Shown here: piece by piece, positions 1 to 64,000 of the stretch | How positions within the stretch are numbered: the first letter of the stretch is position 1 | Layout: each line of letters starts with the position of its first letter | DNA from: a bacterium M00.F.Ca.ET.205.01.1.1 | GTDB taxonomy: Bacteria; Pseudomonadota; Alphaproteobacteria; Rhizobiales; Rhizobiaceae | Assembly (NCBI GenBank): GCA_004791255.1 | Contig: SRUQ01000004.1 | Coordinates: forward strand, 324,031 to 388,030 | Reading direction: 5' to 3' | DNA length: 64,000 bases | Notes under the pieces: generated by a model | Databases searched by the model: none | The model's input: only the letters and a program-made list of their open reading frames with translations | Told to the model about the DNA's origin: nothing | Program-made: the position numbers and the translations under genes

Positions 1-22
1 CGCCGCCCATCTGGCGGCTCCC

Positions 23-101
23 GTCTCTTTTTCGGATGATCGGTCTCCTTTTTCGAATGGACCCCGTCCTTTTCGAATGACCTCGTCTCTGTTGGGATGA
101 A
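23..101. repeat. Imperfect direct repeats before the first permease gene
   Basis: A GTCTC or GTCC core followed by a T-rich tract and a GGATG or GAATG tail recurs at about 23, 43, 66 and 85, with spacings of 20, 23 and 19 bases. The array ends just before the permease start at 107. It could be regulator half-sites spaced at about two helical turns, or a decayed tandem duplication. No terminator or promoter is clear here. Confidence 0.35.
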
Positions 102-106
102 TTGCC

Positions 107-991
107 ATGTCTCGTCTATGGCGCAGAAATCGTCATTGGTTGACCCCTGCCCTGTTCTTGCTGCCGGGTCTTGTGCTGTTTGGAACGGTGATCCTTGCCG
201 CCTCCATCGAGACGGTGTGGATATCGTTGCACGACTGGGATGGTATCGGCGCCAAGACCTGGGTCGGCCTTGCCAACTATATCGAACTGGCTGACGATCC
301 GCAGTTCTACGTCTCGCTCAAGAACAATGTCATCTGGCTGCTGATCTTCATGCTGGCGCCGCCGATCGGCCTGGCGCTTGCCCTGATCGTCAACCAGCAG
401 ATTCGCGGCATGCGCATTCTGAAGTCGCTGTTCTTCGTGCCGCTGGTGCTGGCGACCGTCACCGTCGGTGTGGTCTTCGGCTGGGTCTACGATCCAAATT
501 TCGGGCTATTGCAGCTTTTCTTCAGCAGCTTCGGCGGCACCGCGCCGGCGCTTTTGTCCGATGAGAATTTCGTCACCTTCGCGGTCGCCGCCGCCGGCCT
601 CTGGCCGCAGATCGCCTTCTGCATGATCCTGTTCCTGGCGGGGCTGAACGGCCTCAACGACGATCTGATCGCCGCCGGGCGCGTCGACGGTGCGCGCGGC
701 TGGCGCATGTTGCGCCATGTTGTCCTGCCGCAACTGTCGCAGGTCGGCTTCATCGCCATCGCCGTTACGGTCATCGGCGCGCTGCGCTCCTTCGACATGA
801 TCGCGGTCATGACCAGTGGCGGCCCCTACGGCTCGTCGACGGTGCTCGCCTACCAGATGTACCAGGAGTCCATCTTCTCCTACCGCTTCGGCTACGGCGC
901 CGCGATCGCCACGGTGCTGTTCGTGATCATGATCGCCTTCATCGCCTGGTATCTCAATGGCCTCATCAAGGCCGAGCGGAGCAACGCCTGA
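107..991 (+). CDS. Sugar ABC transporter permease (MalF/UgpA type)
   Basis: Inner-membrane permease of a binding-protein-dependent carbohydrate importer (294 aa). A first membrane helix lies at about 12-35 and several more follow. The cytoplasmic EAA loop that docks the ATPase is at about 189-209 (AAGRVDGARG then LPQL). The ATG at 107 has a GGGA about ten bases upstream. The gene overlaps the second permease by one base (TGATG), so the two are translationally coupled. The substrate-binding protein is not in the window and is probably just to the left. The sugar is not shown by the sequence; the linked GH42 enzyme suggests a galactoside. Confidence 0.93.
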   Translation: MSRLWRRNRHWLTPALFLLPGLVLFGTVILAASIETVWISLHDWDGIGAKTWVGLANYIELADDPQFYVSLKNNVIWLLIFMLAPPIGLALALIVNQQIRGMRILKSLFFVPLVLATVTVGVVFGWVYDPNFGLLQLFFSSFGGTAPALLSDENFVTFAVAAAGLWPQIAFCMILFLAGLNGLNDDLIAAGRVDGARGWRMLRHVVLPQLSQVGFIAIAVTVIGALRSFDMIAVMTSGGPYGSSTVLAYQMYQESIFSYRFGYGAAIATVLFVIMIAFIAWYLNGLIKAERSNA

Positions 992-1842
992 TGTACCCGC
1001 GCCCAATTCCCGAAAATGCCAAAGTCCAGCGGGCCCTCTATCTCGGCGGCGTCACCCTGGTCGTCATCCTGTGGCTGCTGCCGCTGCTCGCCGTCATGCT
1101 GACGTCGATCCGTTCCAACGAGGAACTGATGGCCGGCAACTATTGGGGCTGGCCGCAGAAATTCAGCCTGATCGAGAACTACAAGGCGGTGTTCGAGCAG
1201 ACAGCCATGCTGCGCTTCTTCCTGAACAGCCTGCTGATTACCATTCCCTCGGTCATCGGCGTCCTCATCCTGTCGACGCTGACCGGCTTCGTCTTGTCGC
1301 GCTATCCGTTCCGCGGCTCCAACCTCATCTTCGCCCTCTTCGTCGGCGGCAACTTCCTGCCGGCGCAGATCATGATGATCCCGGTCCGCGACCTGATGGT
1401 GAGGCTCGGCCTCTACGACACCATCTATGCGCTGGTCATTTTCCACATCGCGTTCCAAACCGGCTTCGCCACGCTGTTCATGCGTAACTTCATCGCCGCT
1501 TTGCCGGGGGAACTGTTTCAAGCGGCGCGTGCCGAAGGCGCCTCGCCGTTCCAGACGTTGCGTCACGTGGTGGTTCCCCTGGTGCGGCCGGCGCTGGCGG
1601 CGCTCGCCATCCTCGTCTTCACCTTCGTCTGGAATGACTATTTCTGGGCGATCGTGCTCACCCAGAGCGACGCGGTCAAACCCGTCACCGCTGGCTTGAA
1701 CAATTTGCGCGGCGAATGGACATCGGCTTGGAACATCGTTTCGGCGGCCACGATCTTCGTCGCCCTGCCGCCGGTCGTGATGTTCTTCATGATGCAGAAG
1801 CACTTTGTCGCCGGCCTCACCATGGGGGCGGTCAAGGGATGA
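991..1842 (+). CDS. Sugar ABC transporter permease (MalG/UgpE type)
   Basis: Second inner-membrane permease of the importer (283 aa), pairing with the upstream permease to form the channel. The N-terminal helix is at about 18-40, and the EAA loop at about 178-198 reads AARAEGASPF then VVPL, matching the MalG family. The start codon shares a base with the preceding stop. The ATPase gene follows after 67 bases. Length and motif position are normal for the family. Confidence 0.93.
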   Translation: MYPRPIPENAKVQRALYLGGVTLVVILWLLPLLAVMLTSIRSNEELMAGNYWGWPQKFSLIENYKAVFEQTAMLRFFLNSLLITIPSVIGVLILSTLTGFVLSRYPFRGSNLIFALFVGGNFLPAQIMMIPVRDLMVRLGLYDTIYALVIFHIAFQTGFATLFMRNFIAALPGELFQAARAEGASPFQTLRHVVVPLVRPALAALAILVFTFVWNDYFWAIVLTQSDAVKPVTAGLNNLRGEWTSAWNIVSAATIFVALPPVVMFFMMQKHFVAGLTMGAVKG

Positions 1843-1909
1843 GTTTCGTTCGAGGAATTCAGCCTGGATCCTACAGACGCATTCGCCAGACACGGAAAGG
1901 CGCCTCGCT

Positions 1910-3055
1910 ATGAGCAGTGTGGAATTGCGCAAGGTCGACAAGCACTACGCCGGCTATCATGCCCTGAAGGCGATCGACCTGGAGATCGAAAAGGGCGAGT
2001 TCGTCGTCATGGTCGGGCCATCCGGCTGCGGCAAGTCGACATTGCTGAAGACCATCGCCGGGCTTGAGACGATCAACTCCGGCCAGGTGATGATCAACGG
2101 CCGCGATGTCACCGAGGAAGAGCCCGGCGACCGCGGCATCGCCATGGTCTTCCAGTCCTACGCGCTCTACCCGCATATGACGGTCGCCGAGAACATGGGC
2201 TTCGGCTTGCGGATGGCGAACAGGCCGAAGGCCGAGATCGATGCCGCCGTCAAACGCGCCGCGCAGATCCTGCGCCTGGAGGAGCAGCTCGACAAGCGTC
2301 CGAAGCAATTGTCGGGCGGGCAGCGCCAGCGCGTCGCGATCGGCCGCGCCATCACCCGCTCGCCCGAGGTTTTCCTGTTCGACGAACCGCTGTCGAACCT
2401 CGACGCCGCCTTGCGCACCCAGATGCGGGTCGAGCTTTCGAGCCTGCACGGACAGCTCGGATCGACCATGATCTATGTCACGCACGACCAGGTCGAGGCG
2501 ATGACAATGGCCGACAGGATCGTGGTCCTCAACAAAGGCCGGATCGAGCAGGTCGGCTCCCCGCTGGAGCTCTACGCCAACCCCGCGAACATCTTCGTCG
2601 CCGGCTTCCTCGGCGCGCCCCGCATGAACTTCATCGAAGCGAAAGTGGTGAGCGCCGATGCCTCAGGCGTCTCGGTGGCGGCGGCCGGCCTCCCGGCAAT
2701 CACCCTGGGCGACATCGATGCCAGCGGCGTTTCGGCCGGCGACGCCGTGACTGTCGGTATCAGGCCGGAGGCGCTGCACCTGGTCGAACGGACCGAGAGC
2801 GGGACGCCGGCCTTCTCCGGCCAGGTCCGGCTTGTCGAGCAACTGGGGCATGAAACCGTTCTCTATGTCGACGCCTCGCCGCTTCAGGCGACGAATTCCG
2901 ACAGCGGCACCGGCAATTTCACGCTTCAGCTCAACAAGGTTTCGGCGATCGGCGTCGGCGCCAAATTACAGGTCGGCTTCGAAACCGGCGACGCCTACCT
3001 CTTCGGACCCGATGGCCGCACGCTTACGCCAAGAAAACCCGTCGCCTCAACCTGA
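1910..3055 (+). CDS. Sugar ABC transporter ATP-binding protein (UgpC/MsmK type)
   Basis: Cytoplasmic ATPase powering the sugar importer (381 aa). Walker A is GPSGCGKST at 36-44, the signature is LSGGQRQR, and Walker B is FLFDEPLSNLD with a downstream switch His in VTHDQ. The C-terminal third is the TOBE-type regulatory domain of the CUT1 class. An upstream in-frame start at 1805 would add 35 unrelated residues overlapping the permease gene, so the ATG at 1910, where the conserved protein begins, is chosen. The beta-galactosidase gene follows after 27 bases. Confidence 0.93.
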   Translation: MSSVELRKVDKHYAGYHALKAIDLEIEKGEFVVMVGPSGCGKSTLLKTIAGLETINSGQVMINGRDVTEEEPGDRGIAMVFQSYALYPHMTVAENMGFGLRMANRPKAEIDAAVKRAAQILRLEEQLDKRPKQLSGGQRQRVAIGRAITRSPEVFLFDEPLSNLDAALRTQMRVELSSLHGQLGSTMIYVTHDQVEAMTMADRIVVLNKGRIEQVGSPLELYANPANIFVAGFLGAPRMNFIEAKVVSADASGVSVAAAGLPAITLGDIDASGVSAGDAVTVGIRPEALHLVERTESGTPAFSGQVRLVEQLGHETVLYVDASPLQATNSDSGTGNFTLQLNKVSAIGVGAKLQVGFETGDAYLFGPDGRTLTPRKPVAST

Positions 3056-3082
3056 ACCCCGAATTTCGAAAGTCCCATACGC

Positions 3083-5221
3083 ATGCAACGCAAGAAGCCC
3101 GCCCCGCTATCCGTCTGGCGGCCGCTTAATCTCGACCGCTTTCTGCTCGGAGCACCGCACTATCCCGAACACGTCGACGAAAGCGGCTGGCGGCGCGACG
3201 CCGAACGGATGGCGGCCGCCGGTGTCAACACCGTACGCATGGCAGAGTTCGCCTGGCACATTTTTGAACCCCGCGAAGGCAAGTTCGAGTTCGGCCTGTT
3301 CGATCGCGCGATCGAAAGTCTCGGCGAGGCGGGCATCGACACGATCATGTGCACGCCGACGGCGACCCCTCCCCGCTGGCTCACCGCCAACTATCCCGAG
3401 GTGCTGCGCGTCGACATAAACGGCCGGGCTGCGGCCCACGGCTCCCGCCAGCATGCCGACACCACAAGCCCGGTGTTCCGCGCCCACAGCCGCCGCATCA
3501 CCCGCGCCATGGCCGAGCACTATCGGGACAATCCGCGTGTGATCGGCTGGCAGACCGACAACGAGCTCAACACCACCGTGTCGGAATCGTTCGCGCCCTC
3601 GACGCGGCTTGAGTTCCAGAAGTATCTGCAGAGGACCTACGGCAGCATCGAGGCGCTGAACTTCGCCTGGGGCGGACACTTCTGGGCAACGGCCTATGGC
3701 GACTTCACGCAGATCGACCTGCCAAGACCACTCATGCCGTCCTATCCGAGCCCCGGTCAGGTGCAAGACTACCACCGCTTTCTGGCCGCAGCGACCGCCG
3801 CATTCCAACATGACCAGGTCGAAATCCTCCGCGCCGCCAATGCGGACTGGTTCGTCTTCCACAATCTTGGCCAGTTGGTAGACATCGACTTCCGCGGCCA
3901 GTTCGGACAGGATCTCGATTTCATCGGTTTCGACATCTACCCGATGCTCTATGACGAGATGCGCCGGACCGGTGGCCATGCGGCAACCCAGGCGCTGCAT
4001 CTCGACATCTGCCGCGCCTATTCCGGCAACTTCATCGTGCCGGAACAGGCCGCTGGCCTTGGCAGCCAGCCGGGCTTTTCGACCATGACGCCGGAACCCG
4101 GCGAGATGCGCCGCATGGCGATGACCTCGGTCGCTCGCGGCGCCGACGGCGTCATGTTCTTCCGCTGGCGCCCGGCGCATTTCGGCGCCGAGATCTATTG
4201 GATGGGCGTCATCGATCATGACGACGTGCCGCGCCGCCGTTACGACGAGGCAAGCCGTTTCTTCCACGAGATCGCTGCCATCAAGGACAAGCTCCTCGGC
4301 ACGGTGGTGCGCATGGATCTCGGCATTGCCGGCGCCGATTTCGACAACCAGGAAGCCTACAAGACCTATCCGATCGGCCTTCCCAGCCCGCTTGAGGACG
4401 CGACGCTGCTTCACCGCCATTGCTACGGCAAGGGCATCGCCTGCGGGTTCATTCATCCGGAGGACGACCTTTCGCGGCTGAAGGCGCTCTATGTCCCGCA
4501 TTGGGTGATGTGGAAGGATGAATGGAACGAGGCGGTCGAGACGTTCGTGCGCAACGGCGGCACGCTGATCCTGTCGGCGATGAGCGGCACCAGGGATGAG
4601 AACAACCACATCATCCGCGACCTGGCGCCCGGCCGCGCCCTTTCGGCATTGAGCGGCGTCAAGGTGGTGGAGTTCGGCCGCGTCGTTGCCGAAGGCGGCA
4701 GCGGCCTCTTCCCGCTGTTTCGCCCGGCCGCCATGGGCAGCTATTCACCGTCGCCGCTGCCGGCCTCGTCGGCCGAGCGCAAATATCACTTCACCCTTGG
4801 CAATGAGGAGTTCCAGGCAGCGCATCTCTACGAACTGCTCGAGATCGCGCCCGATACCGAGGTGCTGGGCGTCTGGTCCAACCGCTTCGCCGCCGGTTCG
4901 CCCGCGATCACGGCCCGCCAGGTCGGCAAGGGCCGCGTCGTCTATGTCGGCACCTATCTCACGCCGCAACTGGCCGAGAAACTTGCCGATGTCGTGCTGG
5001 CCAAAGCCGGGATCGAGCCTTTGCTTCCAGAACTGCCGCGCGGAATAGAGGTGTCCATCCGGCAGGCCGACGATCGCCGGCTGATGTTCATTCTGAACAC
5101 GACGGAGCTTCCGGTTGCCGTCCCTGGCGTACCCAAGGGCAGCGACCTGCTGACGGACGGTCCGGTTGCCGGCACGTTGCAACTGGGAGCCTATGGCTGC
5201 GCGGTGGTGTTGCTCGACTGA
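3083..5221 (+). CDS. Beta-galactosidase, glycoside hydrolase family 42
   Basis: Cytoplasmic retaining glycosidase, 712 aa, normal length for GH42. The family acid/base glutamate is in WQTDNELN (Glu161), and the likely nucleophile is Glu321 in FIVPEQAAGL. The central GATase-like trimerisation domain and a small C-terminal beta domain follow. It has no signal peptide, so it should act on galactosides after uptake. It is the last gene of the transporter operon, an arrangement recalling the Agrobacterium lac operon (transporter plus beta-galactosidase). The true substrate could also be a plant galactoside or galactan fragment. Confidence 0.92.
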   Translation: MQRKKPAPLSVWRPLNLDRFLLGAPHYPEHVDESGWRRDAERMAAAGVNTVRMAEFAWHIFEPREGKFEFGLFDRAIESLGEAGIDTIMCTPTATPPRWLTANYPEVLRVDINGRAAAHGSRQHADTTSPVFRAHSRRITRAMAEHYRDNPRVIGWQTDNELNTTVSESFAPSTRLEFQKYLQRTYGSIEALNFAWGGHFWATAYGDFTQIDLPRPLMPSYPSPGQVQDYHRFLAAATAAFQHDQVEILRAANADWFVFHNLGQLVDIDFRGQFGQDLDFIGFDIYPMLYDEMRRTGGHAATQALHLDICRAYSGNFIVPEQAAGLGSQPGFSTMTPEPGEMRRMAMTSVARGADGVMFFRWRPAHFGAEIYWMGVIDHDDVPRRRYDEASRFFHEIAAIKDKLLGTVVRMDLGIAGADFDNQEAYKTYPIGLPSPLEDATLLHRHCYGKGIACGFIHPEDDLSRLKALYVPHWVMWKDEWNEAVETFVRNGGTLILSAMSGTRDENNHIIRDLAPGRALSALSGVKVVEFGRVVAEGGSGLFPLFRPAAMGSYSPSPLPASSAERKYHFTLGNEEFQAAHLYELLEIAPDTEVLGVWSNRFAAGSPAITARQVGKGRVVYVGTYLTPQLAEKLADVVLAKAGIEPLLPELPRGIEVSIRQADDRRLMFILNTTELPVAVPGVPKGSDLLTDGPVAGTLQLGAYGCAVVLLD

Positions 5222-5251
5222 GTGCGAGAGACCGGTCGCGCTCGCGATCGA

Positions 5252-5638
5252 TCAGGTGTTGACACCGAGTTCGACCAGCCGCTCGACGCAGGATTCCTCT
5301 GCCTGATCGAGCTCGGCCAGCGTCTCCTCGAGGTCGCGGCGCTTTTGCCGGAGATCCTCGCGCTTTTCCTCAATGCGCTTGATCATCAGCTTGAGCTGAC
5401 CGACCTCGCCGGGCGGCTCCTTATACATCTGGATGATTTCGCGGATCTCGTTGATCGAGAAACCGAGCCTTTTTCCGCGCATGATCTGCCGGATCAGGTG
5501 CCGGTCGGACGGACGAAACAGCCGGGTGCGGCCGCGCCGCACCGGCTGCACCAGCCCCTCGTCCTCATAGAAACGAAGCGTGCGCGTCGACACATCGAAT
5601 TCGCGCGTCAGCTCGGTGATCGAATAATATTCCCGCAT
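5252..5638 (-). CDS. MerR-family transcriptional regulator
   Basis: DNA-binding regulator of 128 aa. The N-terminal winged helix reads YSITELTREF then STRTLRFYEDEGL, diagnostic of MerR proteins. A dimerising coiled coil at about 75-115 is rich in K, R and E. One cysteine lies in the C-terminal tail, too few for a classic metal site; the layout resembles LiuR-type regulators of acyl-CoA catabolism. The ATG at 5638 has a GGAGAGA ribosome site directly upstream, whereas a longer frame starting at 5713 has none. It converges on the beta-galactosidase gene, so it need not regulate the sugar operon. Confidence 0.88.
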   Translation of the reverse strand: MREYYSITELTREFDVSTRTLRFYEDEGLVQPVRRGRTRLFRPSDRHLIRQIMRGKRLGFSINEIREIIQMYKEPPGEVGQLKLMIKRIEEKREDLRQKRRDLEETLAELDQAEESCVERLVELGVNT

Positions 5639-5780
5639 TCTCTCTCCCGACGCCGGAAATTGGCGCTCACCGCCATGCAGCATCGCCTCCAGTCCGGCCA
5701 AAACCCATCCCATGCCGGAATCGGCATGTAACCCCGATCAAGCGTCGCACGGCATTTACGTAAAAGTCAATTGACGCCGC

Positions 5781-7193
5781 TCACCCGACGCCAAACCACC
5801 AGGTGGCGAGCCCTAGAAAAGCGAAGAAACCGACGACATCGGTGACCGTGGTGACGAACACCGCCGATGCCACCGCCGGGTCGATCTTGAAACGGTCGAG
5901 CAGCAGCGGGATCAGGATGCCGGCAAGGGCAGCGACGAACATATTGATGATCATGGCCGCCGCGATGATGCCGCCCAGATTGGGATCGCGGAACCAGGCA
6001 GCCGCGACGATGCCGATCAGGATGGCGAAGATGATGCCGTTGATGAAGCCGACGCCCATCTCGCGGCGGATGATGCGGCCGGCATTGTAGATGTCGATAT
6101 CCCTGGTCGCCAGCGCCCGCACGGTGACGGTCATGGTCTGCGAGCCGGCATTGCCGCCCATGCCGGCCACGATCGGCATCAGCACGGCAAGCGCCACGAT
6201 CCGCTCGATCGTGTGGTCGAACAGGCCGATGACGGATGCCGCCAGGAACGCCGTCAGGAGATTGACCAGCAGCCACGGCACGCGCGAGCGCGAGGTCGAA
6301 AAAATGCTGTCAGAAAGTTCTTCGTCGCCGACGCCGCCCATGCGCAACAGATCTTCCTCGGCCTCCTGCTGGATGACGTCGACGACGTCGTCGATGGTCA
6401 GCACGCCGACCAGCCGCTCGTTCTCGTCGACGACGGCGGCCGACAGAAGGTCGTATTGTTCGAATTCGCGCGCCGCCTCTTCCTGGTCCATGGTGGCCGG
6501 AATGGCATGCCGCGTCTCGTGCATGACCTCCTCGACCTTGACAGCGCGCTTGGTGCGCAGGATCTGGTCGAGGTCGATGGCACCGAGCAGCTTGAAGCTA
6601 GGGTCGATGACGAATATCTGGCTGAAGCGGTCGGGAAGGTTCTTGTCCTCGCGCATGTAGTCGATGGTCTGCCCGATCGTCCAGAACGGCGGCACGGCGA
6701 CGAACTCCGTCTGCATGCGCCGCCCGGCGGTCTCTTCCGGGTAGTCGAGCGAGCGCCGCAGCCTGATCCGCTCGGTGAACGGCAGCTGCGACAGGATCTC
6801 GTCCTGGTCCTCCTGGTCGAGATCCTCGAGAATGTAGACCGCATCGTCGGAATCGAGTTCCTGCACCGCCTGCGCGATCTGCTCGTTGGGCAGGTTGTCG
6901 ACGATGTCCATGCGGATCGCTTCGTCGACCTCGGTCAGCGCCGAAAAATCGAAGTCGGTGCCCAGCAGTTCGACCAGGGCGCGCCGCTGATCAGGATGCA
7001 GCGCCTCCAGTAGGTCGCCGAGTTCCGACTGGTGCAGGTCGTCGACTTCGCGCTTGAGGGCCAGCGTGTCGCGATCGGCAATCGCCGCACCGATCTGGGC
7101 AAGGAAGGACGAAAGGACGGCGCCGTCCTCGCCATAGATATCGGCGTGGGCGTCTTCGGCCGCCTTGGCGGGGGTCGTCTGCTTGTCCTCCAC
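5781..7193 (-). CDS. mgtE: Magnesium transporter MgtE
   Basis: Mg2+ channel of the inner membrane (470 aa). The order is an MgtE_N helical domain (about 40-135), two CBS domains (about 140-265) forming the cytosolic Mg2+ sensor, a plug helix, and about five membrane helices to the C-terminus, with the pore region around PIVAGMGGNAGSQ. The start is GTG with GGGAGG at ideal spacing. It lies alone between the MerR gene and the LuxR-type regulator and is read on the opposite strand to both metabolic operons. Confidence 0.93.
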   Translation of the reverse strand: MEDKQTTPAKAAEDAHADIYGEDGAVLSSFLAQIGAAIADRDTLALKREVDDLHQSELGDLLEALHPDQRRALVELLGTDFDFSALTEVDEAIRMDIVDNLPNEQIAQAVQELDSDDAVYILEDLDQEDQDEILSQLPFTERIRLRRSLDYPEETAGRRMQTEFVAVPPFWTIGQTIDYMREDKNLPDRFSQIFVIDPSFKLLGAIDLDQILRTKRAVKVEEVMHETRHAIPATMDQEEAAREFEQYDLLSAAVVDENERLVGVLTIDDVVDVIQQEAEEDLLRMGGVGDEELSDSIFSTSRSRVPWLLVNLLTAFLAASVIGLFDHTIERIVALAVLMPIVAGMGGNAGSQTMTVTVRALATRDIDIYNAGRIIRREMGVGFINGIIFAILIGIVAAAWFRDPNLGGIIAAAMIINMFVAALAGILIPLLLDRFKIDPAVASAVFVTTVTDVVGFFAFLGLATWWFGVG

Positions 7194-7584
7194 CAGCGCC
7201 TCCCGCCACCAGAATCCAGAATAGGTGTCTCAGGTCTAGAGCATCGAACCCCAAGTGGAAACCGGCTTAGGCGAAGTCCGATGTTCTCGACGGCAATAAA
7301 GCGCAACACGATTCGATCTGGGAACTTATCGCCCTAACACGCGGAATATCAAACGGAACGCGTGGTTTGCCATCAGCCGCGCATCACCAGGAAAAGCTAT
7401 TGCGGCGGCCCGGATTGGCAACGCCTGCCGCGTCGAAAGCCAGGAATCCGGTTCAGCCGGCGCGACAGCTGATGTCGCTAGGGAAAGAGCGCCGCCTAAC
7501 CGTTAGGGCAGAATTGTCATCACGCTGGCCCAGGTACGGGGCCCATCAGATGCAGCGCAATCAGCTCAGGGATAGAAACAACCC
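7194..7584. other. Intergenic region between mgtE and the LuxR-type regulator
   Basis: About 390 bases between divergent genes with no convincing gene on either strand. It must hold both promoters. The only clear structure is a short perfect palindrome, CTAAC-C-GTTAG with flanking matches, at 7496-7506, about 80 bases before the regulator start and suitable as a small operator. No tRNA or ncRNA was recognised. Confidence 0.5.
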
Positions 7585-8256
7585 TTGAACAGCAAGCCCG
7601 GGAAGACGAGCAAGGCAGTCGGCGACCGGCGCATGCGCATTGTTGTCGCCGAACGCAATCCGCTCGTCATATCGGCGCTGCGCGAAATGCTCGAATGCGA
7701 CGGGCGTTTCGAATTGCTGGGGACCGTGCAGAGCGGCAAGCAGTTCCTGGACCTGGCCGCCGAGGGCGGGTTCGACGTCGCCGTCATTGGTTGGAAGCTC
7801 GCCGACATGGATGGCGCCGATGTGCTGGCAGAAGTCCAGAGCCGCAAGCTGAACGTGCGCATCACCGTCTTTTCCAACGACCACGACATCGGCATCCTGA
7901 AGCAATGCGTGCGCCTCGGCGCGCAAGGCTACTGCTTCCAGTTCGACGATCCGCCCATCATCTTCGACACGATCCTGGCAGTGGCGCACGGTCGCATCTG
8001 CATCCCCTATATCGACATCAACAAGGTCAACGACACGCCCTTGGCGCAACTCACCGTGCGCGAGCGCGAATTGCTGGCGGTGCTTTCCGATGGCTGGACC
8101 AATCTGCAGATCGCGACACGGACCGGCATCTCGGAAAACACCGTGAAATACCACCTCAAGAATCTCTACGACAAGCTTGACGTGCGCAACCGGGCGATGG
8201 CCGTCGCGCTCTATTCCAGTGAAAGGCGCCGCGGTTCCAAACAGCCGATCGGGTAG
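7585..8256 (+). CDS. LuxR/NarL-family regulator with degenerate receiver domain
   Basis: A receiver-like domain (about 17-135) is followed by a LuxR-type helix-turn-helix (about 152-210; LTVREREL, GISENTVKYHLKNLYDKL). The receiver has lost the key residues of the NarL family. The acidic pair reads E-R, the phosphoacceptor Asp is Gly (VIGWKLADMDG), and the conserved Lys is Gln (GAQGYCFQ), so ordinary phosphorylation is unlikely. No histidine kinase is adjacent. The TTG at 7585 gives 223 aa; the ATG at 7633, giving 207 aa and starting at the domain edge, is an alternative. It lies directly upstream of the serine-cycle genes and may control them. Confidence 0.85.
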   Translation: MNSKPGKTSKAVGDRRMRIVVAERNPLVISALREMLECDGRFELLGTVQSGKQFLDLAAEGGFDVAVIGWKLADMDGADVLAEVQSRKLNVRITVFSNDHDIGILKQCVRLGAQGYCFQFDDPPIIFDTILAVAHGRICIPYIDINKVNDTPLAQLTVRERELLAVLSDGWTNLQIATRTGISENTVKYHLKNLYDKLDVRNRAMAVALYSSERRRGSKQPIG

Positions 8257-8282
8257 GCCGCCCGGGTAGGACCGCCCTACCC
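8251..8282. repeat. GGGTAGG repeats and inverted repeat before sgaA
   Basis: GGGTAGG occurs at 8251-8257, overlapping the regulator stop codon, and at 8264-8270, and its complement CCTACCC lies at 8276-8282. The last two form a 7-base stem with a 5-base loop. No T tract follows, so this looks more like a binding site than an intrinsic terminator. It lies about 95 bases upstream of the serine-glyoxylate aminotransferase start. Confidence 0.4.
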
Positions 8283-8376
8283 GCACGTGGCGACAACTTA
8301 CCCGGCAAGGTGTTGTTGCGGAACGCAGCCCGAACGACACTCCCCCGACATCCCAAGCGATCGGAGGAGTTCGTAC

Positions 8377-9567
8377 ATGGCTGGGTTCACCCACCTCTTT
8401 ATTCCAGGACCCACCAACATTCCGGAGCAGGTCCGGCAAGCGATGAACCTGCCGATGGAGGATATGCGCGCCGGGTCGTTCCCCGATTTCACGCTGCCGC
8501 TGTTCGAAGACATCAAGTCGGTCTTCAAGAACGAAACCGGCCGCGTCTTCATCTACCCGTCGTCCGGCACCGGCGCCTGGGAAGCGGCGATGACCAATGT
8601 TCTGAGCCCCGGCGACCGCGTGCTGATGTCGCGATTCGGCCAATTCTCGCATCTGTGGGTCGACATGGCCGAGCGCCTCGGCTTCGAGGTGGACGTCATC
8701 GACTGCGAATGGGGGACCGGCGTGCCGCTGGAGCTCTACGCGGAAAAACTGACGGCCGACAAGACCCACCGCATCAAGGCTGTCTTCTGCACCCAGAACG
8801 AGACCGCTACCGGCGTCACCAGCGATGTCGCCGGCTGCCGCGCCGCGCTCGACGCCGCCAACCACCCGGCCCTGCTCTTCGTCGACGGTGTCTCGTCGAT
8901 CGGATCGATCGACTTCCGCCAGGAGGAATGGGGCGTCGACTGCGCCGTCAGCGGCTCGCAGAAGGGCTTCATGATGCCGGCCGGCCTCGGCTTCCTGTCG
9001 GTCAGCCAGAAGGCGCTTGCCGCGTCGCGGCTCGCCACTCACCGGCGCTGCTACTTCTCCTTCGAGGACATGATCCGCGCCAACGATGCCGGCTATTTCC
9101 CCTACACGCCGGCAACGCAGCTGTTGCGCGGCCTGCGCGCCTCGCTCGACCTGATCACCGAGGAAGGGCTGGACAACATCTTCGCCCGCCACCATCGGCT
9201 TGGCGAAGGCGTGCGCAAGGCGGTCGACGCCTGGGGCCTGAAGCTGTGCGCCAAGGCGCCGAAATGGCAGTCCGATACGGTCAGCGCCATCCTGGTGCCG
9301 GAAGGCATCGACAGCGCCGACGTCGTCAAAAAGGCCTACCAGAAGTACCAGACCTCGCTCGGCGGCGGCCTCAACAAGGTGATGGGCAAGGTGTTCCGCA
9401 TCGGCCATCTCGGCTGGCTGAACGAAGTGATGGTGCTGGCCTCGCTGTCGGCGGCCGAGCTGGCGCTTCTCGACTGCGGCGTCAAGCTGGCGCCGGGTTC
9501 CGGTGTCGGCGCCGCGATCGCGCATTTCCGCCGCTCGCAACAGCCCGTCATCGCCGAAGCCGCCTGA
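8377..9567 (+). CDS. sgaA: Serine--glyoxylate aminotransferase
   Basis: PLP enzyme converting serine plus glyoxylate to hydroxypyruvate plus glycine, a key serine-cycle step (396 aa). It is a class V aminotransferase with FIPGPTNIP at the N-terminus, SSGTGAWEA for the cofactor phosphate, Asp170 in FVDGVSSIGS, and the PLP lysine at 196 in SGSQKGFMMP. A strong GGAGGA site fixes the ATG at 8377; a longer frame from 8287 adds 30 unlikely residues. It is the first gene of the serine-cycle block and lies 14 bases ahead of the malyl-CoA lyase gene. Confidence 0.95.
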   Translation: MAGFTHLFIPGPTNIPEQVRQAMNLPMEDMRAGSFPDFTLPLFEDIKSVFKNETGRVFIYPSSGTGAWEAAMTNVLSPGDRVLMSRFGQFSHLWVDMAERLGFEVDVIDCEWGTGVPLELYAEKLTADKTHRIKAVFCTQNETATGVTSDVAGCRAALDAANHPALLFVDGVSSIGSIDFRQEEWGVDCAVSGSQKGFMMPAGLGFLSVSQKALAASRLATHRRCYFSFEDMIRANDAGYFPYTPATQLLRGLRASLDLITEEGLDNIFARHHRLGEGVRKAVDAWGLKLCAKAPKWQSDTVSAILVPEGIDSADVVKKAYQKYQTSLGGGLNKVMGKVFRIGHLGWLNEVMVLASLSAAELALLDCGVKLAPGSGVGAAIAHFRRSQQPVIAEAA

Positions 9568-9581
9568 TCCAGGAGCGCCAC

Positions 9582-10547
9582 ATGAGCCACACCATCAACC
9601 ATCTGAAGAAACTTCGGCTGCAGCGCAGCGAACTGGCGGTTCCCGGTTCCAGCCCGGAGATGATCGACAAGGCGGCCAACAGCGCCGCTGACTTCATCTT
9701 CCTCGACATCGAGGACGCCGTGGCGCCGCCGGACAAGGAACGCGCCCGCAAGAACATCATCCAGGCGCTCAACGACATCGACTGGCACGCCAAGGGCAAG
9801 ACCGTGTCGGTGCGCATCAACGGCCTCGACACGCATTACATGTACCGCGACGTGGTCGATGTGATGGAACAGGCCGGCGACAAGCTCGACACGATCCTGG
9901 TGCCGAAGGTCGGCGTGCCGGCCGACCTCTACATGGTCGAGGCCATGGTCAACCAGATCGAGATGGCCAAGGGTTACAAGACCCGCGTCGGCCTCGAAGC
10001 CCTGATCGAGACTGCACTCGGCATGGCCAATGTCGAGGCCATCGCTGCGACACCCGGACGGCTGGAAGCCATGCATTTCGGCGTCGCCGACTATGCCGCG
10101 AGTTGCAAGGCGCGCACCGTCAACATTGGCGGCCTCAATCCCGACTATCCCGGCGACCAGTGGCATTTCGCTTTGTCGCGGATGACCGTCGCCTGCCGCG
10201 CCTATGGCCTGCGCGCCATTGACGGGCCGTTCGGCGATTTCTCCGACCCGGAGGGCTACATCGCCGGCGCACGGCGTGCCGCGGCACTCGGCATCGAAGG
10301 CAAATGGGCGATCCACCCCTCGCAGATCGCGCTCGCCAACGACGTCTTCTCGCCGCCGGAAAAGGAAGTCACCCGCGCCAGGCGCATCCTCGAAGTGCTG
10401 AAAGAGGCGGAGGCCGCCGGCAAGGGCGCGGCCGCGCTCGACGGCAAGATGATCGACGCCGCTTCGGAGCGCATGGCGCGCAACGTGCTGGTCGTCAACG
10501 AGGCGATCGAACGCGCTGGCCAGGCCCGCGTCGCCACGACTGTTTAG
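9582..10547 (+). CDS. mcl: L-malyl-CoA/beta-methylmalyl-CoA lyase (CitE-like)
   Basis: Mg2+-dependent lyase splitting malyl-CoA into acetyl-CoA and glyoxylate (321 aa). It belongs to the HpcH/HpaI-CitE barrel family, with the opening [10 protein letters not shown] at 41-50, the CoA-site Arg78 in SVRIN, metal-ligand candidates Glu139/Glu143 in LEALIET, and Asp170 in FGVADYAAS. The ATG at 9582 follows an AGGAG site. It lies between the aminotransferase and the malate-CoA ligase genes with gaps of 14 and 10 bases, so the same transcript makes the enzymes that form and cleave malyl-CoA. Confidence 0.93.
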
Positions 10548-10557
10548 GGAGGACAAG

Positions 10558-11742
10558 ATGGATATCCACGAATACCAGGCCAAGGAACTGCTCGCCCGCC
10601 ATGGCGTGCATGTGCCGCTCGGCGGCCTTGCCTACAGCCCCGAACAGGCGACGTACCGGGCACGCGAAATCGGCGGCAGTAAATGGGTGCTCAAGGCGCA
10701 GGTTCATTCCGGCGCTCGCGGCAAGGCCGGCGGCATCAAGCTGTGCACCAATGACGAGGAGATATCCAACGCCGCCGAGGCGATGCTGGGGCGCAAGCTG
10801 GTGACCCAGCAGACCGGTCCGCGCGGCAAGCTGATCTCGCGCCTCTATCTCGAGGAAGCCGTCGACATCGCGCAGGAGCTTTATGTCGGCTTCGTTCTCG
10901 ACCGCAAGGAAGAGCGCGTCATGATCGTGGCGTCGGCCGCCGGCGGCATGGAGATCGAGGAGATCGCCGAGAAGGCGCCGGATTCGATCATCCGCGCCAC
11001 GGTCGATCCGGGCGTTGGCATGCAGCGTTTCCAGGCGCGCGAAATCGCCTTCGGGCTCGGCCTCGACCACAACCTGATCGGCAAGGCGACCGAAACCATC
11101 TTCAGCTGCTACCAGGTGTTCCGCGACTATGACGCCTCGATGCTGGAGATCAATCCGCTGGTGGTGACCCGCGACGGCAACCTCGTCGCGCTCGACGCCA
11201 AGATGTCGTTCGACGAGAACGCGTTGTTCCGGCGCCCCGAAATCTCCGAACTGCGCGACAAGAGCCAGGAAGACCCGCGCGAGACCTTCGCCAGCGACCG
11301 CGGCCTCTCCTATGTCGGCCTCGACGGCAATATCGGCTGCATCATCAACGGCGCCGGCCTCGCCATGGCGACCATGGACATGATCAAGATCGCCGGCGGC
11401 GAACCGGCCAACTTCCTCGACATCGGCGGCGGCGCCTCGCCCGAGCGGGTGGCGAAATCGTTCCGCGCCGTGCTCGGCGACAAGAATGTCGAGACCATCC
11501 TGGTCAACATCTTTGCCGGCATCAACCGCTGCGACTGGGTCGCGGAGGGCGTCATCAAGGCCATCCGCGAAGTCGGCGTCACCGTGCCGCTGGTGGTGCG
11601 GCTCTCCGGCACCAAGGTCGAGGAAGGACGCAAGATCCTGGCTGAATCAGGCGAAGCGGTGATCGTCGCCGACACGCTGGCCGAAGCCGCCGAAAAGGCC
11701 GTCGCCGCCTGGCGTGCGGCCAAGAAGAAAAAAGCAGCCTAG
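10558..11742 (+). CDS. mtkA: Malate--CoA ligase subunit beta (malate thiokinase)
   Basis: ATP-grasp subunit of the enzyme that forms malyl-CoA from malate, CoA and ATP (394 aa). It resembles SucC: the start [17 protein letters not shown], the ATP-binding half (about 1-235), and the CoA-ligase half with NINPLV-like EINPLV and the phosphohistidine-loop partner GGGASPE. GGGAGGA lies just before the ATG. Adjacency to malyl-CoA lyase and serine-glyoxylate aminotransferase favours malate-CoA ligase over succinyl-CoA synthetase. Confidence 0.92.
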
Positions 11743-11751
11743 AGCCGGATG

Positions 11752-11776
11752 ATTTCAGGTCGAATCGACCTGAAAT
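11752..11776. repeat. Perfect 25-base palindrome in the mtkA-mtkB gap
   Basis: ATTTCAGGTCGA, one central A, then the exact complement TCGACCTGAAAT. The 12-base arms could form a cruciform or an RNA hairpin just after the mtkA stop. It lies 29 bases before a second, larger REP palindrome. Similar AT/GC mosaic palindromes are scattered in rhizobial intergenic DNA. Confidence 0.7.
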
Positions 11777-11804
11777 CTGAATCCGTCTCTAAATTCAAAC
11801 AGAT

Positions 11805-11855
11805 AGAGCATGATGTCGTCCGAAAACCGCTTCACACTTTTCGGCATCATGCTCT
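11805..11855. repeat. REP-type palindromic element
   Basis: A 51-base interrupted palindrome. The outer arms AGAGCATGATG and CATCATGCTCT are exact complements, and inner arms CCGAAAA and TTTTCGG flank the loop. The AGAGCATGATG-CCGAAAA pattern is a common rhizobial extragenic repeat. Its right arm ends five bases before the GGGAGGT ribosome site of mtkB, so folding of the transcript could expose or hide that site and may tune alpha to beta subunit ratio. Confidence 0.75.
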
Positions 11856-11870
11856 AGGGAGGTCGAAAAA

Positions 11871-12770
11871 ATGGCAATTCTGCTCAATCGCAGCACACGG
11901 GTCATCGTCCAGGGCTTCACCGGCAAGATCGGCAGCTTCCACGCCGAGGACATGAAGCGCTACGGCACCAAGCTTGTTGGCGGCGTGACGCCCGGCAAGG
12001 GCGGCCAGACCCACCTTGGCCTGCCCATCTTCAACACCGTCAAGGGTGCCGTGCGCGAAACCCGCGCCGAAGCAAGCATCGTCTTCGTGCCGCCGCCCTT
12101 CGCCGCCGATTCGATCATGGAAGCGGCCGATGCCGGCATCAAGCTTTGCGTCTGCATTACCGACGGCATCCCGTCGCAGGACATGATGCAGGTCAAGCGC
12201 TACATGATGCGCTACCGCTTCGAGGACCGCATGCGGCTGGTCGGGCCGAACTGCGCCGGCGTCATCACGCCCGGACAGGCGCTGATGGGCATCATGCCCG
12301 GCAACATCTATCTCCCCGGCCGCGTCGGCATTGTCGGCCGCTCCGGCACGCTCGGCTACGAGGCCGCCTCGCAGATGAAGGCGCTCGGCATCGGTGTGTC
12401 GACCAGCGTCGGCATTGGCGGCGATCCGATCAACGGTTCTTCGTTCAAGGACATCCTGAAGCTCTTCGAACACGACGATGAGACCGATGCCGTGGTGATG
12501 ATCGGCGAGATCGGCGGGCCCCAGGAAGCCGAAGCCGCACTCTGGGCGCGCGACAACATGCGCAAGCCGCTGATCGCCTACATCGCGGGCTTGTCCGCGC
12601 CGAAGGGCCGCCGCATGGGCCATGCCGGCGCGATCATCTCGGCCTTCGGCGAGTCGGCGCAGGAAAAGGTCGAGATCCTGAAGGAAGCCGGCGTCGTTAT
12701 CGTGCCGACACCCGCCTCGTTCGGCGAGGTCGTGGCCGACACGCTGGCGCGGACCAAGAAGGCGGCGTGA
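11871..12770 (+). CDS. mtkB: Malate--CoA ligase subunit alpha
   Basis: CoA-binding subunit of malate thiokinase (299 aa). Like SucD it opens with a Rossmann CoA-binding domain (VQGFTGKIGSFHA), then VGPNCAGVI, GIVGRSGTLGYE and the catalytic phosphohistidine His251 in MGHAGAIIS. It partners MtkA across a 128-base gap holding two palindromes. The ATG at 11871 follows GGGAGGT. The hydroxypyruvate reductase gene starts 77 bases on. Confidence 0.93.
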   Translation: MAILLNRSTRVIVQGFTGKIGSFHAEDMKRYGTKLVGGVTPGKGGQTHLGLPIFNTVKGAVRETRAEASIVFVPPPFAADSIMEAADAGIKLCVCITDGIPSQDMMQVKRYMMRYRFEDRMRLVGPNCAGVITPGQALMGIMPGNIYLPGRVGIVGRSGTLGYEAASQMKALGIGVSTSVGIGGDPINGSSFKDILKLFEHDDETDAVVMIGEIGGPQEAEAALWARDNMRKPLIAYIAGLSAPKGRRMGHAGAIISAFGESAQEKVEILKEAGVVIVPTPASFGEVVADTLARTKKAA

Positions 12771-12847
12771 CGGCCGCATAGTCCGCAAATGTGAAGTCCA
12801 GGTCGGCGCAGGCACCGCGGCGACCCCCTTGATCGGCGAGAAGTCAG

Positions 12848-13816
12848 ATGAAACCACGTTTGATTGTCACCCGCAGATGGCCGGCCGCCGTCGAAGCGAT
12901 CCTTGCCGACCGCTTCGACACGACGCTCAACGCCAGCGATACGCCACTGAGCGCCGACGCCATGACATCGGCCTTCGCCGATTATGACGCGATCCTGGCA
13001 ACGGTCAGCGACCGCTTGCCTGTCGCGGTGTTTCCCGAGAACCCTGCCCGGACCCGCATCATCGCCAATTTCGGCGTCGGCTTCAGCCATATCGACGTCG
13101 CGGCCGCCCGCGACCGTGAGATCGTGGTGACCAACACGCCGGGCGTGCTGACCGATTGCACGGCCGATCTGGCGCTTAGCCTGATGTTGGCTGTCGCGCG
13201 CCGGACCGGCGAAGGCGAGCGCCAGTTGCGGGCCGGAGAATGGCGCGGCTGGTCGCCGACCCACATGGCCGGCGCCAAGGTATCGGGCAAGACCCTGGGC
13301 ATTGTCGGCATGGGGCGCATCGGCAAGGCGACGGCCAGGCGCGCGCATTTCGGTTTCGGCATGAGGATCGTCTTCTTCAATCGCTCGCCGGTCGATGATG
13401 ACGAGACGCGCGCCATGGGCGCCGTGCAGATGCAGACTCTGGAAGGATTGCTCACGGCATCCGACTTCGTGTCGCTGCACTGTCCGGGCGGAGCGGAAAA
13501 CCGGCATCTCATCGACGCCCGCAGCTTGCGGCTGATGAGACCCGGCGCCTTCCTCATCAACACGGCGCGCGGCGACGTCGTCGACCAGGATGCCCTGATC
13601 GGTGCGCTGGAAAGGCGAGAGATCGCCGGCGCAGGCCTCGACGTCTTTGCCGACGAGCCGGCCGTTCCGGAGGCGCTGAAGCGATTGGAGAACGTCGTGC
13701 TGCTGCCGCATCTGGGCAGTGCGACCGAGGAAACGCGGGTGGCGATGGGCATGAAGGTGGTGGAGAACCTGACCGCCTTCTTCGAGGGTCGCCCGGTCCC
13801 CGATCGGGTCGCCTGA
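12848..13816 (+). CDS. D-glycerate dehydrogenase / hydroxypyruvate reductase
   Basis: NAD(P)H-dependent reduction of hydroxypyruvate to D-glycerate, the serine-cycle step after the aminotransferase (322 aa). It is a D-2-hydroxyacid dehydrogenase with the dinucleotide loop GMGRIG at 154-159 and the catalytic triad Arg241 (NTARGD), Glu270 (FADEP) and His288 (LPHLGSAT). A GAGAAG site precedes the ATG. Position within the block supports hydroxypyruvate over other 2-oxo acids, though glyoxylate reduction is also possible in this family. Confidence 0.92.
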   Translation: MKPRLIVTRRWPAAVEAILADRFDTTLNASDTPLSADAMTSAFADYDAILATVSDRLPVAVFPENPARTRIIANFGVGFSHIDVAAARDREIVVTNTPGVLTDCTADLALSLMLAVARRTGEGERQLRAGEWRGWSPTHMAGAKVSGKTLGIVGMGRIGKATARRAHFGFGMRIVFFNRSPVDDDETRAMGAVQMQTLEGLLTASDFVSLHCPGGAENRHLIDARSLRLMRPGAFLINTARGDVVDQDALIGALERREIAGAGLDVFADEPAVPEALKRLENVVLLPHLGSATEETRVAMGMKVVENLTAFFEGRPVPDRVA

Positions 13817-13884
13817 CAGCCGGCGCCACCCTCGATTCAGGACGCGGCTGCAATTGCAATCGATGCGGACGAGGAAAAGCGGCT

Positions 13885-16560
13885 TTGGAACAGAGCAGAC
13901 GCATCAAGTTTCGCGAGGACGAGCGCAGTCTGTTGTTGCGCCTGCTGCTTCAGGTCGCGAGCGCGCGCGAGCCCGAGATCGCCGCCGTTCTGAGTGGACG
14001 CAGGTCCCTCGCATCCCTCGGCGCGGAGCAGCGCATCCCGGCGCTTCAGGCGAGCGGCGTCTGGTTCCAGTTGCTGGCCATTGCCGACGAGCTGCTTGCC
14101 ATGCGGGCGCGCCGCGAGCTGGAACAAGGCGCGGGTGTCGACGACGTGCCCGGCTCCTTCGCCAGCGCGATCGCGCAGATGGCGGCGAACGGCCACTCGG
14201 CTGGCGAAGTCCAGGCGCGGCTCGATGATCTGTGCGTCGGCCCGACCATGACCGCGCACCCGACGGAGGCCAAACGCGTCACGGTGCTGGAGATCCACCG
14301 CCGTATCTATCGCAAGCTGACCGAGCTCGACCAGCCGCGCTGGGCGCCGCGCGAACGCGACCTGCTGGTGGCCGATCTGGAAAGCGAGATCGAGCTTCTG
14401 TGGATGACGGGCGAGTTGCGGCTGGAGCGGCCGACGGTCGAACGCGAAATCGCCTGGGGCCTGCATTTCTTTCGCGAAGTCATCTTCGAGGCGACGCCGC
14501 AGCTCTATGGCAAGCTGCAAGGCGCCTTCGAGCGCCACTATCCCGGCGAGCCGATCCGAATTCCCTCCTTCATGCGCTATGCCTCGTGGATCGGCGGCGA
14601 CCGCGACGGCAATCCAAATGTGACGGCCGCCGTCACCGCCCATGCCATGGCCGAGTACCGCAACACCGCCATAGGCTGGTATCTGGCGCAGGTGCAGCGG
14701 CTTGTGACCGTGCTCAGCGCCAGCTCGAACGTCATCGACGTGCCCGCGAGTTTCAAGCCGGTGCTGCAAACGGCGCTCGATAGAAGCGGACAGGCTGCCG
14801 AGATTGCCGCCCGCAACCCTGACGAACCACTTCGCCAGTTCGCTTCGGCGTTGCTTGCCCGGCTGGAGGCGACGCGAGACGGCGGTGCGGCTGCGTACCT
14901 CTCGGCAGAGCCGTTTCGTGCCGATCTGAACGCGCTCTCTTCAGTTCTCGAAGCAATCGGCGGACGCGCGGTGGCCAGGCGTTTCGTCCAGCCCTTGCTC
15001 TGGCAGGTCGGCAGCTTTGGCTTCCGCACGGTCTCGCTCGACGTCAGGCAGAACTCCACGGTCGTCAACCGGGTGCTGGCCGAGCTGTTCGCGCTGACAG
15101 ATCCCGCCGATCCGGTCGCGGCCGGCACGCCGCAATGGTCGGCGCGCATTCGCAAAGCCATCAGCGAAGGCGAGCGGCTGGAGATTGACAGTGGCCGGCT
15201 GTCGCCGGAGGCAAGCGAACTGCTTTCGACATTCTCCGTCATCGCCAAGCCGAGCTCGGATGCCGACGCTGTCGGCTCTTTCGTTCTCTCGATGACCCGC
15301 TCGGTCGACGATCTGCTCGCGGTCTATCTGCTGGCGCAACATTGCGGACTTTCAACCGCGCCCAACGGCGGCACGATCAGGCTGCGGATCGTGCCCTTGT
15401 TCGAGACCATCGCCGACCTGCAGGCGGCGCCTGGCATATTGAACGGATTGCTCGACGTCTCGCTGGTGCGGCGCACGGTGCGGGATTTTGGCGCGCGCCA
15501 GGAAATCATGCTTGGCTATTCGGATTCCAACAAGGACGGCGGTTTCCTGGCCTCCAACTGGGAGCTGGCAAAGGCGCAAAAGCGCCTGGCGGCCGTCGGC
15601 CGCAAGCACAAGGTCAGGATCAGCTTCTTTCACGGTCGCGGCGGCTCCGTCAGTCGTGGCGGCGCGCCGACCGGCCGGGCGATCGCGGCGCAGCCGCAAG
15701 GCACCGTCGCCGGCACCATGCGGGTAACCGAACAGGGCGAGGTCGTATCGTCGAAATTCGCCAATCGCGGCACCGGCCTCAACCAGCTCGAGATTCTCGC
15801 CGCTGCCGTGCTGGCCCACAGTGCCGGATCGCCGGGCGATGCCGAGACGAAGCAAACGCCTGAGTTCGACGAAGCGCTGGAAGCGCTGGCGGGCATGTCG
15901 CAGGCATCCTATGCGACGCTGATGGCCGAGCCCGGCTTTCTCGACTATTTCAACCAGGCGAGCCCGGTCGCGGAACTGGCGCTGCTGAAGATGGGCTCGC
16001 GGCCGGATCGTCGTTTCGGCGCCAAAGGCATTGCCGATTTGCGCGCCATTCCCTGGGTGTTCGCCTGGAGCCAGAACCGCCATCTGTTGACCGGCTGGTA
16101 TGGCATCGGCAGTGCGCTCAGTTCCTTCGTCACGGTGCGCGGCGAGGCCGGGCGCGAGCTTCTGGCGCACATGTTCGAACACTCGCGCTTCTTCCGCCTG
16201 ATCGTTGACGAAGCCGAAAAGACGCTTTACCAGGCCGACATGGAGATCGCGCGGCTCTATGCCGGCCTGGTGTCTGACAGGGATGCGGCCCAAAGAATCT
16301 ACGCCCGCATCGCCGCCGAATACGAGCTGACGCGGCGCCTGATCGGCGACCTCACCGGAGGCGATCTTTCCGCGCGCTTTCCTATGTTCAAGCGGCGTTG
16401 CGACAGTTTGCGACGCCAGATGGACGACATCCACCGCCTGCAGGTCGACCTGCTGCGCGAGGTCAGGAAAAACGCCGGCACGGCGGATCAAAAGCGGGCG
16501 ACCGACGCCCTGCTTGTGTCGATCAATTGCATCTCGGCGGGGCTGGGGTGGACGGGGTAG
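13885..16560 (+). CDS. ppc: Phosphoenolpyruvate carboxylase
   Basis: Carboxylates PEP with bicarbonate to oxaloacetate, feeding malate to the malyl-CoA branch (891 aa, normal length). The catalytic His125 is in TAHPTEAKR. The second signature with His583 and Arg585 is FHGRGGSVSRGG. GYSDSNKDGG and the C-terminal NCISAGL tail are also present. The start is TTG at 13885, supported by GAGGA eight to ten bases upstream; no in-frame ATG lies near it. It is the last gene of the serine-cycle block. Confidence 0.95.
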   Translation: MEQSRRIKFREDERSLLLRLLLQVASAREPEIAAVLSGRRSLASLGAEQRIPALQASGVWFQLLAIADELLAMRARRELEQGAGVDDVPGSFASAIAQMAANGHSAGEVQARLDDLCVGPTMTAHPTEAKRVTVLEIHRRIYRKLTELDQPRWAPRERDLLVADLESEIELLWMTGELRLERPTVEREIAWGLHFFREVIFEATPQLYGKLQGAFERHYPGEPIRIPSFMRYASWIGGDRDGNPNVTAAVTAHAMAEYRNTAIGWYLAQVQRLVTVLSASSNVIDVPASFKPVLQTALDRSGQAAEIAARNPDEPLRQFASALLARLEATRDGGAAAYLSAEPFRADLNALSSVLEAIGGRAVARRFVQPLLWQVGSFGFRTVSLDVRQNSTVVNRVLAELFALTDPADPVAAGTPQWSARIRKAISEGERLEIDSGRLSPEASELLSTFSVIAKPSSDADAVGSFVLSMTRSVDDLLAVYLLAQHCGLSTAPNGGTIRLRIVPLFETIADLQAAPGILNGLLDVSLVRRTVRDFGARQEIMLGYSDSNKDGGFLASNWELAKAQKRLAAVGRKHKVRISFFHGRGGSVSRGGAPTGRAIAAQPQGTVAGTMRVTEQGEVVSSKFANRGTGLNQLEILAAAVLAHSAGSPGDAETKQTPEFDEALEALAGMSQASYATLMAEPGFLDYFNQASPVAELALLKMGSRPDRRFGAKGIADLRAIPWVFAWSQNRHLLTGWYGIGSALSSFVTVRGEAGRELLAHMFEHSRFFRLIVDEAEKTLYQADMEIARLYAGLVSDRDAAQRIYARIAAEYELTRRLIGDLTGGDLSARFPMFKRRCDSLRRQMDDIHRLQVDLLREVRKNAGTADQKRATDALLVSINCISAGLGWTG

Positions 16561-16582
16561 GCTGGGGGCTGCCGAGCAACTA

Positions 16583-17662
16583 GTGGATGGAATCTAACGC
16601 TTGGTGCCCACGGTACACGACAGCGATCGCGTCCTCGGCGATTACGGCGGCTGATGATCCTCGAACCAGAATGATGACTGGCGTCGCGAGATAGTTCCCA
16701 CCGACGGCAAGGGAAAATGCGATGTCATGACGATGCGCCCATTGTCCGAGCAAGCCTCAAGGAATGCCCACCGCGTCCGACGTGCCTGGTCAGGGTCCGT
16801 GTCGTACCGAAAGCTCCAGTCGGGATATATGCATTGCATCGGCCAATGCATGAGATCGCCGGAAAACACTGCCCCTATGCCTCGAGATCTCAGGCCGATG
16901 GCTACGTGCCCCGGGGTGTGGCCCGGCGTCGGCTCCAGCCACACTTCGCCATCGAGTTCATAATCCATATCGACAAGCACAGCCCGACCAGCCTCGACGA
17001 TTGGTAGCACATTGTCCTCATAGGTCCGGTCATCGGCATCGCCGGAGGCCGACTGTGCGGCCTCGAACTCGCGCCGCGCCATGATGTAGCGGGCGTTCGG
17101 GAATGTCGGTATCCAACGCCCGTCCACCAATCGTGTGTTCCAGCCGCAATGATCGACATGAAGATGGGTGCACAGCACATAGTCGATCTGCTCGGGAGCA
17201 ACACCTGCATTCGCCAGGCGCTCCAAAAAAGTGCCGTCATTGCGGCGATGCCAATGCGGGAAGTATGCGAACGTCTTGTCGTTGCCGACGCAACTGTCGA
17301 CCAGAATGGTGTGGTGTCCGGTACGGACCAGAAAACTCTGGATGGGAAGAATGAGCTGGCCGGTTGCCGGCGATATCAATCGGGGTTTGAGCCAATGAAG
17401 ATGCGGTTCGAGTGCTTCGTCGGTGCAGTCGGGGAACCATTCCGACGGCGTCTGCAGAGGGTCGCACATCTCCAGAATTCTGGTTACCCAGATATTCCCG
17501 ATTCTCCAATCATCCATTGATGCGATCCTTCTTCGATCGAGGACGGATCGCTAGAGATAACATTTGCGGCCAGATGGCGTCAGACATTTCTCCGATAGGA
17601 GAAGAACGCGCTCGCGATTGGCCGCGCTTACGATCGGGTACCAAGCGTTAGGTCTCAACCAC
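16583..17662. mobile_element. TIR-bounded 1.08-kb unit carrying an MBL gene
   Basis: The left end at 16583-16609 (GTGGATGGAATC then TAACGCTTGGTGCCC) and the right end at 17636-17662, read in complement (GTGGTTGAGACC then TAACGCTTGGTACCC), match at 22 of 27 bases. Each end abuts TA within CTAG (16580-16583 and 17662-17665), as in IS630/Tc1-type insertions, which duplicate TA and favour CTAG. There is no transposase inside, only the MBL-fold gene, so it would be a non-autonomous passenger unit. An IS630 origin is inference. Confidence 0.6.
16642..17517 (-). CDS. MBL-fold metallo-hydrolase
   Basis: Metallo-beta-lactamase-fold hydrolase (291 aa). The dinuclear zinc motif HxHxDH is at 118-123 (THLHVDHCGW), with further ligands in PTPGHTPGH (about 200-204), SGD (about 221) and the C-terminal TSHFP. 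The layout fits the lactonase/glyoxalase-like branch; the substrate cannot be read from the sequence. It has no signal peptide. GAAGGA lies before the ATG at 17517. It is the sole gene of a unit with terminal inverted repeats between ppc and the prophage, so it was probably acquired separately. Confidence 0.88.
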   Translation of the reverse strand: MDDWRIGNIWVTRILEMCDPLQTPSEWFPDCTDEALEPHLHWLKPRLISPATGQLILPIQSFLVRTGHHTILVDSCVGNDKTFAYFPHWHRRNDGTFLERLANAGVAPEQIDYVLCTHLHVDHCGWNTRLVDGRWIPTFPNARYIMARREFEAAQSASGDADDRTYEDNVLPIVEAGRAVLVDMDYELDGEVWLEPTPGHTPGHVAIGLRSRGIGAVFSGDLMHWPMQCIYPDWSFRYDTDPDQARRTRWAFLEACSDNGRIVMTSHFPLPSVGTISRRQSSFWFEDHQPP

Positions 17663-17888
17663 TAGCGCCATGCCTGCGCAATCATCTTCGAGATGACAGA
17701 AAGTCGGCGTCACGAGCCCGCCGCCATTGCCGTTTCATCGCTGTCAGTGACGCGGCATCGCCCGCCCGCGCTGGTTCGCCGGCTGGTTGGAGGCAATTTG
17801 CCAGGAGAGAATGGTGCGGTCGAGATGCACCCGCACCTGTGTGTGCTTTTGAAAACACTGCGCAATTCGGCAAGGGCGCGGATTTTGT

Positions 17889-17917
17889 GGCACAATAGGT
17901 GGCACAATAGGTGGTAC
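17889..17917. repeat. 12-base tandem repeat at prophage left end
   Basis: GGCACAATAGGT occurs twice head to tail (17889-17900, 17901-17912) and is followed by a partial copy (GGTAC). It abuts the late terminator. Short direct repeats near a prophage end could be arm-type integrase sites, but the integrase is not in view. Confidence 0.5.
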
Positions 17918-17918
17918 G

Positions 17919-17951
17919 AAAAACCCGCCGCGCCTTTTCGGCACGACGGGC
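17919..17951 (-). terminator. Intrinsic terminator of the prophage late operon
   Basis: Read on the minus strand: stem GCCCGTCGTGCC, loop GAAAA, stem GGCGCGGCGGG, then TTTTT. Ten of the twelve stem positions pair. It lies about 30 bases after the stop of the last minus-strand late gene (17980-18222) and so marks the end of the structural and lysis transcript. Confidence 0.8.
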
Positions 17952-17979
17952 TCTCGAATTGTAAGGGCGCTTTTGAGCG

Positions 17980-18222
17980 TTAGGTCGCTGGCGCGGGGTC
18001 GGGAACTGGCGTGAAGTCGACGTAATAGCTCTTGCCGATCACCAACTGCTCGGCCGCCTTCGGATTGTCGATCTGAAATTCAGCATGGCCGCTCGGCGTC
18101 GCCTTCTGGAAAGACACATCCTCGGCGACCTTCTGGTCATACTCGCATCGGAAGATCGCCTTCGCACCGCCCCACGCTTGGGCGAACACGTTTTCAAGGC
18201 GCATTTTTGCACGAATACCCAT
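17980..18222 (-). CDS. Hypothetical phage protein (late operon end)
   Basis: Eighty-residue acidic soluble protein, last gene of the leftward late operon, followed by the terminator. It starts MGIRAKMRLENVF, has GGAG about ten bases before the ATG, and ends in a Pro/Ala-rich tail. Its VGKSYYVDFTPV-like C-terminus suggests a small beta domain. Its role is unknown; position after the lysis genes is typical of accessory late genes. Confidence 0.7.
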   Translation of the reverse strand: MGIRAKMRLENVFAQAWGGAKAIFRCEYDQKVAEDVSFQKATPSGHAEFQIDNPKAAEQLVIGKSYYVDFTPVPDPAPAT

Positions 18223-18268
18223 CTCTTCATCTCCATGAGTTGGGGTGTCCGGAGCCGCCGGACGCGGA

Positions 18269-18673
18269 CTACATGCCGCGCAGCGCGCGCCATATGTCGG
18301 TCCAGAAATAGGTGACCAGCGAGCCCATCGACGCGAAGGCGATGCCGGTCACGCCGAGGGCGCCCATGCCCATCAGCTTCCAGCGCGTCACCTCGGCCGT
18401 CACCGCCTTGACCTCGGTCATGTCATCGGTCAGCGTCTTGACGGCGTTTTCGGTTTCAGCAAGCCGATCGACCAGTTCGTCGGTCTTGGCGTACATCTTC
18501 GACCGGCTGGCGGCGGCCCGCTGTTCCGATTGCTCGTAGCTCAACGCGGCGCGCGCGTCGGAATCCTTGATGTCGCGCCGGATCTCGGTGACGTCGCGCT
18601 GGACGCCTTCCATGGCGGCGACAAGGCCGCCGACCATCATCTCCAGGCTTTTCCCCGATGCCGATGTTGTCAT
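18269..18673 (-). CDS. DUF1515-type membrane-anchored phage protein
   Basis: 134 aa with a long central coiled coil (about 35-95, EIRRDIKDSD to ETENAVKTLTDDM) and one C-terminal membrane segment (about 103-125). This matches the DUF1515 family seen in rhizobial prophages next to lysis genes. It may be a holin or holin partner; there is no direct proof. GGGGGA lies before the ATG at 18673, preferred over an ATG at 18694. Confidence 0.75.
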   Translation of the reverse strand: MTTSASGKSLEMMVGGLVAAMEGVQRDVTEIRRDIKDSDARAALSYEQSEQRAAASRSKMYAKTDELVDRLAETENAVKTLTDDMTEVKAVTAEVTRWKLMGMGALGVTGIAFASMGSLVTYFWTDIWRALRGM

Positions 18674-18697
18674 GCGATTTCCCCCGCCATGCACTGC

Positions 18698-18985
18698 TCA
18701 TTTCGATGGAGCGCCAATCGGCTTGTCCCATTCGATGATCTTGTCGACCTGCGCTGTACAGACACGCAGTCCGGCCTCGTTGACGTCGCCGCGCTCGACG
18801 AAATCGCCGGTCACGGCCGGGCCGCCGGGCTTCGACCAGATGGCTGGCGGCCGGCGCTTCAGCGGCGCAGGTATGTGACGTTCGATCGTGACGTATTTAA
18901 TGACCACCTGCGGCTTCGGCGTGGCCATACACCCCGCGCAGAGCATCAGGCACAGGCTGCTTGAGATAGGCATCGACATCCGCAT
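18698..18985 (-). CDS. Outer-membrane spanin subunit (Rz1-like lipoprotein)
   Basis: 95 aa. A short N-terminal hydrophobic segment ends in a lipobox-like LCAGC (Cys19); the -3 position is Cys rather than the usual Leu. The mature part is Pro-rich (KRRPPAIWSKPGGPA), typical of o-spanins. It overlaps the i-spanin gene by 89 bases in another frame, the classic Rz/Rz1 layout. It should fuse inner and outer membranes at the end of lysis with its partner. Confidence 0.75.
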   Translation of the reverse strand: MRMSMPISSSLCLMLCAGCMATPKPQVVIKYVTIERHIPAPLKRRPPAIWSKPGGPAVTGDFVERGDVNEAGLRVCTAQVDKIIEWDKPIGAPSK

Positions 18986-19280
18986 TGTTCGCCCTCAGTT
19001 CGGCCAGCGCCTTGGCGACGCCGAGCGTGGTCTGGTTGGCCGCGTCGACCTCGGCGGCGAGATCGGCGGCAAGCTGGTCGGCGCGCGCCTGCGCGTTCTG
19101 CATCGCCGTCATCGTCTTTTCATTGTCGGCGTTGACGGCGATCGCCGTCGCCAGGCTGCGCTCGGCAGTCTCCTTCGCCGCCACCGCATCGCGCGCCGCG
19201 AGCTTGTAGTGATAGGCGACGAGGCCGGGCCCCATGAAGGCAAGGACCACCACCAGCAGTGCGATGACTTTGGCTTGCAT
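18897..19280 (-). CDS. Inner-membrane spanin subunit (Rz-like)
   Basis: 127 aa with an N-terminal membrane anchor (about 4-23) followed by a periplasmic Ala-rich coiled coil (about 25-100) and a tail containing YLKQPVPDALRGVY, like Rz proteins, which often end with a PVPDALR-type segment. It starts one base after the holin-like gene stop. It is paired with the overlapping o-spanin gene. Confidence 0.82.
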   Translation of the reverse strand: MQAKVIALLVVVLAFMGPGLVAYHYKLAARDAVAAKETAERSLATAIAVNADNEKTMTAMQNAQARADQLAADLAAEVDAANQTTLGVAKALAELRANNADVDAYLKQPVPDALRGVYGHAEAAGGH

Positions 19281-19583
19281 TTACGGCTGCTCCTCCGGCG
19301 GTGGCGGCATGGCCAGGCCGCTCGGCGGCGGCGGATACTGGTAGGGATCGGCCGGGCGGTTCTTGTCGTCCCACACCGCGCCGAAGACGTAGGAGCCAAT
19401 GACCGAGGCCATCAGCAGCAGACAGCCATTGACGGCGGTTTCCGACAGCGTCACCGGCCGGCCCCAGATCGACAGATAGGTGACCATGCCGCCGCACCAG
19501 GTCAGCGTGATGATGACGATGCGCCGGCGGATCGCCCAGGACGAGCGCGGCACATAGAGGCCGTGGCGCAGCCGGCCGGCCAT
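19281..19583 (-). CDS. Putative holin / small membrane protein
   Basis: 100 aa with two predicted membrane helices (about 20-42 and 52-72) and a Pro-rich cytosolic tail (PYQYPPPPSG). Location between endolysin and spanins makes a holin likely. The ATG at 19583 overlaps the endolysin stop (TGATG); an upstream start at 19595 is less likely. Confidence 0.7.
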   Translation of the reverse strand: MAGRLRHGLYVPRSSWAIRRRIVIITLTWCGGMVTYLSIWGRPVTLSETAVNGCLLLMASVIGSYVFGAVWDDKNRPADPYQYPPPPSGLAMPPPPEEQP

Positions 19584-20074
19584 CAGCCAACCCACTCGGC
19601 CTTGAGGGCCTCGTCATAGTGCTGGGCGATGATGGCGATCTCGTTGGCCTTGTCCATGCCGTTGATGATCTGGCGGGCATGGAAGAAATCGGAATTGTTG
19701 AGGTCGATGTAATCGGCCAGCTTATGACGCGTGAACCAGCCCTCCGACATGCCGAGTACGGCGATGTCGGCGGCGTTTTTCGGGTCGAGCGCCAGGTCGA
19801 GATTGCGGTCGATCGGCTGGCTGAGTTCCTTCGCGGCACGCTGATAGTTTTCGAGCCAGGTGCACTGCACGAAGCCGCGCCCGTAATAGGGATAGTAGCG
19901 CAGATGCGTGCGGCGCCAGTCCTCCGACAGCCAGAAAGCCTCGCGCACCGGCTTCATGGTGTGGGCGGTTTCCCAAAGGGATGTCGCCAGCAGGTAGGCG
20001 CACTGGTTGCGCAGCAGGCCGCGCGCCCTGGCGGCGTCGATCAGCATGCGCGTATAGCCAAGGTTCAGGTCCAT
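19583..20074 (-). CDS. Endolysin, GH19 chitinase/lysozyme-like
   Basis: Muramidase/chitinase-like lysin of 163 aa that would cut peptidoglycan at lysis. The fold signature includes Glu35 in TSLWETAHTM, Glu45 in PVREAFW, and the YYGRGFVQCTW segment (63-73) seen in GH19-like phage lysins. It has no signal peptide, so it needs the holin for release. The next gene starts inside its stop codon. Confidence 0.87.
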   Translation of the reverse strand: MDLNLGYTRMLIDAARARGLLRNQCAYLLATSLWETAHTMKPVREAFWLSEDWRRTHLRYYPYYGRGFVQCTWLENYQRAAKELSQPIDRNLDLALDPKNAADIAVLGMSEGWFTRHKLADYIDLNNSDFFHARQIINGMDKANEIAIIAQHYDEALKAEWVG

Positions 20075-20114
20075 GGCGTTTCCTTTCCGATCGATGTTTG
20101 GCTATGGTGCCGGG

Positions 20115-20354
20115 ATGGCGAAAGACGAGATCCCGATGCTGCTTGGCCGAGGCCGGAACACTGCCGGAGCGGACTGGGTGTCACTTCCCAAACCTTGGGC
20201 TGAAATAAGCGATGGCCTGCGCGCCAAGGCGTCGCAGGCCATCGAGATCGTCACCTATGACGGCGGCAAGCTTCGGTTCACCGACAATGCATGGATGGTT
20301 GTCGAGGCCAGCGAGGATGCCGGGGTGACGTTGAAGGCCTTGCGGTTGGACTAG
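20115..20354 (+). CDS. Small plus-strand ORF between lysis and fibre genes
   Basis: 79 aa from the ATG at 20115 (a longer 93-aa version starts at 20073). It is read opposite to the flanking late genes and overlaps the end of the fibre gene by four bases. The sequence (SDGLRAKASQAIEIVTYDGG) looks like a folded small protein and no minus-strand gene occupies the spot. There is no strong ribosome site. It may be a one-gene moron of unknown function. Confidence 0.5.
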   Translation: MAKDEIPMLLGRGRNTAGADWVSLPKPWAEISDGLRAKASQAIEIVTYDGGKLRFTDNAWMVVEASEDAGVTLKALRLD

Positions 20355-21745
20355 CTATACCGTGCAACGCAATCGGCGATGTAGGCGGCAAGCTGGGTCG
20401 GGTTCGGCATCGTGCCATTCCAGGTGGCGATCTCGGCCAGCTTGATAGCCGCGTAGCTGCTACCGGCATTCTTACCCAAGGTCATGCTGACGCCTGTGTA
20501 ATTCGACGTATTGCCCGAAGCGACCGACGCCTCCGCACCGCCGTCAACCGAGATGTACAGGGTGCCGCCTGTATGCCGCCACATCACGACATGCACGGAC
20601 CCGGTCGAGAAGCCCGCAGTCTGCTTGTTGTAGCTGGAGCCATTGAAATTGAAGGCCTCGGCGTTTGGACCGGTGCTTCTCAGGCCGACGCCGACATAAC
20701 CGCCATTGTCGCCAAAAACAGGATTGTTCGAAATCGGCGTGTTGCTGTCGGTGGTGATCGAGCCGACCTGAACGACAGCGACCACCAGACCATCGGTCGT
20801 GGCGAGCAGACTGCCAAGGCCATTGGCATTTTGCAGCATGTCATCGGTGCCATCGAAGGACAGACAGGCGCGAGAGTGCGAGCCGAACGAGCTGATCGTA
20901 GGCTGCAGGGTTGTGGTATTCTGGTTCCAGTGATTTCCATTGCCGGTCTGATCTTTGGCCGAATTGACGCCGGTCGCCGTGGTGTATTTCGTGCCGCCGG
21001 CAAAGGTGCTGAGCAGATCCCTGTCAACCGACATGGCCGACGTTGGCGCCGGCAGGCCATCCAGCGGATAGGTCGGCGCCGCCGCATCGGCGAACTGGTC
21101 GATGTCGATCGAGAACGGCCCGGCATCGGCATTGTTGAACCACAGCGCCAGGCCGAAGGTGGTGACGCCGGACACGTTCGAGAACGGCGTCGGCGTCTGG
21201 CCGGTGTATTCGTCGGTGTAGGTGACATTGTCGGGGCTGGTCTGGAATTTATAGGTAGCGCCGTCGGCGGACGTGACCAGCCTGATATAGTTCGGCCCGG
21301 CCTGGGTGCCGTTGGCCGCGGCGCCACCGTCCGAAATGGTGTGGCCGGTGTCCTTGTTCCAGCCGTTGGGCGGCGTGCCGTTGACCTTGTATTTGTGGAT
21401 CCCGGTCGAGCCGTCGCCGCGCAGGCCGACTATGTGGAAATCATTGTCCGCCTTCAGCCCGAAGCCGACCATGGCGAGCTTGCCCTGCTGGGCGAGCTGC
21501 GCGAAATGCGGTGTGTACCGGAAGGTGTACTGCCGGCCTGCGGCGATGGTGGCGAGCGGCAGCACGAACTTGCCGAACGATCCGGGCTTGGTCTTGCCCT
21601 TGACCGTGGTGTTGCCCGCCGCCGTGGTGGTGACGACGGGCTGTTCGACGAAGCCGCCATCGGTCGCACCGGAGCCGCCAGGATCATTGACGATGACGGC
21701 ACGGCCGGGACCGGCCCGTCCGAGCAAATAGGGTGCCGCGATCAT
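20351..21745 (-). CDS. Tail fibre-like protein with LamG/concanavalin domain
   Basis: 464 aa. The C-terminal half (about 255-464) has the LamG-like jelly-roll pattern (LSFDGTDDML, GSVHVVMWRHTGGTLYISVDGG, AEIATWNGTMP). The middle resembles a carbohydrate-binding beta sandwich. It probably binds host surface glycans. The ATG at 21745 overlaps the preceding stop (TGATG); a longer frame from 21784 adds only 13 residues. Confidence 0.8.
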   Translation of the reverse strand: MIAAPYLLGRAGPGRAVIVNDPGGSGATDGGFVEQPVVTTTAAGNTTVKGKTKPGSFGKFVLPLATIAAGRQYTFRYTPHFAQLAQQGKLAMVGFGLKADNDFHIVGLRGDGSTGIHKYKVNGTPPNGWNKDTGHTISDGGAAANGTQAGPNYIRLVTSADGATYKFQTSPDNVTYTDEYTGQTPTPFSNVSGVTTFGLALWFNNADAGPFSIDIDQFADAAAPTYPLDGLPAPTSAMSVDRDLLSTFAGGTKYTTATGVNSAKDQTGNGNHWNQNTTTLQPTISSFGSHSRACLSFDGTDDMLQNANGLGSLLATTDGLVVAVVQVGSITTDSNTPISNNPVFGDNGGYVGVGLRSTGPNAEAFNFNGSSYNKQTAGFSTGSVHVVMWRHTGGTLYISVDGGAEASVASGNTSNYTGVSMTLGKNAGSSYAAIKLAEIATWNGTMPNPTQLAAYIADCVARYS

Positions 21746-22656
21746 CAGGCTGACCCCTGGAAACCTTCGAGCGTGGCGATCCATGTCGACTGCGCCAGCG
21801 GCGAGGCGATCGCCTCCAGCGTCTGCAGCAGGCCGAACACGGTCTTGGCGCCGGAAGTCGGCAGCGTGATGATGCGCGATCCCTCGTCGGGCACGAAGAT
21901 GCCGCCCGAGCCGTCGCTGAAGGTGCGCATGGTGCCCGACAGCGAACCGATGAAGGTGGCGCGCGGATTGGAGAAGGCGGCATTGTCACCGGCGGCGACC
22001 GTCGGCGAGGCCCGGAACAGCCACATGCGCAGCGCCTTGCCGGCGACGCCGGTGTCGGTCGTGATCAGCCGCAGCCGCTCGATGGTGACCAGATCGTCAT
22101 TGACGTCCGACATCGAGAACGAAAACGGCGTCACCGATCCGGCCGTGGTGCTGTTGGCGACGGCGTCGTTGGCGGCATAGGCATTGGTGTCGTTCGGCCG
22201 CGTCATCGTCGCTGCGACCGCTTCGATGAACTTGGTCTTGACCTTGCCGAGCAGCGCGGTGCCGGCCGGCAAGCCGACATCGGTCGCCAGCGTGGTCCGC
22301 AGAGCGGCAGCGGCAGTGCCTGTGCCGAGCGCATCGACCCAGCGCTTCACCAGGCCGCGCAGATATTGCTGCACGGTGCCGTTGGCATCGGTGACGACAG
22401 CCGTGCCCGACGTGACGCCGAGGATGCCTTCCAGTCCGTCGAGAAGGCCGACCAGCGTCGTGGCGAGGTCGGCATGCAGCGTGTCGAGCTTGGTGTTGCT
22501 CGATGTGATCAGCGTTTCCAGCCCGTCGATCAGCGCTGCGTCTTCATTCGACAGCACGACCGGCCGCGAGGCCGTGGCGGCGGCGCGGCCAGCGGCAAGC
22601 GGCTTCTCGATCGGGACGACGGCACCAGAGGCATCCTTGACGTCGATTGTGGCCAT
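21745..22656 (-). CDS. Phage tail-tip/fibre-associated protein
   Basis: 303 aa. The N-terminal part (MATIDVKDASGAVVPIEKP) is Ala/Thr-rich, with a heptad-like stretch at about 40-80 (LETLITSSNTKLDTLHADL) suggesting a trimeric coiled coil. The C-terminal part is beta-rich. Family unknown. It lies directly upstream of the LamG fibre gene with a one-base overlap, so the two probably act together at the tail tip. Confidence 0.7.
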   Translation of the reverse strand: MATIDVKDASGAVVPIEKPLAAGRAAATASRPVVLSNEDAALIDGLETLITSSNTKLDTLHADLATTLVGLLDGLEGILGVTSGTAVVTDANGTVQQYLRGLVKRWVDALGTGTAAAALRTTLATDVGLPAGTALLGKVKTKFIEAVAATMTRPNDTNAYAANDAVANSTTAGSVTPFSFSMSDVNDDLVTIERLRLITTDTGVAGKALRMWLFRASPTVAAGDNAAFSNPRATFIGSLSGTMRTFSDGSGGIFVPDEGSRIITLPTSGAKTVFGLLQTLEAIASPLAQSTWIATLEGFQGSA

Positions 22657-22657
22657 G

Positions 22658-22798
22658 TCAGATATCCTCCAGAAGCGCGATCAGGGCGCTGTTTTGCGGC
22701 TTGGAAAAATCGAGCGTGCCGGGCGGCGGCGCGACCGTGCCGCCGCTGCCGAAGCCGAGCGCCATGCGCAGGCGCAGAAAGAGCGAGAAGCCGAGCAT
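22658..22798 (-). CDS. 46-residue phage protein
   Basis: Short gene MLGFSLFLRLRMALGFGSGG to ALIALLEDI. Its ATG at 22798 overlaps the previous stop (TGATG) and it ends one base before the next start, so it is embedded in the tail operon by coupled translation. The N-terminal third is hydrophobic. Function unknown. Confidence 0.65.
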   Translation of the reverse strand: MLGFSLFLRLRMALGFGSGGTVAPPPGTLDFSKPQNSALIALLEDI

Positions 22799-23109
22799 CA
22801 GCGCGCCTCGACCGCGATGCCGTCGCCCTCGGCGACGAGCAGCGGATAGGGCGCGCCGGCCGGCACCGGCCAGGCGGCGCGCACGCCATCGCCATCGGCC
22901 GATGTGTCGGGATCCGGCCCGACCGCGACCCAGCAATCGGCGTCGGCCAGAAGCACGACGATCCCCTCGCCGGGGGCTGCGGTCAGATCACTGCTGCCCG
23001 GCATGGTGACCGCTTCCGATCGCGCATCGGCGCCGACCGCCACGGGCACGACCTGGCTGCCGAACACATTGGGGAACGCGCGGCTGTAAGTGACGATCAG
23101 TGTGGCCAT
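22798..23109 (-). CDS. Hypothetical phage tail-region protein
   Basis: 103 aa, acidic and beta-rich (MATLIVTYSRAFPNVFGSQ; GIVVLLADADCWVAVG). No recognised domain. It lies in the tail-tip cluster, 28 bases after the preceding gene, and couples to the 46-residue gene. A role as a small structural or fibre-assembly protein is likely. Confidence 0.7.
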   Translation of the reverse strand: MATLIVTYSRAFPNVFGSQVVPVAVGADARSEAVTMPGSSDLTAAPGEGIVVLLADADCWVAVGPDPDTSADGDGVRAAWPVPAGAPYPLLVAEGDGIAVEAR

Positions 23110-23137
23110 CGGTGTTTCCTTCAGGGTTTAAGTGAAA

Positions 23138-23800
23138 TCAGGCCGACAGCGCCGGCAGCAGCGCATCGGCTTGCGGGGTCATCAGCTTCACCTTGCGGAT
23201 GAAGCATCCATTGTAGGACTGGTCGGTCGGATCGCCGCCGAACGAGGCGGTCATCATCGCGTTGAGCGTGGTGTTGGGCGTTGTGTTGGTCTGGACGGCG
23301 CCACCGTCGACCGAGACGCTGACCTTGCCGTTCGTGCGCGTCATGGCGATACGGTGGATCCCGGCGGTGAACGGGCCGGTGATGTCGATATGCCTGGTGA
23401 TGGTGCTGGAATCGCCGGCATGCACCGGATTGCTTTCGAACGCCGAGCCCCTGACGATGCTGACCGAATGAAAATCCACGGTCTCAGCCATCCAGAGCAC
23501 ATAGGTCGAGGCGGTATCGGCGACCTCCTGCCATTCGATGAAACTTGTCCAGTTGGCCGTCAGCCAGTCGGAATCGAAATTACCGATCGCCGAGACGACG
23601 CCATCGACATCGTTGTCGAGGATTTCAAGGCCGCTGCCGCCAACCCTGGCCGGCTTGTCGATGACATCCGCGGCGACGGCCGTCGCCCCATGCACCGCAT
23701 AGGTTTCCGCCAGAAAATCCAGGTCGGCCAGGATGTCGGCCGGATCGACGCCGCCGGCGAACTGGCGGCGCAGCGGCTGGGCGGCAACACCTGGCATCAT
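23138..23800 (-). CDS. LamG-like tail protein
   Basis: 220 aa from MMPGVAAQPLRRQF. The C-terminal two thirds fit a concanavalin/LamG fold (FIEWQEVADTASTYVLWMAE; HRIAMTRTNGKVSVSVDGG; CFIRKVKLM). Probably a tail-tip protein that binds carbohydrate. The ATG at 23800 overlaps the upstream stop by four bases (ATGA); the longer frame from 24016 overlaps that gene and is rejected. Confidence 0.75.
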   Translation of the reverse strand: MMPGVAAQPLRRQFAGGVDPADILADLDFLAETYAVHGATAVAADVIDKPARVGGSGLEILDNDVDGVVSAIGNFDSDWLTANWTSFIEWQEVADTASTYVLWMAETVDFHSVSIVRGSAFESNPVHAGDSSTITRHIDITGPFTAGIHRIAMTRTNGKVSVSVDGGAVQTNTTPNTTLNAMMTASFGGDPTDQSYNGCFIRKVKLMTPQADALLPALSA

Positions 23801-24702
23801 GGCGCAGTTTCCTTTTCGCACAGGATCCACAGCACGCCCGGCGTCGTCGGCGCCACGGTATCGCCATCGGGCTGCACCGCCGCACCAATGCCGCGATAAG
23901 TCTTGCCCTTGTAGCTGACGCGGATGCCGGAAACGTCGATCGACAAGGGCGAGAAGACGTAGTCCATGCCTTCCCCGGTTATCGGATCCCAAAAACCGGT
24001 CACGCCATATTTGCAATAGTAGCTGCCAAGCGTGTACGGGTCGCGCCCCACCGTGCCGTCATTGCCGCCGAAAAAACCGGTGCCTTGCAGCGGCGCGCCT
24101 TCGAGGAAAGCGGCACCGCGCATCTGCAGTGTCGCGTCCGGCGCACCTTGAAAGGCGATGCTTTCATGGTTCGGGATGCCCATGTCTGGCAATGCCTCGC
24201 CAGCCAGGGCCTGATATTCGGCGCGCGGATACCAACTGAAGATCGTGTTGGTCGTGCCGTAGGCTGATAGGACCACCGTCCACGGTGTCAGTGAACGCTC
24301 ATCTGGAAGGCTGGGCAGACCTTCGAACGCGTCGATTTTCAAGGGTCCCCATCCAGAACCGGAATCCCGTTTGCCGAACCCGCCATAGCCCGGTGACGGT
24401 GTCGTTTCCGTGGATGCCCATTCGTACTGGAATCCGGTGATGTAATTAACGGAATTGGGCGTGACCGGATCTTCGGCTAGCGGCGCGTCTTCGACGTCCG
24501 CCGTCCAGTCCCACGGCTGCCTTCCATTTGTTACCTCGCCAGACGCGGCGCCAGGATAGGGATAATCCTTAACCACGGAGCTGCGCAGGATGAGCAGCGG
24601 GAACGAAATGAACTGGACGGGGTTCGGCCAATGCACCTCGACAATGCGGCTGAACGGCCCGAGATCGACCGGATGCGCAACGGAGCCGTAAGCCTGCGGC
24701 AT
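23797..24702 (-). CDS. Hypothetical phage tail-tip protein
   Basis: 301 aa, aromatic- and Gly-rich (MPQAYGSVAHPVDLGPFSR; GYGGFGKRDSGSGWG). The C-terminal part has a YKGKTYRGIGAAVQPDGD segment. No known domain recognised. One-base overlap with the preceding gene (stop TGA and start share the A) ties it to the tail operon. Confidence 0.72.
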   Translation of the reverse strand: MPQAYGSVAHPVDLGPFSRIVEVHWPNPVQFISFPLLILRSSVVKDYPYPGAASGEVTNGRQPWDWTADVEDAPLAEDPVTPNSVNYITGFQYEWASTETTPSPGYGGFGKRDSGSGWGPLKIDAFEGLPSLPDERSLTPWTVVLSAYGTTNTIFSWYPRAEYQALAGEALPDMGIPNHESIAFQGAPDATLQMRGAAFLEGAPLQGTGFFGGNDGTVGRDPYTLGSYYCKYGVTGFWDPITGEGMDYVFSPLSIDVSGIRVSYKGKTYRGIGAAVQPDGDTVAPTTPGVLWILCEKETAP

Positions 24703-25247
24703 CAGGCGGTCACGTCCTCGGCGAGGCGGCCGATCAGGTCCCAGACGCCTTCCTCGACGAATTTGCAGGTGACGACGGAGCCAGGCCCGGCGGTCTGGTT
24801 GAGGTAGCCTTCGTAGCCATTGACAACGACGTCGGTCGAATCGGGGAACAGCAGCACGCCGGCCCCGACCTGCCGGAAGCTGACTTCAAGGTCGGATGTC
24901 GCCGTCGCGGGCAGTTCGATGGTTGCATCGCTGGAACCGTCATAGCGCCAGTAGCGGTTGAAGTCGGCATTGGAGGTCACGGTGTAGACGCCATCGGTCG
25001 GCACATCGAGCGCGCCGACGATCGATGGCCGAAAATTGCCCTGCGGCAGGGTATAAGGCCCGAGCACCGTGGCATCTTCCAGATAGATGGTCATCTGGGT
25101 GCCGTCGACCGTGATGTTCGAAATACCGACAGCGGCGGGCGGGTTGTCCTCGATCTCGGTCACACGCCCGTCAAGATCGGTGAAGTTGCCGTCGACTTCG
25201 GCAGGGGTGAGGTTCGACCCTTTCACCGAGCGGAGTATAATCGCCAT
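24702..25247 (-). CDS. Tail fibre N-terminal-type protein
   Basis: 181 aa. The opening (LRSVKGSNLTPAEVDGNFTDL) is the common N-terminal attachment motif of phage fibre proteins, followed by a short coiled coil (DLDGRVTEIEDN) and a beta-rich body. It may be an adaptor or short fibre. ATG at 25247, 12 bases after the previous gene. Confidence 0.75.
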   Translation of the reverse strand: MAIILRSVKGSNLTPAEVDGNFTDLDGRVTEIEDNPPAAVGISNITVDGTQMTIYLEDATVLGPYTLPQGNFRPSIVGALDVPTDGVYTVTSNADFNRYWRYDGSSDATIELPATATSDLEVSFRQVGAGVLLFPDSTDVVVNGYEGYLNQTAGPGSVVTCKFVEEGVWDLIGRLAEDVTA

Positions 25248-25259
25248 CTGCTGCCGCCT

Positions 25260-25712
25260 CTATTTGTAATCGCCGGCCTTGGCCAGGTTGAAAGCGCGAT
25301 AGAGCCCGTCGTCACGCCCGACGAAGACAACGCGCGTGGTGTTGCGGACCATCACATACTGTTCGGAATCGTCGGGGTTCTCGACGCGGATGGTTTCCCA
25401 GCAGCGCGAAACCTCATCGTATTCGATGATGTGGATTTCCTTCGGCTCGTCATCCTGGTTGCCGTCGTCGGGCCACGTCACGGTGGCGCCCGGCTGGGTC
25501 CGCTGCTCCGGCGTCACCGCGGTGAAGCGCGACGCCTTGCCGAAGCGGAAATGCGCCTCGCCGCCATCGTCCGGCTTGACCCTCGACAGCGCGCGCTTGA
25601 GCACGTCGGCGCCATTGCCGGAACCGTCGAGGATCGACAGCCGCGACCCGCTCGAATTGCGGCCGGCGCGCCACGGATTGGCAAGGCCGCCGATCTGCAG
25701 GTTGTCAACCAT
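25260..25712 (-). CDS. Hypothetical tail-tip protein
   Basis: 150 aa beginning MVDNLQIGGLANPWRAGRNS. The middle carries a charged strand-rich section and the end reads VVFVGRDDGLYRAF. No family recognised. The start overlaps the preceding stop (25712), so it is coupled to the large tip protein. Confidence 0.7.
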   Translation of the reverse strand: MVDNLQIGGLANPWRAGRNSSGSRLSILDGSGNGADVLKRALSRVKPDDGGEAHFRFGKASRFTAVTPEQRTQPGATVTWPDDGNQDDEPKEIHIIEYDEVSRCWETIRVENPDDSEQYVMVRNTTRVVFVGRDDGLYRAFNLAKAGDYK

Positions 25713-27472
25713 CAGGCGGATTCCAGATCGATGGTGCGAGGCACCATAAGTGCGCTGACTGTCAGCGGATAATCGGTGATGAACGGCCCGCCCTTGAGCA
25801 CCTTGAGATCGCCGTCGACCTCGGTGAACACCTGGTTCAAGGCGGCGATCGCCGCCGCCATGTCGGGCTTGAAGGCGCCAAGAACGGTAGCTTGCGTCGG
25901 CAGCGGATTGATGATGGTGATCTGCTCGACCAGCGTGGCCGGGTCCATGGCCAGGAAGTCGATGCCGTCATCGTTGGGCGGGATCAGCAGATAATCCTCG
26001 GACAGCGTGATCTCGCCGGCGATCGGCATCACCGTTCGGCCGGCATAGGCCTGATAGCCGTCCTCGACATAGTCTTCCTCGACATAGGTCGGATCGCCTG
26101 GAACCGTGGTGACGGTGTTGCCCTTGCCGACCGTGCAGCCGATGGTCACCGAAGCGATCGGCGCGCCGTTCGATACGGTGATGGCATAGCCTATTATCTT
26201 GCCCGTCGCCGCGCCGCCCGGAATGCGGGGATCGACGATATAGGCATTGCAGCGGCAGGACAGCGCCTCGGCAAGGCTTGATGTCAGCGGTGCCGAGAAA
26301 CTGATCTGCACCGCACGCGACCGCTCCAGGATGATGCGGCGGGCACGACAGATCAGGAAGTCGATGCTGCGCCGGCCGCGCGTCGTGGTCAGATAGGCAC
26401 GATTACGCACATCGCCGATCGGCGGCGCGCCATCGGGAAACTCAGTTGTCGCCTCGTCGACCGGCTCGTCGGCGTCGCCGGAGGCATTCATCTCCGTCAC
26501 GTCCTGGCCGCCGGGATCGGTGAGGATGGCCTGGCAGTCGGCGACGAGCGTGAAGGACAACGTCTCCTGCCGGTTGCGGGAAACCTCATAGTCGGCAAGG
26601 AAAACCGGTTTCATCGTCCACACCGGGAACTGCCCGGTGCCGTTGGTCATGACGATCTGGTGATAGTCCTGCGGCACGACGAAGCCGTCGGTGCGGATGA
26701 TCGAGCAATCGCCGAAGGTCCAGCCACCACCGATGCGATCATCCTTTTCGGGAAAATCCTGCATCAACCCATCGCCGGTCAGCGACAGGATGGCGTAGCC
26801 GTTGCCTGAGCTCGCCGTGGTGAAGGCGGCGACAAGCTGCTTGGTGAAATCGACGGTGCCGGTCGCGGCCTGCGCCCAATTGATCGCCGCCGACACCTTG
26901 ATCGCGGTCAGCGGCGGCTCGCCGGGATCGATCGACAGGCTTTCGCGGATGAAATCGTCGCCGAACTCGATCAGCCCATCCTCGCCGTTGAGGATGTCAG
27001 AAGCTGTCACCCCCAGATCGACGCGGCCGATATGCCAGGCGTGGGTGTAGCCCTCCAGCACCGTGTCGGGATCATCCCGCAAATCGGCGTTGAGGAACAT
27101 CGGATCCCAGTAGGGCGCCACCTTCATCGTGTTGGCCAGCGCGCGCTTGAGCGCATCATAGTCGGACGGCCGCGCCATGATGGTCAGCGTGATCGCATTG
27201 CCCTGAATTTGCTGCGGCACCCCGACGAGGCGGCCGAACAGCAGCGGGATAACGCCGGCGGTCGGGTTCTTCTCGTCATACCAGGACAGCCATGCCCATT
27301 GCCTGCGACCAGGCGCGAGCAGCCCGACGCGCGGGTTCTTGACCGTGATGTCGAGACTGGCGAATGCGCCTTCCTTGTGGGTCAGCGAGATCGACACGAC
27401 CTGCTCGTCCTCGACCTGGTGCTCCATGCCGAAAACGGTCTCGTTCTCATCAACCCAGGCGAAGAAGAACAT
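25712..27472 (-). CDS. Large tail-tip/baseplate hub-like protein
   Basis: 586 aa. The N-terminal 170 residues (ISLTHKEGAFASLDITVKNP; LLFGRLVGVPQQ) look like a hub domain, while the C-terminal part has an acidic linker (GDPTYVEEDYVEDGYQAY) and a helix-rich end. Position two genes after the tape measure matches the Dit/Tal or gpJ-like place in siphophage tails. Exact family not assigned. Confidence 0.72.
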   Translation of the reverse strand: MFFFAWVDENETVFGMEHQVEDEQVVSISLTHKEGAFASLDITVKNPRVGLLAPGRRQWAWLSWYDEKNPTAGVIPLLFGRLVGVPQQIQGNAITLTIMARPSDYDALKRALANTMKVAPYWDPMFLNADLRDDPDTVLEGYTHAWHIGRVDLGVTASDILNGEDGLIEFGDDFIRESLSIDPGEPPLTAIKVSAAINWAQAATGTVDFTKQLVAAFTTASSGNGYAILSLTGDGLMQDFPEKDDRIGGGWTFGDCSIIRTDGFVVPQDYHQIVMTNGTGQFPVWTMKPVFLADYEVSRNRQETLSFTLVADCQAILTDPGGQDVTEMNASGDADEPVDEATTEFPDGAPPIGDVRNRAYLTTTRGRRSIDFLICRARRIILERSRAVQISFSAPLTSSLAEALSCRCNAYIVDPRIPGGAATGKIIGYAITVSNGAPIASVTIGCTVGKGNTVTTVPGDPTYVEEDYVEDGYQAYAGRTVMPIAGEITLSEDYLLIPPNDDGIDFLAMDPATLVEQITIINPLPTQATVLGAFKPDMAAAIAALNQVFTEVDGDLKVLKGGPFITDYPLTVSALMVPRTIDLESA

Positions 27473-27925
27473 TTACACTTCCTCGAGATCGAGCGACCAC
27501 GCCTCGTCGCCATCCCATTCGACAAGGCTGGTGCGATAGCCGGCGACGCGCATGGTCAGGCGCGGCCGGTAGAAGGTGAAAGCACCTTCCGTCCGCGTTG
27601 CTGGCTCGGCGGTGTTGCCGGCGACATCGCGCTCGGGCGAGCCTGTGGCGGTCAGATAGGAGAGCTCGACCACGCAATCGACTGTCAGCACCATGCCGGG
27701 CCAAATGCCAGACAGTGCCGGCTGCTGCTGGTCGGTGCAGGAGATGTTGGATTTGTATTTGCGATAGGTGCCGTCCGCGAGGTCGATCAGCGTACCGTTG
27801 ACGGTGCGGGCGAGCTGCGCGGCCCCATCGATCGGTTCCAGCGTCTGCGTGATGTTGCGCGCGCTGTAGGGCGGCACGCCAATCGGATCGAGTCGCAGCT
27901 CGGTCAGGTTGCTTTCGCTGATCAT
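27473..27925 (-). CDS. Distal tail protein
   Basis: 150 aa from MISESNLTELRLDPIGVPPY. Beta-rich, with KSNISCTDQQQPALSGIWPG in the middle and LTMRVAGYRTSLVEWDGDEA near the end. Likely a distal tail component assembled after the tape measure. The ATG at 27925 overlaps the tape-measure stop by four bases (ATGA); the longer frame from 28051 lies inside that gene. Confidence 0.72.
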   Translation of the reverse strand: MISESNLTELRLDPIGVPPYSARNITQTLEPIDGAAQLARTVNGTLIDLADGTYRKYKSNISCTDQQQPALSGIWPGMVLTVDCVVELSYLTATGSPERDVAGNTAEPATRTEGAFTFYRPRLTMRVAGYRTSLVEWDGDEAWSLDLEEV

Positions 27926-30519
27926 TTGCCGCCCGGCCTCCGGCCAGCCGACGTCATCGCTTCGCCAAGCGCGAACTGCTGGAAGCGTCGCACAGGATCG
28001 GCTTCCGCGATGAGGTCGAGAATATCGTTCTGGGTCGGACCGTATTGCCACTGGACGCGAACGGTCTTGCCGGAGAAGCCGGAGGCTGGCGCAAGATTGG
28101 ACACGGCCGGGCCGCCGCCAGCGAAACGAGGGATCGCCATCGATCGGTTGATGTTGTTGACGAAGCCGCCGAGCTTGAAGCCGCGCAGGGCCTTGAGCGG
28201 GATAAGGCCGCTATTGAGCGCGTGCATGAAGCCGACGCCATACTTGCGCACCGCCTTTGCCTGCATCACAAACTCAGTGTCCGACAGCCATGCTAGAATC
28301 CTGTCGCCGATTGGACCTCCTGGGCCACGCACCTGACCACCCTCGGCTAGACCCGGCGCCGATCCTCCACCGCTCCCGGAATCGCCGCCGAGCCCTGCCA
28401 ATTGCTTCAGCCGGCTGATCGCGTTCGAGATGCGGGTGATCAGGCTGTCGATGAAGTTGCCGATGCGGCTGATCGCATTCCCGGCAAAACTGGCGATGAC
28501 ATCCCAGATCTGCCCAATGCGAACCTTGAGGTTTTCCCAGGCGGGCAGCAAGGAAGCAACCAGCGGCGCGGCCCGCGAGGCCATGCCCGACAGGATGGCA
28601 AGCACGATCTCGGACACGCCGGAGAAGACCGATTGCACGATGTCGATCTGCGAACTCCAGAGATCGACGAACAGGGCCGGCGCGTCTTCGGCAAGCTTTG
28701 TGAACAGGTCGCGCACCAGGCCGATCTGCACCTGCCACAGCGACACGAACTCCTCGCCAGCCGTAGTCGCCGCCGCAATGACATTGTCCCACGTGAAAAG
28801 TTTCGCCAACTCTTGGAACGCCTGGCCGACAAGCTGGAACTGCAACACCCACAGATCGACAAATTTGGCACCGGCGTCTCGCGCTGCGGCGATGATGTTG
28901 TCCCAGGTGAAGATGGCGGAGACAGTCGCCCACGCTTTCTGCGCTCCTGCGACCAGAAAATTCCAGGCCTCCTGCGCCGCGGCCTTGATCTGGTCCCAGA
29001 AGACGATCACCGCGGCGGCAGCGGTGATCAGGCCGGCAACGATCAGCGCCGGCCAGCCGACGAGGAAGGCGATCAGGCCGATGAACTCGGTCGCACCGGC
29101 GACCAGCGCACCAAAGAAGGCGCCGGCCGATGCGATCAGGCCCCGGCTGAACACAAACGCCAGCACCGAGCCGAGTAACCGGAAGGTTGCCACGAGCGTT
29201 GTGGCTGCCGAACCGATGACCCGAAAGACGCCGAGCAACTGCAGCAGTGCCGCTCCGATCAGTAGCTGGCCTCCGGTGATCTTGGTGCCGAATACCTTGT
29301 TGAGGGCATCCGCCACCAGTTGCGAGGCATCCCTCACGGCCTTGAACAGCGGCAGGACCACGTTGTTCATCACGGCAAAGACGTCGCGGCCGAAGCCAAC
29401 GATCGCATCGCGCCAGATCAGTATCCACGGGTTGCGAACGCGGCTGTCGGCTCCGATCAGCGCAAAAAGCAGATCGCGGATGCCGGAAAGGATTTTTGCA
29501 TTGAGCGCTTGGCCGAATGCCAGGATGGCGTTCTTGTTCTGCACGATGACGTCACGCAGGCCAGTGGCAAGTGCCGTGATGCCGGGCGCGAATATCAGGC
29601 CAAGATGCTTCTTGATGCCAAAGGCTGCAGCCTGAACCTCGTCAAGCGTGTCGCCCATGGCGTCGCCGATCTCGGCATCCTGTTTGGAAAATGTGAAGCC
29701 GAGCCGTTCAGCCTCCTTCCCGAGGTCGCGGATGGCCGCTTTCCCCTGATTTAGGAACGGGATCATCAGAACGCCGGCCTTGCCGAAGAGTTCTATGGCC
29801 AGCGCGCTTTTCTTGGGGCCGTCAGGCATCTTTGCGAAGACGTCAGCCAGATCGCCGACAATATCTTCGGTCGCCCGGATATTACCGTTGGCGTCCTTTA
29901 CCCGAATGCCCAATTGGGCAAAGACATTGCTGCTCTGCTTGACCTGGGTCGCAGCCTTCTTCACCGACAATCCGAAGCGAGTTACGGTCACGCCTAGATC
30001 GCTAAAGGTCTCCGTCGAGAACCCATCTCCCTGCGTGATGGTAGATCCGGCATCGCCGAGTGTTTTGGCGGCCTTGGTGCCCTCGACGGCCGCTTCCGCG
30101 ATGGCCTTGTTAAGGCGCGACATGCCGGCGACGAACTGTTCCTGATCGACATCAGCCTGCTTTGCCGCGAAGGACAGGCGACCATAGGCATCAATCTGCA
30201 GGCCGGTCTTCTCGGCCGCCTTCCCAGCTGCGTCGGCCGCCTCGGCCCCGGATTTTGCGAGCGAGAACAGCCCGGCAGCGGCAGCGGAGGATGCCGCGGC
30301 CAAACCCGTCCCGATCAGCGCGAGACGCTGGCCGACGACGGCAAGATCGCCGCCCAGCGTCTTGAGACTGGCGCTGAACTGGCCAAAATTGGCCTTGAGC
30401 GCCGCCGCCTGTATCTGGTTGAACGCCTTCTCGCCGGCATCGCCGAGTTGCTTCAACTGATCCTTGATCGCATCGCCGCCTTCAAGGGCAATGCGCTGGA
30501 CGATGGTCTTGTTGGCCAT
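27922..30519 (-). CDS. Tail tape measure protein
   Basis: 865 aa, longest tail gene. The N-terminal coiled coil (MANKTIVQRIALEGGDAIKD; KQLGDAGEKAFNQIQ) is typical of tape measures. Hydrophobic segments lie near 425-500 (VIGSAATTLVATF; LIAFLVGWPALIVAGLI), and Trp-rich repeats of the type FTWDNIIAAARDAGAKFVDLW occur three times in variant form at about 535-640. It sets tail length and is injected at infection. Length predicts a tail of roughly 130 nm by the usual 0.15 nm per residue rule. Confidence 0.9.
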   Translation of the reverse strand: MANKTIVQRIALEGGDAIKDQLKQLGDAGEKAFNQIQAAALKANFGQFSASLKTLGGDLAVVGQRLALIGTGLAAASSAAAAGLFSLAKSGAEAADAAGKAAEKTGLQIDAYGRLSFAAKQADVDQEQFVAGMSRLNKAIAEAAVEGTKAAKTLGDAGSTITQGDGFSTETFSDLGVTVTRFGLSVKKAATQVKQSSNVFAQLGIRVKDANGNIRATEDIVGDLADVFAKMPDGPKKSALAIELFGKAGVLMIPFLNQGKAAIRDLGKEAERLGFTFSKQDAEIGDAMGDTLDEVQAAAFGIKKHLGLIFAPGITALATGLRDVIVQNKNAILAFGQALNAKILSGIRDLLFALIGADSRVRNPWILIWRDAIVGFGRDVFAVMNNVVLPLFKAVRDASQLVADALNKVFGTKITGGQLLIGAALLQLLGVFRVIGSAATTLVATFRLLGSVLAFVFSRGLIASAGAFFGALVAGATEFIGLIAFLVGWPALIVAGLITAAAAVIVFWDQIKAAAQEAWNFLVAGAQKAWATVSAIFTWDNIIAAARDAGAKFVDLWVLQFQLVGQAFQELAKLFTWDNVIAAATTAGEEFVSLWQVQIGLVRDLFTKLAEDAPALFVDLWSSQIDIVQSVFSGVSEIVLAILSGMASRAAPLVASLLPAWENLKVRIGQIWDVIASFAGNAISRIGNFIDSLITRISNAISRLKQLAGLGGDSGSGGGSAPGLAEGGQVRGPGGPIGDRILAWLSDTEFVMQAKAVRKYGVGFMHALNSGLIPLKALRGFKLGGFVNNINRSMAIPRFAGGGPAVSNLAPASGFSGKTVRVQWQYGPTQNDILDLIAEADPVRRFQQFALGEAMTSAGRRPGGK

Positions 30520-30522
30520 GGG

Positions 30523-31173
30523 TCAACCGTTCGGATTGAGGTGTTTCAGGTAGAGGTCGCCGAGCTTCGCGGCGGCTCGCTCGGTGATTTGCCGGATCGA
30601 GAACCGATCCCGGATGTTGACGCGAGGGACGCCGACATAGAGCGGCACCAATCGCACCTCGCCCTTGCCGCCTGGATTTCGACCGCGTTTGAGCTGCGAC
30701 AGCGATATGCCTTTTTGCGCGCGAGCTTTCGTGACCCGGATGTTGGCACCAAGCAGCGGCGGCTTGCCGGGCCGTTTGATCGAATAGAGAGGGTGACCGA
30801 TCCGGGCTCGATATTCCGACGGGCGAAGGCGTGCGCCACCTCGCCCCTTCGGCGCATCAGGCAACGGCAGCCACAATAATGGCTGGCCGGAAATCGTGGC
30901 GCCCTCTTCAAAGACGCCCGCATATCGGATCTTGTGATAGATCACGGCTGCCGCGCTCATGGACACGCCGCGCTTGGGATACAGATTGACCCTCAGAGCG
31001 TTCTGCCAACGTTTCGAGAATCCGGCAGAGGCGATATCCTGCCTGCCCTCACGCTTGACGATATCCGCCGCCTCGGCGATCGCTTCCGTTCCAGCGAGTG
31101 CAATTGGAACCTCGAACGAGGCCAGCGCGACCCCGAACTCACCGTCCTTTCGCTGGTAGCGGAATCGCGCCAT
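30523..31173 (-). CDS. DUF6441-type tail protein
   Basis: 216 aa basic protein (MARFRYQRKDGEFGVAL; SKRWQNALRVNLYPKR; LGANIRVTKARAQKGISL). It matches the DUF6441 pattern of alphaproteobacterial prophages, encoded just upstream of the tape measure. Probably a tail assembly factor. It starts three to four bases from the tape-measure gene on one side and faces the plus-strand moron on the other. Confidence 0.78.
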   Translation of the reverse strand: MARFRYQRKDGEFGVALASFEVPIALAGTEAIAEAADIVKREGRQDIASAGFSKRWQNALRVNLYPKRGVSMSAAAVIYHKIRYAGVFEEGATISGQPLLWLPLPDAPKGRGGARLRPSEYRARIGHPLYSIKRPGKPPLLGANIRVTKARAQKGISLSQLKRGRNPGGKGEVRLVPLYVGVPRVNIRDRFSIRQITERAAAKLGDLYLKHLNPNG

Positions 31174-31231
31174 TGGACAGTAACCCCGTCCTATGCTTTC
31201 ATTGGAAGGTGAAGGCGCAGGGGAAACTGCT

Positions 31232-31522
31232 ATGCCAATAGTTCAACACGAAATCCGCAAGCGCGGATTCTTCGGCCATCTGTTCAAGTGGCTATTCATC
31301 ATCTTCAACATTCTCATGGTGCTCTGGCTTTTCGCTTATTGGTCGAAGATCGGCGGCATGGTCGACCAGGGAAGCCAGGCTGAACGTGCCGGCGGAGCGA
31401 TCGGCGCGGCAATCGGCACCGGCATGCTTGTCTTCTTCTGGGTAGCCGGCGACATCATCCTTGGCCTCTTCACTCTGCTGACCAGGGGGAAGAAGATCCT
31501 GATCACGGAAGACGTCAGATGA
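31232..31522 (+). CDS. Moron membrane protein
   Basis: 96 aa with two membrane helices (about 14-34 and 62-84; WLFIIFNILMVLWLFAYW and MLVFFWVAGDIILGLF) and a Gly-rich link. Read against the late operon. The ATG at 31232 has AGGGGAA upstream; the longer frame from 31193 is unsupported. It overlaps the BLIP-like gene by four bases (ATGA), forming a two-gene unit likely expressed in the lysogen. Confidence 0.75.
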   Translation: MPIVQHEIRKRGFFGHLFKWLFIIFNILMVLWLFAYWSKIGGMVDQGSQAERAGGAIGAAIGTGMLVFFWVAGDIILGLFTLLTRGKKILITEDVR

Positions 31523-31803
31523 CCCGCATCCTCGCCGCACTAGCCATTGCCATGTCGACCATGCCTGCCATGGCCTCCGATTGCTCTGTCACCAAAGCTC
31601 AATACAACGCCCTGACGAACGGCATCAGCTATCGACAGGCTGTAAGCATCCTCGGCTGCGAAGGCGAAGAAATGAGCAGCAGCGACATCGCCGGTTACAG
31701 CACCATCATGTACATGTGGGAAGGCGACGGATGGGGCGGAAACATGAACGCCATGTTCCAGAATGACGAGATGGTATCCAAGGCGCAGTTCGGCCTGAAA
31801 TAA
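31519..31803 (+). CDS. Secreted BLIP-like/DUF3862 moron protein
   Basis: 94 aa with a signal peptide (residues 1-19, cleavage after AMA) and one domain of the beta-lactamase-inhibitor-protein fold: NGISYRQAVSILGCEGEE, then YSTIMYMWEGDG, then NAMFQNDEMVSKAQFGL, matching the family pattern of ITxGMSYxQVxxIxG, YxWxG and FxNGxxVxKxQxGL. Two Cys (about 22 and 47) could bridge. A periplasmic protein-binding role is likely; a beta-lactamase target is not shown. Confidence 0.8.
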   Translation: MTRILAALAIAMSTMPAMASDCSVTKAQYNALTNGISYRQAVSILGCEGEEMSSSDIAGYSTIMYMWEGDGWGGNMNAMFQNDEMVSKAQFGLK

Positions 31804-31806
31804 GAT

Positions 31807-32046
31807 TCAGGCCGGCCGGTCGCCAGACAGTTCTCGCAACGCGGATTTGACGGCTTTTGGCTCGCCTCTGGCGGCAGTTGCTTGGATCGCCAGGCTTTCG
31901 CCCATCTCTCGCTTCGCATCCGCTTCAGCGAAACGAAGCGCGCCATGCAACTCCCTCGGCGTCATCTTCCAGAGGATATCCCACTCGTACCCATGGCGAC
32001 GCTTGAGGCGAGTGATTATTTCCGCGATTTCGTAGCCGGCGCCTTT
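31807..32046 (-). CDS. Tail assembly chaperone, frameshifted T extension
   Basis: An open frame lying -1 to the gpG-like gene continues past its stop for about 78 codons (GYEIAEIITRLKRRHGYEWD; LWKMTPRELHGALRFAEADA) and ends at 31807. The L-W-x-M-T-P-R-E-L pattern is typical of T-type tail chaperone ends. It lacks its own good start until an internal ATG, so it is probably made as a G-T fusion by -1 slippage near 32043-32049. Confidence 0.68.
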   Translation of the reverse strand, partial: KGAGYEIAEIITRLKRRHGYEWDILWKMTPRELHGALRFAEADAKREMGESLAIQATAARGEPKAVKSALRELSGDRPA

Positions 32047-32429
32047 GCCAATGCTACGGCCCCGTCTTTGACCGCCAGCAGCGCTGTCAGCTTTTCCAAG
32101 AAGGGGCCGATTCCGTTTGGGAGCGTGACCTTGATAATGGCGCCGAGGATGTCGACCTGCGCCTCAAGTGGAAGCCGACCGGCGGCGGTCTGGTAGGCCT
32201 CGTCGCCAGGATGGCCGACGCCAGCAGCGATGACCGCCGCAATGGCATCGCCGCTCATGGCAAGAAGGCTCGAAACGTCCACCTCCTTGCCCGACATCAG
32301 CTTCTTGATTTCCGGAAAATCCGTGATGAGCGAGGCAATGCCGGCGGCGGAGACGCCAAACACCTCGATCTGCTTACCGCTGACGGTGACTTTCTCCGTC
32401 AGCGGCGCAATGTCCAGAAGGCCAACCAT
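32016..32429 (-). CDS. Tail assembly chaperone (gpG-like)
   Basis: 137 aa, mainly helical (ITDFPEIKKLMSGKEVDV; GIGPFLEKLTALLAVKDG), located between the tail tube and tape-measure genes, as gpG is in lambda-like tails. It ends LAKAPATKSRK. A lysine codon AAG at 32043-32045 precedes the stop by eight codons and fits a -1 slip into the T frame. Confidence 0.75.
   Translation of the reverse strand: MVGLLDIAPLTEKVTVSGKQIEVFGVSAAGIASLITDFPEIKKLMSGKEVDVSSLLAMSGDAIAAVIAAGVGHPGDEAYQTAAGRLPLEAQVDILGAIIKVTLPNGIGPFLEKLTALLAVKDGAVALAKAPATKSRK
32043..32049 (-). promoter_or_regulatory. Candidate -1 ribosomal frameshift site
   Basis: In the gpG frame the codons read GCA AAG at the heptamer G-GCA-AAG. Lambda uses G-GGA-AAG. 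The A-site AAG can re-pair as AAA in the -1 frame; the P-site GCA to GGC re-pairing is poorer than in lambda, so efficiency is uncertain. The -1 frame is open on both sides and runs into the T extension. Confidence 0.5.
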
Positions 32430-32435
32430 GTTCGA

Positions 32436-32966
32436 TCAGGCCTGCGGCGAGACGGTCATGGTGCCGAAGTCCGACGATCCGTCGGTGTGTTCGGTCGCCA
32501 GCAGGTCGCCCGTGATTTCGATCTGGCCGAAATCGTCGCCTGAAATCGGGGAGAAGCTGCCGGTCGGCCCGAATGACACCGAGGGGAATACCCCATGCAC
32601 GGTGTTGCCGACATTGTTGTCACCGACGAATTCGAGCGCGCCGGTGATCGTCGATACCGACATGATGCTCAAGACTTCGTCGGAGCCGGATGTCTCGACT
32701 TCCGACATGAACATCATGGCGAGGTTCGGCGCGGTGATCTCGTCGAGCACGATGCGGATCTGCACCGCCTGGTTGTTGTACTGGGTGAAATCGGTTTTCT
32801 TCGAGCCGCCGCGCGTCTTCTTGTGTTCGAGCTTGTCGACGGAGGGCGTCAGCTCGCACTCGACGATGTTGCCGAGGTCACGCTGGACGCCGCCGGTCGG
32901 CGTCCACAGGCACTTGCCGGTGCCCTGGAAATAGTTGGTGGTGCTGGGAGAAGCAACCAGAGGCAT
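32436..32966 (-). CDS. Major tail tube protein
   Basis: 176 aa, all-beta, with the pattern of phage tail-tube proteins (MPLVASPSTTNYFQGTGKC; LDEITAPNLAMMFMSE; GDLLATEHTDGSSDFGTM). It lies between the tail-terminator-like gene and the chaperone. It forms the stacked rings of the tail shaft. ATG at 32966, 16 bases after the preceding gene. Confidence 0.8.
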   Translation of the reverse strand: MPLVASPSTTNYFQGTGKCLWTPTGGVQRDLGNIVECELTPSVDKLEHKKTRGGSKKTDFTQYNNQAVQIRIVLDEITAPNLAMMFMSEVETSGSDEVLSIMSVSTITGALEFVGDNNVGNTVHGVFPSVSFGPTGSFSPISGDDFGQIEITGDLLATEHTDGSSDFGTMTVSPQA

Positions 32967-32982
32967 GATCGTTTCCTTTCGG

Positions 32983-33435
32983 TCAGACGGCGAGAGAGCC
33001 GGGTTTCATGAGGTAGGTGAAGGTGAAGCCGACGCCGATGCCGCCCTCCATGGAGCGACCGCGTTCCGTCGCGGTGTTCGATCCTTCGATGTCGATCGCC
33101 ACCTTATTGATGGTGAGATTGAGCAAAGCGTCGTCCATCATCACCGCGTCGATCAATTTTGCGCGCAGCAGATTGAGCTTCGTTCCGACTTCCGTAGCAC
33201 TGGCTTCAAGCCTGAATTGCACCTCCGGCATCATTGCCATATGCACCGGAGAAGGCGGCTGACCGGGGCGCCGGGGAGGAACCGCGCCGACCGACTCCTC
33301 GCGGCCGTCGAACAGGATGACGGCCGGCAGGTTCGAGCCCGACACGTCGGTCTCGTTGCGGCGCAGGCTTAGCGACGTGTCGATGGATCCGGCAACGATC
33401 AGCAGCCGGGCAAGGATGGCTTCGCGCGGGTCCAT
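32983..33435 (-). CDS. Tail terminator-like protein
   Basis: 150 aa (MDPREAILARLLIVAGSIDT; LPAVILFDGREE; MPEVQFRLEASATEVGTKLN). The opening helix, a strand with an FDG turn, and position right before the tail tube fit a gpU-like tail terminator/minor tail protein. Its start overlaps the preceding stop (TAATG). Confidence 0.7.
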   Translation of the reverse strand: MDPREAILARLLIVAGSIDTSLSLRRNETDVSGSNLPAVILFDGREESVGAVPPRRPGQPPSPVHMAMMPEVQFRLEASATEVGTKLNLLRAKLIDAVMMDDALLNLTINKVAIDIEGSNTATERGRSMEGGIGVGFTFTYLMKPGSLAV

Positions 33436-33779
33436 TATTTCTCCGACAGCAGCAGCCGCAACTCGCCGCCGGGCTCGCCGGTCGGCGCCGGCAGCGGCTC
33501 GTGGTTGATGATCTTCCAGTCCTTGCCGTTGAGCGTCAGCACCATGCCGTCGACATCGTCAGCCGAGATGCCCTTTTCGACCATCTCCGAAACGCGCACC
33601 GTTGCCGCCGGCCCGATAGTGGCGACGTCGACGCCCTTGAATCCGACCAATTGGCCCGATGTCTTGTCCATAGCGCGGAGACCGATCGGCGTGCCGGTCG
33701 TATCGTCGATCGTCAACACCGCATCGACCGCGATCGGGCCGGCGTAGAGCGCGTCGTAATGGATATCCCATGTGCTCAT
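33435..33779 (-). CDS. Head-tail connector/adaptor-like protein
   Basis: 114 aa from MSTWDIHYDALYAGPIAVDA. The length, beta-rich nature (AVLTIDDTTG; LTLNGKDWKIINHEPLP) and place between the head and tail genes fit an FII-like head-tail connector. The ATG at 33779 overlaps the FkbM gene stop (TGATG); the longer frame from 34187 is inside that gene. Confidence 0.68.
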   Translation of the reverse strand: MSTWDIHYDALYAGPIAVDAVLTIDDTTGTPIGLRAMDKTSGQLVGFKGVDVATIGPAATVRVSEMVEKGISADDVDGMVLTLNGKDWKIINHEPLPAPTGEPGGELRLLLSEK

Positions 33780-34438
33780 CAGGCGCCCCAGATCGCTGCC
33801 TGGTCGGCGACGCGGACGAAGATCATGTTGGAGCCGCACCAGGAGTGCAGGCAGAAACCCTTGGCCGCCATCAGCGCGGCAAGTTCGTGGCTGGTGTCGC
33901 CGGCGCCGCAATCGGCCTCGGCGATGACCAATTTTGGCGCGCTTGCGCCGAAATCCGCTCCGGCCAGCACGTCGATATCGAGGCCTTCGATGTCGATCGA
34001 CAGAAGGTCCGGCCAGATGCCGCCGGCGTGATGGGTGACGATCTGGTTGAGCGTCATCACGGGCAGTTCGACGCTGCGCACGATGCCGAGCGTGGCGGCG
34101 GTGGCGACGTCGAAGGTGAAGCGGCCGGGATCGGCGGCGACATGGTGGAAAGTCAGCCGCCCGACAAAGGGCGCCACGCCGACGCACAGATTGACGTCAT
34201 CGGGCCGCGCCTTGATGAACAGGGCAAACTGCGCCTCGTTCGGCTCGACATTGATGCCGCGCGAGCCGCGCTCATAAAGCAGCGCCGTATTCGAAAGATC
34301 GAACGGATGATAGGCGCCGACGTCCAGATAGGACGGCTTTTCGATGCCCAGCCGCTTGAAGATGTTGAGCACGGCAAGATCGTCGCCATGCTGCGCATAG
34401 GAGCGGTCGCCGAACCATTGATCGCGGTGGCCGGTCAC
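33779..34438 (-). CDS. FkbM-family methyltransferase
   Basis: 219 aa SAM-dependent methyltransferase. Motif I is YLDVGAYHPF, then INVEPNEAQF, LNQIVTHH, and the FkbM signature LLSIDIEGLDIDVLAG with IAEADC. Members commonly O-methylate sugars. The start is GTG at 34438, overlapping the preceding stop by four bases (GTGA); the upstream reading to 34537 runs inside the neighbour. Together with the 935-residue fusion it suggests glycan methylation linked to the virion or the host envelope. Confidence 0.85.
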   Translation of the reverse strand: MTGHRDQWFGDRSYAQHGDDLAVLNIFKRLGIEKPSYLDVGAYHPFDLSNTALLYERGSRGINVEPNEAQFALFIKARPDDVNLCVGVAPFVGRLTFHHVAADPGRFTFDVATAATLGIVRSVELPVMTLNQIVTHHAGGIWPDLLSIDIEGLDIDVLAGADFGASAPKLVIAEADCGAGDTSHELAALMAAKGFCLHSWCGSNMIFVRVADQAAIWGA

Positions 34439-34848
34439 AGTTTCGCGTCCATCTCGATCGTGTCGGTGTCGGCGTTGTAGTAAACATGGGCGGCGAGGCC
34501 AGTCTCGATCAGCTTCATCGCCACGGGCGCAAAACACGCCAGCGTCTGCTTGGCCTTTTCATCCATCGGGCCGTTGGCAATGAAGGTCACCGACTTCCCT
34601 TCGATATCGGCGCTGAAGTCGATTTCCACGCCACGCTCCGGCATAGCCAGGAGCATGTTTCGCACCATCTCTTCCGCTTGAACCGCGTCGAAGAGGTTGG
34701 TGCCGGAAGGCTCAGCCTTCATCGGCCCGAACGGACTGTTTTCATTGAAGGTCGCCTTGAAGCTGATGCCGCCGTCCGGATTGAAGTTCTCCGGCAGGCG
34801 CCAGCAGAGGAAACGACTGACCATGTGCTTGATCTGGGCTTCGGTCAC
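34435..34848 (-). CDS. Hypothetical phage head-region protein
   Basis: 137 aa (MTEAQIKHMVSRFLCWRLPE; AEEMVRNMLLAMPERGVEID; CFAPVAMKLIETGLAAHVYY). Alpha-beta, soluble. It sits between two glycan-type enzymes and overlaps both neighbours by four bases. A similar small protein is common in alphaproteobacterial phages, so it may be unrelated to the enzymes. Function unknown. Confidence 0.7.
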   Translation of the reverse strand: MTEAQIKHMVSRFLCWRLPENFNPDGGISFKATFNENSPFGPMKAEPSGTNLFDAVQAEEMVRNMLLAMPERGVEIDFSADIEGKSVTFIANGPMDEKAKQTLACFAPVAMKLIETGLAAHVYYNADTDTIEMDAKL

Positions 34849-37652
34849 TTGGTCCCCTCCGCAATCGCCGTCTCGATCCAGTTGAAGTGGTCGCCGATCA
34901 CCCTTCCGTGGCCTTCGACATCAACCAGATCGGCATGGCTGGACTTGCCGGGATCACAGGCGGCGACATCCTCGAAGCCGGCGAAGTAGAGCGCGGCCTC
35001 AAGCGTGCCTTGCGACCAGATCGCCTGGTGACCATGGGCGAAGATGATGGCATGCATGGCGCCGCGCAGGTCCGCCGTCGGCCCCCACTTTCGGGTGAAG
35101 TTGAAGTAGTCCTGGTCGCCGCGGCGAAAAATGTTTTCGAGGCTCGGCACCGCGATGCGGATGACGCCGCCGGGTTTCAGAACACGCCGGCATTCGGCGA
35201 AGAAGGCGAGTGCCTTGATATAATCGACATGCTCGACGACATGCTCGGCATAGATGAAATCGGCGTGGCCGTCGGCAAACGGCAGCGGGCTGGTGATGTC
35301 GATCTCGGCATCAAAGTTCTGCCAGCCGTCGAGCCGATTGGTGCCGCAGCCGAAGTTGAGTTTTATGGCCGGCACGTCAGGCACCGCCGGGGCTTCAACC
35401 TCGACCGGCGGTGGCGGCATCGCTGCCTCAACGAATGCATCGAACGCTTCCGGCGGGCAGTGCGTGATCCAGTCGAACCATGCGGCATTGTCGATCGTGA
35501 TCTGGCCCTTGTCGCCGCGCTCGGCCTTGACCGGCAGCAGCATGCGCAGATCCTCGCCGAGCAGGCCTGATATCGCCTGTTCGGGGAATGGGCGCGCCTT
35601 GCGGTTCCACCAGTCGTAACGCTCGATGAATTTAGTCTGCCAGAGATAGTCGACCGAAAAGAACATCAGGCCGGTCTCAGTCCAGCCTGTTTCCTGGCGC
35701 TTCGTTCCCATCACCGGGACGGATGCGGCCTTGATGCCGCGTTCGATCATCTCGCGGATGACGGGCAACACCGGCTGCTTGAACAGGCTGTCGCCCTCGA
35801 TGTGGGCGACGTAGTCATACTGCCCGTCGATCGCCATCTCCAGGCCCTTGCAGAAGGCCCTGCCCCAGCCGTCACGCCCGCCGCGCGCGAGATGCCCGAT
35901 GTTGTCGGGGAAAGCGTACTCGTCGACGCCATCTTCCACGATCGGCGGCGGCAACGGCGAGGCGCTGTCGATGAGCAGCAGGTCGACCGACCAGCCGTTC
36001 ACCGCCCGGTGCAGGCTCTGCCACTGGGCGACTAGACGCTGCTTCTCCGGCGTGTCTGTAAAGATGGTGCCGAACACCAGCACGCGAGGCTGCGCGCCAT
36101 GGGCGTTGGCGAAGGCCTCGACCTTCGGCAACGCCGCGCCGAGATCGATGGTCTTGTCGCATTTGTGGTGGCGGTCGAAGCATTCGCATGGCTTCACCGG
36201 CTCGATTGGCAGTGTCGGCGCCAGATGCGCACCGACCGCATTGGTGTAGCGGAAGCTTTCATTGCCGCCATAGACGACGATGTTCGGCGTGCCGACCGCC
36301 TGCGCCAGGATCGGCGCGAAGCCGGCATTGCCGAATACAAGAGCGGCCTCGGCGAACAGCCCGGCCAGCGCCTCGAAATCCGCCTCGCCGCGGTGCAGTT
36401 TCAGGTCGGCTTCCTGTTCCTCGCCGACGATCTCCTCGCCCTTCTGGGTCAGATCGCAGACCGAGACCACGAAGAACTTTTCGCGGATCGACCGATAGAG
36501 CGCCGCATAGGCCTCCGGATCCGGCGAGCGCGACGCACACGGCCAGGTGCCGTTGATGATGATCGGGCGATAGACCATCAGCGGCTTGCCGTTGATCGTC
36601 GCGAACTGCCTGCCATCGGCACGCACATCCATTGGATGGCCTAGCTTGTCCATCAGGCACCATGCGGCGATCCGCCAGTCATCCTTCACCGGCAGCGAAA
36701 AATCGGCCTTGTCCGGCACCGGCAGGCCGACCGAGCCGAACATGGCGGCCAGCAGCGTGCCGTGCCGCCTGGTTCGGGCGTGGTCATAGCCGATCTTCGT
36801 CTCGGAGGTGCCGCGCGCCACCGGCCAGGTTTTCGACATGTTGCCAGCGTCACGAATGCGCGGCGCCAAGCGATCGACCAACGTAACCTTGAGCCCATCG
36901 GCGATCAGGTCGTGATACATCGCCGTGTAATAGGTCTGAAGCTCGACATCACGGGTCTTCATCAGATCGCGCAACACGGCGCGCTGGTGCAGGCAGTCGC
37001 CCATGCCGTACATCGACAGCACGGTCAGCGGCTGCTTGATGGCAACGCGGTCGAGCATGGAAACAACGTCCTCAAAACTTGTTTTCGGCCAGACGTCGAT
37101 GACGCTGTCCGGATTGGCGTTAATGACCTCGACGCCGGCCGCGGCGACCGATGGCGCGATGGCCCGAAACTCGGCGGCGTGCAGATCGAACGATCCCTTG
37201 ACCAGCGGCCATGGATAGGCGGCGCCGTGATGGTGCCTGGTGCCGTCGCCGGCGAACCGGCCATCGACGCCGAGCAGGACGATGCGGCGGCAACCGAGAT
37301 GGATGGCGAGATTGATGGCGCCGGTGACGGAGGTTCGCGCCAGCGCCAGCTGCGTTGGCTTGCAGGCGATACCCTTGGCCGGATCGATCTTCAGCAACCG
37401 CTCGACATCGCGCGGACCGCCGCCCGATGTGGTGACGACCCGGCCGCCAAAACCTTCCTTTGCGCCAATCTCCGTCCACCACCTGTGATCGGCGAAGAAC
37501 AGGATGTCGGCTTGCGGCCAGGTGCGGTGCGCCGAGTTGATGGCGATGACCCGCCGCCCGATCAGAGGCGACAGGTCCAAATCCCTGACGGAAGCGCCGC
37601 CCGCGAGCACGAAGACCGTATCGCCTTCCCACTCGCGGACGATGGCTCCCAT
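34845..37652 (-). CDS. Fused glycosyltransferase/methyltransferase giant enzyme
   Basis: 935 aa with four apparent modules. Residues 1-210 form a Rossmann-like DUF115/MptE-like domain (VFVLAGGASVRDLDLSPL; RIVLLGVDGRF). Residues 210-510 look GT-B/GT9-like (VLSMYGMGDCLHQRAVL; LVFGNAGFAPILAQAVG). Residues 510-735 look GT-A-like (RDGWGRAFCKGLEMAIDG; YVAHIEGDSLF). Residues 745-935 are a class I methyltransferase (LNFGCGTNRLDGWQNFD; AEHVVEHVDYI). The ATG at 37652, seven bases after the capsid cement gene, is preferred to a frame from 37730. Its place in the head module suggests virion glycosylation; host-surface modification is the alternative. Confidence 0.8.
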   Translation of the reverse strand: MGAIVREWEGDTVFVLAGGASVRDLDLSPLIGRRVIAINSAHRTWPQADILFFADHRWWTEIGAKEGFGGRVVTTSGGGPRDVERLLKIDPAKGIACKPTQLALARTSVTGAINLAIHLGCRRIVLLGVDGRFAGDGTRHHHGAAYPWPLVKGSFDLHAAEFRAIAPSVAAAGVEVINANPDSVIDVWPKTSFEDVVSMLDRVAIKQPLTVLSMYGMGDCLHQRAVLRDLMKTRDVELQTYYTAMYHDLIADGLKVTLVDRLAPRIRDAGNMSKTWPVARGTSETKIGYDHARTRRHGTLLAAMFGSVGLPVPDKADFSLPVKDDWRIAAWCLMDKLGHPMDVRADGRQFATINGKPLMVYRPIIINGTWPCASRSPDPEAYAALYRSIREKFFVVSVCDLTQKGEEIVGEEQEADLKLHRGEADFEALAGLFAEAALVFGNAGFAPILAQAVGTPNIVVYGGNESFRYTNAVGAHLAPTLPIEPVKPCECFDRHHKCDKTIDLGAALPKVEAFANAHGAQPRVLVFGTIFTDTPEKQRLVAQWQSLHRAVNGWSVDLLLIDSASPLPPPIVEDGVDEYAFPDNIGHLARGGRDGWGRAFCKGLEMAIDGQYDYVAHIEGDSLFKQPVLPVIREMIERGIKAASVPVMGTKRQETGWTETGLMFFSVDYLWQTKFIERYDWWNRKARPFPEQAISGLLGEDLRMLLPVKAERGDKGQITIDNAAWFDWITHCPPEAFDAFVEAAMPPPPVEVEAPAVPDVPAIKLNFGCGTNRLDGWQNFDAEIDITSPLPFADGHADFIYAEHVVEHVDYIKALAFFAECRRVLKPGGVIRIAVPSLENIFRRGDQDYFNFTRKWGPTADLRGAMHAIIFAHGHQAIWSQGTLEAALYFAGFEDVAACDPGKSSHADLVDVEGHGRVIGDHFNWIETAIAEGTK

Positions 37653-37659
37653 GCAAGGT

Positions 37660-38013
37660 TCAGATCGTGAAGGCTGCCGACAGCCGCACCTTGCCGGTGG
37701 CGGACGGATTGTCGGCCGCTTCGACGGCAACGCCGATCAGCTTGTTGGAGCCAGCGGTGGTGGTGGCCTCGCCGGACGCGGCGACCCAGTAGATGCGCTG
37801 GCCGAAGGTCCAGGCCTGCGCAGAGACCTTGGGCAGTTCCCAGACGCCGATCAGCGCCAGTTCGCCATCGTCGCCGATGGCGATGTCGGTCTGCGCGACG
37901 CCGAACAGCGAGCCGGCGACGACGCCGTCGCCGGATGCCACATCGACGGCGCCGGTGACGTCTTCATTGGTCCAGGTAATGGTGTTACCCGGCTGGATAT
38001 AGTTCTTGGCCAT
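37660..38013 (-). CDS. Capsid decoration/cement protein (DUF2190-like)
   Basis: 117 aa beta-rich protein (MAKNYIQPGNTITWTNEDVT; AVDVASGDGVVAGSLFGVA; FGQRIYWVAASGEATTTAGS) matching DUF2190-type cement proteins that stabilise the capsid surface. It follows the protease-capsid gene by about 90 bases, longer than usual here, and contains no second gene in the gap. Confidence 0.83.
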   Translation of the reverse strand: MAKNYIQPGNTITWTNEDVTGAVDVASGDGVVAGSLFGVAQTDIAIGDDGELALIGVWELPKVSAQAWTFGQRIYWVAASGEATTTAGSNKLIGVAVEAADNPSATGKVRLSAAFTI

Positions 38014-38106
38014 TGCAGGCCTCCTTTGCGGAATGGAGTGAAGGGGAACGGGCGGCGACGCCGCCCGTCAGGACGGTGACGACGCGAAGCCGCGTCGCAC
38101 CGGGGA

Positions 38107-40170
38107 TCAGGCGCCGGTGGAGCGGTAGAGGCCGCGAAAGTCGAGCGCGTTGACGCCGGCATCAAGGCGGACCTTGAATTCGACGCCATCGACGTTCCAT
38201 CCATCCTTCTGCTCGAGCATCGGCTGGCTGACACCGTTGAGGTAGGACACCTCGATCGTGTCGGTCGCATTCGGATTGGCCGACAGATACCACTTGAGCG
38301 CCGAATCGGCGGACAGGCGGGCATCCGAGACGACTTCGGCAAGACCCTTGACGATGTTCGGATCCGTCGTGGTGCCCGGCGCGTACTGCGACGCCATCAG
38401 GGCATTCGCCTGACCGTCCAGCTCGACCGGCACCAGGAAATAGGCCGGGCGGATGTTGAGGCCGGCGGCGATGCTGTCGGGATCCTTCTGCAGCGCCATC
38501 TTGGACTTGCCGGCATCGAGAGCGGCCATGGTGATGGCGCCGGTGCCGATGTTCTTGTGGTTGGTGTGGAACAGCGCGATGCCGTCGCTCATCGCCGCGT
38601 TGGCGGTCAGCACGGCATAGACGAGGTTGCCGACGGTGCGGTTGGCGGCGCGGCCCATGCGCGACGGGATGCGGGTGAAGACGCTCATGTCGTCATTGAT
38701 GATCGCCTGGCGGGTGATGGCGAACATCTTGCCGTAGGTGGCAAGCTGGATGCTCTCGCCGCGGTCGCCGATCGTGGCATAGGTATATTCGCCGCCTTCC
38801 GGCACCTCGGCCAGCGACGGGAACAGGTTGAGATCGACGCGCTTGGCAGGCTTGAAATCGGACAGAGAGCCCTTGGCGGTCCATTTGGCATAGGTTTCCT
38901 CGGCTTCGAGGTAGCCCTTGAGCATCGACTTGTTGGCGACGTTGGCCAGCACCTCGACGAAGTCGCTGGTGGTGTGCTGGCCGCCGGCCATGACGAACTG
39001 GCGCATGCCGAGCGCGGCGCCGACCATCACCATCGGATCGCCGGTCACCAGCTTGATGCCGGCCTTGTCCAGGCTCATGCGGGCGATTTCGCGCAAGTTC
39101 ATCGACGAGAATTCATTGACCTCGCCGCCCTGCAATCCGGCCTTGGACATCAACGACTTCTCGACACCCTGGCGGAAGCGGTCGCGCTCGTCGGCGGTGA
39201 CGGTCGCAAAAGGCTTGGTGCCACCCTGGCCCTTGTCCGCATCACGGTCGGCGATGGCGTCGATGATAAGCGCGGTGGCCTTCTCGATGCTGCCGGCAGC
39301 GTCCTTGATCAGCTTCTCGGTCGCGGCGAAGTCCATTTTGGCGCGACCGGCCATCTGATAGATCTTCACCTTCACAGCATCACCCGTCATGGTGGCTTCG
39401 GTCGTTTCAGTGGTGTTTTCGACCTTTTCGGTCTTGTCGGTCTTTTCGGTTTCGGCGGTCTTGGTCTTATCCGCCGCAGTCGCATTGGTATTCGACATGG
39501 GTTTCTCCTTTGTGGATTGCGGCGCGGCTAGAACCGCCACCATCGGAAGGCTCGCGGCCTTGCGATCTGCTGACAGCGCGGCGAGATGCGCCGGCGCGTG
39601 TTTGTAGGTCTGGTAATCGAAGCTGGCGTCGGCGACGGCGGGATCACCCTCTTTGATTGCCGCCGTGGCGAAGCCCTTGGCGACGGCATCGTCGGGCGAC
39701 AGCCAGGTCTCGGCCTTCATCATGGCACGCACATCGGCGTCGGTCTGGCCGCTGCGGTCGGTATAGACCTGGGCGTAGACGCCGGTCAGGACATCGAGCG
39801 CGGCGGCATTCTTGCGATGCGCGTCGGCCGGCCCGAGCGTGATGCCAGCCGGCTCATGGATCATCATCAGGCTGCCGAGCGGCATGCTGACCGTGTCGCC
39901 GGCCATGGCGATCAGCGACGCCGCCGAGGCGGCGATGCCGTCGATGACGATGGCGACATTGCCGTCATGGCGCTTCAGAGAATTGTAGATGGCGGCGCCT
40001 TCGGTGGCGACGCCGCCGCCGGAATTGATCCGCACGGTGATGTCGCCATCCATCTCCGCCAGGGCATTGACGACGTCCGCAGAGGTGAAGCCGGCGCCTT
40101 CCCAGAAATCATGGAAGCCGACTGGCCCATAGAGGATCAGTTCGCCGTCAACGATCAGGCTATTGTCCAT
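38107..40170 (-). CDS. Prohead protease fused to major capsid protein
   Basis: 687 aa. Residues 1-190 are a ClpP-type serine protease: RINSGGGVATEGAAIYN, catalytic Ser82 in DGIAASAAS, His105 in MMIHEPAG. A charged Thr/Glu/Lys linker and scaffold-like helix (about 220-290) leads to a Mu/HK97-type capsid domain (about 320-687; NLFPSLAEVPEGGEY; FHTNHKNIGTG; PAYFLVPVELDGQ). One polypeptide thus carries protease, delta/scaffold region and shell protein, needing self-cleavage to free the capsid subunit. Confidence 0.88.
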   Translation of the reverse strand: MDNSLIVDGELILYGPVGFHDFWEGAGFTSADVVNALAEMDGDITVRINSGGGVATEGAAIYNSLKRHDGNVAIVIDGIAASAASLIAMAGDTVSMPLGSLMMIHEPAGITLGPADAHRKNAAALDVLTGVYAQVYTDRSGQTDADVRAMMKAETWLSPDDAVAKGFATAAIKEGDPAVADASFDYQTYKHAPAHLAALSADRKAASLPMVAVLAAPQSTKEKPMSNTNATAADKTKTAETEKTDKTEKVENTTETTEATMTGDAVKVKIYQMAGRAKMDFAATEKLIKDAAGSIEKATALIIDAIADRDADKGQGGTKPFATVTADERDRFRQGVEKSLMSKAGLQGGEVNEFSSMNLREIARMSLDKAGIKLVTGDPMVMVGAALGMRQFVMAGGQHTTSDFVEVLANVANKSMLKGYLEAEETYAKWTAKGSLSDFKPAKRVDLNLFPSLAEVPEGGEYTYATIGDRGESIQLATYGKMFAITRQAIINDDMSVFTRIPSRMGRAANRTVGNLVYAVLTANAAMSDGIALFHTNHKNIGTGAITMAALDAGKSKMALQKDPDSIAAGLNIRPAYFLVPVELDGQANALMASQYAPGTTTDPNIVKGLAEVVSDARLSADSALKWYLSANPNATDTIEVSYLNGVSQPMLEQKDGWNVDGVEFKVRLDAGVNALDFRGLYRSTGA

Positions 40171-40188
40171 TGCGATCTCCTGCGATCT

Positions 40189-41109
40189 TCAGGCTCTTGC
40201 CGCTGCGCGGACGCGCTGACCTGGCATTCCGGGAACATCGGGTACGTGGTAGCCACGCCTAACGACTTCCGATGGGCGGCCAATTGCGATTTCACGCGTC
40301 TTGACGATGACGCCGAGCGCCGAGTCGCCCGCTTTGTGGCCGTCGACCCACGTCCAGTAGGGAGCAAGCTCCCCATCCTCGACGTGCAGGCTTATGAGGC
40401 GCCAATGGCCGCGAACCTCATGTTCACGCTTGCCCACGCCGCCGCATCCGTCGCCGCCCTTTAGAACACCACGCATTTCACTGGTGTCAGGTATCTTCAG
40501 TGAAACAACGTTATGGGAATAGAATGGTCGGCCGATTTGCGCGCGTCGACGTAGCATCACACGGTCAGCCGGCGATGGAACGACCCTCCGAACCGAGACC
40601 ATTCTGGGCGAAGACATCGCGGACAGAAGGAAGACGCCGAAAACCATCACCTTTGCGAGGCGGTCAAAATCAAAATCGTTTATTGCTTCACCATACTTGG
40701 TGACTAAGCAGACGAATTCGTTCCCCGACCATGTATTCCAATGTATAGCGCCGACCGGGAGGGCAAGTTTTTGTTCGGTGACCAGCTGAAAACAAACCAG
40801 CAGCAGATCACCATCAACAACTTCTGGTGTCCAGCCGTAGCGGTATCCGCCGTGGTCGCATTCAAGCCAGAAGTCGGCTGATGGAAACCTTGCTATCCTC
40901 TCGACGTCGCGCAAATGAGCGTCGACATAGACCGCCAGCAATTGAGCGGTAGCCTCTTGGTCGAACACATAGCGATCGACCTTCCCCGACCATTTTTCCG
41001 ACCAGTGATCAGCATGATTCTCCGACGGAAGAGCCAGTTTGCTTCTGACCCTTTCGATGAGAGGATCCTTGGTTGGTCGAAGTTTAAGGAGACTGTCACA
41101 CAACAACAT
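40189..41109 (-). CDS. Hypothetical cargo gene between portal and protease
   Basis: 306 aa (MLLCDSLLKLRPTKDPLIER; FWLECDHGGYRYGWTPEVVDG). The C-terminal part carries VRGHWRLISLH, then a W-V-D-G-H-K-A-G-D segment and VIVKTREI, a His/Trp pattern I associate with a small unnamed phage/plasmid family. The ATG at 41109 has GGGGAG upstream; the longer frame from 41154 overlaps the portal gene. Base composition is less GC-rich than the neighbours, and portal-protease pairs are normally adjacent, so this is probably an insertion. Confidence 0.7.
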   Translation of the reverse strand: MLLCDSLLKLRPTKDPLIERVRSKLALPSENHADHWSEKWSGKVDRYVFDQEATAQLLAVYVDAHLRDVERIARFPSADFWLECDHGGYRYGWTPEVVDGDLLLVCFQLVTEQKLALPVGAIHWNTWSGNEFVCLVTKYGEAINDFDFDRLAKVMVFGVFLLSAMSSPRMVSVRRVVPSPADRVMLRRRAQIGRPFYSHNVVSLKIPDTSEMRGVLKGGDGCGGVGKREHEVRGHWRLISLHVEDGELAPYWTWVDGHKAGDSALGVIVKTREIAIGRPSEVVRRGYHVPDVPGMPGQRVRAAARA

Positions 41110-41116
41110 AGATCGC

Positions 41117-42769
41117 TCACTCCCCGGAAAATATCGACAGCTTCTCGGCGACACTCGCCGACACCATCACCTTGATGCTTTCCCCGCCAGGAAACTGCAG
41201 TGACACTGGGACCGCCGAGGCGACAGAGGTATCCGATGACCCGGCATCAACATGCGGCGCATCGCCAGGTGTGGCGGCCGTCACCGCGTTGCCGGCCGCC
41301 GTGCGGTAACGAGGATCGGAATCGAAGATCAGGCCAAGATCGTCGGCGCGGACATTGTCAGCCGCGTTCTCGGCGTCGAGATCGCCAGGATCGTACCCGG
41401 CCTGACGCTGCTTCTCCGACCGCGACGACAGACCGGCCCGGATTTCAGCCACCGCGCCGGCGACCTCTTCTTTCGGGTTGATCATTTCGCGGCGGGGTGG
41501 TGTCCACAGGATCGAGATCGTGGACAGGTCGCGCGCCAAGACGATCGATGCCGCTTCAAGGAACCATCGAGCGACCGGGCCGCAGAACTGCGGGATCATC
41601 ATGAAATTCTGCGCTACGGAAATCGTGCGCTGGAACTCCAGCCAGCCCATGCGGCCGGACGAGAAATTGACGCCAGTCAAATCGCCAGACAGCACCTCGT
41701 AGGAGACGCCGAGACCGACGGCGATGTCGCGCAGTTCGGCCGCCTTGTAGCCGGCGTATTCGCCGACCGACGGCGGCGTGCCGAAGGTGACTTCCTCGCC
41801 AGGCTTCAGCCGCTGGATCAGGCCAGGCTCAAGGCTTTCGACCTGATAGATGCCGCCGGTGTCTTTCTGGATCGCCTTGTTCGGATCGGCCGCCGGCATG
41901 ACGGTCGAGATGTTTTCATCGGAGTGGATGAAGGCGGCAAAGCAGGCCGCGACCTTCTGGCGGATCAGCTGCGCGTCGGCATAGTCGGCGAGGTCGCGCA
42001 TCTTGAGGATGACCGGCGAAAACCATGTCACGCCGCGCGCCTGGCCCGGCCTGTCCGTCCGAAAGACGTGCGCCACATCGCTTGCCGGTACCAGCTTGCT
42101 CTCATAGGCAACGCCGGAATAGGAGCCGGGATGCTGCGAATAGAGCCAGTAGCCGACCAGCCTTCCGATCGGATCGAACTGCAGGCCCTGGACCATGAAC
42201 CCGCCATTGTTCGGCACCGGGCCATCGCGGGTCGAATCAATGAAATCCGGCTCCAGCACTTCAAGCTGGAACGGCAGCGGCAGCCCGTCGCTCGACCTGC
42301 GCAAACGGCGGCGGACAAGCGCTTCGCCGGATTCGGCGACCGTCGCCATGACCATCCACTGCAAGCCATAGAGATTGGTGCGTCCGCGGTTATCGATTGC
42401 CGTCGTATCGAGATGCGCCTTGACCAAGTCGAGCAGCCTGGCCTTTGTCGTTTTTGGCGCACCGCCAGCGATCGACGGAATGATGCCCGTTCCGACGATG
42501 TTGTTGGCCAGCACCGACTTGCCGCGCGCGGCGTGCGGATTGTTGCGCACCATGTCGCGCGCGACGTCGCGAAGCCGCGACAGCGCCGGCAGGTTTTCGG
42601 CATTGGCGTCGGTCGAGACGACGCGCCAGCCCTGGGCGCGACGGCCGCGCGTGGCGCCGTCGAAGGCCATGGTGGCCTGGGTTAGCGCCGCCAGCCTAGC
42701 GCGCGTCTGCGCACGGCGAAGTGCTGCGGCCGGAGCGATCGCTGCCAGGGCGCGGTCAAGCAAATTCAT
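41117..42769 (-). CDS. Portal protein (lambda gpB family)
   Basis: 550 aa. Family features include RARLAALTQATMAFDGATRG at the start, DMVRNNPHAARGKSVLANNI, the wing/stem region with RSSDGLPLPFQLEVLEPDFI, and GEYAGYKAAELRDIAVGLGV. It forms the dodecameric ring through which DNA enters. It overlaps the joining-protein gene by one base. Confidence 0.92.
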   Translation of the reverse strand: MNLLDRALAAIAPAAALRRAQTRARLAALTQATMAFDGATRGRRAQGWRVVSTDANAENLPALSRLRDVARDMVRNNPHAARGKSVLANNIVGTGIIPSIAGGAPKTTKARLLDLVKAHLDTTAIDNRGRTNLYGLQWMVMATVAESGEALVRRRLRRSSDGLPLPFQLEVLEPDFIDSTRDGPVPNNGGFMVQGLQFDPIGRLVGYWLYSQHPGSYSGVAYESKLVPASDVAHVFRTDRPGQARGVTWFSPVILKMRDLADYADAQLIRQKVAACFAAFIHSDENISTVMPAADPNKAIQKDTGGIYQVESLEPGLIQRLKPGEEVTFGTPPSVGEYAGYKAAELRDIAVGLGVSYEVLSGDLTGVNFSSGRMGWLEFQRTISVAQNFMMIPQFCGPVARWFLEAASIVLARDLSTISILWTPPRREMINPKEEVAGAVAEIRAGLSSRSEKQRQAGYDPGDLDAENAADNVRADDLGLIFDSDPRYRTAAGNAVTAATPGDAPHVDAGSSDTSVASAVPVSLQFPGGESIKVMVSASVAEKLSIFSGE

Positions 42770-42969
42770 CAGAGGCCACTCGAATAGCCGGCGACAGTGC
42801 GGCGCGGCGCCTCGGTGCCGCCGACCACCGACGCCTCCATCTCGCGCAGCAGGGCGCGCATCTCGGCGAGCGACTGGAATTGCGTCAGCGTCTCGCCATG
42901 CTTGAAGGTGAGGACGCCTGACGCGATGGTTTTCTTCAGGGCGTCGATCTGGGATTGGGTATAGGCCAT
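42769..42969 (-). CDS. Head-tail joining protein (gpW-like)
   Basis: 66 aa (MAYTQSQIDALKKTIASGVL; TFKHGETLTQFQSLAEMRAL) matching the small helix-hairpin gpW family found between TerL and portal in lambda-type phages. It ends in a basic tail. The next gene begins in its stop codon. Confidence 0.88.
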   Translation of the reverse strand: MAYTQSQIDALKKTIASGVLTFKHGETLTQFQSLAEMRALLREMEASVVGGTEAPRRTVAGYSSGL

Positions 42970-42973
42970 CGCC

Positions 42974-44950
42974 CTATCCTTTCAGCCAGCCGGAGCGCGC
43001 ATTGACGAAGCGCTCGCCCGCTGCGGTCTTGCCTTGCCGTGGCGCCGGTGCGGGTTGCGCCGCCGGCATCTGCGCCAGGAGCGGCGCCGGGGCGAAGAAA
43101 TCGATATCGCCGGAGAAGCCGCGATCGGCCGCCAGGTGCTTCCACTGATCCGCCGTCATGCGCGACAGACCGAGATAGTCGGCAAGCGCGGCGTTGTAGA
43201 TCTCGCAGTCGAGCAGGTGGTTTTCCTCGCCCATGCGCGGCTTCCAGACGCGGCGGACGCGGCCCCTAAACGTCTCGCTGGCGAGATATTCGGAAGTGAT
43301 CTGGCGAAAATAGACCTCGTCCTGCCACCATGCGAAATGGCAATAGCCGGGCGGGTTCACCGACTGGCCGGCCGCGATGCCTTCCTTGCGCAGCTGCGCG
43401 TAGAAGGCGCCTTTCAGCGGCCATGTGCCGACCGCCCAGACATGGGCACCATTGCGGATGCGCTTGCCCTTGAAGTCGATGTCGACGGGCGACGGCTGGC
43501 CGATGGCCGGACGGCTCCATCCATCCTCGCCCTTCAGCGCGAAGCATGCCGCCTTGCCGCGCACGAAGGTGTAGACGACATGGGCGCGATAGCCGCTGTC
43601 GACGCCGAACAGGTCGACCGGGCGGGCGCGGCCATAGGCATCAGGCCATTGCGTGGTGCGTATCTTCTCCAGTTCGGCGAAGGCGCCGGCGTGCGGATCG
43701 TCGGTCTCGCCGGGCAGATAGCCGGCATCGACGACCCAGCTCTGCCCGTCCGGCGCGTAGGCCTTGACCGAATACCAGATGCCGCGCATCTGCACGTCGG
43801 CTGCGCCGACCAGGATCAGGCCGGCGGGCGGGATGTGGCCGCGCTTCTGCTCCTTGTCGCGGCGCAGCATCAGCTTTTCGTGGTCGGGCGCGTCGCCCTT
43901 GACCTCGAACGGCAGGCCGAGCGTCAGGTTTTCGAAGGTCTTCAGCTTCAGCGGGTCGCCGGCCGCCTTGGCGAAGCGCTCGGAGATCTTCTCCCACGGC
44001 ACGAAGGGCGAGGTCAGCGCGTCGAAATGATAGCTCGGATGAGCGCCAGGCCGGGATGCCGTGGCGATCCAGCGGCCTTTCTTCATCAGCTCGACCTTGT
44101 CGGCCGCCTCGACGATCGCGCCGCAGCAAGGCGTCGCGTAGTAGGCCTTGTAGGGATGAACCTCCTCGAATTTGAAATACTGCCGGTCGAAGACGAAACG
44201 GAACGGCGCAGCACATCCGGGGCACGGCATGTGCCAGTAGCGCTGATCGCCGGCATGGAAGCCGGCATCGATCTTCGAGGCGCCCTTGACGGTCGGCGTC
44301 GAGATCTTGGCGCGCTTCCACTCGCCCGACATCAGGAACGATTCCTGGCGGCCCTCGATCATGCCGAGCGGGTCGCCCTGGCCGTCGAGGTCGTCGGGGT
44401 ATTCGTCGACCTCGTCGAGCAGCGCCACCTTGATCGTCTTGGATCGCAGGTCGGCGGGCGATGAGGCGATGGCCAGCGTCAGCGAGCCGCCGGGATAGAC
44501 CTTCGACGTGGTGGTCGAGGCGTCGCCGGCGCGGCTGGTCTGCGGCTTCACTTTCCGCTTGAGCGCCGGCGTCTTCTCGATCGCCAGCGCCAGCTTGTCG
44601 CGGTTGAAGTCGGACAGCGCGCCTGATGTCGGCTGGACGATCATCACCCGGCACGGATCGGTGTCGATGATGTGGCCGACCGCGGCGAGGATCAGCGTGG
44701 TGAAGCCGGTCTGCGCGGACTTGCGGATATCGATCTCGTTGTGGCCGCTGTCCATGGCCAGCATGTCGAGCGGTTCGATGATGTAGGGCGTCAGCGAGGC
44801 ATCCCACGGCTCGTTGGCCTTGGGGCCGTCGGGCACGATCAGGTTGGCTTGCGCCCAGGCGGACGGGCTCATGCGGTCGGGCGGCGCGATGAGGGCCGCC
44901 AGCGTGCCGGCGATGACCGCCAGCGCCGAGCGCTTGAGCTGCAGTTTCAT
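42974..44950 (-). CDS. terL: Terminase large subunit (GpA family)
   Basis: 658 aa packaging ATPase and nuclease. The ATPase centre includes RKSAQTGFTT at 76-85 (Walker A-like), then QPTSGALSDF and the Walker B VALLDEVDEYPDD. The nuclease half has DVQMRGIWYSVKAY and LFGVDSGYRAHVVY. The N-terminus PSAWAQANLIVPDGP is the GpA family entry. GpA phages usually cut at cos sites. Confidence 0.93.
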   Translation of the reverse strand: MKLQLKRSALAVIAGTLAALIAPPDRMSPSAWAQANLIVPDGPKANEPWDASLTPYIIEPLDMLAMDSGHNEIDIRKSAQTGFTTLILAAVGHIIDTDPCRVMIVQPTSGALSDFNRDKLALAIEKTPALKRKVKPQTSRAGDASTTTSKVYPGGSLTLAIASSPADLRSKTIKVALLDEVDEYPDDLDGQGDPLGMIEGRQESFLMSGEWKRAKISTPTVKGASKIDAGFHAGDQRYWHMPCPGCAAPFRFVFDRQYFKFEEVHPYKAYYATPCCGAIVEAADKVELMKKGRWIATASRPGAHPSYHFDALTSPFVPWEKISERFAKAAGDPLKLKTFENLTLGLPFEVKGDAPDHEKLMLRRDKEQKRGHIPPAGLILVGAADVQMRGIWYSVKAYAPDGQSWVVDAGYLPGETDDPHAGAFAELEKIRTTQWPDAYGRARPVDLFGVDSGYRAHVVYTFVRGKAACFALKGEDGWSRPAIGQPSPVDIDFKGKRIRNGAHVWAVGTWPLKGAFYAQLRKEGIAAGQSVNPPGYCHFAWWQDEVYFRQITSEYLASETFRGRVRRVWKPRMGEENHLLDCEIYNAALADYLGLSRMTADQWKHLAADRGFSGDIDFFAPAPLLAQMPAAQPAPAPRQGKTAAGERFVNARSGWLKG

Positions 44951-44962
44951 GGTTTGCCTTTG

Positions 44963-45571
44963 TCAGTCGGCGCCGAGATCGAACTCGTTGCCGCCATTGT
45001 CCTCGTCGGCCTGGCCGGCGTCGCGCTGCAGGGTGAGCGCATCGGCGGCACGGCGGCGGATCTGGTCCTTGATGTCGCGCAGCTTGCGCCGCAATGCCGG
45101 CTCGCCTTCCTTGGCGGCCGTCATGATCTCGCCGGCAAAGCTCGGCAGTTGCTCGATCGCCCGCACGATCGCCTCACCGGCCCGCACCATGGCGGTCTCG
45201 ACTTCGGCGACCGGCACCAGCTTGCCAAGGCGCTCGCTGACGTCGAGGGCCGAGCGGCGCGCTTCCCACTGCGCCTTTTCGGTCTGAGCGTCGCGCAGCG
45301 CGCTCGGCGGGCCGGACGTCTCGGCGGTCTTTTCCTCGCGAACCGTCTCGGCGGCCTGCTCGCGGTAGGCGTCGCCGACGTTGCCGATCGCCTTGTCGAA
45401 GGCGGCCAGGTCGACCTGACGCTCGCGACCGTTGCGGCGCGTCGTCAGCAAGCCCTCGGCCTCATAGCGGTCGACGCGCTTCTTGATCGCCACCTTCGAG
45501 ACGCCGCGCATGGCCGCGATCTCGGACAACGATTTCCAGACCGGCTCCGGCATGTCGGCAGGCGGTTGCAT
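44963..45571 (-). CDS. terS: Terminase small subunit (Nu1-like)
   Basis: 202 aa from MQPPADMPEPVWKSLSEIAA. An N-terminal winged HTH (SLSEIAAMRGVSKVAIKKRV, DRYEAEGLL) would bind the packaging site; the rest is helical with a TerL-contacting tail. ATG at 45571 has CAGG upstream; a GTG at 45601 gives ten more residues. It lies 12 bases before TerL. Confidence 0.8.
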   Translation of the reverse strand: MQPPADMPEPVWKSLSEIAAMRGVSKVAIKKRVDRYEAEGLLTTRRNGRERQVDLAAFDKAIGNVGDAYREQAAETVREEKTAETSGPPSALRDAQTEKAQWEARRSALDVSERLGKLVPVAEVETAMVRAGEAIVRAIEQLPSFAGEIMTAAKEGEPALRRKLRDIKDQIRRRAADALTLQRDAGQADEDNGGNEFDLGAD

Positions 45572-45829
45572 GTCTGATGCCTGCCGAAGTTTACCGTTCA
45601 CCGGCCATCGTTAACATCGTAAACCCAGTTTTCCGCACCCCGTCACTAGCGAACCCGCGGGCTACGCCGTCCCGCATACGGTTTGGAGGGCGGGAAGGAC
45701 CCGCGACGGGGGGGGGGTCGGCGGTCTCGGCGAGGTGCCGAAACGAGAACACCCCGCGACCGGTTTGCGGTGGCGGGGTGTTCGAACCTTTTTATCCGTG
45801 ACAAGACATCCACCAAATCTTAGTCGCAG
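45572..45829. other. Non-coding region left of terS, candidate cos area
   Basis: About 260 bases between two minus-strand genes. It contains a run of ten G at 45708-45717 in a GC-rich stretch (GGAGGGCGGGAAGGACCCGCGAC before it) and a strong hairpin terminator at 45747-45783. By analogy with lambda the packaging site would be next to terS; no cos overhang can be proved from sequence alone. Confidence 0.45.
45747..45791. terminator. Strong hairpin terminator
   Basis: Perfect 11-base stem GAACACCCCGC/GCGGGGTGTTC with a 15-base loop, then GAACC and TTTTT on the plus strand. On the minus strand it follows the gene at 45830-46834 by 46 bases, though with a weaker T tract. It probably separates replication and late transcripts. 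Confidence 0.75.
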
Positions 45830-46834
45830 TCAAGCGGGTGCCTTGCTCTTTTTGTTGAACAGCCTGAACCATGAGGGGAAGCGCCTTGCCATAGCCGCAT
45901 CGGCCTGGTCCTGCTGCGCCTTGAGCAGCACAGCATTGCCGACGAGATCGGGCAGCACGCGCGCCGATGGCATGGGCGTCAGCCATGGCGCAGCAGGGAT
46001 AGCGCTCGGCAGCATGACCACGTCCTGCATCCTGTGCGCCACATCCTCGAACACCATGGCCAACGCCGACAGCCAGATCTCATGCTCGGCCCTGGCGATG
46101 ATGGCGTCGACCGGGTCGGGATCGAGCAAGGGCTTACGATAGGCGTCAGGATAAGGGCGACGCGACTTCGAATTCCAGCCATTCAACTCAACCGTCTGCG
46201 GCACTGTCCTGTCGCTGCCATCCGGATTGGCGCCGACTATGGTGTCGACCGTCTTGGCTACAAACCACTTCTCCTGGCCATTGCCGTAGACTTCGAAGCC
46301 CTGGCTTACATCCTCCAGCTTCATGCCATCCGCATCCCAGCCCATCACCGCACGGCGGATGACCAGTTCGGATGGCTTCAGCCTAAGCATCACCCTGCCC
46401 TGCCCGTCCTCATGCGTCATGCGCCGCCATGCCTCGCTGACCGCCTTGGCGCCAAGCCCGCCGAAGCGGTCGAGCTCGGGCGCCGGGCGCCAGTCCTCGG
46501 GCAGTTCTAGCGCATAGCCGTCCAGCGCCATCACCGCATCGCCGATTACTTGGGCATCCTCGCAAGGCCAGCTATCGGCGGAAAAGTCCGGCACCGCACC
46601 ATACTGGTTGACGCCGAACGCATCGACCAGCGACAGCATCTCGGCGAAACGGCCGGCCTTGTCCCATCCGCCAGCCATCTGCATCGGCCCGTCCATGCGC
46701 CGCGGCACCTTCGGCAACTCCTCGCGCCACGCCCAAGCGATCACCGACTCGACCGGCCCGCCGCGTTTTCCCGACGCACCCCGCTGCAAAAGCGGCATCG
46801 TCCCAGATCCAGACCTATCGACCCTGTTTTTCAT
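45830..46834 (-). CDS. Hypothetical phage protein
   Basis: 334 aa from MKNRVDRSGSGTMPLLQRG. Contains VIAWAWREELPKVPRRMDGP, WRRMTHEDGQGRVMLRLKPS and a C-terminal VLPDLVGNAVLLKAQQDQAD. No known domain recognised. The ATG at 46834 follows GGAAAGGG; a 49-residue longer frame is unlikely. It lies alone between the candidate origin and the terminator. Confidence 0.7.
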   Translation of the reverse strand: MKNRVDRSGSGTMPLLQRGASGKRGGPVESVIAWAWREELPKVPRRMDGPMQMAGGWDKAGRFAEMLSLVDAFGVNQYGAVPDFSADSWPCEDAQVIGDAVMALDGYALELPEDWRPAPELDRFGGLGAKAVSEAWRRMTHEDGQGRVMLRLKPSELVIRRAVMGWDADGMKLEDVSQGFEVYGNGQEKWFVAKTVDTIVGANPDGSDRTVPQTVELNGWNSKSRRPYPDAYRKPLLDPDPVDAIIARAEHEIWLSALAMVFEDVAHRMQDVVMLPSAIPAAPWLTPMPSARVLPDLVGNAVLLKAQQDQADAAMARRFPSWFRLFNKKSKAPA

Positions 46835-47222
46835 CTTGCTGCCCTTTCCTAGAACTGACCAAACCCTTGCTTTCGCAAGCAAAAAAGAAGTAGGCGAGCC
46901 GCATGGGACGATAGGGACGATGACCGGGCAGGCCCATATATGACGGGAACAGTCTCCCCTATCCCCTTCAAAGATCATCACGCATGCGGCACCGCCGATT
47001 ATCGTCCCTACCGCCCCTATCGGCTCAAGCCACTGATTTCCCTATCCCTTTCCATGGGTCGAAAAGCGCCGGCGAGGCCAGCATCGACCCGACCGCCCCG
47101 GATTTTGGACGGCAAGGGCCGACATCTGCCGTTGCGGCGCGAAGCGTCAGGCAAGGGGGAAAGGGAAAGCCCATTGCACACGGCATTCGGCACGCTAGGA
47201 TTGCAGCGGGAGGGGTGTTTGC
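46835..47222. other. Non-coding region with iteron-like repeats (candidate origin)
   Basis: About 390 bases without a gene. GGGACGATA and GGGACGATG lie in tandem at 46905-46922. CCCCTATCCCC is at 46956, ATCGTCCCTA at 47001, CCCCTATCG at 47014 and TTCCCTATCCC at 47038, all variants of a GATAGGG core in both orientations. Clustered iterons next to a primase-helicase module are typical of phage or plasmid origins. A promoter for the right-hand gene lies at 47174-47201. Confidence 0.5.
47174..47201 (+). promoter_or_regulatory. Putative sigma-70 promoter for the plus-strand moron
   Basis: TTGCAC at 47174-47179, a 16-base spacer and TAGGAT at 47196-47201, about 20 bases before the ribosome site GGGAGGGG of the gene at 47223. 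It would allow expression independent of the leftward operons. Confidence 0.5.
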
Positions 47223-47903
47223 ATGGAACGCAGAGACGTCTGGTTCGTCGCGATCGTCTGCGCGGTGCTCGGCCTTATCGTGGGCATGGCTTGGGTCGAC
47301 TTCTGGAATGAACTCAATCCAGTGAAGGAATATCAGACCCTGATCGCAGGCCTCGCAGCCGTGGCCGCGGCGTTTGCCACAATCAATACGATGCACCGAA
47401 CGGATGAGGGACAGGCAGAGCGCCATCGGCAGAAGCTTGTCGACATCACACTTAGAGCCGACCGACTCAAGGCGTCTCGGGCAGCCTTTGGCTTTCCGAA
47501 AGTAATCCGAACTATGAGCGGAGAGGTCGATTTCCTCATCATGCTCACCACCAAGATATCGGACATCACGCCTGACCTGGTGGATAGATTGCGTGAAACA
47601 ACGCAATCTATCGAGAAGCGGGTCCGGCGGCTGCTGAAAATGGAAAATTTGCGAAGCGCTCAAGACATCTTCGACGAGACGACATCCGGTGCTTACCATA
47701 GCGTTCTGATGATGATGGAGGGCGACGGCTTGAGCACCAATCTGGGTTTGATCAACTACGGAAACAGCGCGCATGCAAGGGTCACCATGCGCGCTTTCGT
47801 ATCCGAGGTTCAGCGCTTTCAGTCCGGTCTTAACGACCTGGCTGAAGGGCTGGAGCGACTGAGGGATGATCTCGATCCTCACCGCCCGCCCTCATCATCC
47901 TGA
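47223..47903 (+). CDS. Two-helix membrane protein, moron candidate
   Basis: 226 aa with two N-terminal membrane helices (about 6-26 and 39-57) and a long cytosolic helical domain (HRTDEGQAERHRQKLVD; RLRETTQSIEKRVRRLLKM). Read against the surrounding replication genes, with its own likely promoter and GGGAGGGG. It overlaps the primase-helicase stop by 25 bases, convergent. The architecture resembles small membrane-anchored prophage proteins of unknown function, sometimes involved in exclusion; this is inference. Confidence 0.7.
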   Translation: MERRDVWFVAIVCAVLGLIVGMAWVDFWNELNPVKEYQTLIAGLAAVAAAFATINTMHRTDEGQAERHRQKLVDITLRADRLKASRAAFGFPKVIRTMSGEVDFLIMLTTKISDITPDLVDRLRETTQSIEKRVRRLLKMENLRSAQDIFDETTSGAYHSVLMMMEGDGLSTNLGLINYGNSAHARVTMRAFVSEVQRFQSGLNDLAEGLERLRDDLDPHRPPSSS

Positions 47904-49645
47904 TGCCGTGAGCGATCCCCGCCCGTCGGTATCCACTCGGGCTTCACCTTGATGCCGCGATAGACCGTCGTGCCGCTCTTGGCCTTGGCGAACATCTTCA
48001 CCGTGCCGTCCGGCCCCGGCCAGCTGCGGCCGGCGGCGCTCGCGAAGCGCTTGGCGAAGGTGGCGTTGTTGAACTTGAACACGCCCTCCTCGGTGGCGAA
48101 CTTGTCATAGGCGAGGTAGATGTCGAACGGCTTTTCCTCGTCGCCCGGCTCGCCGGTCACCAGGCAGGCAAGCCGGATGAATGTGCCGATCGGGTCGCTC
48201 TCCTGCCGGTATTCCTCCGAAGCCGCATGCACTGCCGCCGGCACCGCCAGCCCGGTGTTGAGGTATTCGATCGCGCCCTCGACCATCCAGGCGAAGATGC
48301 CGCCGGCCTCGGCCTTGAGTTTTCGCGACAGCGCGCGGTCGACCTCGGCCGCCGGGATCTGCACCGTCCATGGCACCAGGAGCACGCGCCGCCAGATGCC
48401 GTCGCTGTCGTCGTCGATGCGCGGCTTGTGGTTGCCCGAAAGCACGATCTTGAAATTCGGCAGGACCTCGAAGAAATCCTTGTGCAGGCGCCGCACCGGG
48501 ATTTTTTCGCCACCGGTCAGTGTCTTGATCAGCGCGTCCTTCAGCTTGACGTTGGCCTCGGGTTCGCTCGCCGCCACCAGCCGCGCGCCGGGCAATCGCG
48601 CCAAGTCCGGCGTCGCCTCGCCGCCGCCGCGCTTGTTCTCGCCGGAAAAGCTGTCGATCGACAGCGTCACCGCATAGTCGCCCATGATGTTGCAGAGCAG
48701 GTCGACGAAGGTCGATTTGCCGTTGCGGCCAGCGCCATAGAAGAACAGCATCACCTGCTCGATCGTCAGCCCGGTGAGCAGGTAACCGCAGAAGCGTTTG
48801 AGGAAGGCGCGGATCTCCGGATCGGGCTGCACGCGGGTCAGGAATTTCTTGAACTCCGGCATCGGCGGCGCGCCATCCGGCGCCCATTCCGCCTCAACCA
48901 TCTTGGTCATGAAATCGCCCTGGCGATGCTCGCGGATCTCGGCATGCCAGACGAAGCGCGGATCGTCGGGATCGCTTTCCTCGTCCTCGCGCTGGACGAA
49001 GGCGATCGTGCCGTTGAGGCAGTTGACGATATAGGGGTCGGTGTTGAGATCCTGCACCTTGCAGGCCATGTAGGGCTGACCCTCGGCGAGCAGGTTGTTG
49101 AGCTTCGATGATCCCGCCGTCGACTTGGCGTGCCGCCGACGCGACCCATGCCGTGCCATCAGCATCTGCGCCACCTGTTCGGCCGCGGCGACCGCCTGCT
49201 CGTAATCGCGCTTGCGGGCGACCGCATCGATGTCCGGCAGGCCTCGTTGCGGCCTGTTGATGCGCGCCAGCGCCTCGGCCGCCACCTCGCCGGCGGCAAG
49301 CACTGCCTGCTCGGCCTCGTTGGCGCCGAGATAGGCGGGTTCCTTGCGGATCGCTTCGGCGGTTCTGTGCGCCAGCCGGCGGATCAGCGATCCGTCCTCG
49401 TCTTCCTTCCATCGCTTGCCGTCGAACACATGCCAGCCGATATGCGCGACACATATGGCGATGTGGCTGGCCGCACCGGCATAGTCCTTGGCAAGATCGC
49501 CGAACCGCAGCCGGAAGCGCCGGCCGTTGCCTATATCGGTCTCCGGCTCGGCCGCGCAGGCTTCGAGCAGTCGCTCGCCGACGTCATCCGGCGGCGCGTC
49601 ATCGTCCGGAAAATCCGGTGAAAAGTCGTCGTCGTCTTCCTGCAT
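47879..49645 (-). CDS. P4-type primase/SF3 helicase (D5-like)
   Basis: 588 aa. The C-terminal half is a superfamily 3 helicase: Walker A FFYGAGRNGKSTFVDL (about 305-320), Walker B and sensor region RLVAASEPEA, then VLSGNHKPRID. The N-terminal half is D5_N-like without an obvious Toprim domain. It probably melts and unwinds the origin. It has an acidic start (MQEDDDDFSPDFPDDDAP). Confidence 0.88.
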   Translation of the reverse strand: MQEDDDDFSPDFPDDDAPPDDVGERLLEACAAEPETDIGNGRRFRLRFGDLAKDYAGAASHIAICVAHIGWHVFDGKRWKEDEDGSLIRRLAHRTAEAIRKEPAYLGANEAEQAVLAAGEVAAEALARINRPQRGLPDIDAVARKRDYEQAVAAAEQVAQMLMARHGSRRRHAKSTAGSSKLNNLLAEGQPYMACKVQDLNTDPYIVNCLNGTIAFVQREDEESDPDDPRFVWHAEIREHRQGDFMTKMVEAEWAPDGAPPMPEFKKFLTRVQPDPEIRAFLKRFCGYLLTGLTIEQVMLFFYGAGRNGKSTFVDLLCNIMGDYAVTLSIDSFSGENKRGGGEATPDLARLPGARLVAASEPEANVKLKDALIKTLTGGEKIPVRRLHKDFFEVLPNFKIVLSGNHKPRIDDDSDGIWRRVLLVPWTVQIPAAEVDRALSRKLKAEAGGIFAWMVEGAIEYLNTGLAVPAAVHAASEEYRQESDPIGTFIRLACLVTGEPGDEEKPFDIYLAYDKFATEEGVFKFNNATFAKRFASAAGRSWPGPDGTVKMFAKAKSGTTVYRGIKVKPEWIPTGGDRSRHQDDEGGR

Positions 49646-49648
49646 GGG

Positions 49649-50095
49649 TCAGGTCGCCGCCTGTGGCGGTTTCGGGTTTTGCAGGAGGAGGGCGTGTCTC
49701 TGCCTAGAAACCACCTCCTGGAATTCGGCGCAGGCGTAATCGAAGGCCGCTTGCGCTTCGGGCCAACCGAACCCCCGCACATAGAACCCGGAATTGGAAT
49801 TGCCGCGACCATCCCCAGACCTGTCCCACCAGTAAAACGCATACCAAAATGCGCCAGCGCCACCACACGTCCAGAAGACCTTGCCGTCACAGACATCAGG
49901 ACGATTGCCGTTTTTTAGCAGGCCTGTGTCCATCAAGGCGTCCGACCAAGGAAGGTCGGGCAAATCTAGCTCGGGGCGATAGATGGTGCGACCGCCCGGC
50001 CTATGCAGGAAGTGGCCAGATTCAAGGCACCCGAAGTAGAGCGCCAGCTTGCCAAGCGCCTGCCCCGCCTTGATGGCCGATTGAAGATTTGCCAT
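49649..50095 (-). CDS. Hypothetical phage protein
   Basis: 148 aa (MANLQSAIKAGQALGKLALY; GAGAFWYAFYWWDRSGDGRG; FGWPEAQAAFDYACAEFQEV). Aromatic-rich; no known domain. It lies three bases before the primase-helicase gene and so belongs to the leftward replication operon. Confidence 0.65.
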   Translation of the reverse strand: MANLQSAIKAGQALGKLALYFGCLESGHFLHRPGGRTIYRPELDLPDLPWSDALMDTGLLKNGNRPDVCDGKVFWTCGGAGAFWYAFYWWDRSGDGRGNSNSGFYVRGFGWPEAQAAFDYACAEFQEVVSRQRHALLLQNPKPPQAAT

Positions 50096-50098
50096 GCC

Positions 50099-50437
50099 CT
50101 ACCCCATCCGCCCCATGCGCACGCGCGTCGTCACGCTGCGCAGATAGGGCCGTTCCTCCAGCACCGAGGTCGGCCGCCGCCACGACTGCCGGCCGGCGCG
50201 CTCGCGGTGATCTTCCTGGCGGAAATGCGACGCCATGCTGTTGATCGCCTGGAACACGCGCAATTGCTGCGCCGTCGCCCGCTCGAAACGGTGCGCCATG
50301 TAGAGATCGTAAAGCTCGGCGCCCCGTTTCATGCGCCGGTTGTTCCAGTCCTTGCGGCATTTGGGCGTGCAGAACTCGCGTCCCTGCGCCCTTGCGAAAG
50401 GCTCGCCGCATTCCAGGCAGGCGTCTAGACGCGCCAT
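50099..50437 (-). CDS. Small zinc-ribbon-like protein
   Basis: 112 aa from MARLDACLECGEPFARAQGR. C-x2-C at 7-10 with C-x3-C (FCTPKCRKDW) forms a short zinc ribbon like those that mark mis-translated or modified peptides; the rest is basic. The ATG at 50437 overlaps the methyltransferase stop (TGATG). It may bind nucleic acid; function unknown. Confidence 0.7.
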   Translation of the reverse strand: MARLDACLECGEPFARAQGREFCTPKCRKDWNNRRMKRGAELYDLYMAHRFERATAQQLRVFQAINSMASHFRQEDHRERAGRQSWRRPTSVLEERPYLRSVTTRVRMGRMG

Positions 50438-51468
50438 CAGGAAACGGGCTCCAGTTCGCCGATCGCCTCGCCATCGTGCAGCGGCGCATCCGTGGCGGCT
50501 TCCTGCGCCAGCGAAGCCAGCGCGTCGGCCGTCACTTCGGCTGTTTCGCGCGTCATGTTGATGCGCGCCTGGCGGAAATATTTGTCCTTCAGCTCGAAGC
50601 CGAGGCCGCGCCGGCCCGACTGCACCGCCGCCCACACTTCCGAGCCGATGCCGAGGAACGGCGTGAAGACGATGTCGCCGGGGTTGGACCAGAGATCGAT
50701 GCAGCGCTCGATGACGTCGAGCTGCAGCGGTGAGATATGCGCCTCGTCATTGGCGTCGCGGGCGGTCAGATATTGCAGCGTGCGCGTCTGGCGGATATCC
50801 ATCCACACCGGCGAGGCATAGCGCTGCCAGACCTCGATCGAGAACCAGTTGCGGCTGTCGGTGTCGGTGGTGAATTTCGCGAAATCCGGCCCCTCGCCCT
50901 CGCCGACGTAGCGCTTCAGCGCGCCGCTGACCGGCTCGGGATTGTCGCCCGGCTTCCGGAAGGCGACGATATAGTCGGCCAGCGCCTGGCCTGAAATGGT
51001 CGAGTCCTTCACCACCTGCTTGTGGTTGAGCCGGTGCGACTTCGACCGCGCCTGCGCCACCACCGCATCCTTCCAGATGCAGACCTCGGAATGGAACTGC
51101 CAGCCGGCATCCTGCCAGGCCCGGATCACCTCGCCGCGAAAATCGCGCATGCCGATGAAACCGTCGCGCCGCTTCGAGGTCGGCAGCTGCATCACATGCA
51201 CCGCCTGGACGCGGCCGGGCATGGTGATGCGCAGCATTTCCGAAATCAGGAACTGGTAGTGCCGCCAGAAGGTGACACCTTCCGAATTCGACAGGTCGCG
51301 GTCGGAGCCGGAGAATTTATACAGCCCCTCGAACGGCGGCGAGTGGATGCCGAAATGCACGCTGTCATCGGGAATGCCCCGGATCAGCTCGCAGCTGTCG
51401 CCCTGATAGATGGCGTAGCGGTCGGTGACATCCTGGTCGACGGCCTTGATGACGGGAAGCTTTTTCAT
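50437..51468 (-). CDS. DNA (N4/N6) methyltransferase
   Basis: 343 aa. Motif IV reads HSPPF (in HFGIHSPPFEGLYKFSG) and motif I is FTPFLGIGSE near the C-terminus, so the order IV then I is that of beta-class amino methyltransferases. The target is unknown. The ATG at 51468 lies eight bases after AGGTGG and overlaps the stop of the 54-residue gene, whereas a GTG at 51477 would sit inside that ribosome site. It may protect phage DNA or alter host control sites. Confidence 0.87.
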   Translation of the reverse strand: MKKLPVIKAVDQDVTDRYAIYQGDSCELIRGIPDDSVHFGIHSPPFEGLYKFSGSDRDLSNSEGVTFWRHYQFLISEMLRITMPGRVQAVHVMQLPTSKRRDGFIGMRDFRGEVIRAWQDAGWQFHSEVCIWKDAVVAQARSKSHRLNHKQVVKDSTISGQALADYIVAFRKPGDNPEPVSGALKRYVGEGEGPDFAKFTTDTDSRNWFSIEVWQRYASPVWMDIRQTRTLQYLTARDANDEAHISPLQLDVIERCIDLWSNPGDIVFTPFLGIGSEVWAAVQSGRRGLGFELKDKYFRQARINMTRETAEVTADALASLAQEAATDAPLHDGEAIGELEPVS

Positions 51469-51629
51469 GGCTTCCACCTAATTAAGCCGGATGCGCTGTC
51501 TACAGTGCAATCCAGCCCCGCCGCGGCGAGCGCTTTGACGACCAGTCTTACCTTCTCATGGAATTCAGCAATGGTCCCGCTTGGAACAGGGATCCGGATG
51601 CCAATATGGCAATCAATTTTATCTCTCAT
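51465..51629 (-). CDS. 54-residue phage protein
   Basis: MRDKIDCHIGIRIPVPSGTI, then a helix (AEFHEKVRLVVKALAAAGLD), ending RWKP. Start and stop overlap the helicase and methyltransferase genes by four bases each (ATGA), so it is translated between them. Function unknown; no known domain. Confidence 0.72.
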   Translation of the reverse strand: MRDKIDCHIGIRIPVPSGTIAEFHEKVRLVVKALAAAGLDCTVDSASGLIRWKP

Positions 51630-53020
51630 CGAAACTCCTCCCATGCCGGCAGCCGCAATTTCTGTTTCGGCTGGTAATCGTGCCGCTCAAGCGCCGCGCC
51701 GCGCACTGCGACCGACGACAGGTCGGCCATATGCGCGACCATCGCCGCCGCCATGCGCTCGGCGTCCTGCTCCTTGCGGTCGAGGTTGGCGATGATGGCG
51801 CCTTCGGTGTCGGCGGCGATGAAGTCGGCGGTCACTTCGCTGCCCTGCCCGAAGCGCCAGAAGCGGCGGATCGCCTGGTAGACCTGCTCGAAGCTGTCGT
51901 TGAGGCCGACGAAGCCGGTGCGGTGGCAGTGCTGCCAATTCATCCCGAAGCCGCAGATCGATGGCTTGGTCACCAGCACGCGGATCTTGCCCTGGCTGAA
52001 CGCCTTCAGTTTTTCTTCCTTGTAGTCGTCATGGTCGCTGCCGCGCACCTCGACCGCGCCCGGGATCGCCTTGGTCACGCCTTCCGTCTCGGCGTTGAGG
52101 TTGCCCCACCAGACGTAATGGCCATCGGCTGGTGTCAGCGCCACCGCGCGCGCGATGCGGTGCTCGATCGTCGATTTGCGCGCGTGGTTGCGCTCCTGCA
52201 GGGTTTTCGCCTGCACCGGCAGCAGCGAAAACTGGCCCCCATCGTCCCAATGCGACCCGGTCTCGACCACATGCAGGCGCTTGGTCAGCGGCGGCAGTTC
52301 ATAGCCATCATCGGAATAGCCGAGGTCGGACGGCTTGCGCAGCATGACCGCCCATGACGCCATCCAGCGCCAGAACTCGTTTTCGGCGTGGCCCTTCAGC
52401 CGCCAGTTTTTCGTCTCCGACCCGTCATGAGTGAAGAAGGTGGCGAGCATCGAGAAATAGGACATCACGCCGAGGAACTCGGCATGGCTGCCCAGCTCCA
52501 TGAAGTCGTTCGGCGCCGGCGTCGCCGTGGCGGCGAGCCGGAACGGGATTGGCCTGGCGATCTCGATCAGCCGGTTGCGGTAGTGCCCGTCGAAGCTCTT
52601 CAGGATCGAGCTTTCGTCCAGCGCGATGCCGCCATAGCGCGAGAGGTCAAACAGATCGAGTTTCTGATAATTGGTGATCGCTGTCTCATCGACGACGCCG
52701 TCGCGCGTCACCACGCGCGCCATCAGATCGTATTTCTTCGCCTCGTCCTCATGCTGCGGCCCGACCGCGAGTGGCGCGAACAACAGCACCGGCTTGCCGG
52801 TATGGTTGGACACGACGCGCGCCCAGACCAGTTCCATCAGCGTCTTGCCAAGCCCGGTCCCGGCAAACACCGCCGCCCTGCCCCGGCGCAAAGACCAGCG
52901 CACGATGTCGCGCTGGTGCGGAAACAGGAACGCCGGCAATTCCGGCAGATCGACCATCCCGCTGGCGACATCGGCAACGCGCTTTTGCGCCAAGAAATCG
53001 TGATAGGATTGCAGCGTCAT
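51626..53020 (-). CDS. SF2/SNF2-type DEAD-like helicase
   Basis: 464 aa from MTLQSYHDFLAQKRVADVA. Walker A is FAGTGLGKTL, motif II is ALDESS, motif III is LAATATPAPND, and motif VI is AIRRFWRFGQG, the SNF2-like R-R--R-x-GQ form. Probably a DNA translocase in replication. The ATG at 53020 overlaps the GcrA-like stop by four bases; the frame from 53065 is longer but lies in that gene. Confidence 0.88.
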   Translation of the reverse strand: MTLQSYHDFLAQKRVADVASGMVDLPELPAFLFPHQRDIVRWSLRRGRAAVFAGTGLGKTLMELVWARVVSNHTGKPVLLFAPLAVGPQHEDEAKKYDLMARVVTRDGVVDETAITNYQKLDLFDLSRYGGIALDESSILKSFDGHYRNRLIEIARPIPFRLAATATPAPNDFMELGSHAEFLGVMSYFSMLATFFTHDGSETKNWRLKGHAENEFWRWMASWAVMLRKPSDLGYSDDGYELPPLTKRLHVVETGSHWDDGGQFSLLPVQAKTLQERNHARKSTIEHRIARAVALTPADGHYVWWGNLNAETEGVTKAIPGAVEVRGSDHDDYKEEKLKAFSQGKIRVLVTKPSICGFGMNWQHCHRTGFVGLNDSFEQVYQAIRRFWRFGQGSEVTADFIAADTEGAIIANLDRKEQDAERMAAAMVAHMADLSSVAVRGAALERHDYQPKQKLRLPAWEEFR

Positions 53021-53499
53021 GCCGCCACCGCGCGGTAAACAGTGCCCAGATGCCGGCGGCACCATGGCCGCCCTTCCGCATGTTCCGATCGCTCGGCGCC
53101 GCAGACAGGCATTTCGGGGCCGTCCAGGCCAAGCGGATCGCCGACGAAATGCAGGCAGCGGCGACGCGTCATGGCGTCGAGGAAGGTGATCGGCAGCGTC
53201 GCCGGGAGGTTTTTCGCCGGCACATAAGGCTGCGGCCGTTCGAACACCGGCAGCGGCTTCGGCGGCAACGCCTTGCGATAGGCGCGCTTGGGCGCCGGCT
53301 TCTGCTTTGCCGTCACCTTGCGTCCGTTCATCTCGCCCGACGATCGCGCCAGTTTGCCGACGCTGGCCTTGTTGCGCATGATCTTGCCGATCACGGCATT
53401 GCGGCTACGCCCCAGCCGCTGGCCGATCTGGCTGGCCGACAGTCCCTCGCCGACCAGCTTGCGCAGCAGTTGCAGATCCTCATGCGGCCAATCGCTCAT
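53017..53499 (-). CDS. GcrA-family cell-cycle regulator homologue
   Basis: 160 aa. The N-terminal HTH (WPHEDLQLLRKLVGEGLSAS, QIGQRLGRSRNAVIGKI) is the GcrA signature. The C-terminal half keeps the sigma-factor-binding type segment (CLHFVGDPLG; MPVCGAERSEH; PWCRRHLGTVY). In Caulobacter GcrA acts with the CcrM methyltransferase as a sigma-70 cofactor at methylated promoters. Here it is encoded near a phage DNA methyltransferase in a coupled operon. Confidence 0.87.
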   Translation of the reverse strand: MSDWPHEDLQLLRKLVGEGLSASQIGQRLGRSRNAVIGKIMRNKASVGKLARSSGEMNGRKVTAKQKPAPKRAYRKALPPKPLPVFERPQPYVPAKNLPATLPITFLDAMTRRRCLHFVGDPLGLDGPEMPVCGAERSEHAEGRPWCRRHLGTVYRAVAA

Positions 53500-54665
53500 G
53501 CCACCGCCCTCGCCCTTGGTTGCGCCGCTTGCGCCCGCAACACATCGTTGAAATCCATGCCGTCAGGCGCCCAGTCGATCACCGCATCGTGGCCGGTCAG
53601 CTCGAAACGGTTGCGGGCGCGCATCATCGCGGCCTGCGTGGTGAAGCGGTCGCTGTCGCTGTCGCCGAGCAGGACCAGCTTCTCGAAATCATCGGCCGGG
53701 ATCTGCAGGCAGTCGGTGTCTGACAGGTCAGGCTCATGGCCGCCGACCTTCTGGCGCCGCTTGCGGCCGATTTTGTCGGTCATCAGCAGCGACGGATGCG
53801 GGATCTGCTCTGCCGCCTTGCCGGCGATGTTGCCGATGTTCAGCCCGCACCACAGCGCCGCCACTGCGGCATGCTCCGGCAGATGCTGTTCGCCCCAAGA
53901 CAGCACCGTCTCGATGCCCTCGCCCAGCACCAGGCAATGACAATCGGCGCCATCACGCAGCACCACCTTGCCGCCCTTCTGGCTGCCCTCGACCTTCTTG
54001 GCGTCGAGCAGGTCGCCGCTGACCGGGTCCGGTATCGCCGCCTTGCCATTCGGCCGCGTAAGATCGAGCCAGGTGCGATGCACGCCGATGAAATGGCCGT
54101 CCGGCCCGGTGATCGCCGCCAGCATCGCCGGCCCGCTGTGGATCACCTTGAATTCGTCTCCGGCCTTGGCGCGATGCCAATAGGCAAGGCTCGACATCTC
54201 GCGCAGCGCCTTGATCCGCCAGGAGGGGAAAGGGATGGCGCGCAGTGCAAAATAGTCGCGCACCCAGTGGCCGCCCCGCTCCGGCTCGATCGGGGCGCCG
54301 TTCTGCCAGATCTTCCAGGCCCGGCGCCGCGCCTTTTCGCGCCATTCGTTCTTTTCGTCGTCGCTTCGGGCAGGCGCACGGCTCGCCGCGGGGAGCGCCT
54401 TTTCGCCGGTCAGCTGCTCGACCGCGTCGGCAAAGCTCACGCCATGCACATGCTGCACCAGCGCGATCGGGTCGCCGCCGCTCCCGGAGGCCCGGCACAG
54501 GAAAACATTTTTCTGCTTGTCGAGCGAGAACCGGTCGCGCCCGCCGCAATTCGGGCACGGCACGCCGCGCTCGTCGACCTTGCAGCCTTCCGCCGCACCC
54601 AGCGCCAGCGCCACGTCGACGATGGATCGGTCCCTGGCGCGCGCGACCGTTTCGGCGGGGATCAT
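53496..54665 (-). CDS. DNA primase, CHC2 zinc finger and Toprim
   Basis: 389 aa. A CPNCGGRDRFSLDK zinc-finger start (about 32-60) with LCRASGSGGD, then a middle primase-like region and a Toprim_2 domain (CLVLGEGIETVLSWGEQ; then LLGDSDSDR). It would make primers for the replisome. The ATG at 54665 overlaps the cupin stop (TGATG); an extension to 54887 is rejected. Confidence 0.87.
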   Translation of the reverse strand: MIPAETVARARDRSIVDVALALGAAEGCKVDERGVPCPNCGGRDRFSLDKQKNVFLCRASGSGGDPIALVQHVHGVSFADAVEQLTGEKALPAASRAPARSDDEKNEWREKARRRAWKIWQNGAPIEPERGGHWVRDYFALRAIPFPSWRIKALREMSSLAYWHRAKAGDEFKVIHSGPAMLAAITGPDGHFIGVHRTWLDLTRPNGKAAIPDPVSGDLLDAKKVEGSQKGGKVVLRDGADCHCLVLGEGIETVLSWGEQHLPEHAAVAALWCGLNIGNIAGKAAEQIPHPSLLMTDKIGRKRRQKVGGHEPDLSDTDCLQIPADDFEKLVLLGDSDSDRFTTQAAMMRARNRFELTGHDAVIDWAPDGMDFNDVLRAQAAQPRARAVA

Positions 54666-55024
54666 CAGCATCCCCTCGCATTGATCGTCTTGATCTTGGG
54701 TCCGCGAAGCCAGAGCGACCAGCTCCATTTGCCGTTCAGAAGCCCGCCAATTCGGTGTTCGTAATCCGGGCCAACAATGCCAAAGCTGCCCGGTCGCCAT
54801 GCCCGCCAACGGCCGTCGCCAAGTTCCTCGACATATCCGCCGCGCAAAATGATGCGGACCGCCCATGCGGGATGCGTGTGGAAGCATCCCGGATCGTCAG
54901 CGCGGATGAACATATGAAGCTGCACAACGCACCCGAAAACTCGGAAAAGCTTTTTGATAAAAAGCGACGGACGGCCATCGATCGAGCCGCGCCACTCATC
55001 AAAATGCATGCGCCCGACCTGCAT
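54665..55024 (-). CDS. Cupin-like hypothetical protein
   Basis: 119 aa. DDPGCFHTHPAWAVRIILRG and GSFGIVGPDYEHRIGG give the spaced His pattern and beta rhythm of a cupin-type barrel. Role unknown. ATG at 55024 overlaps the preceding stop; a GTG at 55027 gives one more residue. Confidence 0.68.
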   Translation of the reverse strand: MQVGRMHFDEWRGSIDGRPSLFIKKLFRVFGCVVQLHMFIRADDPGCFHTHPAWAVRIILRGGYVEELGDGRWRAWRPGSFGIVGPDYEHRIGGLLNGKWSWSLWLRGPKIKTINARGC

Positions 55025-55368
55025 CACATCCCCCTCGGCGGAACGAACAGGCAGAGCGTGCGGCCGTCGTCGCGACCCTGCACGCTGCAGCGGTGGAAAT
55101 GGCCGTCCGGGCTTTGCTTGACCTTCGGATCGCTCATCGGGATCAGTTCGCCGGTCTTCCGGATCTCATAGCCGCGCGCGCCCTCGATCACCTCGGCGTC
55201 GGGCACCTCGCGGCAATCGACGCCGGAGCAGCAGCCGGCCGGATAGGACCAACCCGATGGGGCCTGGTGAGGCCAGGCTTTGAGCACGCCAGCGCCGATG
55301 ACGACCACGGCAGCAAGCAGGCCCGAAACGGCCAGCGCGCCGGCGAAGGAGTGGATGGGGCGGTTCAT
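55024..55368 (-). CDS. Exported or membrane-anchored Cys-rich protein
   Basis: 114 aa from MNRPIHSFAGALAVSG with an N-terminal hydrophobic signal/anchor (about 7-30), then PSGWSYPAGCCSGVDCREVP, a CC-x4-C motif found in small rhizobial envelope proteins. Function unknown. The ATG at 55368 overlaps the preceding stop by four bases. A longer frame from 55533 is rejected. Confidence 0.68.
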   Translation of the reverse strand: MNRPIHSFAGALAVSGLLAAVVVIGAGVLKAWPHQAPSGWSYPAGCCSGVDCREVPDAEVIEGARGYEIRKTGELIPMSDPKVKQSPDGHFHRCSVQGRDDGRTLCLFVPPRGM

Positions 55369-55682
55369 GGGCGCACCACGCGATAGAGGTGCCCCGCGTA
55401 GACGCTGACGGCCTTCCAATAGAGCGCCATCGGCGCCTTGTGTCGCGTCCAGCAGTCGTTGGCGCGCTGTCGCGCGTCCAGGTGGATATCGTATAGCAGA
55501 TCGGCGAGCAGTCTTCTTGCCTCGGGAGGGCATTGACTAATTCGCTTAGCCGCCGGAAGCGCAAGGATCGGATTGCGAACGTCTGCACGGCTTGAGCGCG
55601 CTGACGAAACTGGCTGTTGGCCGATCGCAGCCTCAAGGTCGCGAATATCGGACCCGTCCGGCGCAAGCCCGAACACCTTCAT
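55365..55682 (-). pseudogene. 3' part of phage gene broken by IS insertion
   Basis: 105 codons (MKVFGLAPDGSDIRDLEAAI; CPPEARRLLADLLYDIHLDA). Its ATG lies inside the left target duplication of the IS. The missing N-terminal 21 codons are at 57082-57144 in frame once the IS is removed, giving a 126-aa ancestor. A shortened protein from the internal Met22 may still be made if transcription enters from the IS. Function unknown. Confidence 0.75.
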
Positions 55683-55684
55683 AC
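55677..55684. repeat. Left 8-bp target duplication of the IS
   Basis: CTTCATAC, repeated exactly at 57076-57083 on the other side of the element. Eight-base duplications are typical of the IS1595 family. Confidence 0.8.
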
Positions 55685-55700
55685 CATGCCTATACGGTTT

Positions 55701-56726
55701 TCACCCATGACCACTAGCCGTAGGATGTTGCCACATGCCGCTGTAAAGCTCGGCATATGTCGGGGCGCTGACCTCGCCACCAATGCCAAGCAGCGAGCGG
55801 AAGGCATTGAACGGGTAGAAACGCCGGTTAAAGCGGAAAGTGAACTCGTTGAGGTAAGCTTGAAGATGCTGCGGCGAAACGCCGTGATGGCATCCGCGAA
55901 GCCAGCCTTTGAGATTGCTGAAAATCAGGTGGACGATGGGCAGGAACTCTTCTGCCACGTCGCTGTTGCCTGCTTCGGCCACCGGAAGGTGCTCGTAGCC
56001 CCGGTCTTTCAGGCTGTTGTAACTGCCCCAAGCGTCCGTGATGATCATGCTGCCCGGCTCGACCACGTTGTCAACGAAGGTGACGAGCGACTTGGCCGTG
56101 CGATCAGGCATCACTTGAAGGCGAAGGCGACCGGCGTAACGTCCGCCACGCTTGGACTTTTTGCCTTCCACCGGCTGCGACTGGCGGACCTCGACGGCGG
56201 CAGCGACAAGCACTTGATTGTGGACGCCGCGTCCCTCGCCACGGGTGACACCACCAATCCAGGTCTCATCGACCTCGACATGATCGTTGGTCTGCGGCCT
56301 GCCAATGCGGTCGGCAACCGGGCGAACCATGCCAGCGCGCAGCTTGTGGAGGATTTGGAAGGCGGTTTCGTAGCGGGAAAGGCCAAGCTGGCGCTGGAAT
56401 TGAACCGCGCTCATGCCCGCCGTGTGACTGGCGACAAGGTAAGCGGCCCAAAACCAGACCGAAAGCGGCGTGTGGGTGCGCTCCATGACCGTGCCACCTG
56501 TCAAGGCTACGTCCTTTCGGCATTTGCGGCACCGCAGAACGCCGGGCTTCGCGGCGAAGCGGAAAGGCTCTTCGGCGTGGTGGCAGTGAGGGCAGACAAA
56601 GCCGCCCTCCCAACGGATGCGCTCCAGATAGGTGGCGCAAGCCGTGTCGGTCGGGAAAAGCCGCTGGAACTCGGGGAGCGACTTCGGGAACGGCAGATCG
56701 GCGTGAAGGTGGATGTCGGGGGCCAT
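55701..56726 (-). CDS. IS1595-family transposase
   Basis: 341 aa from MAPDIHLHADLPFPKSLPEF. An N-terminal zinc ribbon (FVCPHCHHAEEPF; LRCRKCRKDVALTGGTVME) and a DDE core: VEVDETWIGG (first Asp), IITDAWGSYN (second Asp), then HHGVSPQHLQAYLNEFTFRF with the ISXO2-like DDE/N ending. A longer frame to 57005 overlaps the accessory gene and is rejected. It starts one base after the accessory gene stop. Confidence 0.9.
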   Translation of the reverse strand: MAPDIHLHADLPFPKSLPEFQRLFPTDTACATYLERIRWEGGFVCPHCHHAEEPFRFAAKPGVLRCRKCRKDVALTGGTVMERTHTPLSVWFWAAYLVASHTAGMSAVQFQRQLGLSRYETAFQILHKLRAGMVRPVADRIGRPQTNDHVEVDETWIGGVTRGEGRGVHNQVLVAAAVEVRQSQPVEGKKSKRGGRYAGRLRLQVMPDRTAKSLVTFVDNVVEPGSMIITDAWGSYNSLKDRGYEHLPVAEAGNSDVAEEFLPIVHLIFSNLKGWLRGCHHGVSPQHLQAYLNEFTFRFNRRFYPFNAFRSLLGIGGEVSAPTYAELYSGMWQHPTASGHG

Positions 56727-56727
56727 T

Positions 56728-56988
56728 TCAGGCCCCCTTACCAGCAAAGAGTAGATCGATCTGCGCCTTTTGCTTGGCCTTTGCGCGATCTTCGCGTGCG
56801 TGTGCCTTTTCCCAGCTTTCATATTCGCCGCCATGACTGCGAATATGGTCTCGCCATTCGCTGTAGGCATGCCGGCGCTTTTCATTGGCTGTCGATCCCC
56901 ACCCACATTCGCAGAAGGTGCGAAAGAACATTTGGGTCTTTTCGTGCTTGTGACCGGCAAGGGGGAGCATCTTTCTTTCAGTGTGCAT
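56728..56988 (-). CDS. IS accessory protein, function unknown
   Basis: 86 aa (MHTERKMLPLAGHKHEKTQM; CECGWGSTANEKRRHAYSEW). Highly charged, with C-x-C and a His-rich centre suggesting a metal-binding or zinc-finger-like fold. A strong GGAGGT site precedes its ATG at 56988. It lies upstream of and coupled to the transposase, within the IS ends, so it is probably part of the element. Confidence 0.7.
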   Translation of the reverse strand: MHTERKMLPLAGHKHEKTQMFFRTFCECGWGSTANEKRRHAYSEWRDHIRSHGGEYESWEKAHAREDRAKAKQKAQIDLLFAGKGA

Positions 56989-57042
56989 TCTTTACCTCCA
57001 CTCAATTAAGGAGCGATTGCCCCGATGAGCGAAACACTAGCA

Positions 57043-57144
57043 CTAGTTACTGTGGGCGTCAACCGGATAAGCATGCTTCATACCTTCGAGAATGCTCCGG
57101 GGATCCTGCGGCGAAATGGCCAGACTTGCCGTGAGCGTATCCAT
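57043..57144 (-). pseudogene. 5' part of the phage gene broken by the IS
   Basis: The ATG at 57144 directly follows the stop of the preceding gene; 22-23 native codons (MDTLTASLAISPQDPRSILE) then run into IS sequence and stop after ten more codons. Joining it to 55365-55682 across one copy of the duplication restores a single frame. Confidence 0.75.
57076..57083. repeat. Right 8-bp target duplication of the IS
   Basis: CTTCATAC, identical to 55677-55684. Confidence 0.8.
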
Positions 57145-57633
57145 CTACTTGCTCCCGACCACCGACAGCCCGTTGACGCGGGCGCTGGCGGTGGCTTGGC
57201 GCAGGTTCGACACGGCGTTTTCCAGCGAGGCCGCCGAGCGGTCGATGCCGGCGGCTTCCGAAGGCGTCAGCCGGCCGTCGGCGAAAGCGATGGCGCCCTT
57301 GGCCATCAGTTCGCCGGCCTGCACCACCACCTCGGCGTGGCTGGCCATGATCGAGGCGTTGGCGGTGTCGCCGACCTCGGCGTCGGCCAGCCGGCGGCCG
57401 TTGAGTTCTGCCATCACCGCCGTCACCAGCGGCGAAGCGCATTCGGCCTCCAGCATCAGCACCGCCGGCAGCGGCATCAGGTCAGGATCGCCTGCGTTGT
57501 TGAAGCGGCCGACCTGGCTTTTCGACATCGAAGCCAGGTCGGCCGATCGCTCGATGCCGCCGGCACGCGCAATCAGATCGCGCTGCGCGGCCTTGAGCCG
57601 GTAGAACCAGGCAGCGGGCAAAGCATCCGACAT
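57145..57633 (-). CDS. Phage regulatory (CII-like) protein
   Basis: 162 aa from MSDALPAAWFYRLKAAQRDL. An N-terminal helical region with KSQVGRFNNAGDPDLMPLPA resembles the DNA-binding part of phage CII-type regulators; the C-terminal half is Ala-rich coiled coil (AAGIDRSAASLENAVSNLRQ). ATG at 57633 has GGAG ten bases upstream, preferred over TTG at 57651. First gene of the leftward replication operon after the repressor. Confidence 0.6.
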   Translation of the reverse strand: MSDALPAAWFYRLKAAQRDLIARAGGIERSADLASMSKSQVGRFNNAGDPDLMPLPAVLMLEAECASPLVTAVMAELNGRRLADAEVGDTANASIMASHAEVVVQAGELMAKGAIAFADGRLTPSEAAGIDRSAASLENAVSNLRQATASARVNGLSVVGSK

Positions 57634-57653
57634 TTCTCGATCTCCGGACAAAA

Positions 57654-57678
57654 GGGTTTTCCCGCGCCGGGAAAACCC
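57654..57678. terminator. Perfect hairpin between HTH gene and CII-like gene
   Basis: GGGTTTTCCCG, loop CGC, CGGGAAAACCC. On the minus strand it is followed by TTTTGT, so it can act as an intrinsic terminator or attenuator 21 bases before the CII-like start. A second, weaker hairpin with the same TTCCC/GGGAA core lies at 57687-57701. The paired cores could instead be an operator. Confidence 0.6.
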
Positions 57679-57686
57679 GGCGGCGT

Positions 57687-57701
57687 TTCCCGTAGTGGGA
57701 A
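57687..57701. repeat. Second TTCCC/GGGAA inverted repeat
   Basis: TTCCC-GTAGT-GGGAA, eight bases from the larger hairpin and sharing its TTTCCCG core. The pair suggests a two-site operator in the 128-base gap between regulator genes. Confidence 0.45.
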
Positions 57702-57761
57702 GGGCTTTGCGGTGATTACGTTAGCGATGTCTAAAACAAGGAGGTCCGCATGCCCTGCCGC

Positions 57762-58154
57762 TCATTCCACCGTCTCCTGGATCGCTTGATGGGAAAGGCC
57801 GGCCCCGGCTTGGGAGGAGTTGGGGAGCACAGGGCCGGCCGCGACGCCGAGGCGTTGGGACTTGGCGGCGTCGAAAGCAGCGTCGAAATCATTGGAGTGC
57901 CCGGCGGCGGGCCGCTGCGTCTGCGCGACCGCTTCAGCCGTCACCGGTTCGCCGGGAACATCGAAAAACCAGCCATCATCCCAGGCGATGCCGCGTGCGA
58001 TGGCGGCGTCGCGGATCGCCCGCATGTCGTCGAGTGACGGCGCCGTGCCGGTCTCCCACCGCGACACGCTGGCCTGCGTAACGCCGGCCAGAGCTGCGAA
58101 TTCAGCCTGGGTAACCCCGAAGATATGGCAACGGATATGTCTGATAGCACTCAT
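57762..58154 (-). CDS. HTH regulator, leftward (Cro-like or CI-like)
   Basis: 130 aa from MSAIRHIRCHIFGVTQAEFA. An XRE-type HTH (TQAEFAALAGVTQASVSRWE) is followed by a flexible acidic/Gln tail without a protease-like dimer domain. It is the first gene of the leftward operon and faces the other HTH gene across the operator region. Its likely promoter is TTGCGA, 16 bases, TAATAT over 58164-58190, giving an almost leaderless mRNA. The start at 58154 rather than 58208 keeps it out of the operators. Confidence 0.82.
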   Translation of the reverse strand: MSAIRHIRCHIFGVTQAEFAALAGVTQASVSRWETGTAPSLDDMRAIRDAAIARGIAWDDGWFFDVPGEPVTAEAVAQTQRPAAGHSNDFDAAFDAAKSQRLGVAAGPVLPNSSQAGAGLSHQAIQETVE

Positions 58155-58164
58155 GGCGACGCAT

Positions 58165-58215
58165 ATTATGCGCAAACGGATAGTTCGCAAGTGGAAAATT
58201 ATGCGCAAGCGGATT
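58165..58215. promoter_or_regulatory. Operator cluster O-A, O-B, O-C
   Basis: ATGCGCAAACGGATA at 58168-58182 and ATGCGCAAGCGGATT at 58201-58215 are near-identical direct copies 33 bases apart; a weaker TTCGCAAGTGGAAAA lies between at 58184-58198. The motif is the complement of the TTATCCGTTTGCGCAT repeats at 59269 and 59301. It lies between divergent HTH genes. Confidence 0.75.
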
Positions 58216-58250
58216 TTTCTTTATCCGTCGGCCGTGCCAGCGTCCGCACC

Positions 58251-58646
58251 ATGAAGGATCAAACGATTGAAAAGACGCTCCGCGCCATCATGGCGGCCAC
58301 CGGCTGGAAGCAGCAAAAGCTGGCGGCGGTCCTGGAGGTCGGTCAATCGACGGTGAATAGGTGGCTCGTGCAGGGCGCCGAGCCGGAGGGTCACCGCCGC
58401 GACCGCATCAACGAACTTTACAGTCAGGTCGTGGAAAACACCCGTGCCGACGAACCGATCATCGGCGACGAGAATATCCTGGCCATGCTGCATCGCATCG
58501 CCGGTCTCACGAAACGCGATGTCGACGTCGCCTTCACCGTCATTTCCAATGCGCTCAAAGCTAACACGGCCGGATCAGAACAATCTGATGCTGGTGATCG
58601 ATCTCAAAGCGCCACGCCCCGCCGTGAATCATCCTCATCGCGCTAG
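58251..58646 (+). CDS. HTH regulator, rightward (repressor candidate)
   Basis: 131 aa from MKDQTIEKTLRAIMAATGWK. The HTH reads WKQQKLAAVLEVGQSTVNRW. A C-terminal helix (LAMLHRIAGLTKRDVDVAFT) may dimerise; the tail is Ser/Arg-rich. Divergent from the other HTH gene across the operators and not part of the leftward operon, so it is the better repressor candidate. No clear ribosome site before the ATG at 58251; a longer frame from 58125 would run through the operators. Confidence 0.8.
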   Translation: MKDQTIEKTLRAIMAATGWKQQKLAAVLEVGQSTVNRWLVQGAEPEGHRRDRINELYSQVVENTRADEPIIGDENILAMLHRIAGLTKRDVDVAFTVISNALKANTAGSEQSDAGDRSQSATPRRESSSSR

Positions 58647-58767
58647 CGATCGAGGCGGCGTCGCGCTCGATGCGCGCCGCCGGGTCCACAAGCCCGCTCG
58701 CAAGAGCCCGCAATGCCTCCATCGCGTCTTCGTCGCGCGTCCTATCACGAGGCATGTAGTGGATCAT
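58561..58767 (-). CDS. Small hypothetical protein overlapping the repressor end
   Basis: 68 aa (MIHYMPRDRTRDEDAMEALR; MRMIHGGAWRFEIDHQHQIV). Overlaps the rightward HTH gene by 86 bases on the opposite strand, which is unusual. It has a consensus TTGACA on its strand at 58815-58820. The antisense overlap could lower repressor expression. Confidence 0.5.
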   Translation of the reverse strand: MIHYMPRDRTRDEDAMEALRALASGLVDPAARIERDAASIASAMRMIHGGAWRFEIDHQHQIVLIRPC

Positions 58768-58790
58768 TTCTGAAATCCCCGGTCGGCCGA

Positions 58791-58820
58791 ATTAGGAACA
58801 ATTTCCTTCCCCCTTGTCAA
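58791..58820 (-). promoter_or_regulatory. Putative promoter of the 68-residue gene
   Basis: Exact TTGACA on the minus strand (58815-58820) with a weak CCTAAT 18 bases away (58791-58796), about 25 bases before the start at 58767. The -10 is poor, so activity is uncertain. Confidence 0.35.
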
Positions 58821-58901
58821 CTCCGCCGTTCCCCACACAGCGTGCCATTTTGGTACAATCCTACAAATCAAAACATTTGTTGGACGTTAACGCAATATTT
58901 C

Positions 58902-58917
58902 AACCTGTAATAACCTG
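58902..58917. repeat. AACCTG direct repeat (possible Arc operator)
   Basis: AACCTG at 58902-58907 and again at 58912-58917, 10 bases apart, in an AT-rich leader about 100 bases before the Arc-like gene. One-turn spacing suits a ribbon-helix-helix tetramer, so autoregulation is possible. Confidence 0.35.
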
Positions 58918-59014
58918 CCTGTGAATAGTGGGGAGAACATATAGCAGGCGCGGGACATTTATAGCACCAGTGGACTGATTTCCGCAGCATGGATTTGCGT
59001 TCATAAGGTCGGCC

Positions 59015-59230
59015 ATGCCGACCGAAAATCGCCTTACCATCCACATCCGCCTGACGCCCTCGCTGATCAAGCAAATCAAGGTCTCGGCCGCCGAGAGCGG
59101 GCGCAGCATGAATGCCGAAATCGCCGCCCGGATCGAGCGTTCGTTCTCCACCGACGACGCCGACCGCATGCGGGTCTCCGACTTGCTGGCGCAGGCGCTG
59201 GCGATCCTCGACAAAGGGCAAGTGGACTAA
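59015..59230 (+). CDS. Arc-family ribbon-helix-helix DNA-binding protein
   Basis: 71 aa (RLTIHIRLTPSLIKQIKVSA; ESGRSMNAEIAARIERSF), the canonical Arc/MetJ-type ribbon-helix-helix with a short C-terminal helix. A regulator that likely acts on the early operon just to the right or on its own gene. ATG at 59015 with AAGG upstream. Confidence 0.85.
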   Translation: MPTENRLTIHIRLTPSLIKQIKVSAAESGRSMNAEIAARIERSFSTDDADRMRVSDLLAQALAILDKGQVD

Positions 59231-59268
59231 AGTCCAACCGCGCATGGCCCTATATTCACGGAAAAGTT

Positions 59269-59316
59269 TTATCCGTTTGCGCATTTTTTCAGGTTGACTG
59301 TTATCCGTTTGCGCAT
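59269..59316. promoter_or_regulatory. Operator pair O-D, O-E at the early promoter
   Basis: TTATCCGTTTGCGCAT occurs at 59269-59284 and 59301-59316, exact copies 32 bases apart. They are inverted copies of the operators at 58168 and 58201. The second lies between the -35 and -10 of the early promoter and the first lies upstream of its -35, so repressor binding would block transcription. Confidence 0.8.
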
Positions 59317-59321
59317 ATTAT
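59294..59321 (+). promoter_or_regulatory. Early rightward promoter
   Basis: TTGACT at 59294-59299, 16-base spacer, TATTAT at 59316-59321. Near-consensus sigma-70 elements about 33 bases before the first early gene start. Operator O-E occupies the spacer. Confidence 0.75.
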
Positions 59322-59353
59322 CCGCCCTCGCATCAACCGAATGGAGGCGCGCC

Positions 59354-59950
59354 GTGCATCAAACCCACAGTCAATCCGAAACCGCCGCGCCGATCCCCGC
59401 ATCCCTCGCGGGCAAGCCCGGTCAGCGGTTCAGCGACGCCCGGCGCCTGCACCATCCGGAAGCCGGCAGCGGCGCGAGAAATCCCCGCGCGGTCGAACTC
59501 GCCGATGCGTTGCGCGAGATCGCCGGCTGCGGCAACGGCGCCACCGAAATGGATCTGTCGGTGCTCGGCTTCTCAGTCGGCGAGATCATCGCCCACCTGC
59601 CCGAGGCCAAGCTGATCCTGGCGGAAACGTTCGTGCGCGAGATCGCGCCGACCGGCGACCGGCTGCAGCAGATAATCGAAAAGGCGATTGCCTCGGCGGC
59701 ACACATCATGCCGAAGACCGCAGGACTGGACGAAGCCAGCGAAGACGCGGCCGGTGTCGAATGGCGGCGCTATTGCGCTGCACGCGCCGCCTTCAGGCTC
59801 GACCCCTGGTGGTCGCAATCCGAGCGCGTGCTTGTCTTGCTGAAAGGTTTCCTGCGCCGTCTTCCGCTGCTCGAGCGCGAGGCCAACCGCGTCATCTACG
59901 CTGTCGCCGCCGAACAGAAGGCGACCGTGCATCGCGGTGAACACGCATGA
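59354..59950 (+). CDS. Hypothetical early phage protein
   Basis: 198 aa from GTG at 59354 (VHQTHSQSETAAPIPASLAG), fixed by GGAGG seven to eleven bases upstream; reading from 59294 would start inside the promoter. Contains LREIAGCGNGATEMDLSVLG, AHIMPKTAGLDEASEDAAGV and a helical end. No family recognised. It overlaps the HD gene by four bases (ATGA). Confidence 0.72.
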   Translation: MHQTHSQSETAAPIPASLAGKPGQRFSDARRLHHPEAGSGARNPRAVELADALREIAGCGNGATEMDLSVLGFSVGEIIAHLPEAKLILAETFVREIAPTGDRLQQIIEKAIASAAHIMPKTAGLDEASEDAAGVEWRRYCAARAAFRLDPWWSQSERVLVLLKGFLRRLPLLEREANRVIYAVAAEQKATVHRGEHA

Positions 59951-60651
59951 ACGAGACCCGCGATCTCATGAATATGCCGGACGCCACGGCCGCAGGCCGC
60001 GAAGCGGCCGGTGCGCGGCGTGAGGCAGACAATTTCAAGCAGACCATTTCCGGCCGCGCCTTCCCGATGTCCGGCTTTTCAGCGCTCGACATCGACCTGC
60101 ATGGCGACGTCGCCGAAGGGCTGGCACGCATCTGCCGGTTTGGCGGCGGCGTGCCGGGCAATCCCTATTCGGTGGCGCAGCACTGCGTGATCGGCGCCGA
60201 TGCTGCGCTTGAGGAAACGCGTGACGCCAACATCGCGGCTTACTTCCTGCTGCACGACGCGCATGAATTCGTCTTCGGCGACATGACGACGCCGGTGGCG
60301 AAGTGGCTGGCGACCATCGCCGACGAACTCTATGGCGGCAGCGCAGGCAGCATGATCAAGACGTTGCTCGCCACTGCCAAGGGCCGGCTCGACATCGCCA
60401 TCTGGCGCGCCGCCGGCATGCCGCCGCCTGGAAAGACCTATCGCGCCGCTGTCGACGATTTCGACCTGCGCATGCTGGCGACCGAGCAGCGGCAATTGCT
60501 GATGCCGGCGCCGAAAAGCTGGGGCGCGGCGATCGATGCCGCCAGGCCGATCCAGATGCGCGGCCGGTTGACGGCATGGCCGGTGGCCAAGGCCGCCGAG
60601 CAATACCGGGACCGGCTGGCGCAGCTCTGCCCTAACGCCAGGAGGGTGTGA
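59947..60651 (+). CDS. HD-domain phosphohydrolase
   Basis: 234 aa. The HD core is SVAQHCVIGADAAL, then FLLHDAHEFVFGDMTTPVAK, with the metal residues His, His-Asp and a later Asp as in YfbR-like 5'-nucleotidases. It may trim nucleotide pools or hydrolyse a signalling nucleotide for the phage. Overlaps its neighbours by four and one bases. Confidence 0.83.
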   Translation: MNETRDLMNMPDATAAGREAAGARREADNFKQTISGRAFPMSGFSALDIDLHGDVAEGLARICRFGGGVPGNPYSVAQHCVIGADAALEETRDANIAAYFLLHDAHEFVFGDMTTPVAKWLATIADELYGGSAGSMIKTLLATAKGRLDIAIWRAAGMPPPGKTYRAAVDDFDLRMLATEQRQLLMPAPKSWGAAIDAARPIQMRGRLTAWPVAKAAEQYRDRLAQLCPNARRV

Positions 60652-60941
60652 TGGAAAGGCTTATTGACGAGATCGCCGACCTCATCGTCGAGGGCAGGAA
60701 CCGGGAAGCCTATGAAAAGCTGCGCGACTGGCACGGCGATCACATTGGGTTGTGGAGCCTGACATTCGATCAGCGTGCCCGGCACCTCGCTGCGCTCAAG
60801 GCCCCGCCCATCCAACCGCTGCCGAGTGAGGCCGAGATCGACGCACGACATGACCGCGCTGTTTCCAGCTTTGAGGCAGTCGTCAAGGCAAAGGCCGCTG
60901 CAACTGCGGCGCTTTCAAGATCAGGCAGGGTCGCGAAATGA
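60651..60941 (+). CDS. Small hypothetical early protein
   Basis: 96 aa (MERLIDEIADLIVEGRNREA; YEKLRDWHGDHIGLWSLTFD), mostly helical, with an Ala-rich tail. GGAGG lies six to ten bases before the ATG at 60651. It overlaps the clamp gene by four bases, suggesting a partner role in the replisome, without direct proof. Confidence 0.7.
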   Translation: MERLIDEIADLIVEGRNREAYEKLRDWHGDHIGLWSLTFDQRARHLAALKAPPIQPLPSEAEIDARHDRAVSSFEAVVKAKAAATAALSRSGRVAK

Positions 60942-62077
60942 TCAAATTTTCCGTTGCCGCCTTCGCCGAAGCTGCCAAGGCCATCCGCAACATTCCCGGC
61001 GGCTCGCGCAACATCGAAATATTAGACCATGCCCGCATCGAGGTCGCGAAAAAGAAGCTGACCTTGACCATGTCCGACATGGACATCGAGGCGCGCGCCA
61101 CCATCGATTGCGAGGGTGCGGCGCTGTTGTCGGCGGTACCGCGCGCGGTGCTGGAATTCTTCATCGCCCGCGACGGCGGCGGCGATGATACGGGCACGCT
61201 CGATTTCGACGCCGAGATGAAGATGGTGGTCGCCCGATGCGGCAAGGGCCGGCTGACGACGCCGGTCCTGCCGGGCGCGGATTTCTTCCTGATCGGCGCC
61301 GGCGCCCAGGACTGGTCGTTTTCGATCCGCGCCAACGAGCTGGTCGACCTGCTGCGCACCTGCGTCAACGCCATGGACGAAACCCGCCACTTCATCCAGG
61401 GCGTGCTTTTGCACATCACCGACGCAGAGCTGCGTGCCGCCGCCACCGACGGCCATCGGGTGCATGCGGTCGGCATCGACGCGCCGGAACTCACCGGCGA
61501 CTTCCGCAAGATGCGCGACGAGGATTACCGCGGCATCACCATTCCCGACCGCACCGTCAAGGAACTGATCCGCATCTTCGACGGCGACGAAAGCGAGGTG
61601 ACGATATCGGGCACCGGCGCCATCGTAACCGTCGAGGGCGAGGCGATCCGCGTCACCTCGAAGCTGATCGACGGCACATTCCCCGATTACAACAGGCTGA
61701 TGCAGGATCCCGGCGGCTTCCGCATCCGCGTTCCCGCCAAGGCGCTCGACAGCGCGATCGGCCGGCTGCTGGTGCTGCCGCGCAAGGACGGCAAGGGCAA
61801 GGCCGAAACCTCCCGACCGATCCGCATGACGCCGGTCGACGGCGGGCTGAGGCTGGAGATCAAGGGCAACGACGCCGACGCCGAAGACCTGGTCGACTGC
61901 GAGGTCGAGGGTACTGGCGAGCCGATCGTCGTCAACTACCGCTACATCAGGGACGCGCTGGCCGCCGCCGGCGGCTCCAAGATCATTTTCGCGCCCTGCG
62001 CCGAAAACCCGGTCGGCGTGCGCATGCTGCCCGACAGCGAGCGTTCGTCTTTCCTCCTCATGCAGATGCGCTACTGA
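60938..62077 (+). CDS. dnaN: DNA polymerase III beta-like sliding clamp
   Basis: 379 aa, the length of bacterial DnaN. Three clamp domains fit: [20 protein letters not shown]; middle [20 protein letters not shown] with [12 protein letters not shown]; and the third with [20 protein letters not shown]. The C-terminus reads [17 protein letters not shown], close to the MPMR-type end that binds partners. A phage-encoded clamp in place of the host one. Confidence 0.9.
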
Positions 62078-62088
62078 AGGATTTTTCC

Positions 62089-62349
62089 ATGTCCGACAAT
62101 ATCACCGAAACCAGCCAGACCGTCGCCGCCGGCCAGTTGCGCGCGCTGATCGAGCGCATCGAGCGCCTGGAGGAGGAGAAGACCACGATCACCGACGATA
62201 TCGGCGAGGTCTACAAGGAAGCCGGCGGAACCGGCTTCGACGTCAAGGCCATCCGCACCATCGTCGCCATGCGCCGCAAGGATCCGGCAAAGCGCGAGGA
62301 AGAGCAGTCGATCCTCGACCTCTACATGGCTGCGCTGGGGATGGTGTGA
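62089..62349 (+). CDS. DUF2312/GapR-like nucleoid protein
   Basis: 86 aa ([57 protein letters not shown]-type end). This is the DUF2312 pattern; Caulobacter GapR, of this family, binds overtwisted DNA ahead of replication forks and helps topoisomerases. It lies directly after the phage clamp gene. Confidence 0.88.
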
Positions 62350-62594
62350 TGCTGACGCAAGCCGAAGTCGAGAAGGCACGAAAGATCTTCACCGAACGCG
62401 ATTCCCATCAGCGCATCCGCAATCTTGTCGCCAGCAAGGGCATCGAACTGATGGCTGGCGAAGGCAAGGAGGCCTGCGTCATCGTCATCTCGACGGCCTA
62501 CCAGCAGCAGATCATCGCCGATGTCACCGCATCGCTCGACCAGCAGATCGCCGCGGCAAATGCGGTGTTGACCGCAATGGGAGTTGAACCGTAA
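62349..62594 (+). CDS. Small hypothetical early protein
   Basis: 81 aa ([38 protein letters not shown]). Helical, soluble. It overlaps the GapR-like stop (TGATG) and the next start (TAATG). Function unknown; the tight packing suggests a DNA-metabolism role. Confidence 0.68.
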   Translation: MLTQAEVEKARKIFTERDSHQRIRNLVASKGIELMAGEGKEACVIVISTAYQQQIIADVTASLDQQIAAANAVLTAMGVEP

Positions 62595-62797
62595 TGACCC
62601 CGACAATCGCACTCGGCTGGTGGATCGCGCCGGCGCTTCTGACAATGGCCTTCCTGTCCGGCACCCTGATTCTCGGTCGGCGCGTCGCCTCGCTCAACGG
62701 CGTGGTGACCGTCGCCGGCGTATCACCGGGCATGCTCGCCTTCGCGATGGCCATGATCCTGTCGCTGATCGCCTGGTTGTTCTGGGCGCTGCTCTGA
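62594..62797 (+). CDS. Small two-helix membrane protein
   Basis: 67 aa with two membrane helices (about 8-27 and 44-66), ending AWLFWALL. Overlaps the neighbours by one base on each side. A membrane protein among replication genes is unexpected; it could anchor replication or alter the host envelope. Function unknown. Confidence 0.68.
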   Translation: MTPTIALGWWIAPALLTMAFLSGTLILGRRVASLNGVVTVAGVSPGMLAFAMAMILSLIAWLFWALL

Positions 62798-63303
62798 TGG
62801 CCGGCTCCGTCAACAAGGTCATCCTGGTCGGCAATCTCGGCGCCGATCCCGAAGTGCGCCGCTCGAACGCCGGCGATCCGATCGTCAGTTTCCGCATGGC
62901 GACGTCGGAAAGCTGGAAGGACAAGGACAGCGGCGAGCGCAAGGAACGCACCGAATGGCATTCGGTCGTCGTCTTCAACACGCAGCTGGCCGAGGTCGCG
63001 GAAAAATACCTGAAGAAGGGCATGAAGGTCTATGTCGAAGGCCAGCAGCAGACCCGCAAATGGCAGGGCCAGGACGGCATCGACCGTTACACGACCGAGA
63101 CGGTGCTGAACCGCTTTCGCGGCGAGATCCAGATGCTCGACAAGCTGCCGTCGAACCGCCCGCCCGGTGCCGAAGGCGCCGACGACTACGGCAGCCAGCG
63201 TTCGCGCGAGACGGATGAACGTCGCGCGATCGAGGAACGCACCCGCCAGGCGCAGCAACGCGGGGCGGGCTCGCGCGAACTTGACGACGAGATCCCCTTC
63301 TGA
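62797..63303 (+). CDS. ssb: Single-stranded DNA-binding protein
   Basis: 168 aa. OB-fold start MAGSVNKVILVGNLGADPEV with RKERTEWHSVVVF and YVEGQQQTRKWQG, then a Gln/Arg-rich linker, and an acidic ELDDEIPF tip that recruits partners. Coats single strands at the phage fork. Overlaps the HNH gene start by one base. Confidence 0.92.
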   Translation: MAGSVNKVILVGNLGADPEVRRSNAGDPIVSFRMATSESWKDKDSGERKERTEWHSVVVFNTQLAEVAEKYLKKGMKVYVEGQQQTRKWQGQDGIDRYTTETVLNRFRGEIQMLDKLPSNRPPGAEGADDYGSQRSRETDERRAIEERTRQAQQRGAGSRELDDEIPF

Positions 63304-63749
63304 TGACCGCGCCGCTGTCCCGTCGCGAGGCGATCCGCGCCAGGATCATGATCTGCGTCGAGATCGTCGACACAGGCTATGTCGACGCCGCAGGCCGGCC
63401 GTCGCCCTGCCATCTCTGGACCGGGCCGGATAGCGGCACCGGGCGCGGCGGCGGCTATCCCCGCATGTCGCTCGATGGCCAGACGGTTGCCGTCCACATC
63501 GTCAACTGGACCAACGAGCACGGCTTCATTCCCGGCAAGAAGCAGCTCGACCACCTCTGCCGCACCCGCCGCTGCGTGCGCGAAGACCACCTCGAAATGG
63601 TGACGCACAAGCAAAACCAGAAGCGCCGGGACAAGGCCCGGCAACCAGCGAAAGGCCCGATGAAATGCCGCGCACCAAGAAAATCGCCGAAGCCGTCGAC
63701 CAGCCGGCGCCCGTCGTCACCGCATACAAGGGCTTTCTCGACGACATGA
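63303..63749 (+). CDS. HNH endonuclease
   Basis: 148 aa. HLWTGPDSGT, then YPRMSLDGQTVAVHIVNWTN, QLDHLCRTRRCV and EDHLEMVTHKQN form an HNH nuclease of the W-T-G type with C/H metal sites. The last 30 residues are basic and overlap the next gene by 85 bases in another frame. Possibly a homing or packaging nuclease. Confidence 0.83.
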   Translation: MTAPLSRREAIRARIMICVEIVDTGYVDAAGRPSPCHLWTGPDSGTGRGGGYPRMSLDGQTVAVHIVNWTNEHGFIPGKKQLDHLCRTRRCVREDHLEMVTHKQNQKRRDKARQPAKGPMKCRAPRKSPKPSTSRRPSSPHTRAFSTT

Positions 63750-64000
63750 CCTGTCGGCCCGACGGCAAGGTCTTCCAGTTCGAGATCGGCCAGACCTACA
63801 GGCACGATGGCCCAGTGAAGGCCTGCAAGAGCGGCTTCCACGTCATATCAGGCCATCCGCTGGCGCTGTTCAGCTATTATGCGCCGGCCGGCTTGCGCGT
63901 CTGCCAGGTCGAAATCTCCGGCGCGACCGACACCGATGACGGCGGCGAAAAGACCGCCGCAGAGATCCTGACGATCGGCAAGGAAGTCGGCCTGACGCAA
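63665..64000 (+). CDS. DUF7666-like protein (partial at window edge)
   Basis: 112 codons from MPRTKKIAEAVDQPAPVVTA, open to the window end. TAYKGFLDDMTCRPDGKVFQ, then TYRHDGPVKACKSGFHVISG and FSYYAPAGLRVCQVEISGAT fit the DUF7666 pattern of phage proteins (Y-K-G, G-F-H, Y-Y-P-P). It overlaps the HNH gene by 85 bases, unusual and suggestive of a recent shift or of a shorter HNH product. Confidence 0.75.
   Translation, partial: MPRTKKIAEAVDQPAPVVTAYKGFLDDMTCRPDGKVFQFEIGQTYRHDGPVKACKSGFHVISGHPLALFSYYAPAGLRVCQVEISGATDTDDGGEKTAAEILTIGKEVGLTQ

Follow-up and report, generated by a model that had tools for sequence, protein, structure and literature searches.

The window, i.e., the whole stretch of 64,000 nucleotides that was analysed, carries genes of a Mesorhizobium-type prophage of a soil bacterium, in which a gene for a 935-residue protein, hereafter P0001, lies amongst the genes of the phage head. 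The features that matter here are the following:

38107..40170, minus strand: fusion of head maturation protease (ClpP) and major capsid protein (PHROG 133, 6.3e-177; PF25209, 187.1 bits)
37660..38013, minus strand: capsid cement protein (PF09956, 107.6 bits; PHROG 122, head decoration)
34845..37652, minus strand: predicted four-domain glycan enzyme (P0001), 935 aa (open reading frame and its translation; ATG at 37652, stop at 34845)
34435..34848, minus strand: 137-aa gene with a GTG start, overlapping both neighbours and lacking family matches
33779..34438, minus strand: FkbM-type methyltransferase, 219 aa (PF05050, 56.2 bits against a cut-off of 22.7; TIGR01444, 40.9 bits; above the cut-off in both models)
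32436..33734, minus strand: putative head-tail connector/terminator genes and major tail protein (PF05354, PHROG 807)

The ClpP-capsid fusion and the cement gene lie upstream of the P0001 gene, which follows the latter after only 7 bp. An alternative, longer TTG start at 37730 would run into the cement gene, and relatives of P0001 share the start residue (e.g., MGTIAREW in the locus L001); for these two reasons the ATG at 37652 was taken. The P0001, 137-aa and FkbM genes form a row of overlapping frames, the GTG start of the FkbM gene having been picked from its overlap with the preceding stop and from relatives. Further downstream, the major tail protein is matched by PHROG 807 (2e-21), and the head-tail attachment match PF05354 at 33435-33734 is weak (17.4 bits, below the cut-off of 26). 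The sequence-only reading of this DNA had placed a large multi-domain enzyme between capsid cement and connectors, followed by a small gene and an FkbM methyltransferase, and this arrangement is borne out. The product of the small gene matched no family in the Pfam, PHROG and defence-system models, and among the loci searched a partial match outside its own genome was found in a single prophage (retrieved under two handles, L001 and L034); since it is not conserved among these loci, it was dropped as a member of the module. No match to the defence-system models was obtained. As the genes are coupled in the capsid-to-connector stretch, where promoter-like sites do not exceed chance (one found, 1.2 expected), late expression is expected.

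P0001 is divided as follows:

37038..37652, minus strand: domain 1, residues 1-205, Maf/DUF115-like glycosyltransferase (PHROG 4603, AlphaFold2 model and structure search)
36102..37037, minus strand: domain 2, residues 206-517, GT-B, GT9/heptosyltransferase-like (structure search)
35418..36101, minus strand: domain 3, residues 518-745, GT-A glycosyltransferase-like (structure search)
34848..35378, minus strand: domain 4, residues 759-935, predicted class I SAM methyltransferase (PF08241, Methyltransf_11)

The AlphaFold2 model of the whole chain, built on an alignment of 38 rows, has a mean pLDDT of 86.8 and a pTM of 0.50, and that of the first domain alone reaches 90.6 and 0.90. The domain content named by the sequence-only reading (two GT folds, an MptE/DUF115-like domain and a methyltransferase) stands, while its order is corrected to Maf/MptE-like, GT-B, GT-A, methyltransferase; the glycan-enzyme folds on which that reading depended were found by structure search with the predicted models, with best Z scores of 16.1, 19.4 and about 16, so that domains 1-3 appear glycosyltransferase-like by their structure matches. 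Domain 1 matches PHROG 4603 ('alpha-2,3-sialyltransferase', 9.2e-26) at residues 16-201. Its closest structure is the flagellin O-glycosyltransferase Maf (5mu5; 184 residues, 3.4 Å), ahead of CstI (Z 12.4) and an MptE-type HPPK (Z 11.7), and the modelled domain is thus predicted to share the fold of the Maf/DUF115 catalytic domain. The MptE-like sequence model PF01973 gave 13.0 bits and did not reach its cut-off of 34.6; a PDB sequence search with domain 1 returned 13 matches up to E 5 (best E 0.11), seven of them to CstII-type sialyltransferases (E 0.73 to 2.5) and the remainder to unrelated names. In contrast to the 632-residue Maf chain, P0001 holds a core of only 205 aa, and whereas Maf acts on flagellin, the acceptor of a phage-encoded enzyme is presumably a virion protein.

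The modelled domain 2 appears to have the GT-B fold of GT9 heptosyltransferases: its closest structure is TibC (4rb4_K; 2.7 Å, 254 residues), followed by the GT9 enzyme 3tov_B (Z 19.3) and by the LPS heptosyltransferases WaaF (1psw, Z 17.9) and WaaC (16.9). Because TibC is tied with 3tov and the LPS enzymes are near, domain 2 alone does not imply a protein acceptor. PHROG 6804 matches residues 356-503 (6.2e-21), and neither Glyco_transf_9 PF01075 (Pfam, E 1) nor TIGR04414 for TibC (NCBIfam, E 0.001) was matched; differently from TibC and other GT9 enzymes, the domain is fused to further enzymes. Near its C-terminal end, at residues 489-500, lies a Cys/His motif of which C489, C/H491, C498 and K500 are each conserved in 24 of 25 alignment rows. 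We take this cluster to be roughly at the position of the iron site of TibC, iron being named in the PDB titles of TibC structures. The modelled domain 3 resembles 6p61_B (Z 16.0), TarP (Z 15.9) and SpsA (Z 15.1), which points to a GT-A fold, and its acidic EGD motif, with E619 and D621 invariant in 27/27 rows, is a putative metal site. Domain 4 is a predicted class I SAM methyltransferase on the strength of its Pfam match (PF08241, 37.6 bits, cut-off 21.2, residues 785-831), and its motif I, GCG, is kept in all 24 rows. At E 0.001, NCBIfam assigned no family to P0001. A PDB sequence search with the whole profile gave nine weak matches: seven over the methyltransferase part, to methyltransferase-type or hypothetical proteins (E 0.012 to 0.6), and two over part of domain 2, to an etherase (E 0.84) and a hypothetical protein (E 0.86).

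Relatives of P0001 in other phage contigs cover all or nearly all of its length and are 64-73% identical to it in their best segment, and the alignment shows invariant residues in all four domains. P0001 is therefore not a chance open reading frame. In all 10 distinct loci the four-domain gene is succeeded by an FkbM gene, which the end of the contig truncates in L005 and L012 and whose frame is broken in L002. The domains also occur as separate adjacent genes (L030, and L008 without domain 1), as partial fusions (L006, L013, L014, L015 and L025) and as permuted fusions carrying a domain-1-like segment at the C-terminus (L007, L018, L020-L023, L026 and L029). This last segment (hhalign probability 93, E 3.3e-7) was detected by profile-profile comparison only and missed by the domain-1 HMM. 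Some permuted fusions (L018, L020 and others) have an N-terminal extension, and an hhalign comparison of it with small head proteins encoded next to domain 1 (D3 orf6.5 and those of L013 and L027) brought out no relationship (probability about 1 or less). L028 carries additional genes for a UDP-sugar dehydrogenase, an epimerase, TylF and a C-methyltransferase, which link the module to glycans.

Capsid, decoration, portal or connector genes, recognised by homology, adjoin the module in the window, L001-L006, L011-L015, L024, L025 and L035, and they adjoin domain 1 alone in L009; in L030 virion genes were recognised by eye. The gene order downstream of the module in the window is kept in L001, L003, L004, L009, L011, L024 and L035. 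Fibre-like genes are found in L008 and L035 (PHROGs), L001 and L011 (homology to L035), and L006, L024 and L028 (by eye); they stand between FkbM and the connectors in five of the eight viewable loci (L001, L006, L011, L024 and L035) and are missing there in the other three (window, L003 and L004). In the permuted class, one of the seven scanned neighbours matches a named PHROG (head decoration, L020). The module is a co-inherited gene set, tightly coupled within the virion operon. Since it occurs with different capsid types, no conserved acceptor stands out, and none of the window's candidate acceptors could be picked out by Ser/Thr content and tails.

Reduced versions of the module, with Maf-like, GT9-like and methyltransferase genes, are found among the virion genes of Pseudomonas phages D3 and PAJU2, Enterobacter phage Mulvp2 and Caulobacter phage CcrBL9, and at least 23 of 29 records, many being near-copies, pair the GT9 gene with a relative of domain 1. 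In Eowyn all three genes are present, with neighbours that are unnamed on the stretch viewed except for one Appr-1-p processing enzyme. Like P0001, D3 (orf7/orf12/orf13), PAJU2 (ORF010-012), P1 (pmgO-pmgP-ppp-pmgQ) and P7 (hdmA-D) have domain-1 relatives, and in D3 and PAJU2 domain-2 relatives plus a methyltransferase are also interspersed with connector and tail genes; all four phages use separate small genes, whereas P0001 is one chain. P1 has two domain-1 relatives, pmgO and pmgP, which match the Maf-like profile, together with another glycosyltransferase. Among the genes tested, no domain-3 or domain-4 relative was detected in D3, PAJU2 or P1, nor a domain-2 relative among four genes of P1, and none of the methyltransferases from D3, PAJU2, Eowyn and Mulvp2 is a relative of domain 4 (E 0.66 or more). 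According to passages of one study, pmgO, pmgP and pmgQ scored as nonessential, and pmgN, which precedes pmgO, as essential by CRISPRi but not by deletion (PMC10695390).

Taken together, we consider it fairly probable that the module is a late-expressed cytoplasmic cassette, predicted to glycosylate and methylate proteins of the phage particle. In this scheme, which would run in the cytoplasm in the course of lytic growth, the Maf-like domain would attach a CMP-activated keto sugar to Ser/Thr of a virion protein, and the GT9-like domain would follow with an ADP-activated one, e.g., heptose. The GT-A domain would then lengthen the chain, and O-methylation of the glycan would fall to the methyltransferase domain of P0001 and to the FkbM enzyme encoded downstream; this sequence of steps is a guess, and the one-chain fusion would couple them. 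In the host genome, domain models for HldE, HldD, WaaF and KdsB exceed their cut-offs and NeuB gave no match (0/1), and the presence of HldE, HldD and KdsB without NeuB indicates heptose and Kdo as donors. ADP-heptose is thus the putative donor of domain 2, and Kdo, usable by Maf enzymes according to passages of PMC11339370, would be the likeliest keto sugar given the lack of a NeuB match. Likely acceptors would be abundant surface proteins (capsid, cement or major tail protein) or fibre-like proteins encoded nearby. The benefit may be a shield or altered adsorption rather than assembly, as the Maf-like relatives of P1 are dispensable for plaque formation.

The sequence-only reading had also offered a change of the host O-antigen. 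As lysogenic conversion, in which the enzymes alter the LPS core or O-antigen (serotype, superinfection exclusion) instead of the virion, this is an unlikely explanation, albeit one that could draw on the resemblance of domain 2 to WaaF and WaaC, nearly as close as that to TibC, on ADP-heptose and CMP-Kdo being LPS precursors in a host that has WaaF, and on the LPS-type glycosyltransferase of a rhizobial prophage described in passages of PMC5537653. It is opposed by the coupling of the genes in the capsid-to-connector stretch without promoter-like sites above chance, by the protein glycosyltransferase that tops the domain 1 matches, and by the relatives that stay among virion genes in D3, PAJU2, Mulvp2 and CcrBL9. 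In addition, GtrABC-type O-antigen conversion cassettes include a membrane flippase or a membrane-anchored transferase, whereas the three genes encode no membrane-like segment (top 19-residue hydropathy mean 1.57), the rest of the window having been scanned in part. Glycosylation of virion proteins is favoured over O-antigen change because the virion-operon position recurs in unrelated phages and because protein O-glycosyltransferases are among the closest structures of two domains (Maf, and TibC in its tie with another GT9 enzyme).

That the acceptor is a host surface protein, flagellin or pilin, modified during infection seems improbable to us: flagellin is indeed the substrate of Maf enzymes, which domain 1 matches through 5mu5, but this would not explain why the genes lie late in a virion operon and why they keep company with virion genes in other phages, and a change of the host surface at so late a stage would bring little help. 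Very improbable is a 'moron', an accessory cargo jumping among the same late-operon sites with no particle-related role; the module does move among capsid types and positions, and the P1 domain-1 relatives are dispensable in the laboratory, yet the invariant residues in all four domains and the repeated co-inheritance with virion genes argue for selection for a joint function. Hypermodification of phage DNA, for which phage glycosyltransferases exist (cited in passages of PMC12619734), we regard as scarcely credible, given that no DNA-base glucosyltransferase appears among the best 50 matches listed per model (one further down being possible), that the three-gene module has no recognisable gene for base hydroxymethylation, and that the gene set sits with virion genes.

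Glycosylation of the virion itself has a precedent in mycobacteriophages, which bear glycans on capsid and tail-tube proteins (Freeman, 2023, as cited in passages of PMC12619734). These phages infect different hosts, and P0001 is a chain of Maf-like, GT9-like, GT-A and methyltransferase parts; as expected for phage virion glycosylation, its glycosyltransferase genes lie in the virion operon. The mycobacteriophages concerned are reportedly Che8 and Corndog. The 'new modification system' of the sequence-only reading is accordingly narrowed to a new set of enzymes for glycosylating virions: the modification is known, and part-relatives were already present in P1, D3 and PAJU2, which are sequenced and partly studied. 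Among the papers listed by the literature searches, no title, abstract opening or passage viewed presents this set of enzymes as a system for virion glycosylation. We also would like to raise, as a tentative conjecture more readily doubted than accepted, that a widespread and as yet undescribed phage system of Maf-like protein O-glycosyltransferase, GT9-like, GT-A and methyltransferase enzymes, joined in a single polypeptide in P0001, assembles a methyl-capped Kdo/heptose-type glycan from host LPS precursors directly on virion proteins, and that the virions of P1 and D3 are glycoproteins overlooked for decades. If true, glycosylation of virion proteins would not be confined to mycobacteriophages but would also occur in phages of Alpha- and Gammaproteobacteria, P1 and D3 included, by means of enzymes related to those of flagellin glycosylation and probably fed by LPS precursors; it would bear on phage adsorption, stability and immune recognition, give a role to the 'putative morphogenetic' genes of P1, and make the one-chain enzyme a natural example of linked glycosylation steps.

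Finally, the idea that the phage acquired the module from an LPS locus of a bacterium was considered and rejected, domains 2-4 being found together only in the own genome among the sampled genomes. A profile search of genome contigs returned two loci, both from Mesorhizobium and both with phage capsid genes adjoining the module; the domain-1 alignment A3 proved too divergent for scanning contigs. The genome census, a rough one in which two or three candidates were scored per genome, found domains 2-4 together in one of 297 genomes of the family at E 1e-10 (the own genome; seven others match the methyltransferase end only) and in one of 385 genomes of the class at E 1e-20 (again the own genome). 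Two other genomes of the class gave matches, one to domain 4 and one to domain 3 at two places, and one of these two places adjoins rhamnose-type sugar genes.

The gene for the four-domain glycan enzyme P0001 occupies the following position in the window:

34845-37652, minus strand: P0001 gene, encoding 935 aa

In the printed sequence, 7 bp separate the stop codon of the cement gene from the P0001 ATG, the P0001 stop overlaps the GTG start of a 137-aa gene (sharing GTGA), whose own stop in turn overlaps the GTG codon that starts the FkbM methyltransferase gene. A scan of 33300-40300 recovered one promoter-like site, not above the 1.2 expected by chance. Because of this spacing, these overlaps and the chance-level number of promoter-like sites, the three genes appear integral to a late head-to-tail operon. 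Pfam and PHROGs identify the genes for cement, ClpP-capsid fusion, portal and major tail protein, and the connector by a weak match. The ORF and these neighbours bear out the sequence-only reading, which had placed a gene with enzyme-like domains between the cement and the connectors. An ORF in the early part of the prophage (window 50437-51477) resembles a DNA methyltransferase by eye.

AlphaFold2 modelling of P0001 used a 38-row alignment of natural relatives, the columns of which were checked. The whole-protein model reached a pLDDT of 86.8 but a pTM of 0.50, so that confidence extends to the domains but not to how they are placed relative to each other. Domain 1, in a model of its own (pLDDT 90.6), has as its best structural match the Maf protein 5mu5 (Z 16.1), followed by CstI (12.4), CstII (12.1) and MptE-type HPPK (11.7). 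When the model was compared using VIA-align (Foldseek was also run), residues 205-519 matched TibC (Z 19.4, 2.7 Å, 254 residues), the GT9 enzyme 3tov (19.3), WaaF (17.9) and WaaC (16.9), and residues 520-735 matched the GT-A enzymes 6p61 (16.0), TarP (15.9) and SpsA (15.1). Structure prediction and structure search thus agree with the glycan-enzyme folds proposed earlier for domains 1-3, and Pfam identifies domain 4 as a SAM methyltransferase. In the alignment of relatives all four domains contain invariant residues; examples are G19, S21, N39, D130, H142 and N178 (domain 1), E619 and D621 (domain 3) and GCG 768-770 (domain 4). Conservation in domain 2 extends to C489, C or H at 491, C498 and K500: of 25 aligned rows, 24 have each of them, and only the second domain-2 copy, that of phage locus L028, departs.

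Scans of phage contigs returned 9 and then 30 loci with relatives (7 of the 30 already among the 9), and a genome scan returned two, one of which, L034, has the same gene sequence as L001; a domain-1 scan of contigs gave five loci, none on a new contig. In the module DNA that was compared, L015, L016 and L027 are identical, as are L022 and L023, and L013 and L017 in their shared part only. The FkbM gene follows the four-domain ORF in all ten distinct loci that have one (the window, L001-L005, L011, L012, L024 and L035); in L005 and L012 the contig ends within it. In L002 (9311-10041) the FkbM gene itself is broken in frame, either truly or through an assembly error. Domain 1 is separate from fused domains 2-3-4 in L006 (also with FkbM), L013, L014, L015 and L025; in L006 a 237-aa ORF (2919-3632) sits between them. 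All domains are separate genes in L030, with another methyltransferase gene in between, and L008 has separate genes in the order 2, 3, radical SAM, FkbM, 4, a search for domain 1 there finding none. A permuted class (L007, L018, L020-L023, L026 and L029) carries a C-terminal domain-1-like segment, which the plain domain-1 HMM missed; hhalign of these eight C-termini against the domain-1 alignment gave a probability of 93 (E 3.3e-7). L019 has fused domains 2-3-4 without a clear domain 1, L028 two domain-2 copies and domain 3, L009 domain 1 alone, and L031, L032 and L033 domain 3 but none of the other three domains (L031 lies at a contig start and has FkbM as its next gene). That the module occurs fused, split and permuted suggests that its parts work together. 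A radical SAM/SPASM protein, which might modify the sugar, travels with the module at L008:11597-12454, L013:9847-10707 (also in L017) and L027:15672-16529.

Homology places capsid, portal, decoration or connector genes near the module in the window, L001-L006, L009, L011-L015, L024, L025 and L035; in L030 such virion genes are seen by eye only, a Pfam search with the putative connector giving no match. Capsid types vary, with a ClpP-capsid fusion in some loci and PHROG 29 major head proteins in L014 and L025 (L003 and L004 resemble L014 by eye), and the module therefore travels independently of any one capsid family. The stretch from FkbM to the connectors lies within the contig in eight loci. 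In five of these (L001, L006, L011, L024, L035) it encodes long Gly/Ser/Thr-rich or fibre-like proteins, and no such genes lie there in the window, L003 and L004. Two of the L035 genes match tail-fibre type PHROGs (1.9e-8, 1.1e-10), and L001 and L011 each have a single gene homologous to one of them. L008 has a fibre-type gene upstream (PHROG 2282, 3.5e-27). In L028 a 1950-aa Gly-rich protein stands immediately ahead of the domain2-domain2-domain3 module, which is followed by a small nucleotide-sugar pathway:

L028:12547-16231: TylF, UDP-sugar dehydrogenase, epimerase and C-methyltransferase

The context of the permuted class is less clear, a named PHROG (head decoration) being obtained for one of seven neighbours scanned in L007, L018 and L020. 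Six phage loci have, next to the module, a member of a family of ~110-aa proteins (L035:17736-18065, with relatives in L001, L006, L011, L024 and L028).

A tblastn search of named phages with P0001 found 31 records, in none of which the match covers more than 80% of the query; most matches concern domain 1 (Caulobacter, Brevundimonas, Pseudomonas and others), and three records match domain 2. The order in D3 is capsid, orf6.5, orf7 (domain 1), two connector genes, orf11, orf12 (a domain-2 relative, E 5e-29), orf13 methyltransferase and an HK97 gp10 family gene. In PAJU2 and Mulvp2, domain-1, domain-2 and methyltransferase genes are adjacent between head and tail genes (the name of PAJU2 ORF012, methyltransferase, comes from a second PAJU2 record). 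The same three genes are adjacent in Eowyn, where the flanking genes are unnamed except for one Appr-1-p processing enzyme. Depositors annotated the PAJU2 domain-1 relative (L055:3450-4019) as 'structural protein', and likewise the Eowyn relative in LR881104. The CcrBL9 stretch that separates tail-fibre from endolysin genes holds domain 1 followed by three unnamed genes, then a methyltransferase and a GT9 gene of PF01075; this GT9 gene shows no relationship to domain 2 at E 0.1. The Pseudomonas GT9 gene occurs in 29 records and the domain-1 relative in 74; among the matches listed (60 of the 74), at least 23 of the 29 also hold the domain-1 relative, many of these 23 being near-copies of one phage type. 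In P1, the domain-1 profile picks up pmgO (E 1.2e-29) and pmgP (7.8e-11):

L051:5932-8490: P1 pmgO-pmgP-ppp-pmgQ, consecutive genes for two tandem Maf-like paralogues, a Ser/Thr phosphatase and the glycosyltransferase pmgQ

The P7 record names the corresponding operon head morphogenesis. According to PMC10695390, pmgO, pmgP and pmgQ are nonessential by CRISPRi and by a cited deletion survey, and pmgN, just ahead of pmgO, is essential by CRISPRi only and not by deletion. We infer that this survey is PMC9024508, the available portion of which reports 24 of 29 knock-outs without a plaquing defect; its main text does not contain the names pmgO, pmgP and pmgQ. Dispensability of the three genes fits decoration rather than assembly.

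Of the readings of the module, glycosylation of virion proteins with methylated sugars has the best support and is probably the right one; its main rival, a change of O-antigen or LPS, is rather improbable. The proposal of a new modification system holds in part: we found no literature description of the P0001 enzyme set or its one-chain form, nor, as such a set, of the reduced relatives (D3, PAJU2, Mulvp2, jumbo phages) or the Maf-like part of P1, but virion glycosylation as a kind is already known from mycobacteriophages (as cited in the available portion of PMC12619734).

As for the sugars that virion glycosylation would draw upon, the host genome encodes HldE (by both domain models), HldD, WaaF and KdsB above curated cut-offs, the full-length HldE model scoring 473 against a cut-off of 521. 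NeuB gave no match in this genome, the same model being positive in 9 of 14 control genomes. Judged from these genes, ADP-heptose and CMP-Kdo are very likely available in the host and NeuB-type nonulosonic acids are not. Two Maf enzymes are reported to take Kdo as donor, and for one of them this was shown in E. coli, on Ser/Thr of flagellin (PMC11339370). With such host precursors Kdo and heptose would be the natural guess for the donors.
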